Positions 1 through 64,000 of a stretch of 64,000 nt of DNA are shown one piece after another. Below the pieces are notes generated by a model. The model made no database searches. It saw nothing but the letters and a program-made list of their open reading frames with translations, and was not told the DNA's origin. Position 1 is the first letter of the stretch, and the number at the start of each line of letters is the position of its first letter. The translations under genes and the position numbers were made by a program. The stretch comes from Chaetoceros tenuissimus (Eukaryota > Bacillariophyta > Thalassiosirophyceae > Chaetocerotales > Chaetocerotaceae): positions 1,116,001 through 1,180,000 of the forward strand of contig BLLK01000020.1 of the NCBI GenBank assembly GCA_021927905.1. Reading direction: 5' to 3'.

Positions 1-128
1 ATTGTCATCACCAGGAATGATTGATTGTTTGAAAGCAGCTGGTGGATAGATTCGGACACTTTGGAATGAGGACATACAAGCGCATGATGCAGGGGAATAC
101 TGTGCCTTGCGATTTGTTCTTGTACTGA

Positions 129-756
129 AAAAAAGATACATTCATAAGTTTCGAGAATATTGAAATTCCAGGTGGTAAATCTGGTCGAGCCCAATCTATT
201 GCAAACGTTGGTGATAAATCCAAATTAGTAAAGAAAGATGATGTACTCGGGAAACACACATTTGTGTTGGGACCACAAAAGAGGGCGGAACAAACATTTT
301 TATCGATATGTAAAAGTTTTATCTTCATTCATTTCTGTAGACAAACAACAAAAAGATGATACCGATCCATTGTGGTATATCAAAATCTATGCAAGGAATA
401 GCTATTACAGATTTCTTTATGAGCAAGATACGTCTTCACGCTTCTCGAAAAATAACAGTATTGAAGATACATTTGCAAGAACTACTCATACGCATGGAAT
501 TCCATGCTTAAATTTCAGAGACTGCTCACGATTGGAAGATACTTATCGACCAGAATTCGAGCAAGGAAAAAATTCTATAGGAGAGGTCGAATTATCAAAC
601 GGAACAAGATTTTCAGCAGATGAAAATAGATTTTGTCTTTATCTCTCAGATCCAATGGATATCAAATATTGGTTTCCAGTGAAGGGACTTTGGCATCCAT
701 TAGCTGGACCATTGTTTGGAAAGACTGAAATTGAATACATTTTGGAAGATGAATAG
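129..756 (+). CDS. Hypothetical protein, 5' end unresolved
   Basis: I do not recognise this protein. The last part (341-756) is an open frame ending in FGKTEIEYILEDE. Upstream, a different frame (129-309) reads as convincing protein (ENIEIPGGKSGRAQSIANV, then KHTFVLGPQKRAEQTFLSI). The two frames join exactly if a 31-nt GT...TGTAG intron at 310-340 is removed, giving 198 residues. That intron is unusually short. Still further upstream the same frame reads protein-like (QLVDRFGHFGMRTYKRMMQ) but is closed by a TGA at 126-128, so either another intron lies there or the gene is decaying. A simpler reading starts at the ATG at 238 and gives 172 residues, but its first 35 residues look less like protein. 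The gene may begin outside the window. Confidence 0.35.
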
Positions 757-1022
757 AAAGGCAAAATTAGAGTGGCTAAGGGGGGACTACTTTGATGAAG
801 AAAATACAAAGTCATCGTCAACATTCATGTTGTGATGAACGCTGATACTGAAGATGTGAGCAGTGAAAGTGTGCATTTATTGCTCTAATAAACAGTCTGT
901 TACAATTTGTACAAGTGTATTTCTACAACCTACATAAACATCCCTCGACGAACCCAATGATTACACCATGTGCATTGTGTATCATTGATTCAAGCATCAC
1001 AAGCTCTTCGAAATGAACAGAC

Positions 1023-3718
1023 TCAGTTTTCATGACGTCCATGACAACCACAGTCACATGGTTTGTACCAGTTCTCTCTAAATTCCTTGAATACCTGCGG
1101 AAGTTGCAGATTTCCAGCACCGTCGCCCAAGTACAAGTCGTTGACGTCTTCGATCTTGGACACTACCCATGCATTCATCTTGTCTTCACTAGCAGTATGG
1201 GTCACCTTGTAGATTCGATTTTCTTTGAATGGCAGTAGATAAAGCGGGTCTCTACGATTTTCTCCATATTCTCGAAGATTCACGTTCAAGTATGCAAGTG
1301 ATACGACAGTTTGACCATGTAGCGTTCCGAGCTCATTGAGAACATGGTTGCGATGCTGCTCCTTGAATTCATCAGTGTCGACAATGTATTGATAACCACG
1401 CTCTTTTAGCCATTCTTCCATCGAAGGCAATGGTCCCACTTCAATCACAACACCAGTGAAGCGAAAAGGCTTACCATTGCACATTATGACAGTAGTATCT
1501 GTTCCTTGACCAACTTTTGCCCTTTGACCTGTAAAGAGACGGTTACACTTTGGATCCAATTCTTTGGCTTGTTTTGCCCAATCATCCTCAATCCATCCAT
1601 CTTTGACTTCGATGGTGCCCAAAGTAGAATCTTCGATGGAAGATCCAATTTCAGGAAGAGAAGAGGTGTAGGTACTTGGAATGGTCACATTTGATTCTTC
1701 AAGTTGCTTCATTTTCTCTTTCGCCACAAACTTTACTTCTAATACTAGATCTGCGGTGTTATCAGCTCCAGAATCATCAACATAAACTACTCTGAAAAGC
1801 AAGATGTCTTCATCTTCTACACGACCATCGACATCAGTTATTCGGCTATCGAGATCTGTTTCATTTCCCAAAGTAGATGAAGATGCTCCCATGTTAGTAT
1901 GACCGCAGCCACAGTGATAGCCACATTTATCGCTCCAATGCTCTCTGAAAGCCTCGAATTCCCGTGGTAGTGGCAAATTACCGTCATCATTACCAAAGTA
2001 CAACTCAGTAACGTCTTGAATATTGGACACTTGCCATACGCACATCTTCTTATCCTCATTAGCAACATATGTGACCTTGTAGATTCGCTGCTGTTTCATT
2101 GACGATGGGACAGGGTTAGGGTGAGCCTCGCCTGGGATTGCAATTTTTACATTCAGGTAGGAATATGATTCAAAGGTTTGACCATTGAGTGTTCCAAATT
2201 CCTTCAAAACTTTATCACGATGCTCCTCTTTATGTGTACACAATTTATCCAAACAGTGAGCGCAACATACATCACTTGTACCCATTTGCCATTCTTTTAG
2301 AGAAGGAAGCGGGCCAACTTTGGTAACTACACCAGTCAAACGACATGGTTGATCATTGACTCTGACAAAGGTCTCCGTAATCTGACCAACTTCTGCCTTA
2401 CGACCTTTCCAAAGAAATGTCTTGTGCGGTACATTTTCTTCACCATTTTTTGCCCAATGATTGAAAATGAATCCATTGTCAAAGTCGATAGTATTCATGT
2501 TGGCAGTATCTTCGAGATCATTCGGAGCACCAATCAGGTCTACAGTCGAGTCGGAAGCATTAGATTCGGTATCTTCTTCCATCGTGGAAACTGGACCTTG
2601 AATCTTTTTTGAATCAGTCTTCGAGGATTCTTTGGACAGCTCCATCTCCTTGACTTGTTTGGAACCAGTAGCAATTGTTGAACAAAGATCTTCGTCATTT
2701 TTGCCGCCAAATTTTGCTTCCCATTTTCTAAATGACTCTGGTAGAGGTATGGCTCCATCAGCACCGCTCGCATGCTTTTCTGTTACATCTTCGATCTTGG
2801 TGACTTCCCATACAAGCTCTAAGGATTCGTTGGCAACATGAGTAACTTTGTATAGTCGATCCTGCTTGAAAGGCAAATTCATCTCCCTGTAGTAAAAATC
2901 GAAATTCAAAACTGCAAGTGACACCACCACTTGACCATTGATTGTTCCAAATTGAGCAAGTTGGAAACCACGGAAGCCTTCCTTTTGACAGGGGTTTAGC
3001 TCTTCGAATGGGATACACTTATTGCACTTTGTATCGTAGCAGGTTTTACTCGTCCATTGTTCCATCGAAGGCAATTCACCTACTTCAGTGACCATCCCTG
3101 AAAGTCGGCACCAATTGCCATTCCCTAGAGTGACTTGAGTCTCTGTTCTTTGATCCTTTTCAGGCTTGCGTCCAGTGAAAAGGAATTTATGCGGTTTTTG
3201 ACGCACCCCTTGGCCCAGTCATCCTTTATGAATCCTTGTTTGAAATCAATGCATGCATAGGAAGGTCCAGTCAGGTCTACGGTCGAGTTGGAAGAATCAG
3301 ACTCGGTATCTTCTTCCGTCTTGGAACCTAGTGCTAGTCCTTCAATTTCTTTGGACAGATCATTCTCCGAACTAGTAGCAATGGTCAGAAGAAGATCTTT
3401 GTCATTTCCAAGTTTGATTTTTTGTGCTTCATTCGGAGTAGATACTGTCTTGCCAAGAATCTCTTGAGGTTCAACCGACTGCGGTTCATCAAGTACTTTG
3501 CTTTCAATAGATGTACTTGACTAGAAAGAGATGGGGAAGAAATGAGTTTTATAAATTGAAACGGAATAGATGAATCAACATCAAATGCAACCGACAACCG
3601 ATGGAACAAGAGGTGTCGATACTCTCATTCGCACCGATCCAACGACCATCTATACTCTACCTGTATGCCATCTTACCTCTGCAAGAGGAGTAGCTGGGAT
3701 GGTTTGATGACTATTCAT
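1023..3718 (-). CDS. Protein of three tandem ~200-residue repeats, unknown function, one frame break
   Basis: I do not recognise the family. A first exon at 3677-3718 (ATG at 3718, 14 codons) is joined over a GTAAGA...CTAG intron (3521-3676) to a long exon at 1023-3520. Each of three repeats carries the same landmarks: DDWAK/HWAK, an LFTGRK-like stretch, CRLTGVVTEVGPLPSMEEW-like text, FGTLNGQTVVSLAYLN-like text, YKVTHVANED, then SKIEDVTELYLGDDAGNLPLP. Repeats 2 and 3 end in Cys/His-rich tails (CGYHCGCGH, CDCGCHG), possibly metal-binding. The acidic linker (EEDTESxxSxSTVDL) before repeat 1 recurs before repeat 2, so linker and repeat were duplicated together. Near 3204-3208, in a run of four Gs, the frame shifts: the upstream frame reads IKDDWAKG and the downstream one RQKPHKFLFTGRK, as if one G were missing. 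This could be a sequence error or a real lesion. There is no signal peptide. Confidence 0.65.
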
Positions 3719-3987
3719 TTCTAGAAACTAGTTGTGTATAGCAGAGTAAACGTGTTGTGAACTAGTATTGAAATGAACGCTGATGGAGGAGATGGAGATG
3801 GAGATGGACTCGAAGAGAAAAGATCTCAGATGATGATCTGGAGTGATGATGTCTCCGCCTGTCATCTACTACTATTTTAGTGTCTTTTATGTGGCTAGGT
3901 CGAAAATCTTCAAGATTTACATTTTTTTGGTTAGTGAGCCAGTTAATTAATGTGGAATACGTAGAAGTATGGTACTCTCTCTAGCAA

Positions 3988-4031
<44 letters not shown>

Positions 4032-5108
4032 AAATATAAATTTAATAGCAACAATTATAGCAACCACCAGCAGTTACAACAATAGAACTGCTACTTCAAA
4101 TATACACTTTTTTGACCATGAACATTTTTATTTTACTTTGATTAGGTAGTTCCAAAATCTTCCTCTCCTTCAAAAAGATTTCTAAACATCACCTCCACAC
4201 AAATCACATGACTCTGGACAAATTGAACTATACTACTAAAGCTAATGCAGAATTGCAAAATTGTTTTTATTAGTAGTCTAATTGAAACTTTTCCTTGAAC
4301 TGAAAAAGCTCATGGAGGAAATAGATGGCAAGGCATCAATGGTAACGAAAACTTGGATACTGTGTAGATGTGTAGACAATAATTCAACAAATACAAACGC
4401 GGCATTATTATTTAAAAAACGTGACCATAATGTTACATCCAAAGATCATATAAAGTTCCATAAATCATGAAAAGTTGTATTTGGAGGATGCGAACACCAT
4501 TGACTTTTATATCTTTGCACATGTATGTTACACAGTGCTTACTGCATCTTTGATGAGTGGTATGAGTAAGCACCATATCTTTTTTTTGTATCTTCTCTAT
4601 TGAAGGAGGCTTCTAAGGAAGATCGTGAAGATGAAAAAGACTTTCATTGCATTTCATGCGACTGAATTCCGTTCATGGAATTTATGTCTGAGAAGCATTC
4701 AAATTTGACAAATTTAAAAACTCAAAAAACACGACTGATGCAAGGGCTTATGTAAGTTCAAAATATTGACAAATATATATTCCTCTTCCTCTTACATGGC
4801 TTCTCATGAAAAGAATGAAGAATTGTATCGTTTATAGTCCACTGATGCGATGATTGCATTCTTCGTCAAAAGATTTTGTATCTTTCTTTCCATTATTTCC
4901 AGTTGTAGTTTACGCTTCAAGTTATTGTACTATTTGGAGAGACATAATATCCATTAGTCCACCAAACTTTTCATCATAAGGTGAGAAAGAATAATCAAAT
5001 ATTGCCGCACCTTTGAGAAGAACCCTTTTATCTGAAAAGATTTTCTTTGTGTTCTGGATTTTGTGTTCTCATCCATCTTCACTTTGAAATAGATATTTTG
5101 CAATCATT
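3719..5108. other. Intergenic spacer, no supported gene
   Basis: About 1.4 kb between the starts of two divergent genes. It holds an (AT)18 microsatellite, A/T-rich runs and a 62-codon open stretch at 4282-4470 with no recognisable protein character. It presumably contains the promoter of the secreted protein at 5109 and of the repeat gene on the other strand. I see no RNA gene or mobile element. Confidence 0.6.
3993..4028. repeat. (AT)18 microsatellite
   Basis: Uninterrupted AT dinucleotide repeat of 36 bases, followed by further A/T-rich sequence. Likely polymorphic in length. Confidence 0.95.
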
Positions 5109-6420
5109 ATGAAGTTCAGACTATCGGTTGCTATCGCTACCATCCTCGCCAGCGATGATTCCTCTGTTTATGCAAGAAACTACATTAGATATCGTCATGC
5201 TCATAGATCATTAAGTTCCGGAAAGGGTTCAATGGATACTACACCATCGAAAGGATCTGCTGACGGTGCGAAAGGTAAAGGCTCATCTAGCAAAGCACCA
5301 AGTGCCCCCTCTAAAGGATCTGCTGACGGCATTCCATCAAGTCCTACAAAAGGGAAAGGAAGCAAAGGATCAATGGACGGAGTTCCTTCTGCTCCGAGCG
5401 CTCCAAGTAAAGGCAAAGGATCAAGCACGCCTTCCAAAGGAAAAGGGAAAACTCCAAGTCCTACACCAGAACCAACACCTGAGGTAGGGAGCATTTAAGT
5501 ATATACTTTGTTTGTGAAATGATTTTGTGCTCATGACTTTGATTTAACAGCCAACTCCTGAACCGACTGCAGAACCAACTCCTGAGCCGACACCAGAGGT
5601 AAACGCCTTGCAAAATATGCTTCATCAATGTTGATAGATTTTTCTTACCCAGTTTTATCTTCTCAAATATAGCCAACCCCTGAACCGACAGCGGAACCAA
5701 CTCCAGAACCAACTCCAGAACCTACCCCAGCGGTGAGAATTTTCTAAAAATTGAACTTGTATTCTGCTTCTAAAATCTGAAGATAGTTTTGTTTCTAACC
5801 TTTGTAACACTTTTCATGAATATCCTTCACAGCCTACTCCAGCACCTACTCCAGCACCTACTCCAAACGTAAGTTTATCATGTGTGTATGTAAAGTTTCT
5901 TGGGAAGCAGACTAACTGAAGACTGATGAATATTGTTTTGATAATATTACAGCCAACAGCAGCACCAACTGAGGCGCCAATTGCTCTGATTGGACCATCA
6001 AAAGGCAAAGGATCAATGAATCCAAGTAAAGGCAAAGGATCAATGGACGGAGTTCCTTCTGCTCCAAGCGCTCCAAGTAAAGGCAAAGGATCAATGGACG
6101 GAGTTCCTTCCGCTCCATCGAAGGGATCTACTGGCGGAGTTCCTTCAGCTCCATCGAAGGGATCTACTGGCGGAGTTCCTTCAGCTCCATCGAAGGGATC
6201 TCCTGGCACAGCGCCTTCAAAGGGATCTAACGAGGCGACATATGTTGTCCTTTCCGATGAATGTATCGACAATGAAGACTACGCATTTTTGTCTTGGGGT
6301 GGAGATCTTGTAGGTTGTTGGTGGATTACAGAGCATGAAAGCACTACTGCTAACCGTCAGGCACATCATTGTAATGATGAAGAGTTTGCGGCAAATTGCT
6401 GTGCAGCTTGTTTGAATTAA
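5109..6420 (+). CDS. Secreted Lys/Ser/Gly-Pro/Thr repeat protein with Cys-rich tail, candidate cell-wall protein
   Basis: Five exons: 5109-5483, 5551-5598, 5673-5732, 5833-5868 and 5953-6420, all with GT-AG, phase-0 introns, giving 328 residues. The order is a signal peptide (MKFRLSVAIATILA...), an RXL-type site (HRSL, near residue 36), tandem SKGKGS / SMDGVPSAPSK repeats, a PTPEPT/PTPAPT hinge encoded by the three small exons, more SKGKGSMDG and GSTGGVPSAPSK repeats, and a C-terminal module with spaced cysteines (CIDNEDY...GCWW...HHC...NCCAAC). Signal peptide, RXL cleavage site and Lys/Ser-rich repeats recall diatom silaffins and cingulins, and the Cys tail resembles small secreted ShK-like modules. 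A role in the frustule or extracellular matrix is inference. The adjacent Pro-Thr exons look like products of exon duplication. Confidence 0.8.
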
Positions 6421-6747
6421 TTTTCGTCTTCATATCCAATTTAGTGAAATATATGTAAAAAAGTCCCTGCACTTTGTATCAAATTTGATAGGATGTTGCT
6501 GTTTTAAATGTGCTTTTGCTGACAAGAGAATGGAGTCACTATTGAAAGTAAAAGAACATTCATTGGGGGCAAAATATTTATAGTACTTTGATAATTCATT
6601 ATGTAACAACCGTTACTTATATAGCATTAGACCAGTTAGAATCAGTAGAATCCAAACATTTTTCAGTCATGGTATCATCTTCTGCAGTAAAGCATGGACG
6701 AACATTAGCCGAGATAATATTACTTGATCCAAGTATTTGACTGGAAA
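6421..6747. other. Short convergent intergenic region
   Basis: Lies between the 3' ends of two convergent genes. It is A/T-rich and presumably holds both polyadenylation regions. I see nothing else in it. Confidence 0.6.
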
Positions 6748-8043
6748 CTATAAATTTGATGAGCAGATGTCATCATTGACAGCACTCGCAATACTATCAA
6801 TATGAAACACATCCTTGACAAGAGAAATTGCTGATATAGACAGAGCATATGCACAAGCATCGTGAACAAATGCCTTATCATGTCCATCAATACCGGAACG
6901 CAATGGCCTTGGTAGCTCTATTTGCACAGTATTCATGCGCACCCCATCAATGTTCGGCCTTCTCCAATCAAGATACTCATGGTAGATGATGGTAAATCCT
7001 CCCGAGAAGTACTTGCATCTTTTACAAGTATCATCTCTTACAGCACCACAATAGATTGGATCCATTGTTGTAGCATAAGGATTGGGAAACTCTTTACTTG
7101 GAAGGCCTAGACCAATCTTAGGATATCCAGTGGAGTTTGGATGGCTTTGGAAGACATTGTAAAATCTGGTCCCAAGACTATTTTCACCTCGTACCAAAGA
7201 CTCCAGATCGTACTCAGGCAATGAGCTCATATGAGTTAGTGTGCTGTTTGCAATATCATCAACACGATTGTCAAGTAAAGAATCTTCCATATTGTAACCC
7301 CAGTGGATAAAAGGCAGGTCATCATTTCCCCCACTTCTCCAATCATTTGCACCAGCATATCCATGAAGATCAATGAGTAATCCTTTGACACCCTCCACGA
7401 ATCTACCATTCTTTAGACGTCCTGTGACAGTACCAAACTTTTGCTTTACCTTGACTTGAGCTTGGGAAATAAAGTCATGAAATGCATTCCATGCTCCTTC
7501 GGCGATGGGATTACCCTGAGCAGCAACATCAATGTATCTATTCATATCCACTTTTGACCTATGTAAATGATTAATTACAAAGTAAGGAACAAGATTCCAA
7601 TTATCAATTGTAGCAGAAACAGTTGCAAAACCAAGTTCATCAGTGTTTGCATCTGAAACTGTCGCAAAGCCATTTGAACCAGCACCCTGTATTCCGACTG
7701 GATGCTTATCTTCGGTACGGGTTGGGACATATTTTGGCTTAAATCTTCCTCCATGACCTACACTAATCACTAATGGTGCAGCATCTTCAATGTTTTTAGG
7801 TCCTAGTATTTCCACAAGTACATCTCCATTGTGTGTATACTGATCAATGACAACCAGTCCAGCTTTATTGAGAGACAAGCTTGAAAATTTCGCAAGAGTT
7901 GGAGAATAACCTTTTTCTCGAACTATTTTATTGGATGCGATTGCCATGGTAGCTGTTGCTGACACAAACTCTCTTCTGCCCCATTGAGATTCACTCGGTG
8001 TAAAAGCAAATGCTGAGACCAGTACAAAGAGCAATCTAAGCAT
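6748..8043 (-). CDS. N-formylglutamate amidohydrolase-like protein, signal peptide or plastid pre-sequence
   Basis: 431 residues from the ATG at 8043; a further open stretch upstream begins only at GTG. The N-terminus (MLRLLFVLVSAFAFTPSE) is a signal peptide with Phe at the likely cleavage site, as in diatom plastid pre-sequences. The body shows the outline of the N-formylglutamate amidohydrolase family, a metallohydrolase group: VISVGHGGRF (usual SxxHxG), VDMNRYID (usual D-x-N-R), LLIDLHGY (metal-binding DLHG) and a late IELPRPLR. Several cysteines (YCGAVRDDTCKRCKY) and Asn-glycosylation sequons occur in the second half. By family, it would hydrolyse an N-acyl amino acid or similar amide. 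The actual substrate is unknown and the assignment rests on short motifs. Confidence 0.6.
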   Translation of the reverse strand: MLRLLFVLVSAFAFTPSESQWGRREFVSATATMAIASNKIVREKGYSPTLAKFSSLSLNKAGLVVIDQYTHNGDVLVEILGPKNIEDAAPLVISVGHGGRFKPKYVPTRTEDKHPVGIQGAGSNGFATVSDANTDELGFATVSATIDNWNLVPYFVINHLHRSKVDMNRYIDVAAQGNPIAEGAWNAFHDFISQAQVKVKQKFGTVTGRLKNGRFVEGVKGLLIDLHGYAGANDWRSGGNDDLPFIHWGYNMEDSLLDNRVDDIANSTLTHMSSLPEYDLESLVRGENSLGTRFYNVFQSHPNSTGYPKIGLGLPSKEFPNPYATTMDPIYCGAVRDDTCKRCKYFSGGFTIIYHEYLDWRRPNIDGVRMNTVQIELPRPLRSGIDGHDKAFVHDACAYALSISAISLVKDVFHIDSIASAVNDDICSSNL

Positions 8044-8332
8044 TAGAAAGATCGACCTGTTGAGCACCACACAATATGAGAAAATGAAATGATGTGTTGT
8101 TGATGAGACGATGAGACCTTCATTATTAGTGCAGACGCCGTTTAACGTGCAGAAATGAGGTAAGCCATGTCAAAACGCCTAAAAATGACAAGAAGAAAAG
8201 TAGGACACGACTTGAAGCACTTGAAATTAGGGTGTACTTACTTTTTAAAAACTATTCACCAAACATGAGCTTTGGCTTTTACTCACTACTTTCATTACAT
8301 TTTCATTACGTACAGTATTACTATCGACAACT

Positions 8333-9319
8333 ATGTCTGATTCTTTAGACACAACATCAAGCCCTTCCAATGCAAATGCGACAAATATAACAGATAAGGA
8401 TGTATCCAGCAATGGTATGGGTGAAGAAGATGCCTCCAAAAAACGAAATGCACCCGAAGATGAACCGGATGCTGTAGATGACAAACTTGATGCCAACAAG
8501 ACAGTCGAAGAAGATACAGCGATGGATATAGATGAAGCTAGTGCAAATGATATGTCACCCAATAGCAACTCACCGCCAAAAAAGAAAGCCAAACTAGATG
8601 TCCAGAAAAAGGATACAAAGTCATCTTCTTTCAATACGATAGAGTCTCTTTTAGCCGTCCCTACAAATTACATACTCCGAAAGACATCGTCGCAAAACAA
8701 GAATCCCCGCCTCTTATCAAGCATGGAGGCAAAGCTGTTGCTTCAAATAACCACTTTATCCTATGAAATAGATGCTTTGATTCAAATGAGTATAGAAGCA
8801 ATTGAAAATTCACACCAATGCAAACGCTTTTCTCAAGACATACATGAAAGTCAAAATGTATTCTTGAGACCACTACTCTGTTTACTTCATACGCATGGAA
8901 GGGTTATTCCTCAGCAGATTGTGCAACATGTACAAAATCACTTGGAAGAAATATTGACTCATTTCCCAATTGTCATTCAGTCATTGAAGCAGTGTGCAGA
9001 GCAAAATTGGTCTGTTAGCAATGCTCTAGATGGTATGGAAATTGGAATGCTCGGTAAAGAAAAGGGGCTTTTAGCGGAACTCGAAGAAGAAGTCTGCAAT
9101 AGAATGGAGAAATTGATGAATATATGTAATGATGGAAATTTTATATCACAAGAAGCTTTCAATGAGAAGTCCATGAAGGATTTTTGTACACAATTGTTTG
9201 ATGGGAACAACAATACTGAATCATCATCTGATGCGTTGACAAGGAATGAATCGGACTATGATGCAGCATCTGCATTGGGTATGCTTGCTGCAGTTGGTAC
9301 ATCTACTTTGAATAAATAA
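8333..9319 (+). CDS. Hypothetical nuclear-type protein with acidic N-terminus and basic NLS
   Basis: 328 residues, one exon, ATG at 8333. Residues 1-80 are acidic and low in complexity (Asp/Glu/Ser/Asn). A classical nuclear localisation signal follows (PPKKKAKLDVQKK, near residues 82-94). The remainder is predicted helical with no motif I know. A Cys/His-containing stretch (RPLLCLLHTHGRVIPQQIV) lies near residue 185. The C-terminus ends in an Ala/Leu-rich helix (YDAASALGMLAAVG). Nuclear location is inferred from the NLS alone, and I assign no function. It lies head-to-head with the amidohydrolase-like gene about 290 bases away, so the two may share a promoter. Confidence 0.7.
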   Translation: MSDSLDTTSSPSNANATNITDKDVSSNGMGEEDASKKRNAPEDEPDAVDDKLDANKTVEEDTAMDIDEASANDMSPNSNSPPKKKAKLDVQKKDTKSSSFNTIESLLAVPTNYILRKTSSQNKNPRLLSSMEAKLLLQITTLSYEIDALIQMSIEAIENSHQCKRFSQDIHESQNVFLRPLLCLLHTHGRVIPQQIVQHVQNHLEEILTHFPIVIQSLKQCAEQNWSVSNALDGMEIGMLGKEKGLLAELEEEVCNRMEKLMNICNDGNFISQEAFNEKSMKDFCTQLFDGNNNTESSSDALTRNESDYDAASALGMLAAVGTSTLNK

Positions 9320-9379
9320 TAAATTGAATTATTACATTTTCATGTACACTCTAAAAGTTTTGCTAAAAATTACAATTTA

Positions 9380-10192
9380 CTACTTGTTCACAGTATTTGG
9401 TCCAATAGAGGCTACCCAAGCACATGCATATAGGAGATACGTCAACCATGTGATATTGAAAAACATGAATGATCGAAAGTTGTTTTTTCCAATGCATTGA
9501 CCCATCCATGGACAGTGATGATCATATCCATCAACACAGACATTGCAATCTGGACAGTGTGCAGCATTTGGCGGTTGATATACTTCACAAGCTCCACAAT
9601 ATCGCCAACCTTCTTCTTCTCCTTGCGTATGATTATCAAGTCCTGAGTATTCTCCCTGAGTCTGGTAGTCATGTCCAAAGAACTCACTTATCTTCACCGA
9701 ATCCATGACAATGCTGGGATCCCTACACGCGACACTAAAGAGTGCAACAGTAGATTGTATAGTCAACCATATACAAATGACTGCACTTGTAATTCCTATA
9801 TCTTCATATGCTTTCATTGTAAAGTAATAGCTTGCAAAATAAAGCAGTCCAATTGTAAATATCAATCCCGGCCAATGAGGCCCCACGACGCCGAGCTTAT
9901 ATTTTCTATAAAGCGTTTGATTCCATACGATTACATTTCCGACCTTTTTACAGGAACAGCAACCCCCATTTTTGTTCTTTTTACTTTGCTGAGAACTTTT
10001 CTTCGCAACTGCTTCATCGTCCATCTCAATTTCTAACATGGCATCTAAATCTTTATCTTCCTTCTCTCCTTTTCTACCAGCATATATTCGAGAAGGGGGC
10101 AGGAGGTCATCCATGCTATCGGCGGCTAAACATTCTGAATCAGAGCTCTCATAGCTATGAACAGATCCTGAATCTTCTTTTGTTGAGCTCAT
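9380..10192 (-). CDS. DHHC-type palmitoyltransferase
   Basis: 270 residues, single exon, ATG at 10192. DHHC proteins attach palmitate to cysteines of target proteins in Golgi, plasma or other membranes. An acidic cytosolic N-terminus and a cysteine cluster (GGCCSCKK) precede two membrane segments (about residues 105-125 and 132-155). The zinc-binding Cys-rich domain follows (CGACEVYQPPNAAHCPDC, then DGYDHHCPWMGQCIGKNNF) with the catalytic DHHC intact, and then one more membrane segment (FMFFNITWLTYLLYACAWV). The protein stops shortly afterwards, where most family members have a fourth membrane segment, so it is short at the C-terminus. It is divergent from the kinase gene at 10656. Confidence 0.9.
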   Translation of the reverse strand: MSSTKEDSGSVHSYESSDSECLAADSMDDLLPPSRIYAGRKGEKEDKDLDAMLEIEMDDEAVAKKSSQQSKKNKNGGCCSCKKVGNVIVWNQTLYRKYKLGVVGPHWPGLIFTIGLLYFASYYFTMKAYEDIGITSAVICIWLTIQSTVALFSVACRDPSIVMDSVKISEFFGHDYQTQGEYSGLDNHTQGEEEGWRYCGACEVYQPPNAAHCPDCNVCVDGYDHHCPWMGQCIGKNNFRSFMFFNITWLTYLLYACAWVASIGPNTVNK

Positions 10193-10655
10193 TGTCCTTG
10201 AAAGGTCTGAGAATACCTTGAAAAGATTGCAATCAAATTCATTGAGAGAAGGTGCTCAACAACGTACTGCTTGCTGCTGTGCTCTCTATGCTCTGTGCTC
10301 TTCTCTCTGTGCACCTATGTTTGTAAGTACACTCTATTTCTTATTTTTGGACTAGATGACGTCATCTCGGCGCACGCTTACAAGATATTTACATGTACAT
10401 ACGTACCATGGAAAGTTCTCTCGCGGTTGTCCTCTGCCACGAGTTTTTAAATAGCAGTTCATGTTGTTCCGCCCCTCTCTCCTTTTCACACATTATATTT
10501 TTTGCATGTGCTATGTGCTTTGTAATTGGAGTGTGGAATTCAAGTACTATCTATATTCCGTCAGCTAGATACCCTAATTAGAACACAAGAAAAGCAGTCG
10601 TGGCCTAGGAAAAAGCTTTGATTCTCAATTCACTTCTCCCTCCGCAGCATCAAAC
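10193..10655. promoter_or_regulatory. Divergent promoter region with TGACGTCA palindrome
   Basis: 463 bases between the starts of the DHHC gene (minus) and the CaMK-type kinase gene (plus). The one clear site is the palindrome at 10355-10366. No protein or RNA gene is evident. Confidence 0.6.
10355..10366. promoter_or_regulatory. CRE/bZIP-type site, GATGACGTCATC
   Basis: A perfect 12-base palindrome containing TGACGTCA, the bZIP/CREB consensus. TGACGT half-sites are known cAMP/CO2-responsive elements in diatoms. It lies about 290 bases before the kinase ATG and 163 bases before the DHHC start. The identical 12-mer recurs at 23091. Confidence 0.55.
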
Positions 10656-12446
10656 ATGGATTCAAACCTCTTCATAGCAACGCATGCTCTTAAAATCAGT
10701 GATAGGAGAAACTCTTCCTTCGATGGCTCATGCTCCACCCTGAATCTCCCAACACGTAAATCCTTTGACACAGTCAAACCGAAAGATGAAAGTAAATTTT
10801 CAAAGAATATTCGTGCTGAAGGAGCTATGCCTATATCTCGACTAGTGGAAAATGTTACCATGGCACTGATGGACGTGCACAATAAATCATATGGACGGCC
10901 TAATCCCTTTGCACACGGGGCTCTATCACAACTCAATAGAGTCAATGATAATTGTTACAAAGCTTTTGATCTCAAATTTGTACCAGAAGAAATGGCATGG
11001 AACGGCTTTGTTAGATATAGCTCTATTCAGAGAAAAAAGGTCCCAAACTCGACAGAAGTTAAAAAATCTAAATTGGAAGGTAAATTTGCATTTCGAGTTG
11101 AGTGCATCAAAGTTTCTTTGCCAAAACCTACAAAGGGACATCAGACGCTTTATGAAATCGAAGAAAACGCAAGTGAAGCACATTACAGTATTGATGTCAT
11201 CACACATGATGTAAAGGATGTGAAAAGTCTAGATTCATCTACACGATCTGTTATTTGCGATGTGACCTCTTATCTAGCATCAGATATTCAACAACAAATT
11301 TTACTGGATAGCCTTCCAGATTTTCCAGAGGGGAGAAATGGGGATTCTTTCCGGTCAATTTACCAATTGAACAAGAGACTGAAGAGCGGGTCCTTTGCTA
11401 CTGTTTGTATTGGCACACACCGCAAAGATAGAACAAAGGTTGCAGTCAAATGTGTCAATCGCAAGAAGCTATCACCGAATGATGATGTTTCCATATTACA
11501 AGAAGTAGGAGTAGTTACATCTCTCAATCATCGAAATATTTGTCCAATCACTGATTTTTTTGATGAAGAAGATGCCTACTACATAGTCATGCCGCTGATG
11601 GAAGGAGGAGATGTTTTTGATAGAATTGCAGCTATGAAACACTATGATGAGGGAGTGGCTAGAGTACTAGTCATGAAGATGCTTCAGGCGATCTCTCATT
11701 TACATGAGAGAAACATTGCACATTGCGACCTCAAGTCAAGAAATTTACTGCTTCACAGTACTGCTGATGATACCTCTGTTGTAATTGCAGATTTCGGGTT
11801 TGCTGCAAGGGTGTATGCTTCTCAAAGTTTATCAAGACGCTGCGGAACACCTTACTTTGTAGCTCCGGAAATCCTTTTGCAATCTGGTTACGATACAAAA
11901 TCTGATTTATGGAGTGTTGGAGTAATTATGTACTCTATACTTAGTGGGGGTCTACCATTCACTGGAAAATCTCACCTTGAACTATTCAAAGCAATCGTGA
12001 AAAAGAATTTTGATTTCGAAGGACCAGAATGGACAAATGTTTCTTCAGATACAAAGGATCTGATCTGTAAGCTATTGGTGAAAAACCCTAAAAAGCGATA
12101 TTCAGCCAAGGACGCATTGAAGCATCCTTGGTTCAAGACAAACATCAGACTACTTTCTACAAACAATCTCAACATTACTTCTCAGCGTATGAAGACATTC
12201 AATGCAAGATTGGCCTTCAAAACTGCTATATTGGCAACGCATACAATCATATTCTGGAGAAATCTTGCTAGACGCAGTAAGGAAACAAGTGAAGAACGCG
12301 AGGCAAAGACCAAAGAGGTTTTGTTCAGAGTATGTGGGTCTTTTAATGACGATTTCATCGATGTTGAAGATGCAAGCACTGAAAGTGAAAACAAACCATC
12401 TGACGAGTCGGAGCACGATACCAAAAAGCCTAAGGTTTTAAAGTAA
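10656..12446 (+). CDS. CaMK-type Ser/Thr protein kinase with CaMKII-like regulatory segment
   Basis: 596 residues, one exon, ATG at 10656. The first ~225 residues match nothing I know. The kinase domain (about 230-497) shows a glycine loop (KSGSFATV), the ATP lysine (VAVK, near 264), a catalytic loop (HCDLKSRN, near 356), DFG (ADFGFA), an APE-type segment (CGTPYFVAPEIL) and a DLWSVGVIMY helix, all typical of the CAMK group. After the domain, SQRMKTFNARLAFKTAI closely resembles the CaMKII autoinhibitory/calmodulin-binding segment (KKFNARRKLKGAIL). The catalytic-loop Arg is Cys (HCD for HRD), so this is a non-RD kinase that should not need activation-loop phosphorylation. Calcium/calmodulin control is inferred from the tail. 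No EF-hands are present, which argues against a plant-type CDPK. Confidence 0.9.
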   Translation: MDSNLFIATHALKISDRRNSSFDGSCSTLNLPTRKSFDTVKPKDESKFSKNIRAEGAMPISRLVENVTMALMDVHNKSYGRPNPFAHGALSQLNRVNDNCYKAFDLKFVPEEMAWNGFVRYSSIQRKKVPNSTEVKKSKLEGKFAFRVECIKVSLPKPTKGHQTLYEIEENASEAHYSIDVITHDVKDVKSLDSSTRSVICDVTSYLASDIQQQILLDSLPDFPEGRNGDSFRSIYQLNKRLKSGSFATVCIGTHRKDRTKVAVKCVNRKKLSPNDDVSILQEVGVVTSLNHRNICPITDFFDEEDAYYIVMPLMEGGDVFDRIAAMKHYDEGVARVLVMKMLQAISHLHERNIAHCDLKSRNLLLHSTADDTSVVIADFGFAARVYASQSLSRRCGTPYFVAPEILLQSGYDTKSDLWSVGVIMYSILSGGLPFTGKSHLELFKAIVKKNFDFEGPEWTNVSSDTKDLICKLLVKNPKKRYSAKDALKHPWFKTNIRLLSTNNLNITSQRMKTFNARLAFKTAILATHTIIFWRNLARRSKETSEEREAKTKEVLFRVCGSFNDDFIDVEDASTESENKPSDESEHDTKKPKVLK

Positions 12447-13590
12447 TGTAAATATTGATACTTCAATCTTTATAGTAGACATACTTCTGATGTGCACTTT
12501 TAGCTTTCAAAGATGAAAATGATTGCATAATGGTCAGGCAAAGCTGCAATGGTGTCAAGCAATCTCAAGAAATCCCATATCCCATGGCCAATATAATTCC
12601 ATATTGCTACATATCTTTTCAGTTTACATGACACTCCCAACTCCTTCAAAGCAGTTGCATACTGTTTGCTTATCGCCATTGTGATCTTGCTCGCACATTT
12701 GTCGCTTCTCACTCCACGATTTCCAAAATGCAACAGGATTGCTCATTATTTCTTCATTCTCAACTTGCTTCTCATTTCTTTTGAAAGGACTTTGTCGACC
12801 TCGCTCTTCTTTCATCACGTTTCCTTGAGAACGAGAAGAAGATATATCCTTCTTCTCACTAGTGGCACTGCCTTTGTTGTTTGGTTCTATGATTTGTTTC
12901 TTGGAGTGTTGAAAGGACATTCTTGTGGGATGAAACGAAATATCCCTTTTTGCTATGGTTCGTATTCAAAATGTGCAGTAGTTGCTGCAGATTTGGCAAC
13001 ACTAGACATGAGAGGTAAGTAAAATGGGTTAAATTGTACAATAGTTGATATGTTACTCCAACAAATAATATATTATATATGGTATCAAAATACGTGTCTA
13101 GTAGTCCTCGTTTCAATTATTTTCATGATTTTGTCCAATGACGTCTCTTACTCAATATCTATATCTACATAGCATAGACAGAATCTCTTAAAATAGGTTT
13201 TAATCTTGCGTTTCAAAATGCCATTTGTACTGTCAATGCAGATGATATGACGTGGCGGCAGAATTTTGAGAGCAGAGCCACTGATTTTAGAACACAATTC
13301 AATTTGGAATTCCATCACTTTATGGAACGGCATCCTACCACCAATAAATGGATTGGCTGCTGACTGCTGACTCTATTCCAATTATTGATACATTCATTTA
13401 AAGGCCAAAGAAAAATAATCCTTATTTGAATTCAAGTGGTTCGAGCATTTAATTTCAAAGAGTTCTCAGGTTACACTCACGCATTTGCAAAGCTTCACAT
13501 TGGTTGTCAAAAGTGACAAGAAAATTTGAATCCGTTGAATCTGACACATCAACATCATTTGGACTCATAATTAAAGAAACAACAAATACA
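12447..13590. other. Spacer with weak or broken coding traces
   Basis: Apart from the doubtful minus-strand trace at 12500-12920, I see no gene here. The right half is A/T-rich and presumably holds the promoter of the apyrase gene at 13591. Confidence 0.5.
12500..12920 (-). pseudogene. Possible small gene split between two frames
   Basis: Two overlapping minus-strand frames look partly coding. The first runs from the ATG at 12920 (MSFQHSKKQII..., then EEIMSNPVAFWKSWSEK) and closes near 12624. The second, out of phase, continues to 12500 (AISKQYATALKELGVSCKL... ending HYAIIFIFES). Read together they suggest one small protein of about 130 residues with a frame break near 12700. No in-frame splice solution was found: each GT...AG pair I tried in the overlap is a multiple of three. 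It could equally be two chance open frames. No family is recognised. Confidence 0.2.
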
Positions 13591-15415
13591 ATGAGAATAA
13601 CAACACGAAACATACTGCTACTTTCCTATTTTCTTGGAATCTGTATATCTAATGCATCAAGCAAGTCTAGGCATTCTATAGAGTCTCCTTTTCGAATTGT
13701 AAGTACGAGAAAAACCAGTCCCATCTACAACATACTTTTTTTCAAATGCCAAAATATTCACATATGCAAATGCACTCACACATTTTATGCTATAGGTCAT
13801 AGATGGTGGATCTACAGGGTCCAGATTACACATTTTTGAATTTCAAAAGGATTCTGTAACAAATCAGACTGAATGCATTAGGCTGGGGTCAACACGAGTA
13901 GATGAACCTCTGACTGCATATGCCAGAACACAAGAACAAATACAAAATGCCCAAGCAGTCAATGCGACTCTTGTGTCAAATCATTTACTGCCTCTATTTC
14001 TATATGCGGCAGATATAATACCCACAGAATTTCATGCATCTACATTTGTTCATTATCAGGCGACTGCTGGTATGCGATTAATTCCCAAAGATGAACAGCA
14101 TTTGGTGTATGATGCATTGTATGAAGGGTTACATAATAATTCTCAATTCGTTTTTTCAAATTTACAACGAGAAAATATCGCTACTCTTGATGGTGAAGAA
14201 GAAGCTTTGTATGGAGCTGTGGCTGCGAATTATTTGAAAGGAGTAGTAGATGTGAAATTGCACATGATCAACAAGGACGGTATCGTAGAAGACGAAGCAT
14301 TGGACTTTGATGGGCCACTAGGAGCTCTAGATATGGGCGGAGCTAGTATGCAAATTGTATATTTACCACATGAAGAATTTGAAGATGATGAGCTTGACGA
14401 GGATGCTCAGTATCATTTGACTCGAGATGATACTTTTGATATACATAAGGAAATGATGCAAATATCAGACTGGAACGATGGCGATCTTGAAGAACTTCCA
14501 ATTTTGCAAGATAGACCAAATCGACTCAATGGAGATAAATTCTTTTCAACATCATACCTATCCTATGGTGCTGATCAATTCAGAGAGCGTTTATGGAATA
14601 CCTGGGTTGTTGAGATTCTCGCATCTAATAGCGACAATAAAGTCATTTTGAATCCCTGTAGTTTCAATGGATATGAATCTGAATGGAAAGGGTTCACGCT
14701 ACGTGGTACAGGAGACGCTAAGAAATGTGCTCGCGAAGTTAATCGTTTGATCCCACATCACCAAGACACAACTGAGGATATAGCAACTATGAAAACCGTA
14801 GGTGGTGTATCTCACCCACCAATCCGTGGACATTTTTTCGCCATGTCCCTATTTTTCTTTACTTTAGATTGTTTAAGGGAGCTTTCAGGTCATGAAAAGT
14901 TGAACGATACATGGCCTACTCCCAAAATTTCAGACCTTACAGAGGCACTTGATATGCTTTGCACACGAGACTGGAAAGATGTAAGTTTAGTATGGGTTGG
15001 TCAGATCTCAATCTTCACATATTTCATTGATTCTCATAGTTTAATTTCCTAACAATAGGACTTGTCAAAAATTCCAGGCAAAGCTCACGAATTTACAAGA
15101 CCTGCTGTTTTACCTGATCGTTGTTTTGAGAGTGTATACATGGTAACACTTCTCCGAGACGGTTTTGGATTCAAACCAGAGTCTAAAGATATCACTTTTA
15201 CATTTTTAGTTGATGGAAACGAAGTGGAATGGTCAATGGGGATGGCTATTTCCCATTTTGCCGAAGATCATCTACATTCCACATCTTTTCGTACTGTAGA
15301 TGGTGAGATTGTACGTTCAATCAACCAAACCCATTCGGGCGATAATTGTACCTCTATGTTCTGCTACATGTCATCAAAATTTCAAATTGCAATGGGCAAT
15401 TGGAGAATTTATTAA
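13591..15415 (+). CDS. Apyrase / GDA1-CD39 family nucleoside phosphatase
   Basis: Three exons: 13591-13698, 13796-14980 and 15059-15415, GT-AG and phase 0, giving 549 residues. CD39-family enzymes remove phosphate from nucleoside tri- and diphosphates, either in the secretory lumen or outside the cell. A signal peptide (MRITTRNILLLSYFLGICIS) is followed by the apyrase conserved regions: VIDGGSTGSR (ACR1), QATAGMR (ACR2), DGEEEALYGAVAANYL (ACR3, with the catalytic Glu) and GALDMGGASMQI (ACR4). The first intron separates the signal-peptide exon from ACR1. No C-terminal membrane segment is evident, so a soluble lumenal or secreted enzyme is likely. It could serve Golgi nucleotide-sugar recycling or external phosphate scavenging; the sequence does not decide. 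Confidence 0.9.
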
Positions 15416-15536
15416 GAGGGTCTAGTTAGCGTTTTCTCATACACGATGCTTTGTATTCTACACTATTTGTACAACGTAAATTAGTAAAGTGATTATTAGC
15501 TACACTTACAAGCTTGTAGATTTTTATTCTATAAAT

Positions 15537-16238
15537 CTACATAATTGAATCGTCATCACTAAAGCTATCTTCCCCTCCTTGATCTGGAACTTCTGAGTGC
15601 ATAAATTCAAATTCGTCGTCTTCATTCTTCAAGTGGACGTATTCCTCTGAAGCTCTCAAAAAGGTTACCATTTCTTTGTTCATTTCTTCTGTTTGCTCCT
15701 GTTGGGTTAGTTCTCGATGAGCGTACATTCCTGACTCACACTCAATATGGATAACATCATTCCTACTTTTATCGGACTCAATCAAAACACTCGTTTCGCC
15801 ATTCTCGTCAATGGTGACATGTTCCACAATCTTTTCCGTGATGGAAATTTCGTGCTTCTTCCATATAGTCCCATAAGATCCAGACTTTTGAGATGTAACT
15901 TCACTTGGATTTGGTCTATTCTCAGTACTAGAAGTAACGTCAGAAGAAATCACATTCAAACTCTTTTGCTTTTCGACCAAGTTTTGAGGTAGTCTACCAC
16001 TGACAAGAAAGTCTCTGATGGTTTTCGTTGGAATTCCACTTGGAAAGTACTTTTGCTGAATGTTGTCAAATATTTCGTAGGTTCCGTGGGATACACTATC
16101 GAAGATATCATGGAGATCTGATGCTGTTAGCTTTATGCATTCTTCGAATGCATTGTCCCAGGAAGCTTGGCCATTGTTGTACAGCTTGATCAAATAATTC
16201 TTTCGAATGGAATGAAGCCTTGAAATGTTTCCACCCAT
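15537..16238 (-). CDS. Hypothetical protein with N-myristoylation signal
   Basis: 233 residues, single exon, ATG at 16238. The family is not recognised. The first residues, MGGNIS, fit the N-myristoylation rule (Gly2, Ser6), suggesting membrane attachment. Residues 1-90 look folded and helical (LHSIRKNYLIKLYNNGQASW, then EIFDNIQQKYFPSG). The middle is Ser/Thr/Asn-rich. The C-terminal third is acidic and ends VPDQGGEDSFSDDDSIM, with likely casein-kinase-2 sites. There is no signal peptide or membrane segment. The 3' end is convergent with the apyrase gene about 120 bases away. Confidence 0.7.
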   Translation of the reverse strand: MGGNISRLHSIRKNYLIKLYNNGQASWDNAFEECIKLTASDLHDIFDSVSHGTYEIFDNIQQKYFPSGIPTKTIRDFLVSGRLPQNLVEKQKSLNVISSDVTSSTENRPNPSEVTSQKSGSYGTIWKKHEISITEKIVEHVTIDENGETSVLIESDKSRNDVIHIECESGMYAHRELTQQEQTEEMNKEMVTFLRASEEYVHLKNEDDEFEFMHSEVPDQGGEDSFSDDDSIM

Positions 16239-16695
16239 TCTTAGTTATAGATATTGATATAAATATTCAGATGATGTGTGGGGGACTAGTGAGTATACAG
16301 TATACAAGATACCTGTTGGCTGAGTAAAGGGAATAACATACCTGATAATCTAATCCTTGTGATGCTAATCGAAATGCCGATAAATATTCAAATCGAATTT
16401 GATTCAATGCAAAGATTATATTGCTTCTGTTTGCCTTTTTTCACCAGAATATTTGATTCGAATCTATGAAAGTTTACAACTCTCCCGAGGTAGAGTTATC
16501 AGATCATAACTTCTCACTACTTGAACTATGCGGAATCGTAGAAATTATATTTGCGTAAGTAAGAGTAAAGATAGAGAGAAAGAAGTCAGGTAGACAAGGA
16601 TGGCTTGCGTTCTAAAAAACGTAGCTTTATAAAATTGAGATGTTTGAAATCAAAGGCTTTGAATTAAAGCTGGTAGTGTCAGAGAACAAATAGAT
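16239..16695. other. Intergenic region
   Basis: A/T-rich. It holds a direct/inverted GTATAC-A-GTATAC element at 16293-16305, just upstream of the myristoylated gene. I see no coding or RNA gene. Confidence 0.5.
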
Positions 16696-18000
16696 TCAAT
16701 TTGATATCGTTAACTTGTAGTTCTTCTTTTCAAATGAACAAGCATCAACAGGATAGATGTACTCATTTTGAGTTCTCTCTTCAAGTGTTCCTCTCAAGAA
16801 CCTCTTACATGCTCTCTGAAACTTTCTATCAAAGTGCCCTTCCTTTGAGGCATCATCATTATCCTTCTTCCTCCGATATGCTTTAAAAAGAGGACATAAA
16901 TGCTTATGACCTAGACCTCTACTTCCCGTCTCCTCATGATGAAGGTAATTGAGACGTTGATGGTCTTTACAGCAGTAAGAAACTACTCGACATCCTTCAC
17001 ATACGAGATTTTCGTGATCTACTGTATCCTCTTCATCGCACGTATAACAAATGTTTTGTGCATCTTCACTTCTCAAAGCGATATATTTTTCCAATGAATC
17101 GATGCAGTCGTCTGTGGTTTCTTCAACCGTAAAGTGCTCCTCTTTTTCGTAGATGAAAATATAAAAATCAAGGACAGAGTAAGCCAAATACCCAGTGCGA
17201 GAAAGTAATTGGTGGTGCAAAGGCCTCACCCAACTAATCTTGCGAACCTTGTTCAGGAATGCTTGGTGATGAACTTGCTTTGAAAATCGTAGTTTATCAA
17301 AATAGGAATAAACTAAAAAGGTTCGCGCAAGTGTCACCCACTGATTTGTATATTCGTTTTTACCTGCATTCTTTAACATTGCTAATGATAAAAATTCAAC
17401 TGCTTGGAACAGTCGATCAGGGGAACGACTTAGTTCAAATAATACTTTTTCTAGAAACAAAAGTCGTAATGGGCTTCTAGCTCCAGGTCTACGGATGATA
17501 TCAATGGAGTCTTGGGTAATCATATCGATTCTATCCTTTCTTTCAATAATCTTCTTCACTGTATCCTTCCTATCATCATTCTCTCCCTCTGTCCACAAGA
17601 GCAATAAATTTGAAAAAGGCTCTATGCAAGTTCTAAGTTCTTCTACAACGGGATATTTCATAATGTCATTATAGACAATGGCTGCTTCGGCATAGTTCTG
17701 TAATCGAATATGATCGAACAGTAGAAACGAACATATTCCAGATAGTTCAGTTCTATATGATTGGTGTCGATTGATGGAAGCAAAATCACCTTCGACGGGC
17801 AAAGTCAGTTCAAGCTGCTCCTTTAAGACTTCAAGGTGCTCACGTTTTCTACAAACTCCGAAACTATCAAGTTCTTTGTCGAGTTTAGATATGGTCTTTT
17901 CATAGACCTCTACATTCTTGAGGTGTTTAGCTCGTTCTTGCTTTATAGACTTTTTGCTTTTGCTTCTCTTTCCCATTTTGATGCAACAGTTTTTGAACAT
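16696..18000 (-). CDS. MYND-type zinc finger protein
   Basis: 434 residues, single exon, ATG at 18000; MGKRSKSKKS at 17976 is an equally good start. A basic N-terminus (KRSKSKKSIKQERAK) leads into a long helical region without motif (about 30-310). A MYND-like finger follows (CYTCDEED, CEGCRVVSYCCKDHQ, then GLGHKHLCPLFKAYRRKK), and a basic tail ends the protein. MYND fingers bind short Pro-rich peptides and act as protein-interaction modules. The same architecture, finger included, recurs at 53862-55270 in this window, so the two are paralogues of one family. Specific function is unknown. Confidence 0.8.
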   Translation of the reverse strand: MFKNCCIKMGKRSKSKKSIKQERAKHLKNVEVYEKTISKLDKELDSFGVCRKREHLEVLKEQLELTLPVEGDFASINRHQSYRTELSGICSFLLFDHIRLQNYAEAAIVYNDIMKYPVVEELRTCIEPFSNLLLLWTEGENDDRKDTVKKIIERKDRIDMITQDSIDIIRRPGARSPLRLLFLEKVLFELSRSPDRLFQAVEFLSLAMLKNAGKNEYTNQWVTLARTFLVYSYFDKLRFSKQVHHQAFLNKVRKISWVRPLHHQLLSRTGYLAYSVLDFYIFIYEKEEHFTVEETTDDCIDSLEKYIALRSEDAQNICYTCDEEDTVDHENLVCEGCRVVSYCCKDHQRLNYLHHEETGSRGLGHKHLCPLFKAYRRKKDNDDASKEGHFDRKFQRACKRFLRGTLEERTQNEYIYPVDACSFEKKNYKLTISN

Positions 18001-18663
18001 CCGTAGATCGAATCTGAAATTGCTAAAAATCGATTTGAAAACGCGGTTAAAAGAGCTGTTCTACAATGATAGGCTAAAATAGAAACAAGGTCTCAGTATT
18101 TCATTCAAAGTTATTAGATTACACATTCAAACATGACCACCATGAATCTAACATGCAATTGCTACGTTCTTCACCTTTTACGTACAGAGGGATATTCTTA
18201 CATTTGCTCCGAATAGAAAATCCAAAACATTGGAAGTGTTTCCTCAAATATCAGCCCCATTTAACAAGGAAATGCTTTGACCAGAGCTTCGAATCGAATC
18301 GCCTTTTTGATATTTTAGTAAGTATGCTTTCAGATAAAAAATATCTCCAAGTCATTGTATCTGTGCTCGCATTTTTCAAACAATTCAATGGATCAATCTA
18401 TGTAAGTCAAGCACCATATTATTAAATTAAATATAGCAACGATCAGAAAAGCAATGAATACCCATTTCATTACGAAAAAATTAAAGAGACAAACTAATCA
18501 AATAAATAGTTACCCAAACCTGACGAAGGACAGACGAAAATGACTACATTGACGAAGATCGAAGATTGAACGCGATCAACAATCATTACAGTCATACTCT
18601 TATGTCATTACAAAATCTAGAGTGTAGTTTGTGCCTTGGACTTATTTATAATCAACCGCCATC
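18001..18663. other. Divergent intergenic region
   Basis: Lies between the MYND gene start (minus) and the AIM24 start (plus). A 90-codon open stretch at 18153-18425 has no recognisable domain and I do not support it as a gene. No other feature is seen. Confidence 0.5.
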
Positions 18664-19620
18664 ATGTACACTACAATCGCAAAGGCTTCGAGGAGCCTCC
18701 TAGCAAAATTATCTAAGGGTCAGAAAATCATCCAGACGCAGAAAAATATCAGATGTCTCTCAACAAATTTACCTGAGAAAGCTGCTCCTTCTAGTTTAGA
18801 AAAGGCTTCATCCGATGGAGTACTGGCCAAACCGATTAATTTTGATATTGCGAGTAAAATTGATGGAAATGAGTCTCAGATTTTAACAGTGGCAATACAA
18901 CCTGGTGAGATGCTGAGGGCAGAATCAGGTGCAATGATGTACATGACAGAGGGTATCTCGATGAATACATCTACTGGCGTTGGTGCTTCTGCAGGATTTA
19001 AAAGATTTCTCACTGGACAAAATGTGTTTATATCTGACTACACATATAGTGGAGAAGAAGGGACTCAAGGGATTGTTGCACTAGGAACTGATTTTCCATC
19101 AAAGATTGTCAAATTGAATATTGAAGAATATGGTGGGAAATTGGTTTGTCAACAGGGTGCGCTACTTTGTGCATCACATACCATTGATATTGAGGTTGAA
19201 TTCACAAAGTCTTTTACCAGTGGATTTTTTGGAGGAGAAGGTTTTGTTCTACAATCTTTAACAGGAGAAGGTGATGTGTTTGTCAAAGCTGGAGGAACTG
19301 TTATCAGACGCGACTTGAATGAAGGAGAAAAGCTCAGAATATCTTCTGGAAGCTTAGTTGCATTTTCAAATGGCGTCGAGTACGATATTGAACAAATGAA
19401 AGGTTTCAAAAATGTTTTATTTGGCGGAGAGGGGCTGTTTGTAACAACATTGACCGGACCGGGAACTGTATGGCTGCAAGGCCAGCCGCCCGACAGAATG
19501 ATCTCCGAAATTGCACGACGAGTGCCTTCGGGTGGTGGAATTGGATTAGCTGTGCCAATTGGCGGTTCTACTGGCGGCACAGGCGAGGGCGGTGAAAGCG
19601 GTGGAGAGAACCAAACTTAG
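18664..19620 (+). CDS. AIM24: AIM24 family mitochondrial protein
   Basis: 318 residues, single exon, ATG at 18664. The N-terminus is rich in Arg/Lys/Ser and lacks acidic residues (MYTTIAKASRSLLAKLSKGQ, then RCLSTN), a typical mitochondrial pre-sequence. The body is the AIM24 (TIGR00266) fold: AIQPGEMLRAESGAMMYMTEGI, a Gly-rich stretch, then GGEGFVLQSLTGEGDVFV and LFGGEGLFVTTLTGPGTVWL, ending in a Gly-rich tail. In yeast AIM24 supports inner-membrane organisation (MICOS integrity), and bacterial relatives are uncharacterised beta-helix proteins. Length and motif order are normal for the family. It is convergent with the HA/PDZ gene, with only about 65 bases between the stops. Confidence 0.93.
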   Translation: MYTTIAKASRSLLAKLSKGQKIIQTQKNIRCLSTNLPEKAAPSSLEKASSDGVLAKPINFDIASKIDGNESQILTVAIQPGEMLRAESGAMMYMTEGISMNTSTGVGASAGFKRFLTGQNVFISDYTYSGEEGTQGIVALGTDFPSKIVKLNIEEYGGKLVCQQGALLCASHTIDIEVEFTKSFTSGFFGGEGFVLQSLTGEGDVFVKAGGTVIRRDLNEGEKLRISSGSLVAFSNGVEYDIEQMKGFKNVLFGGEGLFVTTLTGPGTVWLQGQPPDRMISEIARRVPSGGGIGLAVPIGGSTGGTGEGGESGGENQT

Positions 19621-19686
19621 ATTAGAACTTTTAGTATTTAAAAATATCACAATCTTCCCACCTAAAATGTTGAAAATTACACTATA

Positions 19687-22524
19687 TTAACAGACAATTT
19701 TAAAGTTTCTTGGCTTCACAGATCGCTTGAGAGAATACACAATCTTCCTTTTTCCAAGCAATTGGCGATTATTCTCTTTTTGAAGCTTGAGGTTCGTCGC
19801 GTTAGCTTCCCGAATAGAATCTTTGCTATTTGCATCAAAAGCCTGAACTTGTGGTAGCTTCGAAATGTCAAGAAAAGGAACCTCCTCTTCAAGAAATACA
19901 TCACTCAGAACATTTGACTTTTCTTGTAAGTGCGTTTTCTTATCAGCACGATGAAATACAATATTGTAAGTATCATCCTTGTTGAGATGTATCTCCAGAT
20001 TCCTCCCAAATTTGTGTCTAGGTGGCAGAAAAGAAAGCTCATCCTCATTCAATTTAACAATTAGATCTCCAACATGGATACCAGAGGTAAGACTACCCAC
20101 TGGGTCAATATCGCTGATCAGCAACCCTTTTTCTGTAGGTTCTCCGACTATTTTACTTATACCTGAACCTTTGTACAGATCACCTTTTCTAATAAAATAC
20201 CGCTCTTTGTCCTCGCATTTCTTACTAGACAATAGATTTGTTTCATTACTTTCAATACGTTTGATAGTGAAGAGCTTGGTATCAGAATCGTTTGTCATTA
20301 GACTCTTCATAGTAGTTGGAGTGACTTTGCTTCCGTCAATTTCAGTGATGACATCTCCTATATCGAGTACATCTTTCAGAGGACTTTCTTCAAGCATCCC
20401 AGTGACTAAGAAACCCTCGAGACTTTCAATGTATTGAAGAGCTAAACCTAAAGTTGAATTTGATTTAGGACATTGAATTGTCCGTTGGATCCCTTCCTCA
20501 AACTTGTACTCAAGCCTTTTCTCTTCGGGTACTCTTTTCTTTAGCGTCACGTAAATCTCACCCCCAATGATTGTTTTTAGAAACGCGGCTACTTCAGTAC
20601 TTTGAAAAGAGTACATATTCCTACCTTGTAGATGTGTAATTACCTCACCGACATCAACGCGACCTCGAAATGGACTGGATTCACCGACTTCAACAACTAT
20701 GAAGCCACCGCGTGACGGGCTCTTCCTGATCTTTGCCCCCAATAAAGAATGCCCAACAGTATTTATTTTGATTGTATTTGAATTCAGTAGCCATGCGTCA
20801 GCATTCTTGGTAGAAATTACTGACCTTACCGGGGGTTTCATTGTGAATCCTGCTTCAAACGAATAGTCATTTTGAATTGCTTTATTAATCCCCGCTCCCC
20901 AGTTGAACCCAATCCTGTCTAGTGCTTGGATCCTGTATGTGTCAAGTTTCATCCCTTTCTTTTCACCTTTGATTAAATATCTTCTAGCTGCCTTAACATT
21001 CCCTATCCAACCAGCCAGTGATGCGTACTCTTCATTCTTTGGGACATTCAAATGACCATGAACAAGTTTAAACTTTTTCAACTCTTCGACTTTCTTATCA
21101 AACTTATCATTGAAATGAATGACTTCATTTGAATTTTGCGAGGAGCTTTTTCTCACTCGTAAGCCTTGAGTGCCAAAATCAAAACCAATGGCCTTTAGCT
21201 TGTCAATACGTGCGGAAGAAATGTTCATGCCCTTTGATATTTTTTCTATTACTTGCCACCTATAGGCACTACGAACATTTGCACACCAATTTATGAGAGA
21301 TGGATCACCATGAGATTTAGAAGGGAAAGAATGTCCATTCTTCTCAATAAAAGCTTTCATATCCGCCACTCGCTTGTCAAAAGCGGCTTCTGCATCCACT
21401 GTGCTTCCTCTAGGATGTGAAACAGAAATATACCCGGGAGACAATCTCTTCCTTTTGAATTGAAACCCAATTTCATTTAGCATTTTCATCCGTTCTTCAT
21501 CAAGCTTTATTCCAGTAATGCCTTCTTTTCCCTTTTCCATTGCTGCGTATGCATTACGAATATTACTTGCCCAATGATAGAGAGTTGAATTTGCTTCTTG
21601 TGAAGGAAAGGAATGTCCATTTTCTTCAATAAATTTCTTCATATCTTCAATGCGTTGTTCAAAACTCTTTCTCACTCGAGTTCGACGAACTTTCTCTGGA
21701 CCTTCAGAAGTATCTGACCTATTGGCAATACTCGAGTCATCATTAGCCATTGACGTGACGGGAGACAGCCGATTAACCGACTTCTTTCGGTTTTTATATT
21801 TCTCAAATCTAAACCCAGCTTCCTTCAACAGTTGAATCTTGGTTTCATCGAGTTTGAGCCCTCCATTGGGCATGTCCAATGGCTGATTATTTTTCATACT
21901 TTCCATTCTTTTATTATATGCATATCTGACATTTATCGTCCAATTTTTCAATGTCTTGTCAATTGTTCCATCAATATCAACGGTCCCATACTTTTCTTTA
22001 TAAAGTTTGAATTCTTCAAGCCGTTTTTCGAAACTTTTACCTCGTTTTTGAATTGAATTGGATTTTGGAGGTGGAGGCTGTGATGTTGGGGGAGGTACAC
22101 TACTATTGCTCTTTGTAACAACTGCAGGTGTACTTTCATTTTTCTTTTGTTCAAGCTGCGTCGGTTGTACTTCTTTTGTCGGCTCACTTGCCTGTTCATT
22201 TTTCTTTTGTTCAAGCTGCGTCAATCCAGGGACTTCGAGGGGTTCACTATATCTTGCAATGACCAATGCAAATTGTCCATTCTGTTGACTCTGATTGACC
22301 AACTTCTGAAACTCTACTGATAACATATTGCTTACAGGAATCTTATTCCAATGTGTAATCAAATCATAAACTTGTAGACAACTTGCAAATGGAGAGTTAT
22401 GTTGTATGATGCGAATTTGCTGTCCATAACTCGGGATATATTTAGTGAGAATACCAAGTTGTCCACTTGAACGTATGACTACATTGATTCCAAACACTCG
22501 CGGTGATCCAGGTGTCAAACTCAT
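19687..22524 (-). CDS. Four helicase-associated repeats combined with PDZ-like domains
   Basis: 945 residues from the ATG at 22524; the longer open frame upstream begins only at GTG. The N-terminal ~85 residues are PDZ-like (FGINVVIRSSGQLGILTKYI, then QVYDLITHWNKIPVSN). A charged linker contains a duplicated TQLEQKKNE. Four helicase-associated (HA) repeats follow, each ending in a GF[RQDN]F/W motif: FEKRLEEFKLYKEKYG, FEQRIEDMKKFIEENGH, FDKRVADMKAFIEKNGH and FDKKVEELKKFKLVHGH. The C-terminal part carries three PDZ-like domains (GGFIVVEVGESSPF, GFLVTGMLEESPLKDVLDIGD and GLLISDIDPVGSLTSGIHVGD). HA repeats are thought to bind nucleic acid. They are abundant in stramenopiles without a helicase domain, as here. 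Function is unknown. Confidence 0.82.
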   Translation of the reverse strand: MSLTPGSPRVFGINVVIRSSGQLGILTKYIPSYGQQIRIIQHNSPFASCLQVYDLITHWNKIPVSNMLSVEFQKLVNQSQQNGQFALVIARYSEPLEVPGLTQLEQKKNEQASEPTKEVQPTQLEQKKNESTPAVVTKSNSSVPPPTSQPPPPKSNSIQKRGKSFEKRLEEFKLYKEKYGTVDIDGTIDKTLKNWTINVRYAYNKRMESMKNNQPLDMPNGGLKLDETKIQLLKEAGFRFEKYKNRKKSVNRLSPVTSMANDDSSIANRSDTSEGPEKVRRTRVRKSFEQRIEDMKKFIEENGHSFPSQEANSTLYHWASNIRNAYAAMEKGKEGITGIKLDEERMKMLNEIGFQFKRKRLSPGYISVSHPRGSTVDAEAAFDKRVADMKAFIEKNGHSFPSKSHGDPSLINWCANVRSAYRWQVIEKISKGMNISSARIDKLKAIGFDFGTQGLRVRKSSSQNSNEVIHFNDKFDKKVEELKKFKLVHGHLNVPKNEEYASLAGWIGNVKAARRYLIKGEKKGMKLDTYRIQALDRIGFNWGAGINKAIQNDYSFEAGFTMKPPVRSVISTKNADAWLLNSNTIKINTVGHSLLGAKIRKSPSRGGFIVVEVGESSPFRGRVDVGEVITHLQGRNMYSFQSTEVAAFLKTIIGGEIYVTLKKRVPEEKRLEYKFEEGIQRTIQCPKSNSTLGLALQYIESLEGFLVTGMLEESPLKDVLDIGDVITEIDGSKVTPTTMKSLMTNDSDTKLFTIKRIESNETNLLSSKKCEDKERYFIRKGDLYKGSGISKIVGEPTEKGLLISDIDPVGSLTSGIHVGDLIVKLNEDELSFLPPRHKFGRNLEIHLNKDDTYNIVFHRADKKTHLQEKSNVLSDVFLEEEVPFLDISKLPQVQAFDANSKDSIREANATNLKLQKENNRQLLGKRKIVYSLKRSVKPRNFKIVC

Positions 22525-23247
22525 CTTTTGGAAGGGTATAAAGAAAATGAAATGATTTGAAATTTTTGTTTTCGTCTTTCTGCTTTTGTCCAAAGTTGCG
22601 CGTATACTCTCTGTGGATAGTATTGTCACGACGTTGCTAAAGTAATGAAAAACCCAACCTTATAAATGCTCGATCCAACTATTCCAAGAAAGTTTTAATT
22701 ATGCTTTTTGCATTAAACTGGTTCTGGGCTTGTAGGTAGTGCAATCCAAAAGTAAAACAACTATTTTGTAAATAATAAAAAAAAAGGTTACAGTATATTT
22801 GAACTTTGGTATGTACGTACTTACTTGGGAAATGAAAATGATAGAAAAGAGAAAGACAGGAAAAGGGGAAGTGTCTTCATCCCATGAATATATGAATATC
22901 TACAGTGTGGTATTTCCAACATCATTGATATATTTATTTGAGTTTTTCATAACAATGTGAAGAATGTTGTATGACTTGAGCTACTAGGGACCATTTTCAT
23001 ATAGCAATTCCATACAGATATTTTTACATTTACGCATTGCAAGTTCAAGTGAAAGTGCTATTATGACATTTTTCAAATTTGAAAAGCAGCGATGACGTCA
23101 TCTGACACAATTTATAGTACGTACAAATAGAGTTGGTTAACTACAACATCTCTACTTGTTGTATTACAAAGCATCTAGATTCATTTGTTACGAAATAGCA
23201 TTGCTCAAATCAATACGAACCTAACTGACTGTAAAACTAAAGAGAAA
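22525..23247. promoter_or_regulatory. Divergent promoter region with TGACGTCA palindrome
   Basis: About 720 bases between the HA/PDZ gene (minus) and the Orai-like gene (plus). It contains a poly-A run near 22780-22790 and the bZIP-type palindrome at 23091-23102. I see no further gene. Confidence 0.6.
23091..23102. promoter_or_regulatory. CRE/bZIP-type site, GATGACGTCATC
   Basis: The same 12-base palindrome as at 10355, here 146 bases before the ATG of the Orai-like channel gene. Identity over all 12 bases, beyond the 8-base CRE core, is the notable point. Confidence 0.55.
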
Positions 23248-23919
23248 ATGAACGCAGTTGTAAATTGGACAGAGTGGGACGTGAAATGTAGAAATGAAGA
23301 TATGCAACAAAGAGCTCTCGAAAATGAGAGGAGGAGGATAGAAGATGCAAGAAGAGAAATGGACGAAAAGGCACAGCAACTCAAAACAATTGCCAATCAA
23401 TCAGCTCTAATCGCTGGATTTTGCATGGTCATCATTGTGGAGGTACAGATTCCTGAAGATATTCATTCTGCTCTATTGATTTCTTTCTCCTGCACGACGG
23501 CATTAGTTGTTTCTATGATGTTGATTTCTATGCTTAATGCCACCTTCCTTCTCGTGGCAATTCTGAGATATGATACAGTGCAAAGACCTATTCCTTTTCA
23601 ACAGTTTTGGCATAATCGATGTGAGAATGATTGGAAGAGAGCTATGAGAGCTTTTGTGTTTGGTGTACCTTTATTTTGTCTGGTCCTTGCTCAAATTGGC
23701 TGGGTGAAATACTATAATTCATACAATGCTTGGATTTGGGCGAGTGCATCCATGACGGTTATTGCTGTTGTTACAATTGTCATGTATAGCATACACACTG
23801 ATCGTAAGTGGAGAGATTGGCTACTCTCAAATCAAGAATTAGTCGTATTGGTAAGCGATAGCAATCACAGTCAAGGAGCAAGTCGTCACAGTGAGGAAAA
23901 TGTCGAGTTGAAATTGTAA
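23248..23919 (+). CDS. ORAI: Orai (CRAC) calcium channel homologue
   Basis: 223 residues from the ATG at 23248. Orai proteins form hexameric plasma-membrane calcium channels, gated in animals by ER STIM proteins. An N-terminal charged helix (ERRRIEDARREMDEKAQQL) leads into TM1 (about 52-67), SALIAGFCMVIIVEVQIPED, matching animal SALLSGFAMVAMVEVQL, with the selectivity-filter Glu (VEV, near residue 65) and the gate Val, Phe and Gly retained. TM2 has ALLISFSCTTALVVSM (animal GLLIAFSACTTVLVAV). TM3 ends in WVKY (animal WVKF), and TM4 ends HTDRKWRDWL. The residue matching human R91 appears to be Asn, and K87 is kept. The length is shorter than human Orai1 because the cytosolic tails and the TM3-4 loop are short. 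STIM was not seen in this window. Confidence 0.88.
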   Translation: MNAVVNWTEWDVKCRNEDMQQRALENERRRIEDARREMDEKAQQLKTIANQSALIAGFCMVIIVEVQIPEDIHSALLISFSCTTALVVSMMLISMLNATFLLVAILRYDTVQRPIPFQQFWHNRCENDWKRAMRAFVFGVPLFCLVLAQIGWVKYYNSYNAWIWASASMTVIAVVTIVMYSIHTDRKWRDWLLSNQELVVLVSDSNHSQGASRHSEENVELKL

Positions 23920-24056
23920 CGGTTTGCACACTATGGAGAGTTAGTATTGACTATGAACGTACCCAAGTAATAGAACTATTTCATAAAAATATTGTTATGA
24001 AATTATTAGATGTATGAATTATATTATAAGCTCTTGACCCCAGCCCTACAGTCAAC

Positions 24057-25421
24057 TTATTCCAAGGATATATCTTGATCTCCCTCAATGCTTGTCAAAT
24101 CTCTTTCAACCGCTGACAAAAAGAATTCTTGCCATAGATGTTGTTGCAGCGTATGTTCGACATCAACCTTGCATAAACTTGTAGTGCTAGCTTTGTCAAA
24201 TCCCTGCTTCATATCTTGCAAAAAAATATTTGAATTCTCTCCATCATTCGGATATAGTTTTTCATGATAGTCAAGACTCATTTCCCAAAGTGAATTCAGA
24301 ACCGTAGGCGATGGACAAACTCTTTGGAAATCGTACTGAATACCATTCTGTTTCTGATTCAAAACTCCGTTATAATGATGGGCTATCGCAATTGTGACAT
24401 TGAAGAACTCATCTCTGTTGACAATTGGAATCAAATCAGCTTTCATTGCTCCATGTGCAAGGTCAGCAAAATCTCTATGCAGATATCTCATTTCAAAATG
24501 AGGATCTATGTTTGGACCTGAGTTGGTCGCGATGTCATTCTTGATAGACTCGCATGTTTTATTTGCGCCTGGTAATGCATTGCAATAAAAGTTTTCAACC
24601 AAATGCTGACCTGCACCATTGACGTTGTGAACATTGATAACTTCAATCTTTTCTGGTGGAAATACTTTTTGAAGACGCTCCAATACAGGTACCGTGTAAA
24701 AGTAGTGCGCATCTGGATCCATAGTTTTTGTAATGAACTCCAATATTCCAGTTTCCCAATCTTCATCGTTGAGCCATTTCTTATATCTAGCTTTGCCATC
24801 ATAAGTCATCTCAAGCCAGTTGAAGAAATGAGTGTAGTACAAAACAATCTTGTGATCCCCAAATGCGTATAGATATGACTCCAACTTTTCAAAACCTTCT
24901 TCATCAATATAACTAAAATCTTCTGCGCTGACCAAAAGATTCTTGCCCTCCTTTGCCATTTGAAGCCCTGATAGCAAAAGGTTTGGATTACAATGGTGTC
25001 CAATCGCAAGTCTACTCCTACTCTCAAGTGACCCATTGTAACCTTGATCATCCAACTTATCAAAACATGCTGCAAAGTTCACTTGATTTTCAAACGCCAA
25101 ATCCTGTGTCCAGTGGTGATCTGTATCTGGATCGCTAGCATAAGGCTCTTCCCATAGTTTTATGACCCCAGTCCAAGGCATTTCATAATTGTCTTCCTTT
25201 AGAGATAATATCTTTGCTTTCGATTCCATCTGGATTTCTGCACTTCCAGAGTTATGGACACCGACGTGAATCACTGCAATATTATCATACTGTACCGAGA
25301 GCAACCTAGACAATGAATGTGTTTCATCAAAAATCGCAAAGTTAACCACTGCCACCACAGCTACAAGTGCAAAGATGACTCTTGTCCTCCTTTGTCGTCC
25401 AATTCTCCTGAAAGATTCCAT
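24057..25421 (-). CDS. Type II membrane sulfotransferase-like protein with altered PAPS loop
   Basis: 454 residues, single exon, ATG at 25421. A basic N-terminus (RRIGRQRRTR) and one hydrophobic segment (VIFALVAVVAVVNFAIF) give a Golgi type II topology. The first lumenal motif, AVIHVGVHNSGSAEIQ, aligns with the 5'-phosphosulfate-binding loop of carbohydrate sulfotransferases (HVGxHKTGTTxIQ), and LLVSAEDFSYIDEEGFEKL matches the LLxSSEEFS stretch usual in such proteins. By family it would transfer sulfate from PAPS to glycans. However, the loop Lys is Asn and the Thr pair is Ser-Ala, so activity is doubtful. Several Asn-glycosylation sequons and paired cysteines fit a lumenal domain. A binding-only or scaffold role is possible. 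Confidence 0.65.
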   Translation of the reverse strand: MESFRRIGRQRRTRVIFALVAVVAVVNFAIFDETHSLSRLLSVQYDNIAVIHVGVHNSGSAEIQMESKAKILSLKEDNYEMPWTGVIKLWEEPYASDPDTDHHWTQDLAFENQVNFAACFDKLDDQGYNGSLESRSRLAIGHHCNPNLLLSGLQMAKEGKNLLVSAEDFSYIDEEGFEKLESYLYAFGDHKIVLYYTHFFNWLEMTYDGKARYKKWLNDEDWETGILEFITKTMDPDAHYFYTVPVLERLQKVFPPEKIEVINVHNVNGAGQHLVENFYCNALPGANKTCESIKNDIATNSGPNIDPHFEMRYLHRDFADLAHGAMKADLIPIVNRDEFFNVTIAIAHHYNGVLNQKQNGIQYDFQRVCPSPTVLNSLWEMSLDYHEKLYPNDGENSNIFLQDMKQGFDKASTTSLCKVDVEHTLQQHLWQEFFLSAVERDLTSIEGDQDISLE

Positions 25422-26647
25422 GACTTCAATTAACTATGTGCGGCTTTTATACAAGGTGTATTCCTCTAGTGTAGTGTAATATTAATATACCTCTAGCTAG
25501 GTAGACCTCGAAACTGCTTTCAGCGGAGAAATAGTTCAGTTCTTCGTGAAATGAAAAAGAAATATCTCAAGCTGGGTGTCAATGTTTTGCCGAGATGACC
25601 ATAATGTGCAAGAACTGTACCAATGATACGTGTGATCATGGAACCCTCCAAAGGGGGGGGGGAAATTTATGATATTGAACGAAGTTTGAACTAGGCTTCG
25701 TTCGAGTACGTGGCAAAAAACAGAAAGTGCGTAATTTAGCTAATTTTAGGAGTCTATCCCGTCAAGATGTTTTTGACATTTAGGAAATGTGAGAACGGGC
25801 GGGAAGGAGTGGGTTCGAGTCGTCCTTCCAGGCGAAGAACGAATCTTCTCAGAGAAACTTTGTAGAATAGGAAGCCCAAAGAGATTGAAGAAGTTGAAGT
25901 AGGACTACCCATCGAAGAACATGTCAGCAGATGGCGAGGACCATCGATTCATCAAAAAGGGAACATGTCATAGGTACCACTCTTTCTATGATGAGCTAGC
26001 AACCGCTTTATTGATTTTCATAATAAGGTATTAAATGCATAGAAGGAAATAGATGAGAATTGCTGAATTTAGGTGCCATTATTGCTAAGTAATTTTAGGA
26101 AACTTTTCTTATTAGTAGATAAAACCCTGCTCTGTTGCTTCAAAACTTATGTGCGATTCATTCCCACTTTTATATTCTGACGTAAGTTTCGGTAGAAAGG
26201 AAAAATACGCGTATCCTACGTTCGTATATTACATATTGTACTACCAAGTCATGATTCTTTCTTTTCGTTTTATCAGAAACTAACGTTGAAGAACCTTCGC
26301 CCGATTTGCTGCGATTTTATGCTTTATTGAATTTTCTCGATCTTGCTGTGAGCTGTGAGCCGTCTCTATCATCAATCACCATAAAGAACTTTAACCATTC
26401 CTCGTTACTAAAAAACAAGTAAGTGAACAATACCATAATCACTGCCCCTATAAATCAATAAAGATATGAGATTATTGAGGAGGGCTGTAAAGAGTTCAGG
26501 TGTTTTAAGGTTTTTGCTTCTTCAGTCGGCTTCTGGTGACTGCTTCCCGCTATTTCCATCTACTTTCCAATAGCCTGATTTTGAACCCACTCACTCATTC
26601 TCCTTTACTTATCTATAGATCTATTTCTACATTAGTGGATACAAAAT
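25422..26647. other. Divergent intergenic region with G10 run and possible 5'UTR intron
   Basis: About 1.2 kb between two divergent gene starts. It holds an uninterrupted run of 10 G at 25653-25662. A candidate 5'UTR intron for the gene at 26648 runs from GTAAGT at 26419 to CAG at 26525 (107 nt), inferred only from splice signals. No protein gene is supported. Confidence 0.5.
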
Positions 26648-27937
26648 ATGGACAACCTATCATTGCTAAAAGAGCTCCAAGAACTTCGGCTCCAGCGCAT
26701 GTTGGAGGAGCAGCGTCGGGGGAATCATGCTCTTCTTCTTCTTCAGCAGCAGCAGCAGGATATGGAAAGGACTCTTGCTCAACAGTTTGCATCCGAAGGA
26801 CTGAGAAATCAGGGTATGGGCAACAATACCTTGCAGATGAACACTAACAATCCTATCGACATTGAATGCCGCAATATTATTGCCCTTCAGGAGGAACTCA
26901 AAAGACAAGAGAACCGCAAGAGATTGGAGCAGATTCTTAGTCAAAAGATGCAGGAAGAGTCACTTCTAAACCAACTCCGAAACCAGAACAATTTCCAGCA
27001 TAACGCTGCTGAACAGATCCTCTCTCGTTTTGCTGAGCTCAACAAGACTCTTTCTCGCCAGGAAGCGGTCGTTGCAAACCAAGGATATACTCAACCTCAA
27101 CACAATGTAAACTTCAGTGCAGACCTTGCTGAGACCTTGAGAGCATCCATGATGAATCACAGCTCTAACAACAATAGAAACAATGTGCAAGAGACAATCA
27201 TGAACTTTTTGTCTCAGAAAAAACAGATTCATCAGCCACATCCTGAGAACAATGGCATGAATCAGCAGCTCAATTTGCAGGACCCAAATATTCATGCAAT
27301 ACTTTCGAATCTTGGCCTGGGTGGAAATAATTCTATCCAGAATTCCAATATCCAAAACCTCCAAGAACAGATTCAGAACAAACTGAAGCAAGCTAGTCTA
27401 CCTCAACAGGGTGCTCTCGAAAGAAAGCTAACTAAAACGCAGGGATTGACTTCCCCTATTGATAGTAGTCAGTTCATCAATAACTTCCTCAATAAACACG
27501 GGGATGTTCGCAAAGAGAGCGAGCGCCAAGATCCTAAAGAGAGCGAGCGCCAAGTTCCCAAAAATTCCCCGAAAGAACCAGCAATCAGATACTTCAATAA
27601 TGGCAATGAAGTCGATGAAAAGGGTCAAGAAATATCACACCTCCCAAGTAAAAAGAGAAAACTTTCTCATCAGTCTGATGCTTCTTCGGACAGTCAGAAG
27701 CAAGAACAGCTTTCTAAAACTGCTCAGGTGAGACACGGACCTCCAAAGAAGAGAAATCTTGGTATCCAGTTATCCTCTCAGCTATCGCAGAGTACCTATG
27801 CATCTTCAAATAGCGACAGCAACGCATCAGATGTAGAAGATACATCGAAAACTCCTGAAGAGAAGGTTCCTGTCGAGAAGGAAGAAGACAGAGTGGATGC
27901 TGCAAATGTACTTCTAGGCCTAATGAAGCGCAGCTAA
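26648..27937 (+). CDS. Gln/Asn-rich nuclear-type protein
   Basis: 429 residues, single exon, ATG at 26648. The N-terminal half is Gln/Asn/Leu-rich and largely coiled coil (LLKELQELRLQRMLEEQRR, LQQQQQ, EELKRQENRKRLEQILSQK). The middle is Asn-rich and disordered. A basic nuclear localisation signal (PSKKRKLSH, near residue 335) and a second basic patch (PPKKRN) precede an acidic tail ending DAANVLLGLMKRS. A small in-frame duplication, KESERQ-DPKESERQ-VPK, lies near residue 290. Composition suggests a transcriptional cofactor or RNA-granule protein, but no DNA-binding domain is visible. Function is not assigned. Confidence 0.75.
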   Translation: MDNLSLLKELQELRLQRMLEEQRRGNHALLLLQQQQQDMERTLAQQFASEGLRNQGMGNNTLQMNTNNPIDIECRNIIALQEELKRQENRKRLEQILSQKMQEESLLNQLRNQNNFQHNAAEQILSRFAELNKTLSRQEAVVANQGYTQPQHNVNFSADLAETLRASMMNHSSNNNRNNVQETIMNFLSQKKQIHQPHPENNGMNQQLNLQDPNIHAILSNLGLGGNNSIQNSNIQNLQEQIQNKLKQASLPQQGALERKLTKTQGLTSPIDSSQFINNFLNKHGDVRKESERQDPKESERQVPKNSPKEPAIRYFNNGNEVDEKGQEISHLPSKKRKLSHQSDASSDSQKQEQLSKTAQVRHGPPKKRNLGIQLSSQLSQSTYASSNSDSNASDVEDTSKTPEEKVPVEKEEDRVDAANVLLGLMKRS

Positions 27938-28098
27938 AGACATTATATGTTACACTTCATATCCCACTGCTGCTCGAGTCTATTTCATTTTCCAAGACAG
28001 TGGGTATTCATTCAACACTTGTTTACATAATACTTCTAAACTAAATTTTTAAAAAGAAAAGAACTTTCATGATGAGCAATCTCCAGTATAGAATTATT

Positions 28099-29214
28099 TT
28101 ACATGATGGGATTTGAAATCTTTCTCAGAATGCAAACTAATCGAAATGCTTCATCTTCACTGTTGACATCAACTTCGTCACTCAATGCACCTTGCATTCC
28201 AACAACCTCAAATCCAGCTATTCTTGCCAAGGCTTCGATTTCCTGAAATGTGAATAATCTCATGGGAACGACCTCTTTAACATTTTGCAAATCAGATTCT
28301 TCATCCTCTACGCCTTCTTCGAGAACCAATTCCATAGCAACAGTGAAGTCACGTACTTGGCGGATAGGATCAAATTTATCGTCGTCATCTCCCCAAATGA
28401 TCTTGAGTTCTCCATACTCTTCTCCATTCTCATCTTCGAGAGGCACTTCCCATCCATTTCTAGTGCACTCGACCATTGTAAAAGTCTCTCTTGGATGTGG
28501 TAACTCAATAGATAGGATACCCCCTTCTGTAAGAATGTTTGATAATGATGAAAAGCAGTTAATCACATCATCGTTCGTAGTCAAATGTTGCATACTTCCA
28601 AGTAAAATCCAAGCATTATCATATGACCCAGTTTTAAATGAACTAGATTCTGCCAATTTCCTCATATCTTGTTCAATATATTGAAATTTATCTCTCATTC
28701 CCCCAAAACCACGATCACCAAGTTCTTCATCTGCAACTTCGTTGGAATACTCAATCATATCCTTTGATATATCAACTGCTGTAGAGGATTGCACTTTGGA
28801 ATTAAAACATCTGAGAGCAGTAATCGCATGTCTTGCTGGACCTGCTGCTAGTTCAATGATACGCATTGGCTTCTCCTTTGCGCATGTAGCATATTTCTCG
28901 TACGCATCAATTAAGAATCTGACCTCTTCTTCATAGTTTCTGTATCCAAATGCAAGATCATACAAAGCTGGTCGAGAATAAATATTTCCTGCATCTTGTT
29001 TCACTTTTGTTTCTGGCTTTTCAGGTGCTTTACCAAACCCTGAGGGCGATGAAGAGTCAGATTTCTTATTCTTACGTGACATTGCCCCACTTCTTTTTGA
29101 AGCATGGAGTTGCATCCTGTTCGCGTATTTTTGTGGCGCTATTGCTTGTGGTGAAAATGCAACAGCAGAGCTGAGCAGACAGCTCGTGAGTAGAGATGTG
29201 TTCAAAATTTTCAT
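28099..29214 (-). CDS. SAM-dependent methyltransferase, probably plastid-targeted
   Basis: 371 residues from the ATG at 29214. The N-terminus (MKILNTSLLTSCLLSSAVAF, then SPQ) is a signal peptide with Phe at the cleavage site, followed by a basic Ser-rich transit-like stretch (SKRSGAMSRKNKKS), consistent with diatom plastid import. The class I methyltransferase fold follows: motif I IIELAAGPARHA, the acidic loop AVDISKDMI, YIEQDMRKLAE, and WILLGSMQHL with GGILSIELPHP. A second domain (TFQEIEALARIAGFEVVGM) is typical of small-molecule methyltransferases. The substrate is not recognisable. It is convergent with the nuclear-type gene at 26648. Confidence 0.85.
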   Translation of the reverse strand: MKILNTSLLTSCLLSSAVAFSPQAIAPQKYANRMQLHASKRSGAMSRKNKKSDSSSPSGFGKAPEKPETKVKQDAGNIYSRPALYDLAFGYRNYEEEVRFLIDAYEKYATCAKEKPMRIIELAAGPARHAITALRCFNSKVQSSTAVDISKDMIEYSNEVADEELGDRGFGGMRDKFQYIEQDMRKLAESSSFKTGSYDNAWILLGSMQHLTTNDDVINCFSSLSNILTEGGILSIELPHPRETFTMVECTRNGWEVPLEDENGEEYGELKIIWGDDDDKFDPIRQVRDFTVAMELVLEEGVEDEESDLQNVKEVVPMRLFTFQEIEALARIAGFEVVGMQGALSDEVDVNSEDEAFRLVCILRKISNPIM

Positions 29215-29547
29215 TTCCAAATATATGTATATGATGCCTCAATCTACACGTGAGTGAGGTTTGTTAGATTGATGAGTGTATTCTAACTACGTAATTCATG
29301 ACACACTAGACACGAGACACAAGACAGAAAAATGAAAAAATCGGGTGGCTGTGAAAAGATGAAAAGCGGTTACGTAGAGGCGGTTAAATAAAGATGTCTT
29401 GGTACAGTATTCCAATTACTTACGAGCTCTACGTGGAGTAGGTCTTCCTCATCCATCCACATCTTTCCACAGATCGAAACTATTTGTTCACATGTATTCC
29501 TTCCACAAATATTTCATCCATAATTGAAATACAAAAAGATATATATC
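29215..29547. other. Divergent intergenic region
   Basis: 333 bases between the methyltransferase start (minus) and the secreted protein start (plus). It is presumably a shared promoter. I see no specific site or gene. Confidence 0.5.
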
Positions 29548-30381
29548 ATGTTCAAGCGCATCATCAAAGTATTTAGTGTAGCATCTCTTCTTGCTTCGCC
29601 TGCAGTGGCACAATTTGGAGTAAAGAAGAAGCAGGGAGGAACATTCCAAGAAATGCAAGAACAAGCTCAGGGAATGGCAGCAGGAGGAGCAATGGACCCA
29701 ATGGCTGCACTTGCAAATATGGATCCTGATGACATGATGAAATTGATTCAAGAAGGAATGAATGATCCAGCAACTCAGCAATATTTGCAACAAATGGGAA
29801 CTGGAATGCAAGAAGTAATGGATCAACTTGCTAAAATGTCTCCAGAAGAAATGATGCAGCAAGTTACTCAAGGACTATCTCAAATGTCTTCACCAGAGAC
29901 TTTGAACTCTGTTCTTGAGCAAAAAGATGAGGTATTGGCGAGCTTGAAGGCTCAAGGACTCATCACTGATGAGCAAATGGCTGAATTTGAGGCTGATCCT
30001 GCAAAGTTCCAAGAACAAATGACTAGTGCTTTTGCAGAAATGAACAAAATCTTGGAAGATCCAGAAGCACTTGAATCAGCTATGAAAATGATGGGTGGTA
30101 TGATGGATATGGTGAAGGATCCATCTGCAGCAATGGGCAAGCTTGCAGATTTGTTCAATGCTGAGCTAGGTGATGACACAAAGATCGAAGAGGCAAGATT
30201 ACAACTTCTTGCTGACCCTGCACTAGCAGGAAACCCAGCATTCGGAGCTTTATTCGAGAATGAAGATATGCAAGAAATTCTCAAAGATCCAGTTAAGTGG
30301 AGAGAAGAGGTAAAGAAAGGACAAGCTATGTTAACTGGTCAGGCGCAAGCAGTAGGCGGCGCAGGAATGGGAGAACTTTAA
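29548..30381 (+). CDS. Met/Gln-rich protein with signal peptide and STI1-like DP repeats
   Basis: 277 residues from the ATG at 29548. A signal peptide (MFKRIIKVFSVASLLASPAVA, cleavage before QFG) is followed by helical repeats rich in Met, Gln, Ala and Asp-Pro (MDPMAALANMDPDDMMKLI, MSPEEMMQQVTQGLSQM, EDPEALESAMKMMGGMMDM). It ends with PAFGALFENEDMQEILKDP, similar to the STI1/DP modules of co-chaperones such as Hop and Tic40. Met-rich amphipathic helices of this sort bind hydrophobic client segments. The signal peptide places it in the ER, secretory route or, less likely, the plastid. A chaperone-like role is inference. The strongly purine-biased coding strand suggests high expression. Confidence 0.7.
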   Translation: MFKRIIKVFSVASLLASPAVAQFGVKKKQGGTFQEMQEQAQGMAAGGAMDPMAALANMDPDDMMKLIQEGMNDPATQQYLQQMGTGMQEVMDQLAKMSPEEMMQQVTQGLSQMSSPETLNSVLEQKDEVLASLKAQGLITDEQMAEFEADPAKFQEQMTSAFAEMNKILEDPEALESAMKMMGGMMDMVKDPSAAMGKLADLFNAELGDDTKIEEARLQLLADPALAGNPAFGALFENEDMQEILKDPVKWREEVKKGQAMLTGQAQAVGGAGMGEL

Positions 30382-30557
30382 GCTCACAAAATTCCCAAGT
30401 ATCAAAATCATTGAATCCACAGATAAAGCTAGGTGTAACATTTTTTTCTTATACTATTTCATTCTTATCCTATGGCTATGATTCAATCAAAATTCCTTCG
30501 ACTCATTCTATTTGTGTCGTAGACGAACATACCTTTTCCGTTTGTTGCACAGTAGCT

Positions 30558-32595
30558 TTATAGCTTCAACGGTTTCCATTCATCTAATCTACGTCTCAAT
30601 ATTGGCAGAAATATTATAGAAGCTGTAACCACGATTAGAGATACCCAAATTCCACCCAGTCTAAATTTTGGTGTTTGAAATCCCAAGTCTTGCCATCCAT
30701 CTTCTCTTTCATAAATGACCGGATCAAATCCAGCACGAACAAGACAGTGAGGGCCAGTCCATCCAGCTCGACACTCACAAATTCTCTCTGGACTACAAAC
30801 TCCTCTTGTCAAACCTCCACAAGATGCGGCAGATACCCCCGTCGCACCTACATGGCAACTGCCCTTTCCCACACTAATTGGTTTGAGAGGTCTCTCCTGA
30901 AATTCAATATTGTATATTGAAAAAGTTGAGAAAATGTTTTCGAAAAAATAAAATGAAAAGTAACTATCATCAAAGAGAACTTACATCATTTTTGGTTTTG
31001 TACAATTCTTCATGTGCTTCGATATATTTTTTTGTTGGTCGCTCAGGAGTAGAGCAGCCAACTTTGTGCTTTGGATTATTAGGGTCCTGATAAACACGAA
31101 CCCAATTAGTTTTATACTTCGGGACGTCAGTCTCATTTTTCATCATTTCACAGAAATTTGGACTAAACCCACAAATCTCTGCAAATTTCTTGGAATGGCA
31201 GTCATATTTCTCGCAGGGACAGTTGCTTGGACATTTGCTTGGAAATCCCCACTCCTTGGAAATGGCTGTGTTCATAATAATGTACATTGGCTCCGTTGAA
31301 ATGGTAGATCCAAGATCCGCATCGACAATTCCAGTTCCATTGATTTCCATGACGAAGTGGTCGTTAATATACCATCTTATGTAACCATCAGTGCTTCTAT
31401 CTTCCTCTGGTAACTCCCATTCAACTCTATATCTAAATTTTTTTTCAAAGTGACGCTCATCTAATTGGTGATTGAATGAAATAGCATCACTCCAATAATC
31501 TTTTTCATCTGGATCTCCACGGAAATGGTTGTAGTCACCATGAAATAGAATATTGAGACTCGTATTGAATCCTCCTGTCAAACCTTCGTACCATTGTCCA
31601 GGTCCTGGCCAACCTGCTGGTCGATTATCCGGTCTACCAGGTGCGACCTGAAAACTTGTTGATGCAAATGGTTGTCCGACAGGACTTTCTAAGAATGCCC
31701 CTTGATTTGCCTTGGTAGATCCCGCCTGTACCTCAAAAATATCAATTTCAGGAGCACCTCTGCCAACTCCTCTTTTTAATCCATAATGCTGAGCCTTCAT
31801 GCAACCATTGATTCTTTGTGCATGTCTTGATTTGTCTGTGCAGACGTTAGAACTCCATGGCCACACATGATTGGTTGACCCCACATATGTATGTCTTGCA
31901 ATATTTCCAAGCAACCAAAAGGCAGGCCATAGCCCTCCTACATCATGCTTACCAGGAAGCTGTATTTCAGCTTCTGCGATACCACCAGTAAAGCAGAATT
32001 TATTCCAAGTCTGCAACATTGCAGATTTAAAATTTTTTGTAGATACTTCATCTTTTCCACTTGTATCATTGAAACCTGCAAAGGTAGTTGACTTCGCCTC
32101 GGACTTTATGATTAGGTCTCCATTTTCTGTATATGCATTGTCTGGAGAATAATAATGAAGAGCACCGTTTGTATAATCATTCTTATCAAGTGCAGTCCAC
32201 TTGGGATCAGATCCATCATGAAATTGTCGTCCATCTATGTTGAACTCATCTGAAAATACCAACTTAAATTTTCGCTGATCTTTGGAAAATGTTGGACCAT
32301 TGGTATTGCTAGACGTGGGGTGTAGAGTTGGTGATTGCGACGGTGATGGGGTCGGACTCTCCGAAGGTTTGGCAGTGGGCAATGGTTCTTGAGTTGGAGA
32401 TGAAGGTGTTTTATCAACCTTATTTTCTATCACTGATTTCTTTTTCTTTTCTATGATTTGCTTAGGGGGAGGCCCTGGTCTAGGTCTAGTATAATGTGCT
32501 GCTGGAGGAGTATCCGGATCGATCCAATCTGCATGCACCAGATATGCACTTTGGAGAATAAGAAGAAAACCTAAAATAGTACTATTGTTCTTCAT
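30558..32595 (-). CDS. Skn1/Kre6-type (GH16) beta-glucan transglycosylase-like protein with EGF-like tail
   Basis: Two exons, 30985-32595 and 30558-30896, joined over an 88-nt GTAAG...CAG intron, give 649 residues from the ATG at 32595. An N-terminal signal or anchor (ILGFLLILQSAYLVHA) and a Pro/Ser/Thr-rich linker lead into a GH16-like lectin/glucanase domain: KLVFSDEFN, GGLWPAFWLLGN, the catalytic EIDIFE (near residue 282) and NTAISKEWGFP, as in yeast Skn1/Kre6. The second exon adds an EGF-like module (CGGLTRGVC, then CECRAGWTGPHC), one membrane span and a short basic tail. In diatoms such proteins are proposed beta-1,6-transglycosylases that branch chrysolaminarin at the vacuole. That role here is by family. 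The EGF-like tail is encoded by its own exon. Confidence 0.88.
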
Positions 32596-33119
32596 TTTGA
32601 TGTTGAAACTATTCTTGCGTCCTTCCAAGGATACAGGGAACCTATGATATATTCTAATAGAATATGCAGACTGCCAACAAATCGACTTCCTACTCCTAGA
32701 AGTTACATGAAGTAATAGAACTTATCAGGGTGTGGAGATAAGGGAAGAGATGCATGATAGAATCCTTTGTTCCATTGATGATGACGTTGGATGTGAAAAA
32801 CGTAACAATGAGAACCCCCCATCTAACCGAGGAGGAGAGAAACCCGGAGATATAAATAAAACCGTTCTAAAACGGGACTCGTTTGCCATATCAAGTAGGT
32901 AAAGCTCATCTCCATTCAAAGCTCTCTTCTCGTCATCTCACATTTCCCAAGGTCTCTATTTATCTACCTTGACATTTCCATCACCATACTTTCAACTTCT
33001 TACTACTTTTGAATTTGTTCTTTTTTGGGTAGAAATAGTTGAATACAATCACTCGAGGCTCATCTTATTGACAATTCTATCCAACCTGCAATATATGGAA
33101 AGATAGTGGATCTGTTAGA
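32596..33119. promoter_or_regulatory. Divergent promoter region
   Basis: 524 bases between the starts of the glucan gene (minus) and the TrhO/TrmR-like fusion gene (plus). A TGACGT half-site lies near 32780. No coding or RNA gene is seen. Confidence 0.5.
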
Positions 33120-36040
33120 ATGGCTTCTTTCTTCTTCAATAGCCTCAAAATTAGGTGTTACATATCACTTATTCTTGCTTGTATCCTTGTACCTCAGGCT
33201 CTTGCATTTGAAAGCAGCATGTTTACTTCAAGGGTGAGAGGAGTTTTCTTCAAAAATCACAAAAGCAGATTTTCTAGACCATTTGCAGGTTTTGGACTGC
33301 AATTGAGTAAAACTTCGAATGATCAAGGTATTGATGAGAATACAAATGAATACTTGGTTCAACAAAGATTAGCAGTCGAAGCTGCCAAACGTCAAACGCG
33401 AAAAGATGCATTAGAAGAAGACAAACAAAGAAATTTACGTCTAAAGCGTCTGCTACATACAGAAGCAAATGCTGAGTCGTCAGATGTGTCTGAAACTGGA
33501 TTTGCTATCCCAAAGATGTATCAAATTCGCGTCAGTGTTGATCAAGAACTTCGTCAAGAGTTGAAAATGAATGGCAGGGAAAAGAGAGGCAGAGTGTTTA
33601 TTGAAAAGGATACTGATGGTTGTCTTACTTTGAAAGGACTCAAATTCGAAATGCATGCATTCTTTAGAGCTCTCAAGAAAAGTACATATCTTTTGTCAGC
33701 AAATCTTCCGACAGTCTTGGATGATGGATCAATCTTTTCACCAGGAGATGAAAAATCAATGGTCGAGGGTGTTGATCCATACGCTGAATTTTGGGATATT
33801 CAAAGTGATGAAGACGTATTGAACACATTTCAAAAGGCAGATGAATTCTTCAATACATATAATAGTGAGATTGAAGAAGATGATGCGAAACGTCTAAAGA
33901 GACCATCTATTCTGATTCATGTGAGGAAGGACCCAAATGCTCCTCCTCCACCACCTCCTCCAGCATATCTTGAGAATATGGAAAATCCTAAAGAGACTAA
34001 CACTATGACCATGCTTTCATTCTATTCTTTCCCGCCAGGTGGGGTCAAAGATCCGGAAGAGTTTGCATTGTTTTTGAGAAAAGCCTGGAAACCATTCGAT
34101 GCTCTTGGTAGAGTTTATGTTGCAAAGGAAGGAATCAATGCCCAAATGAGCATCCCAACTAATGTGTAAGTATTTTGTAATTCAAAAGGTAATACGAATC
34201 ATGTGCAAAACATATACTAATCATCTCGATTACACAGTCTTGCAAACTTCAGACAGTGCTGTTTGGCTATTCCAGAGCTTGGAGAATATATGGAAAATGA
34301 TATTAACATTGACCCTATCCCACTAACTATGGAAGAATTCGCAGTATCTGGAGACATGGATGGAAAACCTTGTCCTCCATTCCGCAATTTGCATGTGAGA
34401 GTTCGTCAACAGATTGTGGCCGATGGGCTAGACCATGAACTAGACTGGGAGTCTGCAGGCTATGATATGCCGCCAATGGAATGGCATCAAAAGCTGAAAG
34501 AGGCGAGAGAAGCGAAAGAGTCTGGTAGGAAGAATGAGGCACCTCTTATATTTGACTGCAGAAATGACTATGAGACTTCTGTAGGTATTTTCGAAGGAGC
34601 AGAACCTCTCAACACTGAGAATTTCCGTGAAAGTTGGGAAGTTTTTGCAGAAAAGCTCAAGGATAAACCAAAGGATACTCCTATCATGACATATTGTACC
34701 GGGGGTATCAGATGCGTGAAGGTTGGGGCTTACCTTACACAAGAGATGGGTTTCACAAACGTATCACGACTAGCAGGAGGAATTATCGCTTATGATAGAA
34801 CATTGAATGACCAAGCACCTGAAGAAGAACCAATGTTCAAAGGAACTAATTATGTATTTGATGGTAGAGTTGGAAGAGAAATTACAAAGGATGCTCTTGG
34901 GGATTGTATCACATGTGGAGGTAAAACCAATTTACTGAGTAATTGTATGAATACTAATTGCCACAAGAGAATGGTACAATGTGACAAATGTAGAGATACT
35001 TTCTTAGGGACATGTTCCGAAACATGTAAAAACAGAGTTGAAAATAAAGAAAAGTCTTTTTTCGAAAGAAAAGCGCCAAGAAGTGCCGCGAAATGCGAGA
35101 CTCTTGATGATTATGCGCTTGCTCACTCTACAAAGCCAATGAATCTTTACGAAGAGATAAAGAAGAACACTGCAGAATTCATGGGATCTGGTTATCATAT
35201 GATTTCAGACACCGTACAGGGTCGTCTACTATGTAATCTAGCAAGTATGTCAAGAGAAGGTAGAGTTTTGGAAATCGGTGCTTTCACTGGATATGGTAAG
35301 AAAAAAATGTAAGATGTTATTGAAATTGAATTATAAATAAAAAGCTCAAAAAGTTTTGATTCTTACCGGATGTAGGTACATGCTGTTTCTTGGAAGGTGC
35401 AAACAACGCTGCACAAGCAATAGATTACGAGGCGACAGGAACAAGGGAAAAGGGACCTTTTGTCATGTCTTTGGAAAGAGACCCAAGAGCAATCGATCTG
35501 ACATCATCTCATGTTTCAATCATGGCTTCGGCGGGGCTTGGTGAGGAAGGTGCTTCAAAAGCTGCAGCAATGAGGTCATCTGGCTTATCAAGCGTCACTG
35601 ACTCGTCTTTGTCTTATTCATACGAAAAAGCAGGATGTGAGGTTGTAAAAGTTACTGATGCATTAGCCTTTGTCGAAGGTATCACTAATGGAATTGACAA
35701 TCAGGATGTCAATCCATTTGATATAGTCTTTATTGATGCCGACAAAACTCGGTTTTTGGACTATGTGGAGGCTTGTTTAGTAAACGACAAGTTATTGAAG
35801 AAGGGTGGTATCATGCTTGTCGATAATGTTCTTTGGAAAGGAGTTGTATTAGATGTAAATAATGGAACATTGGAAGACAAACCTGACGGCCTCGATGCTC
35901 AGGAAGTGAAGAAATCAAGACGAGCCCGAAAACTTGCGAACGCAGTACATGACTTCAACTCTGCAATTGTAAACGACGATAGAGTAGAAGTTCAACTTCT
36001 GAATATGCGCGATGGCATTTCTATCATTAGAAAGAAGTAA
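33120..36040 (+). CDS. Fusion of TrhO-like tRNA U34 hydroxylase and TrmR-like O-methyltransferase, plastid-type pre-sequence
   Basis: Three exons, 33120-34165, 34238-35295 and 35376-36040, with GTAAG...AG introns of 72 and 80 nt, give 922 residues in one frame. Residues 1-30 are a signal peptide ending ALA-FESS (Phe at the cleavage site, plastid type). Residues ~160-290 match nothing I know. Residues ~295-600 are a complete TrhO/YceA (UPF0176) protein: MLSFYSFPP, GRVYVAKEGINAQMS, FRNLHVRVRQQIVADG, rhodanese active site CTGGIRC (Cys near 502 and 508) and a Cys-rich zinc-like tail (CITCGGK, CDKCRDTFLGTC). Residues ~635-922 are a family-3 O-methyltransferase: RVLEIGAFTGYG (~690), VFIDADKTRF (~820), MLVDNVLWKG (~842) and RDGISIIRK, in the style of bacterial TrmR/YrrM. 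TrhO makes ho5U34 from prephenate-independent chemistry and TrmR methylates it to mo5U34. A single enzyme for both steps is inference. Confidence 0.85.
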
Positions 36041-36102
36041 ACTAGACTAGATAATATACAGAAGTTGGTGCAATACTTCTTTTCTTAGTTTTATTTGTTC
36101 TG

Positions 36103-39100
36103 TTAAATGATGTTGAATACCTTCTTGAGTTTGATCACAAGTCGCCAATCTTCGTTCTCTAGCTTGTCCTTGAAATTTTCTTTCAAAGCATCAATAGACG
36201 CTCGTGAAAGTGTGGAATATAGGGAATGAGTAGCATCAAATTGACGCCCGTAGGTGAGATTTGGATTAGATTCGTTCACAATCTTGATAGCAACGGAAGC
36301 TCCCTTTCTTGCAGTCTCTTGCTCCTTTCCATTCTGTTCGATAGAAGTAACCTTTCCTACATTAAGACCACCAAGAGCAGGTACACAAAGTGGGGTTCCG
36401 ACCTTGAGGATTCCTTCAACTACTTCAACTCCAATGATAATTGGATCTTTTTGGTTGAAGATATGTTGTGGAAGAATTCTACATACACTAGGGAATACTG
36501 CAACAGCAGCAGCATCTTGTCTCCTTTGTTCCATCAAATTCTCCATAAATCGTGTGAACTGATCGAACAAGTGATAAATGATATCGGCTGTGAATATTCT
36601 TACACCCATTTCCTCAGCATGCTCTCTTGCTTCATTACTAACATCAACATCGAAGGCAAGAATAGTTGCATACTCTGGCTTTCCCTTTTCATTCATGATG
36701 GAAATTCTGGTAACATCACGCTTATGAATTGCTCCAATTCCAACTGCACTGACAGGAATTGGTGGTTTGGTTTCTTCACGAAGGAATTGAAGAAGCGCTT
36801 CTAATGCTCCAAGAGTGGATGCTTGAACCATAACACCAACCTTATCAGTGTTCAATTTACCTTGAAGAGAAGTCAAATCAGACATAACTTCGGCCTTGAT
36901 GTCTTCTTCTTCATCGTCATCTCCAACGACGAGAACAGAAGTTCCAGCCATGACCTTTTCTAATCCATTTCCAATGATTTTCACTCCAAGAGCTCCCTTT
37001 ACTTCCTTGTGATGGATATAGTCAGCCTTGACACGCATTTCTCGGCTTGGAGGTGGCGTTAACAAACCTCTTATTTCTGCAACGACTGGACCGTCCAACG
37101 TACAGAATACTGCTCTGTCACCCTCACGGAGGTAACCGTTTACAACAAGAACATCAACAGTCATACCAAGTCCATCAATTTGCTTAACCTCCAATACAGT
37201 ACATTGTAGATTTGCATGCCACATGAGTTGACGCCAAAGCTTACGCTGAGCCATTTGACAAAGAAGTAACAAAATATCTTGAACACCCTCTCCTGATACT
37301 GCAGAGGTTGGCACAAGTGGTACGAAATCAGAATTTTCCCAATCTTCTTCGCCCATCTCCCAATAAATGTTAGAGTTGATACCATTTTCCTGCAACTGAA
37401 GCTTCGCATCAGCAGCACGAGAGCGGAATTCTTGAATGGTTCCCTCTGGCTGCTCTTTCAATGCTTCACGAATTGGTGTGTCTGGACAAGTCTTCCAATC
37501 ATAACAACGATCAACCTTGTTCAATGCAACTACAAATGGAGTTCCACGCTTTTTCAACATATTTAAACTTTCAATTGTTTGCTGTTCCAAACCATGCATC
37601 AAATCTACCACCAAGATTGCCACATCACACAGTGAAGATCCGCGTGATCTTAGATTTGTGAAAGATTCTAGAATGAACAAGGTTTATGAGTGAGATGACA
37701 TAACAGAAGAATCGAAACCTAACAATCTCCTCTATCAAGACTTACCGTGACCCGGGGTATCAATAACCAACATTCCAGGAATAGTGATGTCAAACTTCTC
37801 TGTATTTCTCAATTTGGTGGTCTGACTAATAAGAGTCTTTTGCTCAAAGTATGTCGCACCAATCTGCTGTGTGATTCCTCCAGCTTCTCCACCTTGTACA
37901 TTTGTTTTACGAATCTTATCCAAAAGCTTTGTTTTACCAGTATCTACGTGACCCATGATAACCGTAATTGGACAACGTAGATTATCTCTTGTTCTAGCTG
38001 CAAGATTTGCCTTTTCTTGCGCCTCACGCTTGACCTTTCCTTCTTGACGCTTCTGTTCTCTCAAAAGCTCTTGACGTTCCATTTCCTTCTGCTCTGCCAA
38101 AAATTTAGCTTGTTTCTCGGCTTCAATTCTTTCACGCTCTTTTCTTTCAAGACCAATCTTTCTTAGTCTCTCCGCTTCAGCTTTCTTTTCCTTTTCGATT
38201 AGATCTTCTTCTTCATCATCGTCAACCTTTAGTTCATCGAGTTTCGCGTCAAGATCGTCGAATCGACCATCGTCAGAGTCTGCATCCCAGTCATCTCCGG
38301 AGTCAGCATCCCAATCATCCTTTTCATCTTCTTCCTCCTTTTCTGGCTCAGGTTCAGGTTCAGCAGGTTTTTCTTCCTCTTTTGGAGTTTCTTCCTTTGT
38401 CTCTACTTCGTCTTCTTCCTTCTCCCAGTCCTCAACTTCATCTTCTTCCTTCTCCTCAGCAGGTGCTGGTTCTTCCTCTTGCTTTTCTTGGAATCTATTT
38501 CTTCTTCTTCTGTTGTCATAAACTGGTCTTTCTCTCTTTGGAGCATCATCTCCTCCTCCAACAACCATACCAGCTGCCTTCATTGCTTCAAGTCTTTGTC
38601 TAGCAAGAGCAGCCTTTTGTTTCTGCGCCTTTGTCATGTACGTTCCTTCACGCTTCTGTCTTTCAATCTTTTCCTGCTTCTTACGTTTCTTTCTTTCCTT
38701 CTCTTCTTCAATTCGCTTTCTTTCTGCTTCTTCTGCTGCTTCAATCTCTGCAATACGTTGGCGTTCAGCTTCTTCTGCTGCACGGATACGCTCTTCTTCT
38801 TCACGTTGCTTACGAAGACGTTCTGCAATCATTTTACCCTTTGCAGAAACCTAAGAATGACAAGAATATCGAAATAAATGAGATGTATGCATCAATTTTT
38901 GAAAAAAAAGAAACATTCTTACAAAACATACCGCTTTTCCTCCTCCACTGCTAGACTCTTCTTTATCTCCACCTCCAGCACCCTTCTTCTTCTTTTTTCT
39001 CTTCTTCTTGCCAGCTCCACCGCCTTCTTCATCAGCGGGTGCAGCTCCAGAAGCAGCAAGAAATGCCGCAGCAGCATCTGCAGCAGAAGATTCATCTTTC

Positions 39101-39243
39101 TTTGGTTCCTCAGCTTTTGTTTCAGCCTTTGGTTCTTCCTCCTTTGGCTGCTCTGCTTGGTTTGCTGCAGCTTCAGCCTCTAGGAATGCCCAATCGTCAT
39201 CGTCTTGTTTGTTCTGTGTCTTTTTACTCTTTTTCTTTCCCAT
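36103..39243 (-). CDS. EIF5B: Translation initiation factor eIF5B
   Basis: Three exons, 38932-39243, 37746-38850 and 36103-37667, with GT-AG introns of 81 and 78 nt, give 993 residues. eIF5B is the cytosolic GTPase that joins the large ribosomal subunit at the end of initiation. The first ~380 residues are the usual charged, disordered N-terminus ([13 protein letters not shown], many Lys/Glu repeats). The G domain starts near 392: MGHVDTGKT (G1), VIDTPGHE (G3, split by the second intron after the His codon) and ALNKVDR (G4). Domains II-IV follow ([44 protein letters not shown]), ending in KLKKVFNII. Length and order are normal for eukaryotes. A non-conserved acidic tract ([18 protein letters not shown]) lies near residue 290. 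Confidence 0.96.
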
Positions 39244-39484
39244 GATGAAGGTGTATGATGTTTCGTATTAACTAGGTGTGTTAATAATGGAAGGGAAATG
39301 AGTTCCAAATGAAGGTGAAAAAGAGGTGATGGGTTTTGCAAAAAGTTGAAGTTTGGATTCTGTGGTGTGCTACAGCTCTTTGAATATATCCGTGTTGGCT
39401 TAGCATATTTCCAGCTACGCATGTCATTGGTCAAATTGAAATTCTATGAAACTCAAAGAAACAATAAATTTAATAAAATTTATT

Positions 39485-40702
39485 TTACAATCCAATTACA
39501 GCTATCCCTTGTTCATAGATCCAAACTCCACAAATAATGATGCTTGCAGCAACAAAAAAGACAGGAGAAAAGTAAACATGCTGCACGAAAATTGAAAACA
39601 TCATTGTCCATACATTGGACGTCTGTAAAGAGAGCGATAGTAATGTTGCATCTGCAATCACCAGAAATTTGCTAGCTGAAACATAAAATATGTAAAATGC
39701 AACCATGTATAAAATCCAAATTGTTGAAATAGCTGGTAAATTCATGGCAGCAGTGTCCACAACCTCTGCACTACTAGATGAAGCTGTCCCCAACATACTT
39801 GACGTGAATGCATGAAGATTGGCTGAAAATTGTAGAATTTCGCTCCTTTCAAACAAGAGACTTTCTCCAAAACTAAATAAAAAACCAAATAGACCCATCA
39901 TCCCTAAATATTCATCTGTTGTGGAATTTTGTATTGTATATTCTGCTAAACTGTCATTCAGTCCAAATAATATCGAAGCCATAACTGCATACGAATCACC
40001 TATGAATCTACGACTTGGAAATAGACCTTGATCCAAAGACCGGTGCTCATCTTGAGATACTCGAATGTCCATGGATACAATCCAACTGGCGCCTAGAATA
40101 CATAATATGGAGCCAATAAAGTGCCTTGTTTTGAATATTCTCTTGAGTATGATTCTCGAACTCAGCATGACAGACACCACTGACAATGAAGTGAGGATCG
40201 TTGAATTGACAACTGCAGTGTATCGAAAGGATAATATGACAAAGTAGTTGGCTTGGACATCAAGAAAGGCGATGAGAGCATAGTACCTCCATGATGAATG
40301 TAGGCGAAGACAGCCTAATCTGTACTCTGGGTCAAGCGATATACTCGAGACACTACTTGAACTTTCAATCAATCTCGTATTTTCGTTTAATAAATCCTCT
40401 TCGTCTTTCCCATCTTCTTCTATTTTATTTTCATTCTTGGTTGATCTAATCATTTGTATAATATGATACTGAAGTAAAAAGTATCCAAACGAGACTTGAA
40501 ATAAAGGCATCTTTTGCGTCCCACTCATTGACTGTAACTGTGCAGAAGCCATTGAACAACATGCAAGACATAGGGCCATCCCTTGTCCAAACAAAAGGAT
40601 TTTAAAGTTTGATATCGATTGCACATCTTTCTCATCTTTGGCAAAAGACTCTTCAAATGCAAGAGATAGGTGCTGATCTCTTTGTATATAATTCGGCTCC
40701 AT
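39485..40702 (-). CDS. SLC35F-like multi-pass transporter
   Basis: 405 residues, single exon, ATG at 40702. About ten hydrophobic segments are visible, in the drug/metabolite transporter arrangement. Key stretches are YALIAFLDVQANYFVILSFRY, NSTILTSLSVVSVMLSSRII and FIGSILCILGASWIVSMDI in the first half, and YAVMASILFGLNDSLAEY, LQTSNVWTMMFSIF and FVAASIIICGVWIYE in the second. They match the SLC35F1/F2 (DUF914) group. A hydrophilic loop rich in Glu/Asp/Ser lies near residues 85-120. Substrates of this group are poorly known (solutes or nucleotide-linked molecules), so the cargo is not assigned. Membrane location is clear; whether plasma membrane or endomembrane is not. Confidence 0.8.
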   Translation of the reverse strand: MEPNYIQRDQHLSLAFEESFAKDEKDVQSISNFKILLFGQGMALCLACCSMASAQLQSMSGTQKMPLFQVSFGYFLLQYHIIQMIRSTKNENKIEEDGKDEEDLLNENTRLIESSSSVSSISLDPEYRLGCLRLHSSWRYYALIAFLDVQANYFVILSFRYTAVVNSTILTSLSVVSVMLSSRIILKRIFKTRHFIGSILCILGASWIVSMDIRVSQDEHRSLDQGLFPSRRFIGDSYAVMASILFGLNDSLAEYTIQNSTTDEYLGMMGLFGFLFSFGESLLFERSEILQFSANLHAFTSSMLGTASSSSAEVVDTAAMNLPAISTIWILYMVAFYIFYVSASKFLVIADATLLSLSLQTSNVWTMMFSIFVQHVYFSPVFFVAASIIICGVWIYEQGIAVIGL

Positions 40703-41189
40703 TAGCTTCAGCTTTTCGTCGCATTTATTTCTATTAGGTTCTCTTATTTCATGCAGAGCATTCCTTCACTACTCCAGATAGTATGTTGCTTTTGTCAATG
40801 GAAACGAAGTATTGAATTGGTAGTGTTCTATTATTTATTACCTTTTTCAGTCTCGCATTTTTAATTTTCGAATAAAAATGGGTGGCTGTGAATGATTTTC
40901 CTCAGAGTCATTGAACTTTTGACACTTTTGCAAGTCTAAATCTCTATGACATGCACAACAATGATGAGCCTTGAGGTGGCTGACTATCATCGTTAAAATT
41001 TCCTTTTGGTACAGCCTCTTTTTGCCTTATTTGAAGCATACAAACACACTTGTACACAGCTGCAACCCTGTACAAACAAACCATTAGTATCTAAATACCT
41101 TCACAGCACTGCTATCCTGCGGAGATAAAACGTTGTAAACTGTAAAGTAGCAGTCTTTTTTGTAGCCATCACGGCCTGAAATAGAATAC
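40703..41189. other. Divergent intergenic region
   Basis: 487 bases between the transporter start (minus) and the J-domain gene start (plus). A/T-rich. I see no specific site. Confidence 0.5.
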
Positions 41190-43352
41190 ATGTCACGCGA
41201 TAACATGCCATTTGCAGAATGCTTCGGCAGCCGCTTCCTCATGGAAACGGCATTTGAAGATTTGGATTGTGAGACAATGCTCCGTGATGTAGATAAAGTG
41301 AAGCATATTGATTTCGACAAGTGGCACAAAAGCAAATCCTCAAATGCTGCAATTAGTGATGAAGCATCTCCAGACACATCTAAGATAAAAGAGAAGAGAA
41401 AACTGACAGACATGAAGAAGGATAAGTGCAAGAATGATACTGCAAAACGGCGAAGAAGTGATGACTGCGTGGAAGAGACTGTTGTAGATGTTATGGATAC
41501 ATCACGATCACGATCGAAAGACTCAGATACTGTGGTCGGCAAAAACATAAGCACAAGTCATAAAACTACCGACATTACGGACAATGAACCGACCAAAACA
41601 ACCAAATCACAAAAAGCTAAAGATTTGAATAAGAAGAATTCTGCAGAAATACAGCAGCCTTCAGACATGGAAAAAAAGTCTAAGAGTAGAGATGCAAAAT
41701 CAGAAGCAAAACGTCAGCTAAACTCTGGTGAGAATATTAGCAGAGGCAATATGAAGGATGGAAAAGACTTCAAAGCTGCAGAAGCAAAGGTTGCGATGAA
41801 TAGCCAGGTCTCCGACACAGTGAAAATAGAACAAGATATGAATATTTCGCCCCAAGTTCCTAAAAAATTACCTCAGGATGAGCAGATATCCAAAAGTGCA
41901 ACAGGGACTCAACAAAAGCCAAAGTCAGCAAAATCATCTCAAAGAAATACAAATAGACCAAGTAGTAACAATGAAGTAGAACCAAAGTCTACAGAAGTTG
42001 GTACTAAAAGCAACCAGTGCTCCAATGAATCCACATTGGTTCGGAATGTATCCAGTAGCCCCGATAATAGTGAAGTCAAGAAAGAAGTATCTCTTCATGA
42101 AACCAATGCATCTTCATGTAAAGTGAAAAGCGAAGTTGATCCAGAATTAGCAAGGAATAAAAGTGACAAACATATCTTTAAATCAGAAAATATAAATGTT
42201 CCTGATCCAAGCCCTAACAATGCTAAGGATGCTCCTAAATCAAAGACAAAGACTGAAGAGAATAAAAAAGAATCAATGATTGATAGAGCGGAACCTAAAA
42301 CTTCAAAAAATAACAGCGATGGAGGTTTCATTTCTGCAACCACTGCATCGCGTACTCCTAAAACTGAAGAAAAGAATGATGAATCGACCAAAGAATGCAT
42401 TTCCATACTAGATTCTGATTCAGAAGAGGAAGAGCTTGAAATCATTTATCCATCAAGCTCAAATGACACAAAGCAAAAAACGAACACACAGTCTTCGTCG
42501 ACTTCAAATGGTACCAAGAAAGAGGAAGAAGACCAACCAACAAAGGGAAAGTCTTCGTCCAAAGAAGATGTGATTGAAATCGCAGACTCTGACTCAGACT
42601 CGGAACAAAACAATTCTATTGAAATTGATGATGTTGAATATTTAGATAGATTTAGTCATTTCGAAGATGAAGAAGCAGAAATTAAGAGAGAAGAAGAAGA
42701 AAAGAAAGAAATGGCAAGAAATGAAGAAAGGAAAAGAAAGTTGGAAGAAAAGCTCTCTGCATCCGAAAGTAAAAGACTGAAAGAAATAGATGAAAGAAAT
42801 GAATTTCTCCGTAAAAAGGTTGAAGCAGCACAAAGGAAAAGACTTCACGAAATAATGCAAGAGCGAAAAAGGCAAGAAAAAAAAAGGATTCAAGAGCAGA
42901 ATAAATCTAGCTCAACTCCAAATTTTACCTTCTATGAGCCATCGCCATGGCTGAATAAACAAAAAAAGAAAGGTGCTCCAAGTCTAATGGATACATCAGC
43001 ATCAAGACTTGAAGAACAGAAGCGATTGTTTAAGCAGTCTGCCGCTAGAGTGAAGGCTCAAGAAATGGCTATGCGAAGAGCTGCTGAGAGAAAAGGACAG
43101 CTTCAATTTTACAAAGAAGTTGTAAATGACGTTTCTACGCTTCCTGAGAATCATTACAAATGGTCAAACTTTTATTCAAGGCTAGGAGTTCCAGATCGCG
43201 CGAAATTCAGTGACGTAAAAAAGAACTATCGGAAACTTTGTCTTCTTTATCATCCGGACAAAACAGGAGATCAAAATGATAAGATTTTACAGGACAAGTT
43301 TCAAGGTATCAAAGAAGCATATGAAAGAATTTCAGAGTTTCATGGTGTCTAA
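41190..43352 (+). CDS. Large disordered protein with C-terminal J domain and SUMO-interaction-like motifs
   Basis: 720 residues, single exon, ATG at 41190. Most of the protein is charged and disordered (Lys/Ser/Glu/Asp-rich). A long coiled-coil basic/acidic helix runs about 495-580 (EEEEKKEMARNEERKRKLEEK and similar). The last ~70 residues form a J domain (FYSRLGVPDRAKFSDVKKNY, then YHPDKTGD with the essential HPD), which stimulates Hsp70 ATPase. Three short hydrophobic-plus-acidic stretches, ISILDSDSEEEE (near 402), VIEIADSDSDSE (near 460) and SIEIDDVEYLD, fit the consensus for SUMO-interaction motifs. A nuclear Hsp70 co-chaperone is plausible. The family resembles DnaJ proteins with the J domain at the C-terminus, as in auxilin, but no auxilin clathrin-binding motif is evident. 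Confidence 0.82.
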   Translation: MSRDNMPFAECFGSRFLMETAFEDLDCETMLRDVDKVKHIDFDKWHKSKSSNAAISDEASPDTSKIKEKRKLTDMKKDKCKNDTAKRRRSDDCVEETVVDVMDTSRSRSKDSDTVVGKNISTSHKTTDITDNEPTKTTKSQKAKDLNKKNSAEIQQPSDMEKKSKSRDAKSEAKRQLNSGENISRGNMKDGKDFKAAEAKVAMNSQVSDTVKIEQDMNISPQVPKKLPQDEQISKSATGTQQKPKSAKSSQRNTNRPSSNNEVEPKSTEVGTKSNQCSNESTLVRNVSSSPDNSEVKKEVSLHETNASSCKVKSEVDPELARNKSDKHIFKSENINVPDPSPNNAKDAPKSKTKTEENKKESMIDRAEPKTSKNNSDGGFISATTASRTPKTEEKNDESTKECISILDSDSEEEELEIIYPSSSNDTKQKTNTQSSSTSNGTKKEEEDQPTKGKSSSKEDVIEIADSDSDSEQNNSIEIDDVEYLDRFSHFEDEEAEIKREEEEKKEMARNEERKRKLEEKLSASESKRLKEIDERNEFLRKKVEAAQRKRLHEIMQERKRQEKKRIQEQNKSSSTPNFTFYEPSPWLNKQKKKGAPSLMDTSASRLEEQKRLFKQSAARVKAQEMAMRRAAERKGQLQFYKEVVNDVSTLPENHYKWSNFYSRLGVPDRAKFSDVKKNYRKLCLLYHPDKTGDQNDKILQDKFQGIKEAYERISEFHGV

Positions 43353-43388
43353 TTTTTAAAACATAATTTCTTGGGAAACATGTGTCCT

Positions 43389-44465
43389 TTATGAATTAGA
43401 GTTTTTACTTTCCCCTTCGTCAGAATCATTTTCAACAGAAACATCTAATCCATCGCCATCAAAAATAGCCAACATTTCATTACATCTTTCAACAGCTGCA
43501 TAAATATTTTCGGGTGTCCAATCTTCTTTTGGCACAATATGATCCATTGTGAAATGACCTTGCTGTGTTCGAATGAGGCTTGTCATTGTTGCACACGTCC
43601 CAAGATTTTCTCCGAGATCCCTGCATAAAGATCGAATATAAGTACCACCACCACATTCTACATCCAGTCCAAAACAAGGTAGACCTTTCCCATTTTCATC
43701 TGTTGGTAGATATTCCAAATTATAAACCTCTACTTCTCTTGCTTCGATTTCAATATCATCAACAGTCTTTCCTTCTCGAGCTTGCTCATATAAACGTTTC
43801 CCATTTTTACGAATAGCACTAAAGATTGGTGGCTTCTGCATAATCTTGCCAGTAAAATCAGGAATCGCATTAATTATTTGTTCTTCCGTCACATGATCAA
43901 AATCCATTTCTTTTGTTCTATTTCCTTCCATGTCCAAGGTATTTGTCTCAAATCCAAGTTCAACTCCAGCTCTGTAACGCTTTGCACCAGTTAAATACTT
44001 TTGCAAATCTTTGGTCCCTTTCCCTATCCCAATCACAAGAACTCCAGTTGCAAGAGGATCGAGTGTCCCTCCATGACCAACAGATACCTTTCGCTTACTC
44101 TTTCTTGTTCTCCTCTTTGCCAATTTTGCACCACGTTCACGTGCATCTCTTTCCAGCATTCCTCTGATACATGCAACGACATCTTGTGATGTCCAGTCCA
44201 ATGGTTTGTAAACTGCACATAATCCTTCCGCAAGATGTATCGGTACATTCTCTGCTTCTGTAGAATTCGATGAACGATTATCATTTGATTTGCTATTTGT
44301 AGACTCAGCTGCGGTAAACATTATTGTTTGTGAAGATTTTGCTGCTGTTATTGTAGACATGAATCTATTCGATATTGGCTTGGAGATGAATGCATGAGTG
44401 CATGATTTTGATAGGTGAAGGAAACATTGAAGCGCCATAAATGAACATGCAAGTAATTTGTACAT
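43389..44465 (-). CDS. truB: tRNA pseudouridine-55 synthase, TruB family, organellar pre-sequence
   Basis: 358 residues, single exon, ATG at 44465. TruB isomerises U55 to pseudouridine in the T loop of tRNAs. The N-terminus (MYKLLACSFMALQCFLHLSK, then THAFISKP) is a signal-peptide-like stretch with Ala-Phe, followed by Ser/Arg-rich sequence, so plastid import is likely. The catalytic domain begins at GLCAVYKPLDWTSQDVV and has the conserved GHGGTLDPLATGVL with the catalytic Asp, YRAGVELGFETNTLDMEG, QKPPIFSAIRKNGKRLYEQAR and the GGTYIRSLCRDLGENLG loop. An inserted Arg/Lys-rich loop (KLAKRRTRKSKRK) lies just before the catalytic loop. Bacterial-type TruB rather than the nuclear Cbf5 type fits an organelle. 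The J-domain gene is convergent, with about 35 bases between the stops. Confidence 0.93.
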   Translation of the reverse strand: MYKLLACSFMALQCFLHLSKSCTHAFISKPISNRFMSTITAAKSSQTIMFTAAESTNSKSNDNRSSNSTEAENVPIHLAEGLCAVYKPLDWTSQDVVACIRGMLERDARERGAKLAKRRTRKSKRKVSVGHGGTLDPLATGVLVIGIGKGTKDLQKYLTGAKRYRAGVELGFETNTLDMEGNRTKEMDFDHVTEEQIINAIPDFTGKIMQKPPIFSAIRKNGKRLYEQAREGKTVDDIEIEAREVEVYNLEYLPTDENGKGLPCFGLDVECGGGTYIRSLCRDLGENLGTCATMTSLIRTQQGHFTMDHIVPKEDWTPENIYAAVERCNEMLAIFDGDGLDVSVENDSDEGESKNSNS

Positions 44466-44885
44466 AGTTACGTGCCAGGGACTATGAAAGCAAGTGTAAT
44501 TGATGACAAGTTGTAAAGATTGCGATATTGTAACTTAATGAAGAGAAATTTTTTATAACAATAATGCGTGTGACGAAAAATGAAACCAAAAATGAATGGT
44601 GGCAGGGCGAGATAGCAATAATCACGTCAAACGGCCAATAATAACGTTTCAAGCCACCTATGAAAGTAGTTGTTTGGCTATTCGCAAACTGTGTACAAAG
44701 TTTAGTAAGTGCACCCTCTATCGCACGAATGCAAGGAAAGAAGTTCTCTCACTTCGTTCTGACCACAAAACGCTTTGTTTACATGGTCATATCTTTTTCT
44801 TCTTTTACGAGTAGGTTCTTTTGACTTCTAACTAGAGTTATCTACACAGAGAGTCGACAAGAGGAAAGATATAAAAGCATCAATT
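44466..44885. other. Divergent intergenic region
   Basis: 420 bases between the TruB start (minus) and the myotubularin start (plus). It contains a 72-codon open stretch at 44596-44814 that I do not support. No site is recognised. Confidence 0.5.
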
Positions 44886-47800
44886 ATGGCAGACGAAGAT
44901 TTATTTGGAGACTCGCTTGATTTCTTAGCAGGCGAAGACAATCAATTCGCCGATTTTAATATTGACTCTGATGAGGAAAAGGAACTAGACAAGTTTATAA
45001 ATGGTGATTTAGATGATCCATTGGGAATTCTTGGTGAAACTGAAAAAACAGAAGAAAAGAAAACTGCAGATGAAAAGAAGAAAGTGCAGAATGTTTCCAA
45101 TGATCAAAGCTATACAGCTACGAGAATGAGTTCCGGTAGTATTTTAGAACAAATGACTGAAGGTGTCACTGACTCTATGGAAAATATTGCTGTAACAAGT
45201 ACTTCTTCTTCAAGCTCTGAATCAGCCTCGACTTCAAATGACTCAGAACAGCTTGAAGAGAAAGGAGGAAATTCACAGGGGAGTAGTACACATGGAGGAA
45301 ATAGTAATGCGCTTAAGAAGCAAGTTGTCACTGAGGATCCTCTTTCAGCGGCTTTTAGTATTGACAGTACTCATGGAGTTACTACTACTGTAAATACGAA
45401 TACTCAAACTGGGGGAGACTTTGCCAACAATACGTATTCTGCTTCAAACTCGGGAGCATCGACACCTTCTCAGAATCTTCCTTATCCAAATGCATCTCAC
45501 ACGGTGACACCTTCTTCTTTACCAACTTCGGCGCCATCTTCTGGCAACTATATACCTTCAGTTTCGTCTATGCAGTCTGATATTGCATCATCAGCATCGA
45601 CAGGAATGGCAAATTTCATGTCCAAAACTCAATCTTTGACATCTACCTTTTCATCCCTAGCTTCGAAAGTTCAAGATGCTGTTCAGAATGCTGCACACAA
45701 TGTCAACTCTACCACCAATAAACACACCATATATCAGCCTGTGGGTGGCATGACTTCGCCAGTAGGTGCTACAAGCATTCAAAGCAGTAGGAACAATTTG
45801 AGTTATACAGAACAGTCTATGCAACTCATGAACAATGCTCAAAATCAAATGACATCGTCTTCATCTATGCAAACCGCACCAAGTACTGTTTATGGATCCC
45901 AAACTGGAGGCATGAATGGAACTGAAATAAGTCGAAGCAATTCGAACGTGAGCATGAATGCTACTTTGAATCAACCTTTGGAAATGGACAAAGCAAAGAA
46001 AAGGTATGTTTTCAACGCCATCATTAGAATGCCTTGATTGTAAATTCACAAAACTGACCAAGTGTTTCTTTATCAGTGCTGTATTTCACTCGGCAGTTGG
46101 TCAGCTATTGTCGGGTGAGCATGTAATCACATTTGTTCCTTACATTCAAGGTGTCAAGGAGACTTCATCAGCACATTCAAATATTGGTTCGTCGAAAATC
46201 TACAGTGGAACAAATCAAGGAGATGAAGTTTGGTGTTGTGCAATGACATACTATAGAATAATATTGTTTAGTTTTCTTGAATCAGAATTTGACGCGAAGC
46301 AAAATACTGATGAGAGCACCCAATCTATGAAGCAAGATGTTGAAAGTATGATTCAATCGGCTTCGGTCTCCAAGCAGTTTCAATATGCAAATTGTCTGAA
46401 GGCAAATGGTAAACATCATCAAATCATTGAAATGCCAATTGCTGCTATTGATAGGATTGAAAAGACTACTGAATATGTTCCAAGTACCTCTCCTCAAATG
46501 GGTTTCTCTTCGACAAGTATGATGGGTAATCAAGCGTTATACACGGATAGTTTAAATGGTTCTGTAGCTAGTGGAACTCTTACCATTTACGGAAAAGATA
46601 ATGGAAGATTCATACAATTCACAACACCCAAGTATGCGGATTGCATGGGAGTACAGCAACAATTAAATACATTTGCATTTCCCGGTAGAAGAAATCTTGG
46701 GTATCTTTTTGCATTTGAAAGTAGAAAGGAGGAAGTTTGTGCTAGTATTGTGAAGACTGAAGGTGATCCAAACAACGGCCGTATTACTTCTAGACCAACC
46801 CCTCGGAGATATGATGCACTAGCAGAATTTAATCGTATGGTTGAAACTAGACCCGGTAAACAATGTCCGTGGAGACCGCTTTTAAAGGCGAATGGTACTT
46901 ACAATTCATGCAATTCTTACCCTTCAATTCTATTTGGTCCACATACAATCAATGACGAAACACAAGATGGAATGAGGGTGATTCGTGAGATTGCAGCATT
47001 TAGGTCTGGACAGAGATTCCAAACTCTATCGTGGGCTAGTAAACACGATGGTGCATCTATATGGCGTTGTGCACAGCCAAAAGTTGGAATTCAAGGCAAT
47101 CGAAACCTGACTGATGAGACATATATTTCAATGATTGGGAAATGTGCGTCCTTTGCAAATACTCAGGCTAGGGCGGATGGCAAAGTGACACCAAGACCTA
47201 ATGAAGCATTTTTGCGTATGCTGACAGGAAATAATCATTCTAGTGAACTCCTTACTGACGTTGTTGGGAGAGATGGTATAGTTCGATTTAATGATAGATG
47301 CTTGGTAAAAATTATGGACCTTAGACCGAAGTCATCAGCAGTTGCGAATCGTACCCAAGGATATGGATACGAAAACACATCATACTATACAAATACTGAC
47401 CTTAGCTTTCATGGCATTGGAAACATCCATGTTGTCCGTGATGCATACCAAAGAATTAGTGCCCTCTGTGCTAATCCAACCAGCAATGATGTTGAGTGGA
47501 TGAAACTTGTTGAGGATACCAAATGGCTATCGTTGACTAGACTCATTTTGTCAGCTTCCTGGCAAGCTGCATTCCATGTAAAATACAATAGACTTCCTGT
47601 GTTACTTCACTGCAGTCATGGGTGGGATAGAACATCACAAGTTTGCGCTCTTTCTGAAATATTCCTAGATCCATACTTTCGCACTAGAGAAGGTTTTGCT
47701 TGTCTGGTTGAAAAGGATTTTTTGGCTCTTGGTCATCCGTTCCATCTTCGTTCTGGGCATGGTGAAGGAAGAGGCGATAAAGGCAATACCAATGAAAAAC

Positions 47801-48324
47801 AATCCGATGATAGTCAAAGATCACCAATTTTCATTCAATTCCTTGATTGTGTCTGGCAGATTCTGAATCAGTACCCAGATTATTTCGAATTCAATAGTAA
47901 ATATTTGCTCACAATTTCAGAGCATGTGTACTCTTGTAGGTTTGGAAATCTTCTGTGTGATACAGAAAAAGAACGTGAAGTGAATGCATCCATAAGGCAA
48001 AGGACACCGTGTCTATGGGAGTATCTCGATACCTGTCCCGACTTGTTGAACAAAAGCTACAAACCATCGGGCGTGGGCGTGGAAGGAACATTGATGATGC
48101 CTCTCTCTTGCTTACTCAGAAATGTGACATTGTGGACGGATCGATTTTGCATGTACGGCGCAAAGCCGACTGATCGATGCATTTCATCAAGTTCCAGTAG
48201 CGCACTTGCTGAGGCTTTGCAAGAAGTTGAGAAGTGGAAGGCAATCGCACAGGAAAAGGAACGAGAATTGGCAAAGCTTAGAGAAGCAAGTACAATTTCA
48301 AGTACAGATGACTTTTTCTCTTAA
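44886..48324 (+). CDS. Myotubularin-family phosphoinositide 3-phosphatase
   Basis: Two exons, 44886-46003 and 46077-48324 (73-nt intron, GTATG...CAG), give 1121 residues. Myotubularins remove the 3-phosphate from PI3P and PI(3,5)P2 on endosomes. The first ~370 residues are acidic, Ser/Thr/Asn-rich and disordered (MADEDLFGDSLDFLAGEDNQ). A PH-GRAM-like region follows the intron (SAVGQLLSGEHVITFVPYI). The phosphatase domain contains WRPLLKANGTYNSCNSYPS-like text, a conserved RFQTLSWASKHDGASIWRCAQP, and the active site HCSHGWDRTSQ (Cys near residue 885), then the PDYFEFNSKYLLTISEHVYS motif. The CX5R loop has His where most active members have Asp (CSDGWDR). A short coiled coil (ALAEALQEVEKWKAIAQEKE) ends the protein. 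The unusually long N-terminus is not typical of the family. Confidence 0.92.
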
Positions 48325-48395
48325 AAGACTAAATTTAATGGCAAATTTTGAAGTTTCAGTCAATAAAAATACATCACATATTTTATATGCTTTCT

Positions 48396-49418
48396 CTAAG
48401 AAATGCTCCCCCCACATTGTTCTCTCCACTGATCCATGAATATCTCAGTAATCTTGGCGCGTTTGACGGTTTCATCCATTTCTGAGTAGTCATAGGTAGG
48501 TACCAAGTCTTGTTCTTCAATGGTTGTTATTGCAAGGTGGGAACAGTGAAGGACTAGAAAGCGCTTATACTTCCCGCAATCTACAACATCTCTTTCTTTG
48601 TACTTGAGAAACGTTTCTACATAACTGCCCTGATCATAAAGAATTATATCATTTTCTTTCACATTTCCAACTTCTTGTAAGAGAAACATGTCAGACTTCC
48701 AATCTGCTGTTGATACTGGCATTTGTTTTATGAATAACTCTGCGACTCTTTGCCATTCCGATCCAGATGCAGATATTAAACTAGGTACGTGAGCTTGAAA
48801 GGATGTAAATTTTCCATCATTTGCTAATCCAGAGTATTTTTCAATAGGAAAATTGATAGGGAAAGTATCATAATCACTCATCCAGCCACCACCAACGTTT
48901 GCCATAGCAAGGTATCTGTAGAAACATAGCATGTTGTAATAGCCGGCATCCTTTCCTGTGAAGAAAGCCTCGGCCATTGCTTTCATTTCAGGGTAGGCAG
49001 GATTTGATTCTACATCTTGCATGTTCAACACTCGAGTCTCGAAACCATTAGATTCCCATTCCTTTCTCCACAAGTCAAGCAGGGGATCAGATGCTCCTTC
49101 TTCCAGAGGTTGGAAAAAAGTATGCATGACTGGTCTACCTTTACTCTCTTCGACAATCTCTTTCATTTCATGAGTGTCGTCTTGAACAGACTGGATTTCG
49201 ACATTAAACTCTCCATGTGCTATTTTCTCTGCTTGTATTTTTGCCTCTTGCATGAGCTCATCAATATCGGCTTGGTTTGCAACTAAACCCCTCGGATCTG
49301 GTCTTTTACTTTCATGAGATGGTCCAAGTGATGAGGACACATTGGAAAAGAGAAATATGCAGAGAACTGCCAATAGACCAACGCTGAGCTTTCTTTTCTT
49401 GTCTAATGTAAGGCTCAT
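48396..49418 (-). CDS. Type II membrane DXD glycosyltransferase-like protein
   Basis: 340 residues from the ATG at 49418; further upstream in-frame codons lead only to TTG. A cytosolic KKRKLS and a signal anchor (VGLLAVLCIFLFSNV) give a Golgi type II topology. A charged stem region is followed by a catalytic-like core: HTFFQPLEEGASDPLLDLWR, then MLCFYRYLAMANVGGGWMSD with DYDTFP. The GGGWMSDYD segment is the DXD metal/nucleotide-sugar site of GT32-type (Och1-like) transferases, preceded by the usual RYxAL-like helix. It lacks other motifs that would fix the sugar or acceptor. Assignment to GT32 is by this single motif and topology. It is convergent with the myotubularin gene, about 70 bases apart. 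Confidence 0.65.
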   Translation of the reverse strand: MSLTLDKKRKLSVGLLAVLCIFLFSNVSSSLGPSHESKRPDPRGLVANQADIDELMQEAKIQAEKIAHGEFNVEIQSVQDDTHEMKEIVEESKGRPVMHTFFQPLEEGASDPLLDLWRKEWESNGFETRVLNMQDVESNPAYPEMKAMAEAFFTGKDAGYYNMLCFYRYLAMANVGGGWMSDYDTFPINFPIEKYSGLANDGKFTSFQAHVPSLISASGSEWQRVAELFIKQMPVSTADWKSDMFLLQEVGNVKENDIILYDQGSYVETFLKYKERDVVDCGKYKRFLVLHCSHLAITTIEEQDLVPTYDYSEMDETVKRAKITEIFMDQWREQCGGSIS

Positions 49419-49852
49419 GAGATGTACTTGTACTTTGAAATGCTTCTGTTCATTAATGAGATGGAGATAAGAAGTGTGTGCAAGCAAGAGGGTTTGAACA
49501 ATTCATGTGGGTCACAGAATACTTTTTACGTATTGATCACGGATCTAACTCCGCCAAATGTCTCCTCACAACATAAAACTCCGCAAAGTTATTTACATGT
49601 CTCTTCTTGTAAATTTCTAAGTTTCTCTTCTTTTTGTCTGACTTATGACTTATGACCCCCGGTATTGATTTTCAAAAGTCAGAGATTAGGTTTTGATCTA
49701 TACCTATCCTCATCTCCCAACTTTGCAATTATGCAATTGAAATTATTCTCGACACCCTTCATTTTTTCTTTCTTCTGTATTGAAATACAGTTTCGTTCAC
49801 TATTGCTTTTACTCTCTGTCCATATCATCCTGAAACTGAATCAAGCCCAAAG

Positions 49853-52024
49853 ATGATGTCTCAAACAGTTGCGAGAAGAGTTGCGTCAAGGCTTGTTCAA
49901 TGCCGTACTCGATTAGTGGGAACGAGAAGATGTATAATCTCCACCACCAAATCACACATCTTTTCTTCTTCCAAAACACCGACATCCTCAAGTCAGCTAT
50001 CAATGATTGAAGACAATTATTCATGCACTCGATCTCTTAGCCAGATGCCAAATTTTGATCATCAAGTTATGGACTTTTTCGAAGAGCCCATCTCATTTCT
50101 CACCAAGGAATCCGTGAAGGGAGATTCACCTACTGACTCCATTTTGGTATTTGATACTCACCTGATACAAATGCTATCCAAAGGCCAAGCATCTAATGAC
50201 GGAGGAGATGAATTTGGACTCAGAACAAAAGCTGCACACTCATCAGCCATCACTTGGGCTGATCTAATTAGGCATTTATCATTCTGGTGTGCAAATGATA
50301 AAGATGGAAATATGATTTGCAATGCGCCAATGATGGCAGTGGCTGCTTTTGCACCTTTGCTGATTGAAGGTGGAAAGGCGTATGTCATGAATTTAGATGA
50401 AAATTATGTAAAGGCGAAACCTAGCTTCCAATCCATGATTCAAGCAGCTATTGATTGTAGGCACGATGATCGTTTGAGTCGAAGAGAAATCTATCATTTG
50501 TGGGCATTAGCGTACTTGTTTGAAAATGAGCATGAAAAAGCATTAGCTGTTCTGTCGCAACTTTTAGAGATGGCACCGGGTGATGCACTTGCCTTGAGCT
50601 TAGCTTTTGATTTAGTTGATGTATTAGGTGATAAAGATGCTGCATTTCAGATTGCGACTGGTGTAGGATCTTATTGGAATGAACGTGGACGTAGAAGCCC
50701 GACAGGGCAAACATCAATCCAAGGACATTCTATTGGATCTTCTTTAATAGCAAAGGGTTTGGCGATAGGTGGAAGGTTGCGTGAAGCTGAGCAAATTGCT
50801 GATAAGGCTTTGTCTCGTGACTCCCGAGGTTCTTCTGGACTTGCAGCAGCATCTCTTGCGCACATTTACAACTCGGAAGGAAGAGCTTCTGAAGGCGCTT
50901 CTACATTTACAGGAGATGGAATTGAATTTTATAATTCTTGTGGATACCTGTTTTTCGATTCGAAAATGGGAGGACTAGGAGCAAAATTTATTTGTGATAG
51001 GGATGGAGCGAGCTCAGATCGTGTCTCTGTTAGACTTTATGATGAACATTTTCAGCGTGTACTTGAATATAGTGGTTATGATGGGGCACAAGACGTACCA
51101 GTAATCAGAAGGATCCCAATGACAAAGAAGGAAATGTTTGTCGATACTGCATCTGGTGCAGCATCATCGTTTCTTGGGTCAATATTCGGTGGAAAGGGGG
51201 ACGATTCGTCTGACACGGACGGAGAGAAAATTGAGAAAGATGAAATCATAAAAAACTCAGCAAAGAGAACTCTAGAGGATGTTTTAACGTGGCTGCCTCC
51301 AACACTGACGTTACTCTCAGATGCAACATTCCTTCTTTTTCGCTTGACAATTAGTGGTGCAATTGAGAGCTCTGATGATAGGTGGAAATCTTTAGCAAAT
51401 GCTTGGAGAGTAGCTATATCGATTGAATCTAAATATTCTAGTGATTTCGGGGATAGATTGTGTCTGACACATTCTCCGCTAGGAAGAATTGCAATCTCTC
51501 TCGTCAATCCAAGTCTGCTTCATGAGGAACCTTTGAAAGAAAGTGACCGCATTAGTGTTAAAATTGAAACTGCAACGCAGAAAATGAGCAAAATAATGAG
51601 AATATGTGCTGAGAATGAAGAATCCACCGGCACAAGCGACAGTATGAAGTCAACATGGATTGAGATTGTTTCATTACTGTCTGAGGCTAAATTGGGGTGG
51701 GCAAAGGATCGAAATGACTCAAATAATTTCGTTCTTCCATCAAAGCAACTGCTGAACGATTACAAAGGTTTTGATCTCAACATAGGTAATTTCATCGACG
51801 ACGCAATTTGTTTCGCTGCAATACAGTCAGATGACTACAATTCCCTTTGTACCGCTCGATCCATATGTAGTTCTTCAGTTATGTTACAGACAAACTCGCC
51901 TTCGAATTGGTACCGATATGGTACTATCCTTGAGAAAATGGGCGACGAGGACAATGCTAATGATGCTTTTCATGCATCAGTTTCATTGGGAAGTGGTGAA
52001 GGGGGTAGAGTTGGTACTCAATAA
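49853..52024 (+). CDS. Tetratricopeptide TTC38-like protein, probably mitochondrial
   Basis: 723 residues, single exon, ATG at 49853. The N-terminus (MMSQTVARRVASRLVQCRTR) is an Arg-rich, acid-free mitochondrial-type pre-sequence. Residues ~150-330 match the TTC38 family outline: LSRREIYHLWALAYLFENEH, QLLEMAPGDALALSLAFDLVDVLG, GHSIGSSLIAKGLAIGGRLR and ALSRDSRGSSGLAAASLAHIYN. The remaining ~380 residues have no recognised domain, so this protein is longer than animal TTC38 (about 470). TPR helices mediate protein contacts; the function of TTC38 is unknown. The strand and single-exon form are unremarkable. Confidence 0.65.
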   Translation: MMSQTVARRVASRLVQCRTRLVGTRRCIISTTKSHIFSSSKTPTSSSQLSMIEDNYSCTRSLSQMPNFDHQVMDFFEEPISFLTKESVKGDSPTDSILVFDTHLIQMLSKGQASNDGGDEFGLRTKAAHSSAITWADLIRHLSFWCANDKDGNMICNAPMMAVAAFAPLLIEGGKAYVMNLDENYVKAKPSFQSMIQAAIDCRHDDRLSRREIYHLWALAYLFENEHEKALAVLSQLLEMAPGDALALSLAFDLVDVLGDKDAAFQIATGVGSYWNERGRRSPTGQTSIQGHSIGSSLIAKGLAIGGRLREAEQIADKALSRDSRGSSGLAAASLAHIYNSEGRASEGASTFTGDGIEFYNSCGYLFFDSKMGGLGAKFICDRDGASSDRVSVRLYDEHFQRVLEYSGYDGAQDVPVIRRIPMTKKEMFVDTASGAASSFLGSIFGGKGDDSSDTDGEKIEKDEIIKNSAKRTLEDVLTWLPPTLTLLSDATFLLFRLTISGAIESSDDRWKSLANAWRVAISIESKYSSDFGDRLCLTHSPLGRIAISLVNPSLLHEEPLKESDRISVKIETATQKMSKIMRICAENEESTGTSDSMKSTWIEIVSLLSEAKLGWAKDRNDSNNFVLPSKQLLNDYKGFDLNIGNFIDDAICFAAIQSDDYNSLCTARSICSSSVMLQTNSPSNWYRYGTILEKMGDEDNANDAFHASVSLGSGEGGRVGTQ

Positions 52025-52360
52025 TTCTATCTTTATAATACTAGTAGTTTTAGAACCTATATTGTCATGTGTGTTTGCATTGAGGGAAATTTGTTTCTCT
52101 TTGAATATTCAATGTTGTGGTGGTTGTGGGAAAGGAACGGCAACTGATGAGTACAATGTTGTATTCTCATGATGTTGATGTTTCTCAAGCAAATCTTGGT
52201 AGTGTAGACAATTTCCATGATCATTACGTTTACTCTAATTTACATTTCTTGATAATGGTTACATATTCCTATTCACCATTACACAATTTGGACATGTTGT
52301 CAAAATTTCAATAATCAAATGCCATAGCTAAAAGAGCATAACCTTCGCTCAACGTCCACT
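52025..52360. other. Convergent intergenic region
   Basis: 336 bases between the 3' ends of two genes. A/T-rich, presumably 3'UTRs. I see no gene. Confidence 0.5.
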
Positions 52361-53297
52361 TCACTTCTTTGTTAATGAAAACCCTTGCGGATATCTTTCT
52401 TCATTTATATTTCTAGCTTTGCTTTTCTTTCTTCCCTCTAGAATACGAAGCTTCTCAAAAAAGACATAAGCAGTTCTATACACAATGGTTTCACACTGAT
52501 CCTGTTTCTTTCCAGCTAGAAACTTAGCTAAAATGTGAGGATTCACTCCTCCCAGCACAGCTTCGAGAAAAAGAGCTTTGGTCATGCCATCTCTGTTGAG
52601 GAACTTCTTGATCTTTGCAACGACTTCGGTGCAAGAATCATAAACGCCACCGTTTTGGGCCACATTTGGAACAGCATGTACTCTAGCAATCAGAGCTTTC
52701 AGATCGGATCGAAGCTCCGATTTAGTCTTCTTCTGCGAGATGCATGGCGAATCAGAAGTTTTGCGCTTTGACCGCGCTGATGATACTGTGGCTACCTTGG
52801 TACTTTTCTTTTCATGTTTGACTTTCTCAAGAAGCTTTGTCGCGGCCCAATAGGTCTCATTTTTTGTTGCAGACCATTGATCTGGATAGTTTTTTGGGTC
52901 TAAGAAGAAGTGAATGAAGGTATGAGAATGAAAGGAATATATTCGAAATATATCAAAAGTACGCATAACATCACATACTCATGAATTTTCGAAAAGAATC
53001 ATTGTCTACTGCTAGACTCTTTACTATCTTAGCTTGACTGGAAGTGCCATTTTCTTTGCATTCATCAATGTATTTTTGTAAATCATTTCGAATCATGTTT
53101 GGGGTCTTTTGCTTTCCTGTCTTTGTTAGTGACACCCATAAATCTGCTTCGAACGACATCTCTTCCTCCTCATCAGAACTAGATACGATAGTGGTGACAA
53201 CGGGAGTCTCAAGAATTTCTTTCGAGATTGGTATTTGAGTGGCAGAGGTAAAAGATGAGGCAACTTGTTTCCTAGAGTTCATGGTAGATGGGAGCAT
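52361..53297 (-). CDS. DUF7726-like protein, two related domains
   Basis: Two exons, 52979-53297 and 52361-52899, with a 79-nt GTATG...TTAG intron, give 285 residues from the ATG at 53297. The first domain (MIRNDLQKYIDECKENGTSS, then DNDSFRKFMNPKNYPDQWSA) and the second (YDSCTEVVAKIKKFLNRDGM, then GGVNPHILAKFLAGK and FFEKLRILEGRKKSKARN) show the pattern of DUF7726 proteins, common in fungi and stramenopiles. A basic stretch (SARSKRKTSDSPCISQKKTK) between them may be a nuclear localisation signal. The junction FM-NPK, created by splicing, restores the family consensus and supports the intron. Function is unknown; DNA or chromatin association is speculation. Confidence 0.7.
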
Positions 53298-53861
53298 CAA
53301 TTATCAAGAAGTAGATACGGAAATCTTTTTAATGAGCAATTGAAAGAAATAATAGGTTGGAATAGCAGCTTCTAAAAAGCAAAAAGTTGCGCGGCAACAA
53401 GACCCAATCCATCAAGTCCCATCACACAGCTTAATGTCGAAATAGCCTTGCAAAGAACAAGCCCGAAAATCCTAGAAGTAAAAGGTCAAACAAGTGTTTC
53501 CATTATGTTTTTATCAAAATAAGTTGCTAGGTATGACATCTAATCAATATATGGTATAGGACTGGTCAATTCAAGGGAAATATGCATATTAGACCTTAAG
53601 AACTGTTCAAGAAGCTTGGAGGAGGTCTTAGCATTTCATGTAAAAGTAATCACATCATAACTACGTCATCAAATTTATATATGATACTATATGATTCCTG
53701 TAATACTATCCACATTCAAAACTTGTTTCTCTAGATGTTTCATCAGGTGGTATCTCTAATATTTTCCCATACATGTGTTTCTAATATTTCCAGGGTTGAA
53801 TGTATTATCCACAAATGAATGAACGTATATACACAATAAAACATGAACAATATAGTCTTTC
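53298..53861. other. Intergenic region
   Basis: 564 bases upstream of the DUF7726-like gene and downstream of the MYND gene, both on the minus strand. A/T-rich. I see nothing specific. Confidence 0.5.
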
Positions 53862-55270
53862 TCACTGAACCTCTAAAAGGACCTGTGTCCCAAGAAATAT
53901 GCCCTTGTATTTCCTAGCATAACAGTTTACAAATTCTTCATTGAAACAGAGGTCTTCTAGTCCCAAACTCTTTGATAAAAAGGTCTCACATTCTCCAAGG
54001 AAGCGTAAATGATACTCGTCTACATTTTTCTCATCTCCATGACCTTTCTCTGCGTTTCTATACTTTCGATATGCTTTGTGTAGCGGACATATCATTTTGT
54101 GACCAATGCCTACACCCCAATCAAGCAGTCTCCTCCAAGAAGAACGTTGGTGATCACGGCTGCAAAAGCAAACTGCACGACAGCCACCACAGACAAATCC
54201 AGGTTTCAAATCTGTAGACTTTTCCCTGCATCCCAAACATGAGTTCATAGCGAATTCAGAATGGATAGATTCTATGTACTTTGCTACAAATCGTACAGCA
54301 ATGTCTCTGGTTTTATTGCATTCCTCGAATGTCCCATGTTGATTTAGGAACAACCACTGAGCAAGAACCAAAATATGGTATGAGTGTTGACATGAGTGTC
54401 TACATGCAAGTCCTCTTGTCAAATGTCTTATCCCTTTACCAAGCATAGTAAAGATGTAGTTGTACAAAGAGACTGACATTTTAGTGAGATAATGCTTTGA
54501 GCGCTTTGCTGCCTCAACTCGATATCTTTCAATATATGTTGCTACATATTCCAACGATGAGCAATATGAACTTGACTGATCAAGATAGTCACTAATCCTC
54601 CCAGTAAAATCTAAGCAATCGTCCCATTTTTTCAATCGACGGAACTCTCCGATATATTGTAGCCAAATACACGCAGCTATAGTATTTATGTCCTGTCTTG
54701 AAGCAGTAGGTTTAGAGAACATCAACTTCGAGGCAATTGCGGTTGCTTCGGATGAATCAAGTTTGCCTGTTACCATGAGGGCAAGATAGTAATATAATTC
54801 CAGTTTAAAAAAATGCTTCATTTCTGCAGGGAAATTCTTTTTACAGAATTGAAACAGAGGTACGACGGACTCGAAATTTCTACGAGTAACCTCTACGGTT
54901 GCAATGTCAGTCCTGATGATAATATTTTTGACATTGTAGTAATGCATACCAGACTTGATGGGATAATTTCTTTGCAGAAGTTCTTTTTCAGCAGCCATAA
55001 GAGAAAGGATCTCATAGTACTTGTTGCGGGCCTGAAAATGAAGAAAATTATCATGCATGTCAGATGCTTCTTTTGTCCACACTTGAATATCTCGATCAAT
55101 CCTCTCAAATTTAGCTATGAAAACATCAATGGAATTAGCTTCTGCGATGAAAATATTCCGGCTTGATGATTGCAACATATCATCTACCAAGTCTTACCAT
55201 TTGTATGTGCTTCCTTGTTGCACTTCTTTTTATTTGTTTTACCGCCATGGCGGTTACTCTTCCTACCCAT
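53862..55270 (-). CDS. MYND-type zinc finger protein, paralogue of the one at 16696, N-terminus in a second frame
   Basis: The main open frame runs to the ATG at 55178 (MLQSSSRNIFIAEANSID...), giving 438 residues. It has the same architecture as the gene at 16696: a helical region, then a MYND-like finger (CLGCREKS, CGGCRAVCFCSRDHQ, GVGIGHKMICPLHKAYRKYR) and a tail. The paralogue starts MGKRSKSKKS. Upstream here, from the ATG at 55270, a different frame reads MGRKSNRHGGKTNKKKCNKE and then meets a stop near 55184. The two frames would join if one base were gained, or if a 14-nt GTAAG...TAG segment (55182-55195) were removed, which is shorter than credible spliceosomal introns. A sequence error, a real lesion or a downstream start are all possible. 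Confidence 0.72.
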
Positions 55271-55785
55271 ATCTACTTTTCTTCCCCTAGTCCAAGTATG
55301 CAGTTGAGGTAAGTGTAGGAAATACCGATACCAAATATCATTTCGAACAGTAAGAATTTAAAGATGCGAGTGATATAATAGGAAACAACGAATGGAGAAT
55401 ATGATTAGTGAGCAAAGCACAAGAGTGAAAAGATGTGTCACTGAAAGGAATTCAAAGGATAGACATGCATGCACGATCCACCATTCACCCTGATTCACCC
55501 TAATTCATGCAACGTATTCAGCAATACGATCTCACCGTTTGGTTTGTTGGTTGATTGCTTATGTTCAGTAGGCAAAAGCCATGAGACAAAGCAGTTCTAT
55601 TGCATTCAAATCTTTTCTTTGATGTGTCATCTCCAGTCTGTCGAAAAGCTTGGATACAAGACTGGTTGGCGCCAATCTCTTCTACAGTGTCAATTATGGC
55701 CTCATGTTGAAAATAAGTACAGCATACGAACAAAATTCATTTGAATAAAATATTTGTAATACATAGGATGACTCATTACTTCAAG
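55271..55785. other. Intergenic region
   Basis: About 515 bases between two minus-strand genes. Short open stretches only. Presumably the promoter of the MYND gene and the 3'UTR of the MutS2 gene. Confidence 0.5.
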
Positions 55786-58656
55786 TTACCTTTTTTTCTT
55801 ACTACTCGCCTTTTTATTAGCAGCCTTTCTTTGGCGTGAAGAGGTAAACTTGCTTTTGGAGCCAGATTTTTTCTTTGCGGGAACAGGTGAATTCTTCTTT
55901 TGCACTTTTTCTTCAGTCTTCAAGGAATTCAGTGTATTCAACAAACTATTCCTAGAGTCTATCACGGTCTTTTCTGCTGTGTAATCAGAGTAGCTACCCC
56001 AATCCTCGTCAATAGAAGGGTAATCAAATATTGCGAGGTCCGACCTTTTCAAAGTGAGCCTCAATTTAGGAGTTCCTAAGGCCAATCCATAGTCTATATC
56101 CAAGTCAATAGCAACTTCGTCAAATCCAACATCATTTTGGTTATCACTGACAAAACCAATGTTACCTTCAAAATCCCCATTAATAATTGTTACCGAACTT
56201 CTTGGTTGCAACACATCAGATATTTTAACTATTTTCATTCCCTTCTCTCTTAGCATATCTCCTTTAGACTTGATAGCCTTTTTGACAAGTCTAAGCATTG
56301 ACAATGAGTCGCCAACAACGTCAAAATTATCTTTTCCGCTTTCTTTCATGGCAATAAGTATATTATCTAACTTTGACTCAACTTTGGACAATTGACTTTC
56401 ATACGATTTAGCAAGAGTTACAAGGGCATCTCTACAGAGAATGATATCTTTCCTATAGCTTTCAACAGCGATTGTAGCCTCCTCGTACCTATCTTTCTCA
56501 GCTTCCATAGCCTCAGTTATGGTGCGTAAATAGGATGCACTTTTATCCTGACTGGAAGCAATCAAAGCTGCAGCTCTATCGAGTACATCATCTGGTATTT
56601 TGGGACTTGCTCTTGCCGCCGCACTTAGGGCATACGAGTTACCTACAGTACCGTATACAAGTTTGTAGCTTGGTAATCGATATTGAGCATCATCAGATCC
56701 AACTTGAAGTAGTACAGAAGCTGATTCAAACCTATCATCTTCAAGTGACAAGGCTTTTAGCTGTGTGGAATGTGTAGTCACAATTGTTCTAGTTCTTCTA
56801 TTTTCAAGAATCTTTTCCAAAAACGCTTGGGCTATGCAAGCCGCCTGCGTCGGGTCTGTACCACTTCCAAGTTCATCAAGAAGTATCAGCGATGATGACT
56901 GTTTGGATGATTCTTCAATCTTCTGCAACACCTTCGAGAGAGAATTGAGTTGTGCCATGTAGGTTGATTCACCTTGTTCTAAACTCTGATGATCTCCCAC
57001 TTCTACCAAAATTTCATCAAAGAAATCACATCGAGTAACATCATTCATTTTGTATGTAGAGTCATCACGAGGCAAAGGTATTCCTAGTTTCGTCAACATT
57101 GCGCAGACACCAAATGACTTCATGGCTAAAGACTTGCCTCCACCGTTAACACCAGAAATCATCAAAGTATCTTTCCCATTTTCATCCCCGATGTATATGT
57201 CAACTGGTACTACTCTACTCCTACTTTTTGCAGCAAGTACTGGGTGAATAAAGTCCTTAATTTGAATGCGACCTTCGTCATGAATGATTGGTACAAATCC
57301 ATTTAGTGTGTATCCAAATGCTGCCCTAGCAAATATAGCGTCGAGCTTTGCCACGACGTCCAGTCCATGATTCATACTATTTGCTCCACGAATAATCGTT
57401 CCACTTAGATGATGAGTAATCTCATTACTCAGTGCTTCTATTTCTTTCCTAATACTTTGGATTTCGTTGCCAATTTTGACTATCTCTTGTGGTTCTACAT
57501 AGCAAAAGGAGTCAGTTTGACCTCGAATGATTCCGATCTTCTGGGCTACTTCTCTTGGTGCAGCAACAACTATTCTACCCTCCAACTCATACGGCTCTGG
57601 CTTCTTTCGTGTGAAACCACTTAATTGAGACACATATTTCTTATTACTGAAAAGCTTCTCCATTATTTTGTTCGTTTGGTCCATTAGGGCCTTTTCTTTT
57701 TGCTTCAAAATAGATAAATTGGGGAACTTTGCACTATTTAGCTCGAAAGCAAATGTTTGCATTCCACTAAACGTTTGAGATCCTTTTACAATACGGACAG
57801 TCTCTTCTATCTCATTGTAAATATTTTGCAACCCAGCAAAGTCATATATTTCCTTGAAAATCAATGAGAGATTAGGTGCTACTTTCTGAACCTGCTCATC
57901 GTCCGCCCATCTTTTGCATCCAATAATACGCTTCACAACTTGTTCAGCCTGTAATATATTTTCTAATTCAAGTGTTCCCGTAAATCCATTTAATACACTT
58001 CTTAGCCATTCATCGTCATCAGAGTTGGTATCTTCAATGGAAATACTCCATGGATTAGTACTTGAGCCATACAGTGGTGGATTAGGTACTGTTTTCTTGG
58101 ATTGCGATTTCAATGATGATCTGTTTCTAGTACCACTGGCCTTGTAATGTCCTCCAAGAACATCACTTGCTTCTTTGATCAAATCCCATTCGCGCTGTGC
58201 CTCCTCTATATTACCTGCTATCTTGATAATGAATTTGGAACTGTACAAGCTTCGACTATCTCTACCAAGCGCAGAACTAGAGAAAGTACTACCTCCGGCC
58301 ATGGAAGACAACAGTGCCTTTTTCTTGGAGTTGTTGTAATTTGTATAAAACTCATTCTTCTTTTGTGCATCATCTTCATGTGTGACAAGTTGCATAAATG
58401 CATCAATGGCTCTTTTCGTTCCAGCATGTTTGGCAACATTTTGCAATATGGGGTAAAGGTCTAAAGCATCTACTAATTCTTTTCTTATTTTTGTGCTTTC
58501 TTCCTGCTCGGAACTCATTGACAATGGATAGTGGAAATTTCTTGATCGGACAGCTTTCCTTGGAGTGGACAACAAAAGTCCGCTACTTGGAGGACTTGTG
58601 AAAGGTTCTACTTGTATCCATAGTAAACATGAACAAAAAGCAAATAATATTATCAT
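55786..58656 (-). CDS. mutS2: MutS2-type DNA-structure ATPase, organellar pre-sequence, no Smr domain
   Basis: 956 residues, single exon, ATG at 58656. The N-terminus (MIILFAFCSCLLWIQVEP, then FTSPPSSGLL) is a signal peptide followed by Phe and a Ser/Arg-rich transit stretch, consistent with plastid import. The core is MutS2. The clamp/lever helices (about 70-480) include GRIVVAAPREVAQKIGIIRG. The ATPase follows with Walker A GVNGGGKS (near 503; usual GPNTGGKT), FFDEILVEVGDHQSLEQGES, Walker B LILLDELGSGTDPT (near 587) and TTHST. Bacterial MutS2 acts on recombination intermediates and collided ribosomes. The C-terminal Smr nuclease domain of bacterial MutS2 is not visible; the protein ends instead in a Lys/Ser-rich tail (KKKSGSKSKFTSSRQRKAAN). 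Confidence 0.9.
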   Translation of the reverse strand: MIILFAFCSCLLWIQVEPFTSPPSSGLLLSTPRKAVRSRNFHYPLSMSSEQEESTKIRKELVDALDLYPILQNVAKHAGTKRAIDAFMQLVTHEDDAQKKNEFYTNYNNSKKKALLSSMAGGSTFSSSALGRDSRSLYSSKFIIKIAGNIEEAQREWDLIKEASDVLGGHYKASGTRNRSSLKSQSKKTVPNPPLYGSSTNPWSISIEDTNSDDDEWLRSVLNGFTGTLELENILQAEQVVKRIIGCKRWADDEQVQKVAPNLSLIFKEIYDFAGLQNIYNEIEETVRIVKGSQTFSGMQTFAFELNSAKFPNLSILKQKEKALMDQTNKIMEKLFSNKKYVSQLSGFTRKKPEPYELEGRIVVAAPREVAQKIGIIRGQTDSFCYVEPQEIVKIGNEIQSIRKEIEALSNEITHHLSGTIIRGANSMNHGLDVVAKLDAIFARAAFGYTLNGFVPIIHDEGRIQIKDFIHPVLAAKSRSRVVPVDIYIGDENGKDTLMISGVNGGGKSLAMKSFGVCAMLTKLGIPLPRDDSTYKMNDVTRCDFFDEILVEVGDHQSLEQGESTYMAQLNSLSKVLQKIEESSKQSSSLILLDELGSGTDPTQAACIAQAFLEKILENRRTRTIVTTHSTQLKALSLEDDRFESASVLLQVGSDDAQYRLPSYKLVYGTVGNSYALSAAARASPKIPDDVLDRAAALIASSQDKSASYLRTITEAMEAEKDRYEEATIAVESYRKDIILCRDALVTLAKSYESQLSKVESKLDNILIAMKESGKDNFDVVGDSLSMLRLVKKAIKSKGDMLREKGMKIVKISDVLQPRSSVTIINGDFEGNIGFVSDNQNDVGFDEVAIDLDIDYGLALGTPKLRLTLKRSDLAIFDYPSIDEDWGSYSDYTAEKTVIDSRNSLLNTLNSLKTEEKVQKKNSPVPAKKKSGSKSKFTSSRQRKAANKKASSKKKR

Positions 58657-58980
58657 GATTGCAAAGTTCCAGTATTGTATCTTATGTATATGAGTATGGA
58701 AGAAACATGGATACCTTATTCATAAAATCAAAGAAAACCACCTCATCCAACTCTCGTCGCTTTGATGGATGATTGATGTCACGACATTGGCTCATTGGCT
58801 CTCATTCATCATCCAGTTTTAGCTATAATGACGTCAGACAAACCGATTTCTAACGGTCCAGATGTTGTTGCAGTAGTGAATGTGAACAGTGAAGTATGAA
58901 GTATTGTAATCCCTTCTTTCTCGTGATGTTATCCATACATTCAACTAGAAATAAACTTGATCTTTTTGAGGAAATATAAA
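58657..58980. promoter_or_regulatory. Divergent promoter region with TGACGTCA site and inverted CCAAT boxes
   Basis: 324 bases between the MutS2 start (minus) and the pterin-dehydratase-like start (plus). It contains TGACGTCA at 58829-58836 and two ATTGGCT copies (inverted CCAAT) near 58785-58800. I see no gene. Confidence 0.6.
58829..58836. promoter_or_regulatory. CRE/bZIP-type core TGACGTCA
   Basis: A perfect 8-base CRE, 145 bases before the ATG at 58981. The flanks differ from the 12-mers at 10355 and 23091. Confidence 0.45.
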
Positions 58981-59673
58981 ATGTGGAACATATCACGAAA
59001 AGGCGCTGCCGATAACCTCAAAATGTTGCTCATCAAAAAACAGCTTCCAACGAGAAGAATGAGGGCCAGCGCGGGAAGATCTTCGTGTACATGTCCTAAT
59101 CGAGGTTCATACAATTACACCAATGGCACAATATCATTACAGAGTAGATGCCCTCGCCTGCGTTACTTTTCAACAAAAGCTAAGGATCCATTTGCGAGGA
59201 GGCCAAATAAAGTTTGTGACCCATATGGTCAAGGAGGCAAACCATTGTCCAGTTCTGATGCGAATCAGCAACTATCGATTTTAGAGCCTGGGTGGATATT
59301 AGTGGAGGGTAATGACGACGTACTAAATGAAAACATTGAAAATCAAGAGTCGAAGCTAGGTGAAGTTATACCCAAAGCTGTCCAAAAAGAATTTTACCAT
59401 GAAAATTATCTCGATGCGTCTAGATTTGTGTCTATCATAGCATCAGTTGCTCATATGAATAATCATTACCCAACGATTAGTATTGAGAGACGATTGATGA
59501 AACGAGAGAAAGCCTGGAGAGTTGTGTCAACAGTGACTTGTAATACGGAAACTCTGGGCGGTCTTTCTTTCAATGATTTTCATATTGCTATGCTAATTGA
59601 CGTGGAAGTTTCTCGAGAAGCGACACAAAAGCTTTTATTGAACGAAACTGATAGCTACAAGAAACATATTTAG
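58981..59673 (+). CDS. Pterin-4a-carbinolamine dehydratase-like protein, catalytic residues altered
   Basis: 230 residues, single exon, ATG at 58981. An Arg/Ser-rich N-terminus (MWNISRKGAADNLKML, then PRLRYFSTKAKDPF) suggests an organelle pre-sequence. The last ~110 residues follow the PCD/DCoH outline: LEPGWILVEGND, KEFYHENYLDASRFVSIIAS, HMNNHYPTISIE and STVTCNTETLGGLSFNDFHI. PCD dehydrates 4a-hydroxytetrahydrobiopterin in pterin recycling. The active-site pair HH is HY here and the later catalytic His (TH in the family) is Asn. Enzyme activity is therefore doubtful, and a structural or RuBisCO-chaperone-like role, known for some plastid PCD-like proteins, is an alternative. A folate-synthesis gene (HPPK-DHPS) lies 1.8 kb downstream. 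Confidence 0.65.
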   Translation: MWNISRKGAADNLKMLLIKKQLPTRRMRASAGRSSCTCPNRGSYNYTNGTISLQSRCPRLRYFSTKAKDPFARRPNKVCDPYGQGGKPLSSSDANQQLSILEPGWILVEGNDDVLNENIENQESKLGEVIPKAVQKEFYHENYLDASRFVSIIASVAHMNNHYPTISIERRLMKREKAWRVVSTVTCNTETLGGLSFNDFHIAMLIDVEVSREATQKLLLNETDSYKKHI

Positions 59674-59810
59674 TTTTAGATAAAGATGCTAAAAAATAGA
59701 TAGTGTTTGATGTTGTTGGCCGTTTTATATGTCAAAAGTCAATCAAAATAGATTAGGTACTATTCGGCCTTCATAAAAGTAATGGGCCGATTTCTAATTT
59801 TCCTGACTAT

Positions 59811-60731
59811 TTAGTTGGACTCGTTGCTCAGGATTGTTTCTACTAAACCCGCCATTGTTGAGCCCTTGTAACTCTTTATCAAGTTTTGCACACCATACGC
59901 CTTCAAATCTCTAACAAGTTCAACGTCTTGTTCATCCCATTCTTTCTTTTTCTTCTTGTCTCCAGTTTCCTTCTCCATCAGATCTAAGTAAGATTCAGCA
60001 GCACTGACAAGACCAAACATGGCTCGAATACAACCTTTATCAAACTCCAAACATTGAGCAAAGTGCTTTCGTGCGAGAATGTAATTTTCTTTTCCACCAA
60101 TAGTGACATATAGTTCCCCAAGAGTGCAATGAATACTTGTATCCATAGGACTAAATAAAACCAACTCTTCATAGCAAAATGCAGCCCCGACATAATCGCC
60201 CTGTTCCATACATGTTTTTGCCATTTCAACCCATGCAGGAGCATCACTTCCGTTCTCCTCAAGATATGCATTCAAACATTGTCTAGCCTCAATATCCTTG
60301 AGCTGAGATCTGAGAATTGCATATTTTCTCTTCAGTGCATATGTATTAGATGGGTTATTTGAAAGCATATCATCATAGATAAGCACCGCATCATCAATAT
60401 CACCAGCGGATTCAAGGCACAATGCGAGCAATTTTCTATACCGAAGACTGTTGCCGCCAGTGTAGGACTTGATTTCAGTCACTATCTCACTACCAAGCTG
60501 CACATTATGTGAATGAAGGGCTGCAATTGCAAGTTGTTCCAATAGTGAAAGATATTGCGAAGTTGGCATTTTCTTTTTTTTAGATCTCAATGGTAAACCA
60601 TGTTTGAGAACCAAACTAGGTTCATTTAGTTTGTGATCACTAATGTGCTGGAGAATTGTAAATGGAGAAACCGACTTATCCTTTGTGAGCTCGTCAAGCT
60701 GCTGCTTCGAAGAATTACTAGACGAAGCCAT
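59811..60731 (-). CDS. EMC2: ER membrane complex subunit 2 (TPR protein)
   Basis: 306 residues, single exon, ATG at 60731. EMC2 is the cytosolic TPR subunit of the ER membrane protein complex, which inserts tail-anchored and multi-pass proteins. TPR helices include LRYRKLLALCLESAGDIDDA, YALKRKYAILRSQLKDIEA, EMAKTCMEQGDYVGAAFCYE and the EMC2-typical HCTLGELYVTIGGKENYILA. Length (about 300) and lack of signal peptide fit the family. The C-terminal Lys-rich loop (ETGDKKKKKEWDEQD) is variable in orthologues. Confidence 0.88.
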   Translation of the reverse strand: MASSSNSSKQQLDELTKDKSVSPFTILQHISDHKLNEPSLVLKHGLPLRSKKKKMPTSQYLSLLEQLAIAALHSHNVQLGSEIVTEIKSYTGGNSLRYRKLLALCLESAGDIDDAVLIYDDMLSNNPSNTYALKRKYAILRSQLKDIEARQCLNAYLEENGSDAPAWVEMAKTCMEQGDYVGAAFCYEELVLFSPMDTSIHCTLGELYVTIGGKENYILARKHFAQCLEFDKGCIRAMFGLVSAAESYLDLMEKETGDKKKKKEWDEQDVELVRDLKAYGVQNLIKSYKGSTMAGLVETILSNESN

Positions 60732-60942
60732 ATTGAGTTAATAAAGAAGAATTTTGGATGTGAGCAAAGATATTATGTTTAAACTAGAACAAAAGAGTCT
60801 AGTCTACGTACATGAAAAAGCAAAAAAAAGCAAAAAAAAGCATCGCTACGGCTGTCGATTTTTGGCCGCGTACGTACTTATTTACTGAAATACTGCTTAA
60901 ATAGAATTTTGTACTCTTTCTCAGCTCATGTTTGTAAGCACA

Positions 60943-61014
60943 TCTCGTATAGTGTAGTGGTTAACACTCTTGACTTTGAATCAAGCATCCGAGGTTCGAA
61001 CCCTCGTACGAGAA
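60943..61014 (+). tRNA. trnQ-UUG: tRNA-Gln (anticodon UUG)
   Basis: A complete cloverleaf without intron. The acceptor stem is TCTCGTA/TACGAGA (60943-60949 with 61007-61013). The D arm is GTGT/ACAC with an AGTGGTTA loop, the anticodon stem CTTGA/TCAAG with loop CTTTGAA, and the anticodon TTG at 60976-60978. The variable loop is CATC, the T stem CGAGG/CCTCG with loop TTCGAAC, and the discriminator A is at 61014. The internal Pol III A and B boxes are standard. A TTTT terminator follows about 10 bases downstream. CCA is not encoded. Confidence 0.95.
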
Positions 61015-61495
61015 GTTTCTGCCTTTTGTTTTGGCTGTGAATTATTTTCTTCTTTGCTGTCATTATCTTCATCAGCTCTATCGATAGCACAATCAATTAG
61101 CAAATTTTTGGCATGTAGTTCTTGCGATGTGATGCTTTGACCAAAATTAGGACTGTATTCTTTACTGTTCTTCTTTTCAACATTTTTCATTTATTCTTTT
61201 TAAATATCATCTTTTTAAAAAAGAGTTGTAACAGTAACAGAAAGTTTGATCATAGCAGGAAACCTTATAGATATATCTGATATTTAGAAATGTGAGGGAA
61301 ATTGTCTCATTATTTCTTTCGAGTCAATTAGACTAGAAGTTCTCATTTCATTGAATGGCCAGGAATGATCTGAAAACTTGAAACGATGAGAAACAAAAAC
61401 AAAAAGAATCCAAAATCAACTTTTCGTGATATCATACAAAACTCTCAAAATATTTACTCACTTCGCCCACATCACTAGCTGTTGGGCTCTGATTC
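61015..61495. other. Intergenic region, with a short minus-strand open frame into the tRNA
   Basis: The tRNA terminator lies at its left end. On the minus strand an open frame from the ATG at 61190 (MKNVEKKNSKEYSPNFGQ..., then CAIDRADEDNDSKEEN) reads charged, protein-like sequence, then runs into the tRNA and ends at 60981. It has no recognised domain and may be a chance frame or a remnant. The right part is the promoter of the HPPK-DHPS gene. Confidence 0.4.
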
Positions 61496-63217
61496 ATGAA
61501 GCTGAACTTTGCTCTTCTTCCCTCCCTACTTATAATAATGATTTCAAGGAATAACATGAGAGTTTCGGCGCATCTTTCAAGATATGTCAACAAAAATAGA
61601 CTTGCGTCATTATCATGTACTTCATCATTTCTTTCTCGCTCTACTCAACAGAACTGGGCTGATACGGTGAGGAACCAATGTCGAACAATAAGTACAAACC
61701 AAAATGTCATTTTGAGTATCGCACATGGAGGAGACCAGAAACTATTATCCAGAGACATCACCACGAATGTAGATGGATTCAAGAAAGTATATGTTGCCGT
61801 TGGAGCAAATATGGGAGATAGATTCACAAATTTGCTTACTGCGTTGAGGATGTTGAATAGCACGTCAGCAGATGATGTCGAAGAAACTTCTGGGCTTAGT
61901 AGCTCACCAATTCGTGTCATTAGAACCTCCTTTCTAAGAGAGACTGAACCTATGTATGTCACAGATCAACCATCTTTCCTGAATGGTGCAATTGAGATAG
62001 ATACGCAACTATCGCCACATTGCCTTCTCAAACGTTTAAAAGACATAGAAAAGAAAATAGGTCGAGACTTAAATAATGGTCAGAGATATGGACCTAGGCC
62101 AATTGACTTGGATATTATCTATTACGGAGTACGTGATCAGGACAAAGTGAGCTTTGGAGGAGACATTGTAGATACAGAAAATTTGGAAGTGCCACATCCT
62201 AGAATGCAAGAAAGGGATTTTGTGCTATCACCACTTTGCGATTTGAACCGAAATGTTATTCACCCTACCATTAACGAGAGTGCGGAAAAAATGCTATTAC
62301 ATTTATCATGTGACTCAAATAAATCAAAAGAAGAGGAAGGACCACCTGCATACATGGTTCTACCATTGCCAAGAGGTCGTATGCTTTCTTTCAACAAAGT
62401 CCATATAATGGGGATATTGAATGTAACACCGGATAGTTTTAGTGATGGTGGGAAATATAAAGCTTCTGTAGACTTAGCTGTGAAGAAAGCTCTGCAGCTT
62501 GTTGAAGATGGCGCGACAATTATTGATATTGGAGGAGAATCTACAAGACCGGGAGCGAAGGAAGTTGAGGTTGATATTGAGATGCAAAGAACAATCCCTG
62601 TGATTCAAAAACTGAGAGAGGTATCAGATGTGGCAATATCAATAGATACACGACACGCACTTGTGGCTAAGGCGGCTATCGAAGCAGGTGCAGATATTGT
62701 AAATGATGTATCGGGAGGGACATTTGACCCTGATATGTTTGCCACGGTTGCAGATTTGAAAGTTCCAATAATCATCATGCATATGAGAGGAACTCCAGAA
62801 ACAATGCAAAGTTTGACACAGTATGAAGACGTTGTTGCTGAAGTTTCGGATGAACTAATGAGACAGTCTCAATTCGCCGAAAAGGCGGGCATTCCGTTGT
62901 GGCTACAAGTACTTGATCCTGGTATTGGATTTGCAAAAGATTTGGAGCAAAACTTACTTCTCATGAAACACTCCAATACAATGCGTCGTTTAGTAAATGA
63001 TATACCTCTACTTCTTGGTCCTAGTAGAAAGGGGTTCATTGGTAAAATTACCGGGGAGGAAGTTGCATCAGAACGCGACTTCGGTACTCTCGCAGCATGT
63101 ATTAGCTCTCTATTTGATCATAATGGAAAACTTGCCCCGACAATATTGAGAGTGCATAATGTCAAAGGAATCAAGCAAGGCATAGATATAATAGAGGCAA
63201 TTTCCAAAGCTAAATAA
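61496..63217 (+). CDS. Bifunctional HPPK-DHPS (folate synthesis), organelle-targeted
   Basis: 573 residues, single exon, ATG at 61496. The enzyme pyrophosphorylates 6-hydroxymethyl-dihydropterin and then condenses it with p-aminobenzoate, two successive steps of folate synthesis. The N-terminus (MKLNFALLPSLLIIMISRNN, then RVSAHLSRYVNKNRLASL) is Arg/Ser-rich, as in the mitochondrial plant enzyme; MISRNN, 17 residues in, is an alternative start. The HPPK domain (about 100-265) has VAVGANMGDRFTNLLTALRM, the RETEPMYVTDQPSFLNGAIE segment and the GQRYGPRPIDLDIIYYG metal site. The DHPS domain (about 300-570) has IMGILNVTPDSFSDGG, IIDIGGESTRPGA, INDVSGG-like VNDVSGGTFD, DPGIGFAKD and LLGPSRKGFIG. Both domains look intact. 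Confidence 0.96.
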   Translation: MKLNFALLPSLLIIMISRNNMRVSAHLSRYVNKNRLASLSCTSSFLSRSTQQNWADTVRNQCRTISTNQNVILSIAHGGDQKLLSRDITTNVDGFKKVYVAVGANMGDRFTNLLTALRMLNSTSADDVEETSGLSSSPIRVIRTSFLRETEPMYVTDQPSFLNGAIEIDTQLSPHCLLKRLKDIEKKIGRDLNNGQRYGPRPIDLDIIYYGVRDQDKVSFGGDIVDTENLEVPHPRMQERDFVLSPLCDLNRNVIHPTINESAEKMLLHLSCDSNKSKEEEGPPAYMVLPLPRGRMLSFNKVHIMGILNVTPDSFSDGGKYKASVDLAVKKALQLVEDGATIIDIGGESTRPGAKEVEVDIEMQRTIPVIQKLREVSDVAISIDTRHALVAKAAIEAGADIVNDVSGGTFDPDMFATVADLKVPIIIMHMRGTPETMQSLTQYEDVVAEVSDELMRQSQFAEKAGIPLWLQVLDPGIGFAKDLEQNLLLMKHSNTMRRLVNDIPLLLGPSRKGFIGKITGEEVASERDFGTLAACISSLFDHNGKLAPTILRVHNVKGIKQGIDIIEAISKAK

Positions 63218-63324
63218 AAAGGACAAATGAGGCACATTTATTTCATACCTAATTAGTATTATAGAATTTCACATAAATGTCACTTCTAAACAGTAATTCC
63301 CCTTTGAACTTAAATTCTTCCTTC

Positions 63325-64000
63325 TTAGATTCTGCGGACTTCAACTCTAATGCGATCTCTAATACCCGTTGCCTTCTCATCCTTATCTGCCTTCTTAGGG
63401 TGAATATCCAAAGATGCATAAGTTCCACCATTACTTCCTTTTGTTAGATGTCCAGGGTTGACAACAGTTGTTCCATTTGATACTTCCATTGCAAGACTAG
63501 TCAATTTAGAAGGCAAAATCAGAACATCTGGCTGAATTGGCATTTCATATGACTTCATCTGTGTTATGTCAAGGTTAAAATCTTTTCCATTCCCCTGTGA
63601 TGGTGGATAAATAGGGTAGTAGCTCTTTTGCCTAACAAAATGCTCTGCAAGACGTGTCATACGACTTGTAGGCAATTTAGCATTGACAGTCTCTGTCGAA
63701 ATGTGAAGCAAAGAGTCGATGGATGTGAATCCAACGGTTACATCATTAATGCAAATTGTAGATGGATTTGGAACAAGATGAATTCTGCGATCAGTGATCT
63801 TCTTTGGCATCTTCTTATCTCCCGCAGTTTCAATGTTCTTCAAGCAAAGAGATCCAAAAGGTAAATCTTCGGTCTCCTCAAATCCTGGAATTCTCTTCTC
63901 CAATGCATTTTCGAGTGGTGGTTGTGGGAAACTATTGATATTTGAGTGAGTTCCGAAATTTTTCAAAAGAAGAAAGATTCTCGTAATCAATAACTTACAC
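63325..64000 (-). CDS. POLA2: DNA polymerase alpha subunit B, 3' part
   Basis: The last exon is 63325-63931. It is preceded by a 67-nt GTAAGT...AATAG intron (63932-63998), and the previous exon enters the window only at 63999-64000. The gene continues beyond the right edge. The visible ~200 residues match the C-terminus of POLA2, the B subunit of the primase-polymerase alpha complex: FVRQKSYYPIYPPSQ (animal LTQRSYYPLYPP), QPDVLILPSKLTSLA, VNPGHLTKGSNGGTYASLDI (animal VNPGRLTKGQVGGTFARLYL), and a final RIRVEVRRI. POLA2 has a calcineurin-like phosphoesterase fold that is inactive. The rest of that domain lies outside the window. Confidence 0.93.
   Translation of the reverse strand, partial: CKLLITRIFLLLKNFGTHSNINSFPQPPLENALEKRIPGFEETEDLPFGSLCLKNIETAGDKKMPKKITDRRIHLVPNPSTICINDVTVGFTSIDSLLHISTETVNAKLPTSRMTRLAEHFVRQKSYYPIYPPSQGNGKDFNLDITQMKSYEMPIQPDVLILPSKLTSLAMEVSNGTTVVNPGHLTKGSNGGTYASLDIHPKKADKDEKATGIRDRIRVEVRRI

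Follow-up and report, generated by a model that had tools for sequence, protein, structure and literature searches.

A stramenopile gene joining a TrhO-type tRNA hydroxylase to a family-3 O-methyltransferase is a candidate single-chain enzyme for 5-methoxyuridine

In the literature surveyed, as far as the texts available to us extend, 5-methoxyuridine at tRNA position 34 (mo5U34) has been described solely from bacteria. A gene fusion relevant to this modification is already in print. Sakai et al. (2019) reported yceA-trmR fusions in Phaeodactylum tricornutum, Phytophthora sojae, and Phytophthora ramorum, took them as a clue to TrhO, and then showed that yceA makes 5-hydroxyuridine (ho5U34) (PMC6599085). 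The fusions were labelled "bacterial". This label is mistaken, and the eukaryotic nature of the published fusion was passed over, since the species called bacterial are one diatom and two oomycetes. The same authors described TrhO as widespread in eukaryotes, suggested xo5U-type modification there, and credited trmR to Pontibacter (PMC6599085). Another family-3 O-methyltransferase (OMT), Rv0187, was set apart from TrmR by its authors and methylates free ho5U, not ho5U-tRNA (PMC6543040).

Evidence on the modified nucleosides comes from several sources. Mass spectrometry detected mo5U in RNA of the cyanobacterium Synechocystis (PMC12860351), and a review assigned ho5U to both bacteria and eukaryotes. 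A coconut tRNA survey listed ho5U at position 34 together with a chloroplast-predicted TrhO homologue, in the extracts surveyed as a listing and not as a stated detection. The open-licence literature, in the extracts searched, contained no study of the fusion itself, none on mo5U in plastids, and no account of mo5U, or of an active TrhO, in the organelles of any eukaryote.

We analyzed a gene at 33120-36040 of a 64,000-nucleotide stretch of Chaetoceros tenuissimus DNA (the window, to which all coordinates refer; all features lie on the + strand). The initial annotation described a TrhO-like hydroxylase fused to a TrmR-like methyltransferase, encoded by three exons with the frame kept over two introns, and stated that it knew of no eukaryotic fusion described before. 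The last statement is contradicted by the P. tricornutum, P. sojae, and P. ramorum fusions (Sakai et al. 2019, PMC6599085). The gene model itself was confirmed. From the ATG at 33120 to the stop codon ending at 36040, exons at 33120-34165, 34238-35295, and 35376-36040 (1046, 1058, and 665 nt) encode 922 residues plus the stop. Both introns are of the GT-AG type and were assigned from sequence and frame: intron 1 (34166-34237; 72 nt) reads GTAAGT...ACACAG and intron 2 (35296-35375; 80 nt) reads GTAAGA...TGTAG. The introns, like the presequence described below, point to a eukaryotic gene. The spliced protein contains UPF0176_N, Rhodanese, and Rhodanese_C domains, together constituting TrhO, followed by Methyltransf_3, each scoring above its Pfam cut-off. 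All four motifs listed by the initial annotation were recovered: CTGGIRC (residues 502-508), VLEIGAFTGYG (692-702), FIDADK (820-825), and DNVLWKG (851-857).

The position of the domain junction makes the fusion independent of the intron calls. The last TrhO residues lie near 613 (35030) and the first methyltransferase residues near 633 (35088), both within exon 2 and spanned by a single stop-free frame (34221-35312). As this one unbroken exon holds the junction, the DNA itself establishes the fusion, and judging from the sequence one transcript very likely covers both halves.

Assignment of the first half to the TrhO family, as originally proposed, was upheld by its complete Pfam architecture, its conserved catalytic residues, and its best structural match. 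The acylphosphatase-like UPF0176_N domain (PF17773; 53 bits, cut-off 26.2) covers residues 297-408 (34008-34415, split by intron 1). It is followed by Rhodanese (PF00581; 38.9 bits, cut-off 22.2) at residues 447-534 (34530-34793) and by Rhodanese_C with the cysteine-rich TrhO tail (PF12368 and alignment; 59.4 bits, cut-off 26.9) at residues 550-613 (34839-35030). The NCBIfam TrhO equivalog NF001133 matched with 153.4 bits (E 7e-45), below its 170-bit cut-off; weak MoeB/MoeZ matches lay far under their own cut-offs. By sequence, the best PDB match was the tRNA uridine(34) hydroxylase 9j5o (1.4e-27), which we take to be from B. subtilis. We then compared the active loop (34695-34715) by alignment with E. 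coli TrhO, using the MG1655 sequence as reference. Residues C200, T201, G203, and R205 of the E. coli loop are essential for hydroxylation (PMC6599085). All four are kept here, as C502, T503, G505, and R507. The E. coli basic pair K112/R114, on a putative tRNA-binding sheet, corresponds to R403/R405.

The region preceding TrhO begins with a putative targeting sequence. Read by eye and by composition, a hydrophobic stretch ending in ALA is followed by Phe at +1 and then by a stretch that is basic, rich in S/T, and poor in acidic residues. A probable signal peptide would occupy residues 1-29 (33120-33206, ending ...PQALA), with Phe30 opening the next segment at 33207. This segment, residues 30-70 (33207-33329), resembles a transit peptide in composition (7 K+R, 2 D+E, 9 S+T). 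The rule for diatom plastid targeting asks for a signal peptide, then F/W/Y/L at +1 and a basic transit peptide, Phe at +1 being a main mark of such import (PMC4329603). The pattern fits the plastid pre-sequence proposed in the initial annotation, and the protein is probably plastid-targeted in its source organism. Oomycetes, Phytophthora included, have no plastid. As they nonetheless carry the fusion, the family as a whole need not act in plastids, and the ancestral or an alternative site may be the mitochondrion.

Residues 71-296 (33330-34007) comprise a long predicted helix, a region of unassigned fold, and a proline-rich linker. A region of unplaced kind had been flagged within the first ~290 residues, in keeping with our searches: residues 1-290 had no significant match in the PDB (best E 3.4) or in Pfam (best E 0.16, below cut-off). 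An AlphaFold model of residues 30-348 alone, from a single sequence, had a mean pLDDT of 41.5, with a fairly confident helix at about residues 73-117 and nothing else interpretable. Searches of IMG/VR gave no confirmed relative of the N-terminal region and none of residues 296-922.

The second half is a member of Methyltransf_3. Its N-terminal part, starting with the 2hnk match at residue 633, shares the TrhO exon and runs through residue 701 and the first base of codon 702 (35088-35295), including most of VLEIGAFTGYG. The remainder, with the stop codon, occupies 35376-36040 and carries FIDADK (D822, K825) and DN (D851, N852). PF01596 matched residues 792-922 with 90.2 bits (cut-off 22). In the alignment the SAM motif of this half is intact, as are its metal-site D...DN and the conserved Lys. 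The metal ligands were assigned by motif from the Rv0187 paper, Rv0187 itself lying outside the alignment (PMC6543040).

The identity of this half within the family was less clear. Small profiles were built from four Bacteroidota-type, four bacterial CCoAOMT-like, four TrmR-type, and three plant sequences. The half scored 128.5 bits against the Bacteroidota type, whose rows had been retrieved with the fusion's own methyltransferase as query and whose score is thereby favored, followed by 82.7 for the bacterial CCoAOMT-like, 64.8 for the TrmR-type, and 52.9 for the plant profile. Searched alone against the PDB, it best matched the bacterial O-methyltransferases 2hnk and then 3cbg, with TrmR 5zw3 far down (2.8e-6). 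Except for 5zw3 and 2gpy, the species labels on PDB-chain rows are presumed, and for 5lhm the label 'Kocuria' is doubtful. The motif FIDADK is shared with catechol-type references, whereas four TrmR-type references carry FIDAAK. This criterion was noticed during the present analysis and belongs to no official definition of TrmR. FIDAAK is no clean TrmR marker, since it also occurs in one Bacteroidota OMT (L005), and a second (L121) has FVDAAK.

Phylogenetic trees placed the half outside TrmR. This was seen in a tree of 45 rows, which gave the half no firm position beyond that, and again in a second tree of 46, composed of 26 of the earlier 45 rows plus 20 new Bacteroidota proteins. (Two members of the 33-locus set, L029 and L033, were left out as fragments before tree-building.) In the second tree the half grouped among Bacteroidota-type enzymes (89/79), as sister to L003 from a TrhO-bearing genome (89/83), and lay outside both the TrmR clade (100/99) and the clade (97/89) that unites the plant enzymes with 3cbg and 3r3h. 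Its branch was very long. The initial annotation had staked its reading on a position near TrmR rather than among catechol and caffeoyl-CoA enzymes; the half was found in neither clade of the 46-row tree.

AU tests gave a mixed picture. Grouping the half with TrmR yielded p 0.035 with the 45-row tree, 0.395 after removal of the long Anaplasma row, and 0.255 with the 46-row tree. As the first rejection disappeared with that single row, we did not rely on it. Plant CCoAOMT, tried as an identity for the second half, was rejected in the set lacking the Anaplasma row (p 0.018) and forms part of a separate clade. Constraining the half and all Bacteroidota-type rows to a single clade in the 46-row tree came near rejection (p 0.057), so the Bacteroidota-type placement is moderate at best. 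Kinship with that type is thus the best placement suggested by sequence, if not a firm one. The term "TrmR-like" is weakened. The half is a Methyltransf_3 enzyme with SAM and metal motifs, as TrmR is; orthology to TrmR is neither supported nor refuted, with the TrmR profile third of four, FIDADK in place of FIDAAK, both trees placing the half outside TrmR, and mixed AU results.

Part of the substrate pocket in this OMT family is formed by an insertion loop that varies with substrate (PMC6543040). From DN to the residue before a conserved Asn, this loop spans 45 residues in the fusion; the other references, 12 in number and not including 8k1f, have 25-31. A basic segment, VKKSRRARKLANAVHDFN (residues 879-896; 35906-35959), with a net charge of +5, lies at the end of the loop and in the following helix. 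Over the 18 residues up to the conserved Asn, this charge was the highest of the 45 aligned enzymes, a feature noticed after the fact. TrmR types scored +4, +4, +3, and +1, and plant CCoAOMTs +3 and +2. A norbelladine enzyme from plants came out at -2, and no remaining row exceeded +1. All Bacteroidota relatives compared lacked the basic loop (highest +1). Since plant CCoAOMTs also score +3 and +2, charge alone does not mean RNA. Enlarged and basic, the loop could hold an anticodon loop. Because Rv0187 acts on free ho5U and not on ho5U in tRNA, the chemistry appears open to the family and tRNA specificity needs another source. In the fusion this source is perhaps the loop or the TrhO half.

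A survey of 296 Bacteroidota genomes addressed whether methyltransferases of this family accompany TrhO. At E<=1e-3, 155 genomes contained Rhodanese_C (152 of them over cut-off), and at E<=1e-15, 189 contained Methyltransf_3. The two occurred together in 144 genomes; 11 had TrhO but no such methyltransferase, 45 had the methyltransferase but no TrhO, and 96 had neither (Fisher 6e-30; counts and tests, here and below, ignore kinship between genomes). PF01596 thus occurred in 144 of 155 genomes with TrhO, compared with 45 of 141 without. COX1 was nearly universal (283 of 296), and the control stratum was accordingly defined by a COX1 strength threshold chosen by looking at the scores. Restricting the comparison to the 228 genomes whose COX1 match was strong gave corresponding counts of 144, 11, 43, and 30 (p 2e-9), with PF01596 in 144 of 155 genomes with TrhO and 43 of 73 without.

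With a split at E ~1e-65, chosen after the scores were seen, TrhO was present in none of the 19 genomes with a very strong, CCoAOMT-like PF01596 match, compared with 144 of the 170 others (p 4e-14). Seven of these 19 matches were retrieved, each of which clustered within the CCoAOMT-like clade. Of the first 20 genomes, which had been reached through OMT matches, five had Rhodanese_C over its cut-off. Neither neighborhood nor fusion was seen to link the genes in these bacteria: no such OMT lay within the 0.4-1.4 kb examined on either side of the gene in 37 TrhO loci (30 from the 296-genome search and seven from the first 20 genomes, two of the seven below cut-off), and no fused TrhO frame was present among the matches listed, the longest being 501 residues. 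Pontibacter is a genus of Bacteroidota, and the 'trmR' credited to it in print is probably a gene of the Bacteroidota Methyltransf_3 type.

Architecture, intact catalytic motifs, bacterial co-occurrence, and, within its limits, the placement by sequence are observed here; both activities, the tRNA substrate, the order of steps, and the compartment are inferences. The explanation we favor, with moderate confidence, is a bifunctional enzyme converting U34 to ho5U34 and then mo5U34 on a single chain, with a methyltransferase that is not a demonstrated TrmR orthologue and a probable plastid destination. The TrhO half would bind NYN-decoding tRNAs with U34 and hydroxylate C5 of this base using O2. 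The family-3 OMT half would then use SAM and a divalent metal ion to methylate the 5-hydroxyl. One chain would carry both steps, and the basic loop may seat the anticodon loop. Any channelling of substrate between the two steps, as proposed in the initial annotation, would be conjectural, and so would mo5U as the product.

Four other explanations were considered. The methyltransferase half could act on a small catechol-like molecule, with the TrhO half still making ho5U34 and the shared chain serving targeting or regulation only. Resemblance to cation-dependent OMTs, some of which methylate catechols, favors such a role, as do the PDB ranking of 2hnk and 3cbg far above TrmR 5zw3, the FIDADK motif of catechol-type references, and a loop length unlike that of TrmR. 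We nevertheless consider it unlikely: the grouping with plant CCoAOMT was rejected, the loop is basic, the nearest bacterial type co-occurs with TrhO, and the partner tRNA hydroxylase supplies a product with a hydroxyl of the kind these enzymes methylate. Somewhat less improbable is that the mitochondrion, alone or along with the plastid, is where mo5U34 is made, with the plastid-like presequence misread or dual. The hydrophobic stretch ending in ALA, the Phe, and the basic S/T-rich stretch fit diatom plastid import and count against this, while the presence of the fusion in plastid-less Phytophthora means that the ancestral site may have been mitochondrial.

A rhodanese-fold core with an active-site Cys, along with the sub-cut-off MoeB/MoeZ matches, would suit sulfur chemistry of the rhodanese type in place of hydroxylation, making the likeness to TrhO misleading. 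This seems very improbable, since the TrhO architecture is complete, with UPF0176_N and the Cys-rich tail both present, the best PDB match is 9j5o, and the residues essential to TrhO are retained. That two genes were wrongly joined in the gene model, which was read from DNA, is scarcely credible: the junction lies within one stop-free exon and a like fusion was reported in three other stramenopiles.

Although the fusion is already in print, the gene offers a candidate eukaryotic mo5U34 enzyme and, more tentatively, a possible second class of ho5U34 methyltransferase. More speculatively, and at a level we regard as possible but doubtful, the stramenopile pair would be an organelle enzyme placing mo5U34 on organelle tRNAs, and its methyltransferase would belong to a non-TrmR class whose free Bacteroidota-type cousins track TrhO. 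With hydroxylase and methyltransferase in one gene, mo5U34 becomes the product to seek, the tRNAs of diatom and oomycete organelles the place to seek it, and the gene itself the knockout target in a genetically tractable alga. The result further questions the habit of naming any family-3 OMT in a TrhO-bearing organism TrmR.

The gene was compared with the closest known systems. Bacterial TrhO (E. coli YceA, 9j5o) shares its domain order, CTGGIRC/CTGGVRC loop, basic pair, and Cys tail, with identities of 34.8% (E. coli), 29.5% (9j5o), and 39.3% (Bacteroidota copy L074). The aligned bacterial copies are free-standing, whereas the fusion adds ~290 N-terminal residues and a C-terminal methyltransferase. 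B. subtilis TrmR (YrrM, 5zw3/5zw4) likewise belongs to the family-3 OMTs and has in common with the fusion its SAM and metal motifs and a basic segment before the conserved Asn. It differs in FIDAAK, a shorter loop, and a profile score below that of the Bacteroidota-type OMTs, and is 22.5% identical. The Bacteroidota-type Methyltransf_3 enzymes (L002, L003, L016, L110) offer the best profile score, up to 36% identity, and co-occurrence with TrhO; in contrast, those examined are unfused and lack the basic loop, and their function is putative. The bacterial CCoAOMT-like OMTs (3cbg, 3r3h, 2hnk) and plant CCoAOMT (1sui) share the Pfam family and a FIDADK-type motif, but form a separate clade (97/89) that leaves the fusion outside, and grouping of the fusion with the plant enzymes was rejected. 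The fusions of Sakai et al. resemble this gene in joining TrhO to an O-methyltransferase, called trmR in theirs, within one stramenopile gene, an architecture suggesting that these genes are orthologous.

The 30 Bacteroidota TrhO frames compared in length fell into two classes. Long frames of 455-501 residues were present at 13 loci (L074, L081-L083, L088, L091-L093, L095, L097, and L099-L101), while the remaining 17 were 339-384 residues. Alignment of L074, the one long frame aligned, placed its additional part at the C-terminus.

Within the window, the fusion gene is convergent with an eIF5B/IF-2-type GTPase gene (36103-38850, reverse strand, two open frames), and just ~60-90 bp separate their coding ends. 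A second tRNA-modification gene encodes a TruB-type tRNA pseudouridine synthase extended at its N-terminus (43389-44534, reverse strand). A second fused gene, belonging to the folate pathway, joins HPPK and dihydropteroate synthase (Pterin_bind) in a single open frame (61493-63217, forward strand).

Two further reverse-strand genes, identified by domain match, were read by eye for plastid-type presequences. A MutS domain V protein (55786-58719), presumably MutS2-like, possibly carries a Phe-type presequence. The start of a SAM methyltransferase (28099-29238) resembles a signal peptide ending in AVA-F, suggesting another ASAFAP-like presequence.

As for how the fusion stands in print, section 8 of Sakai et al. 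2019 (PMC6599085) labels Phytophthora and Phaeodactylum as bacterial species. Such labelling could explain how a fusion in eukaryotes escaped attention.
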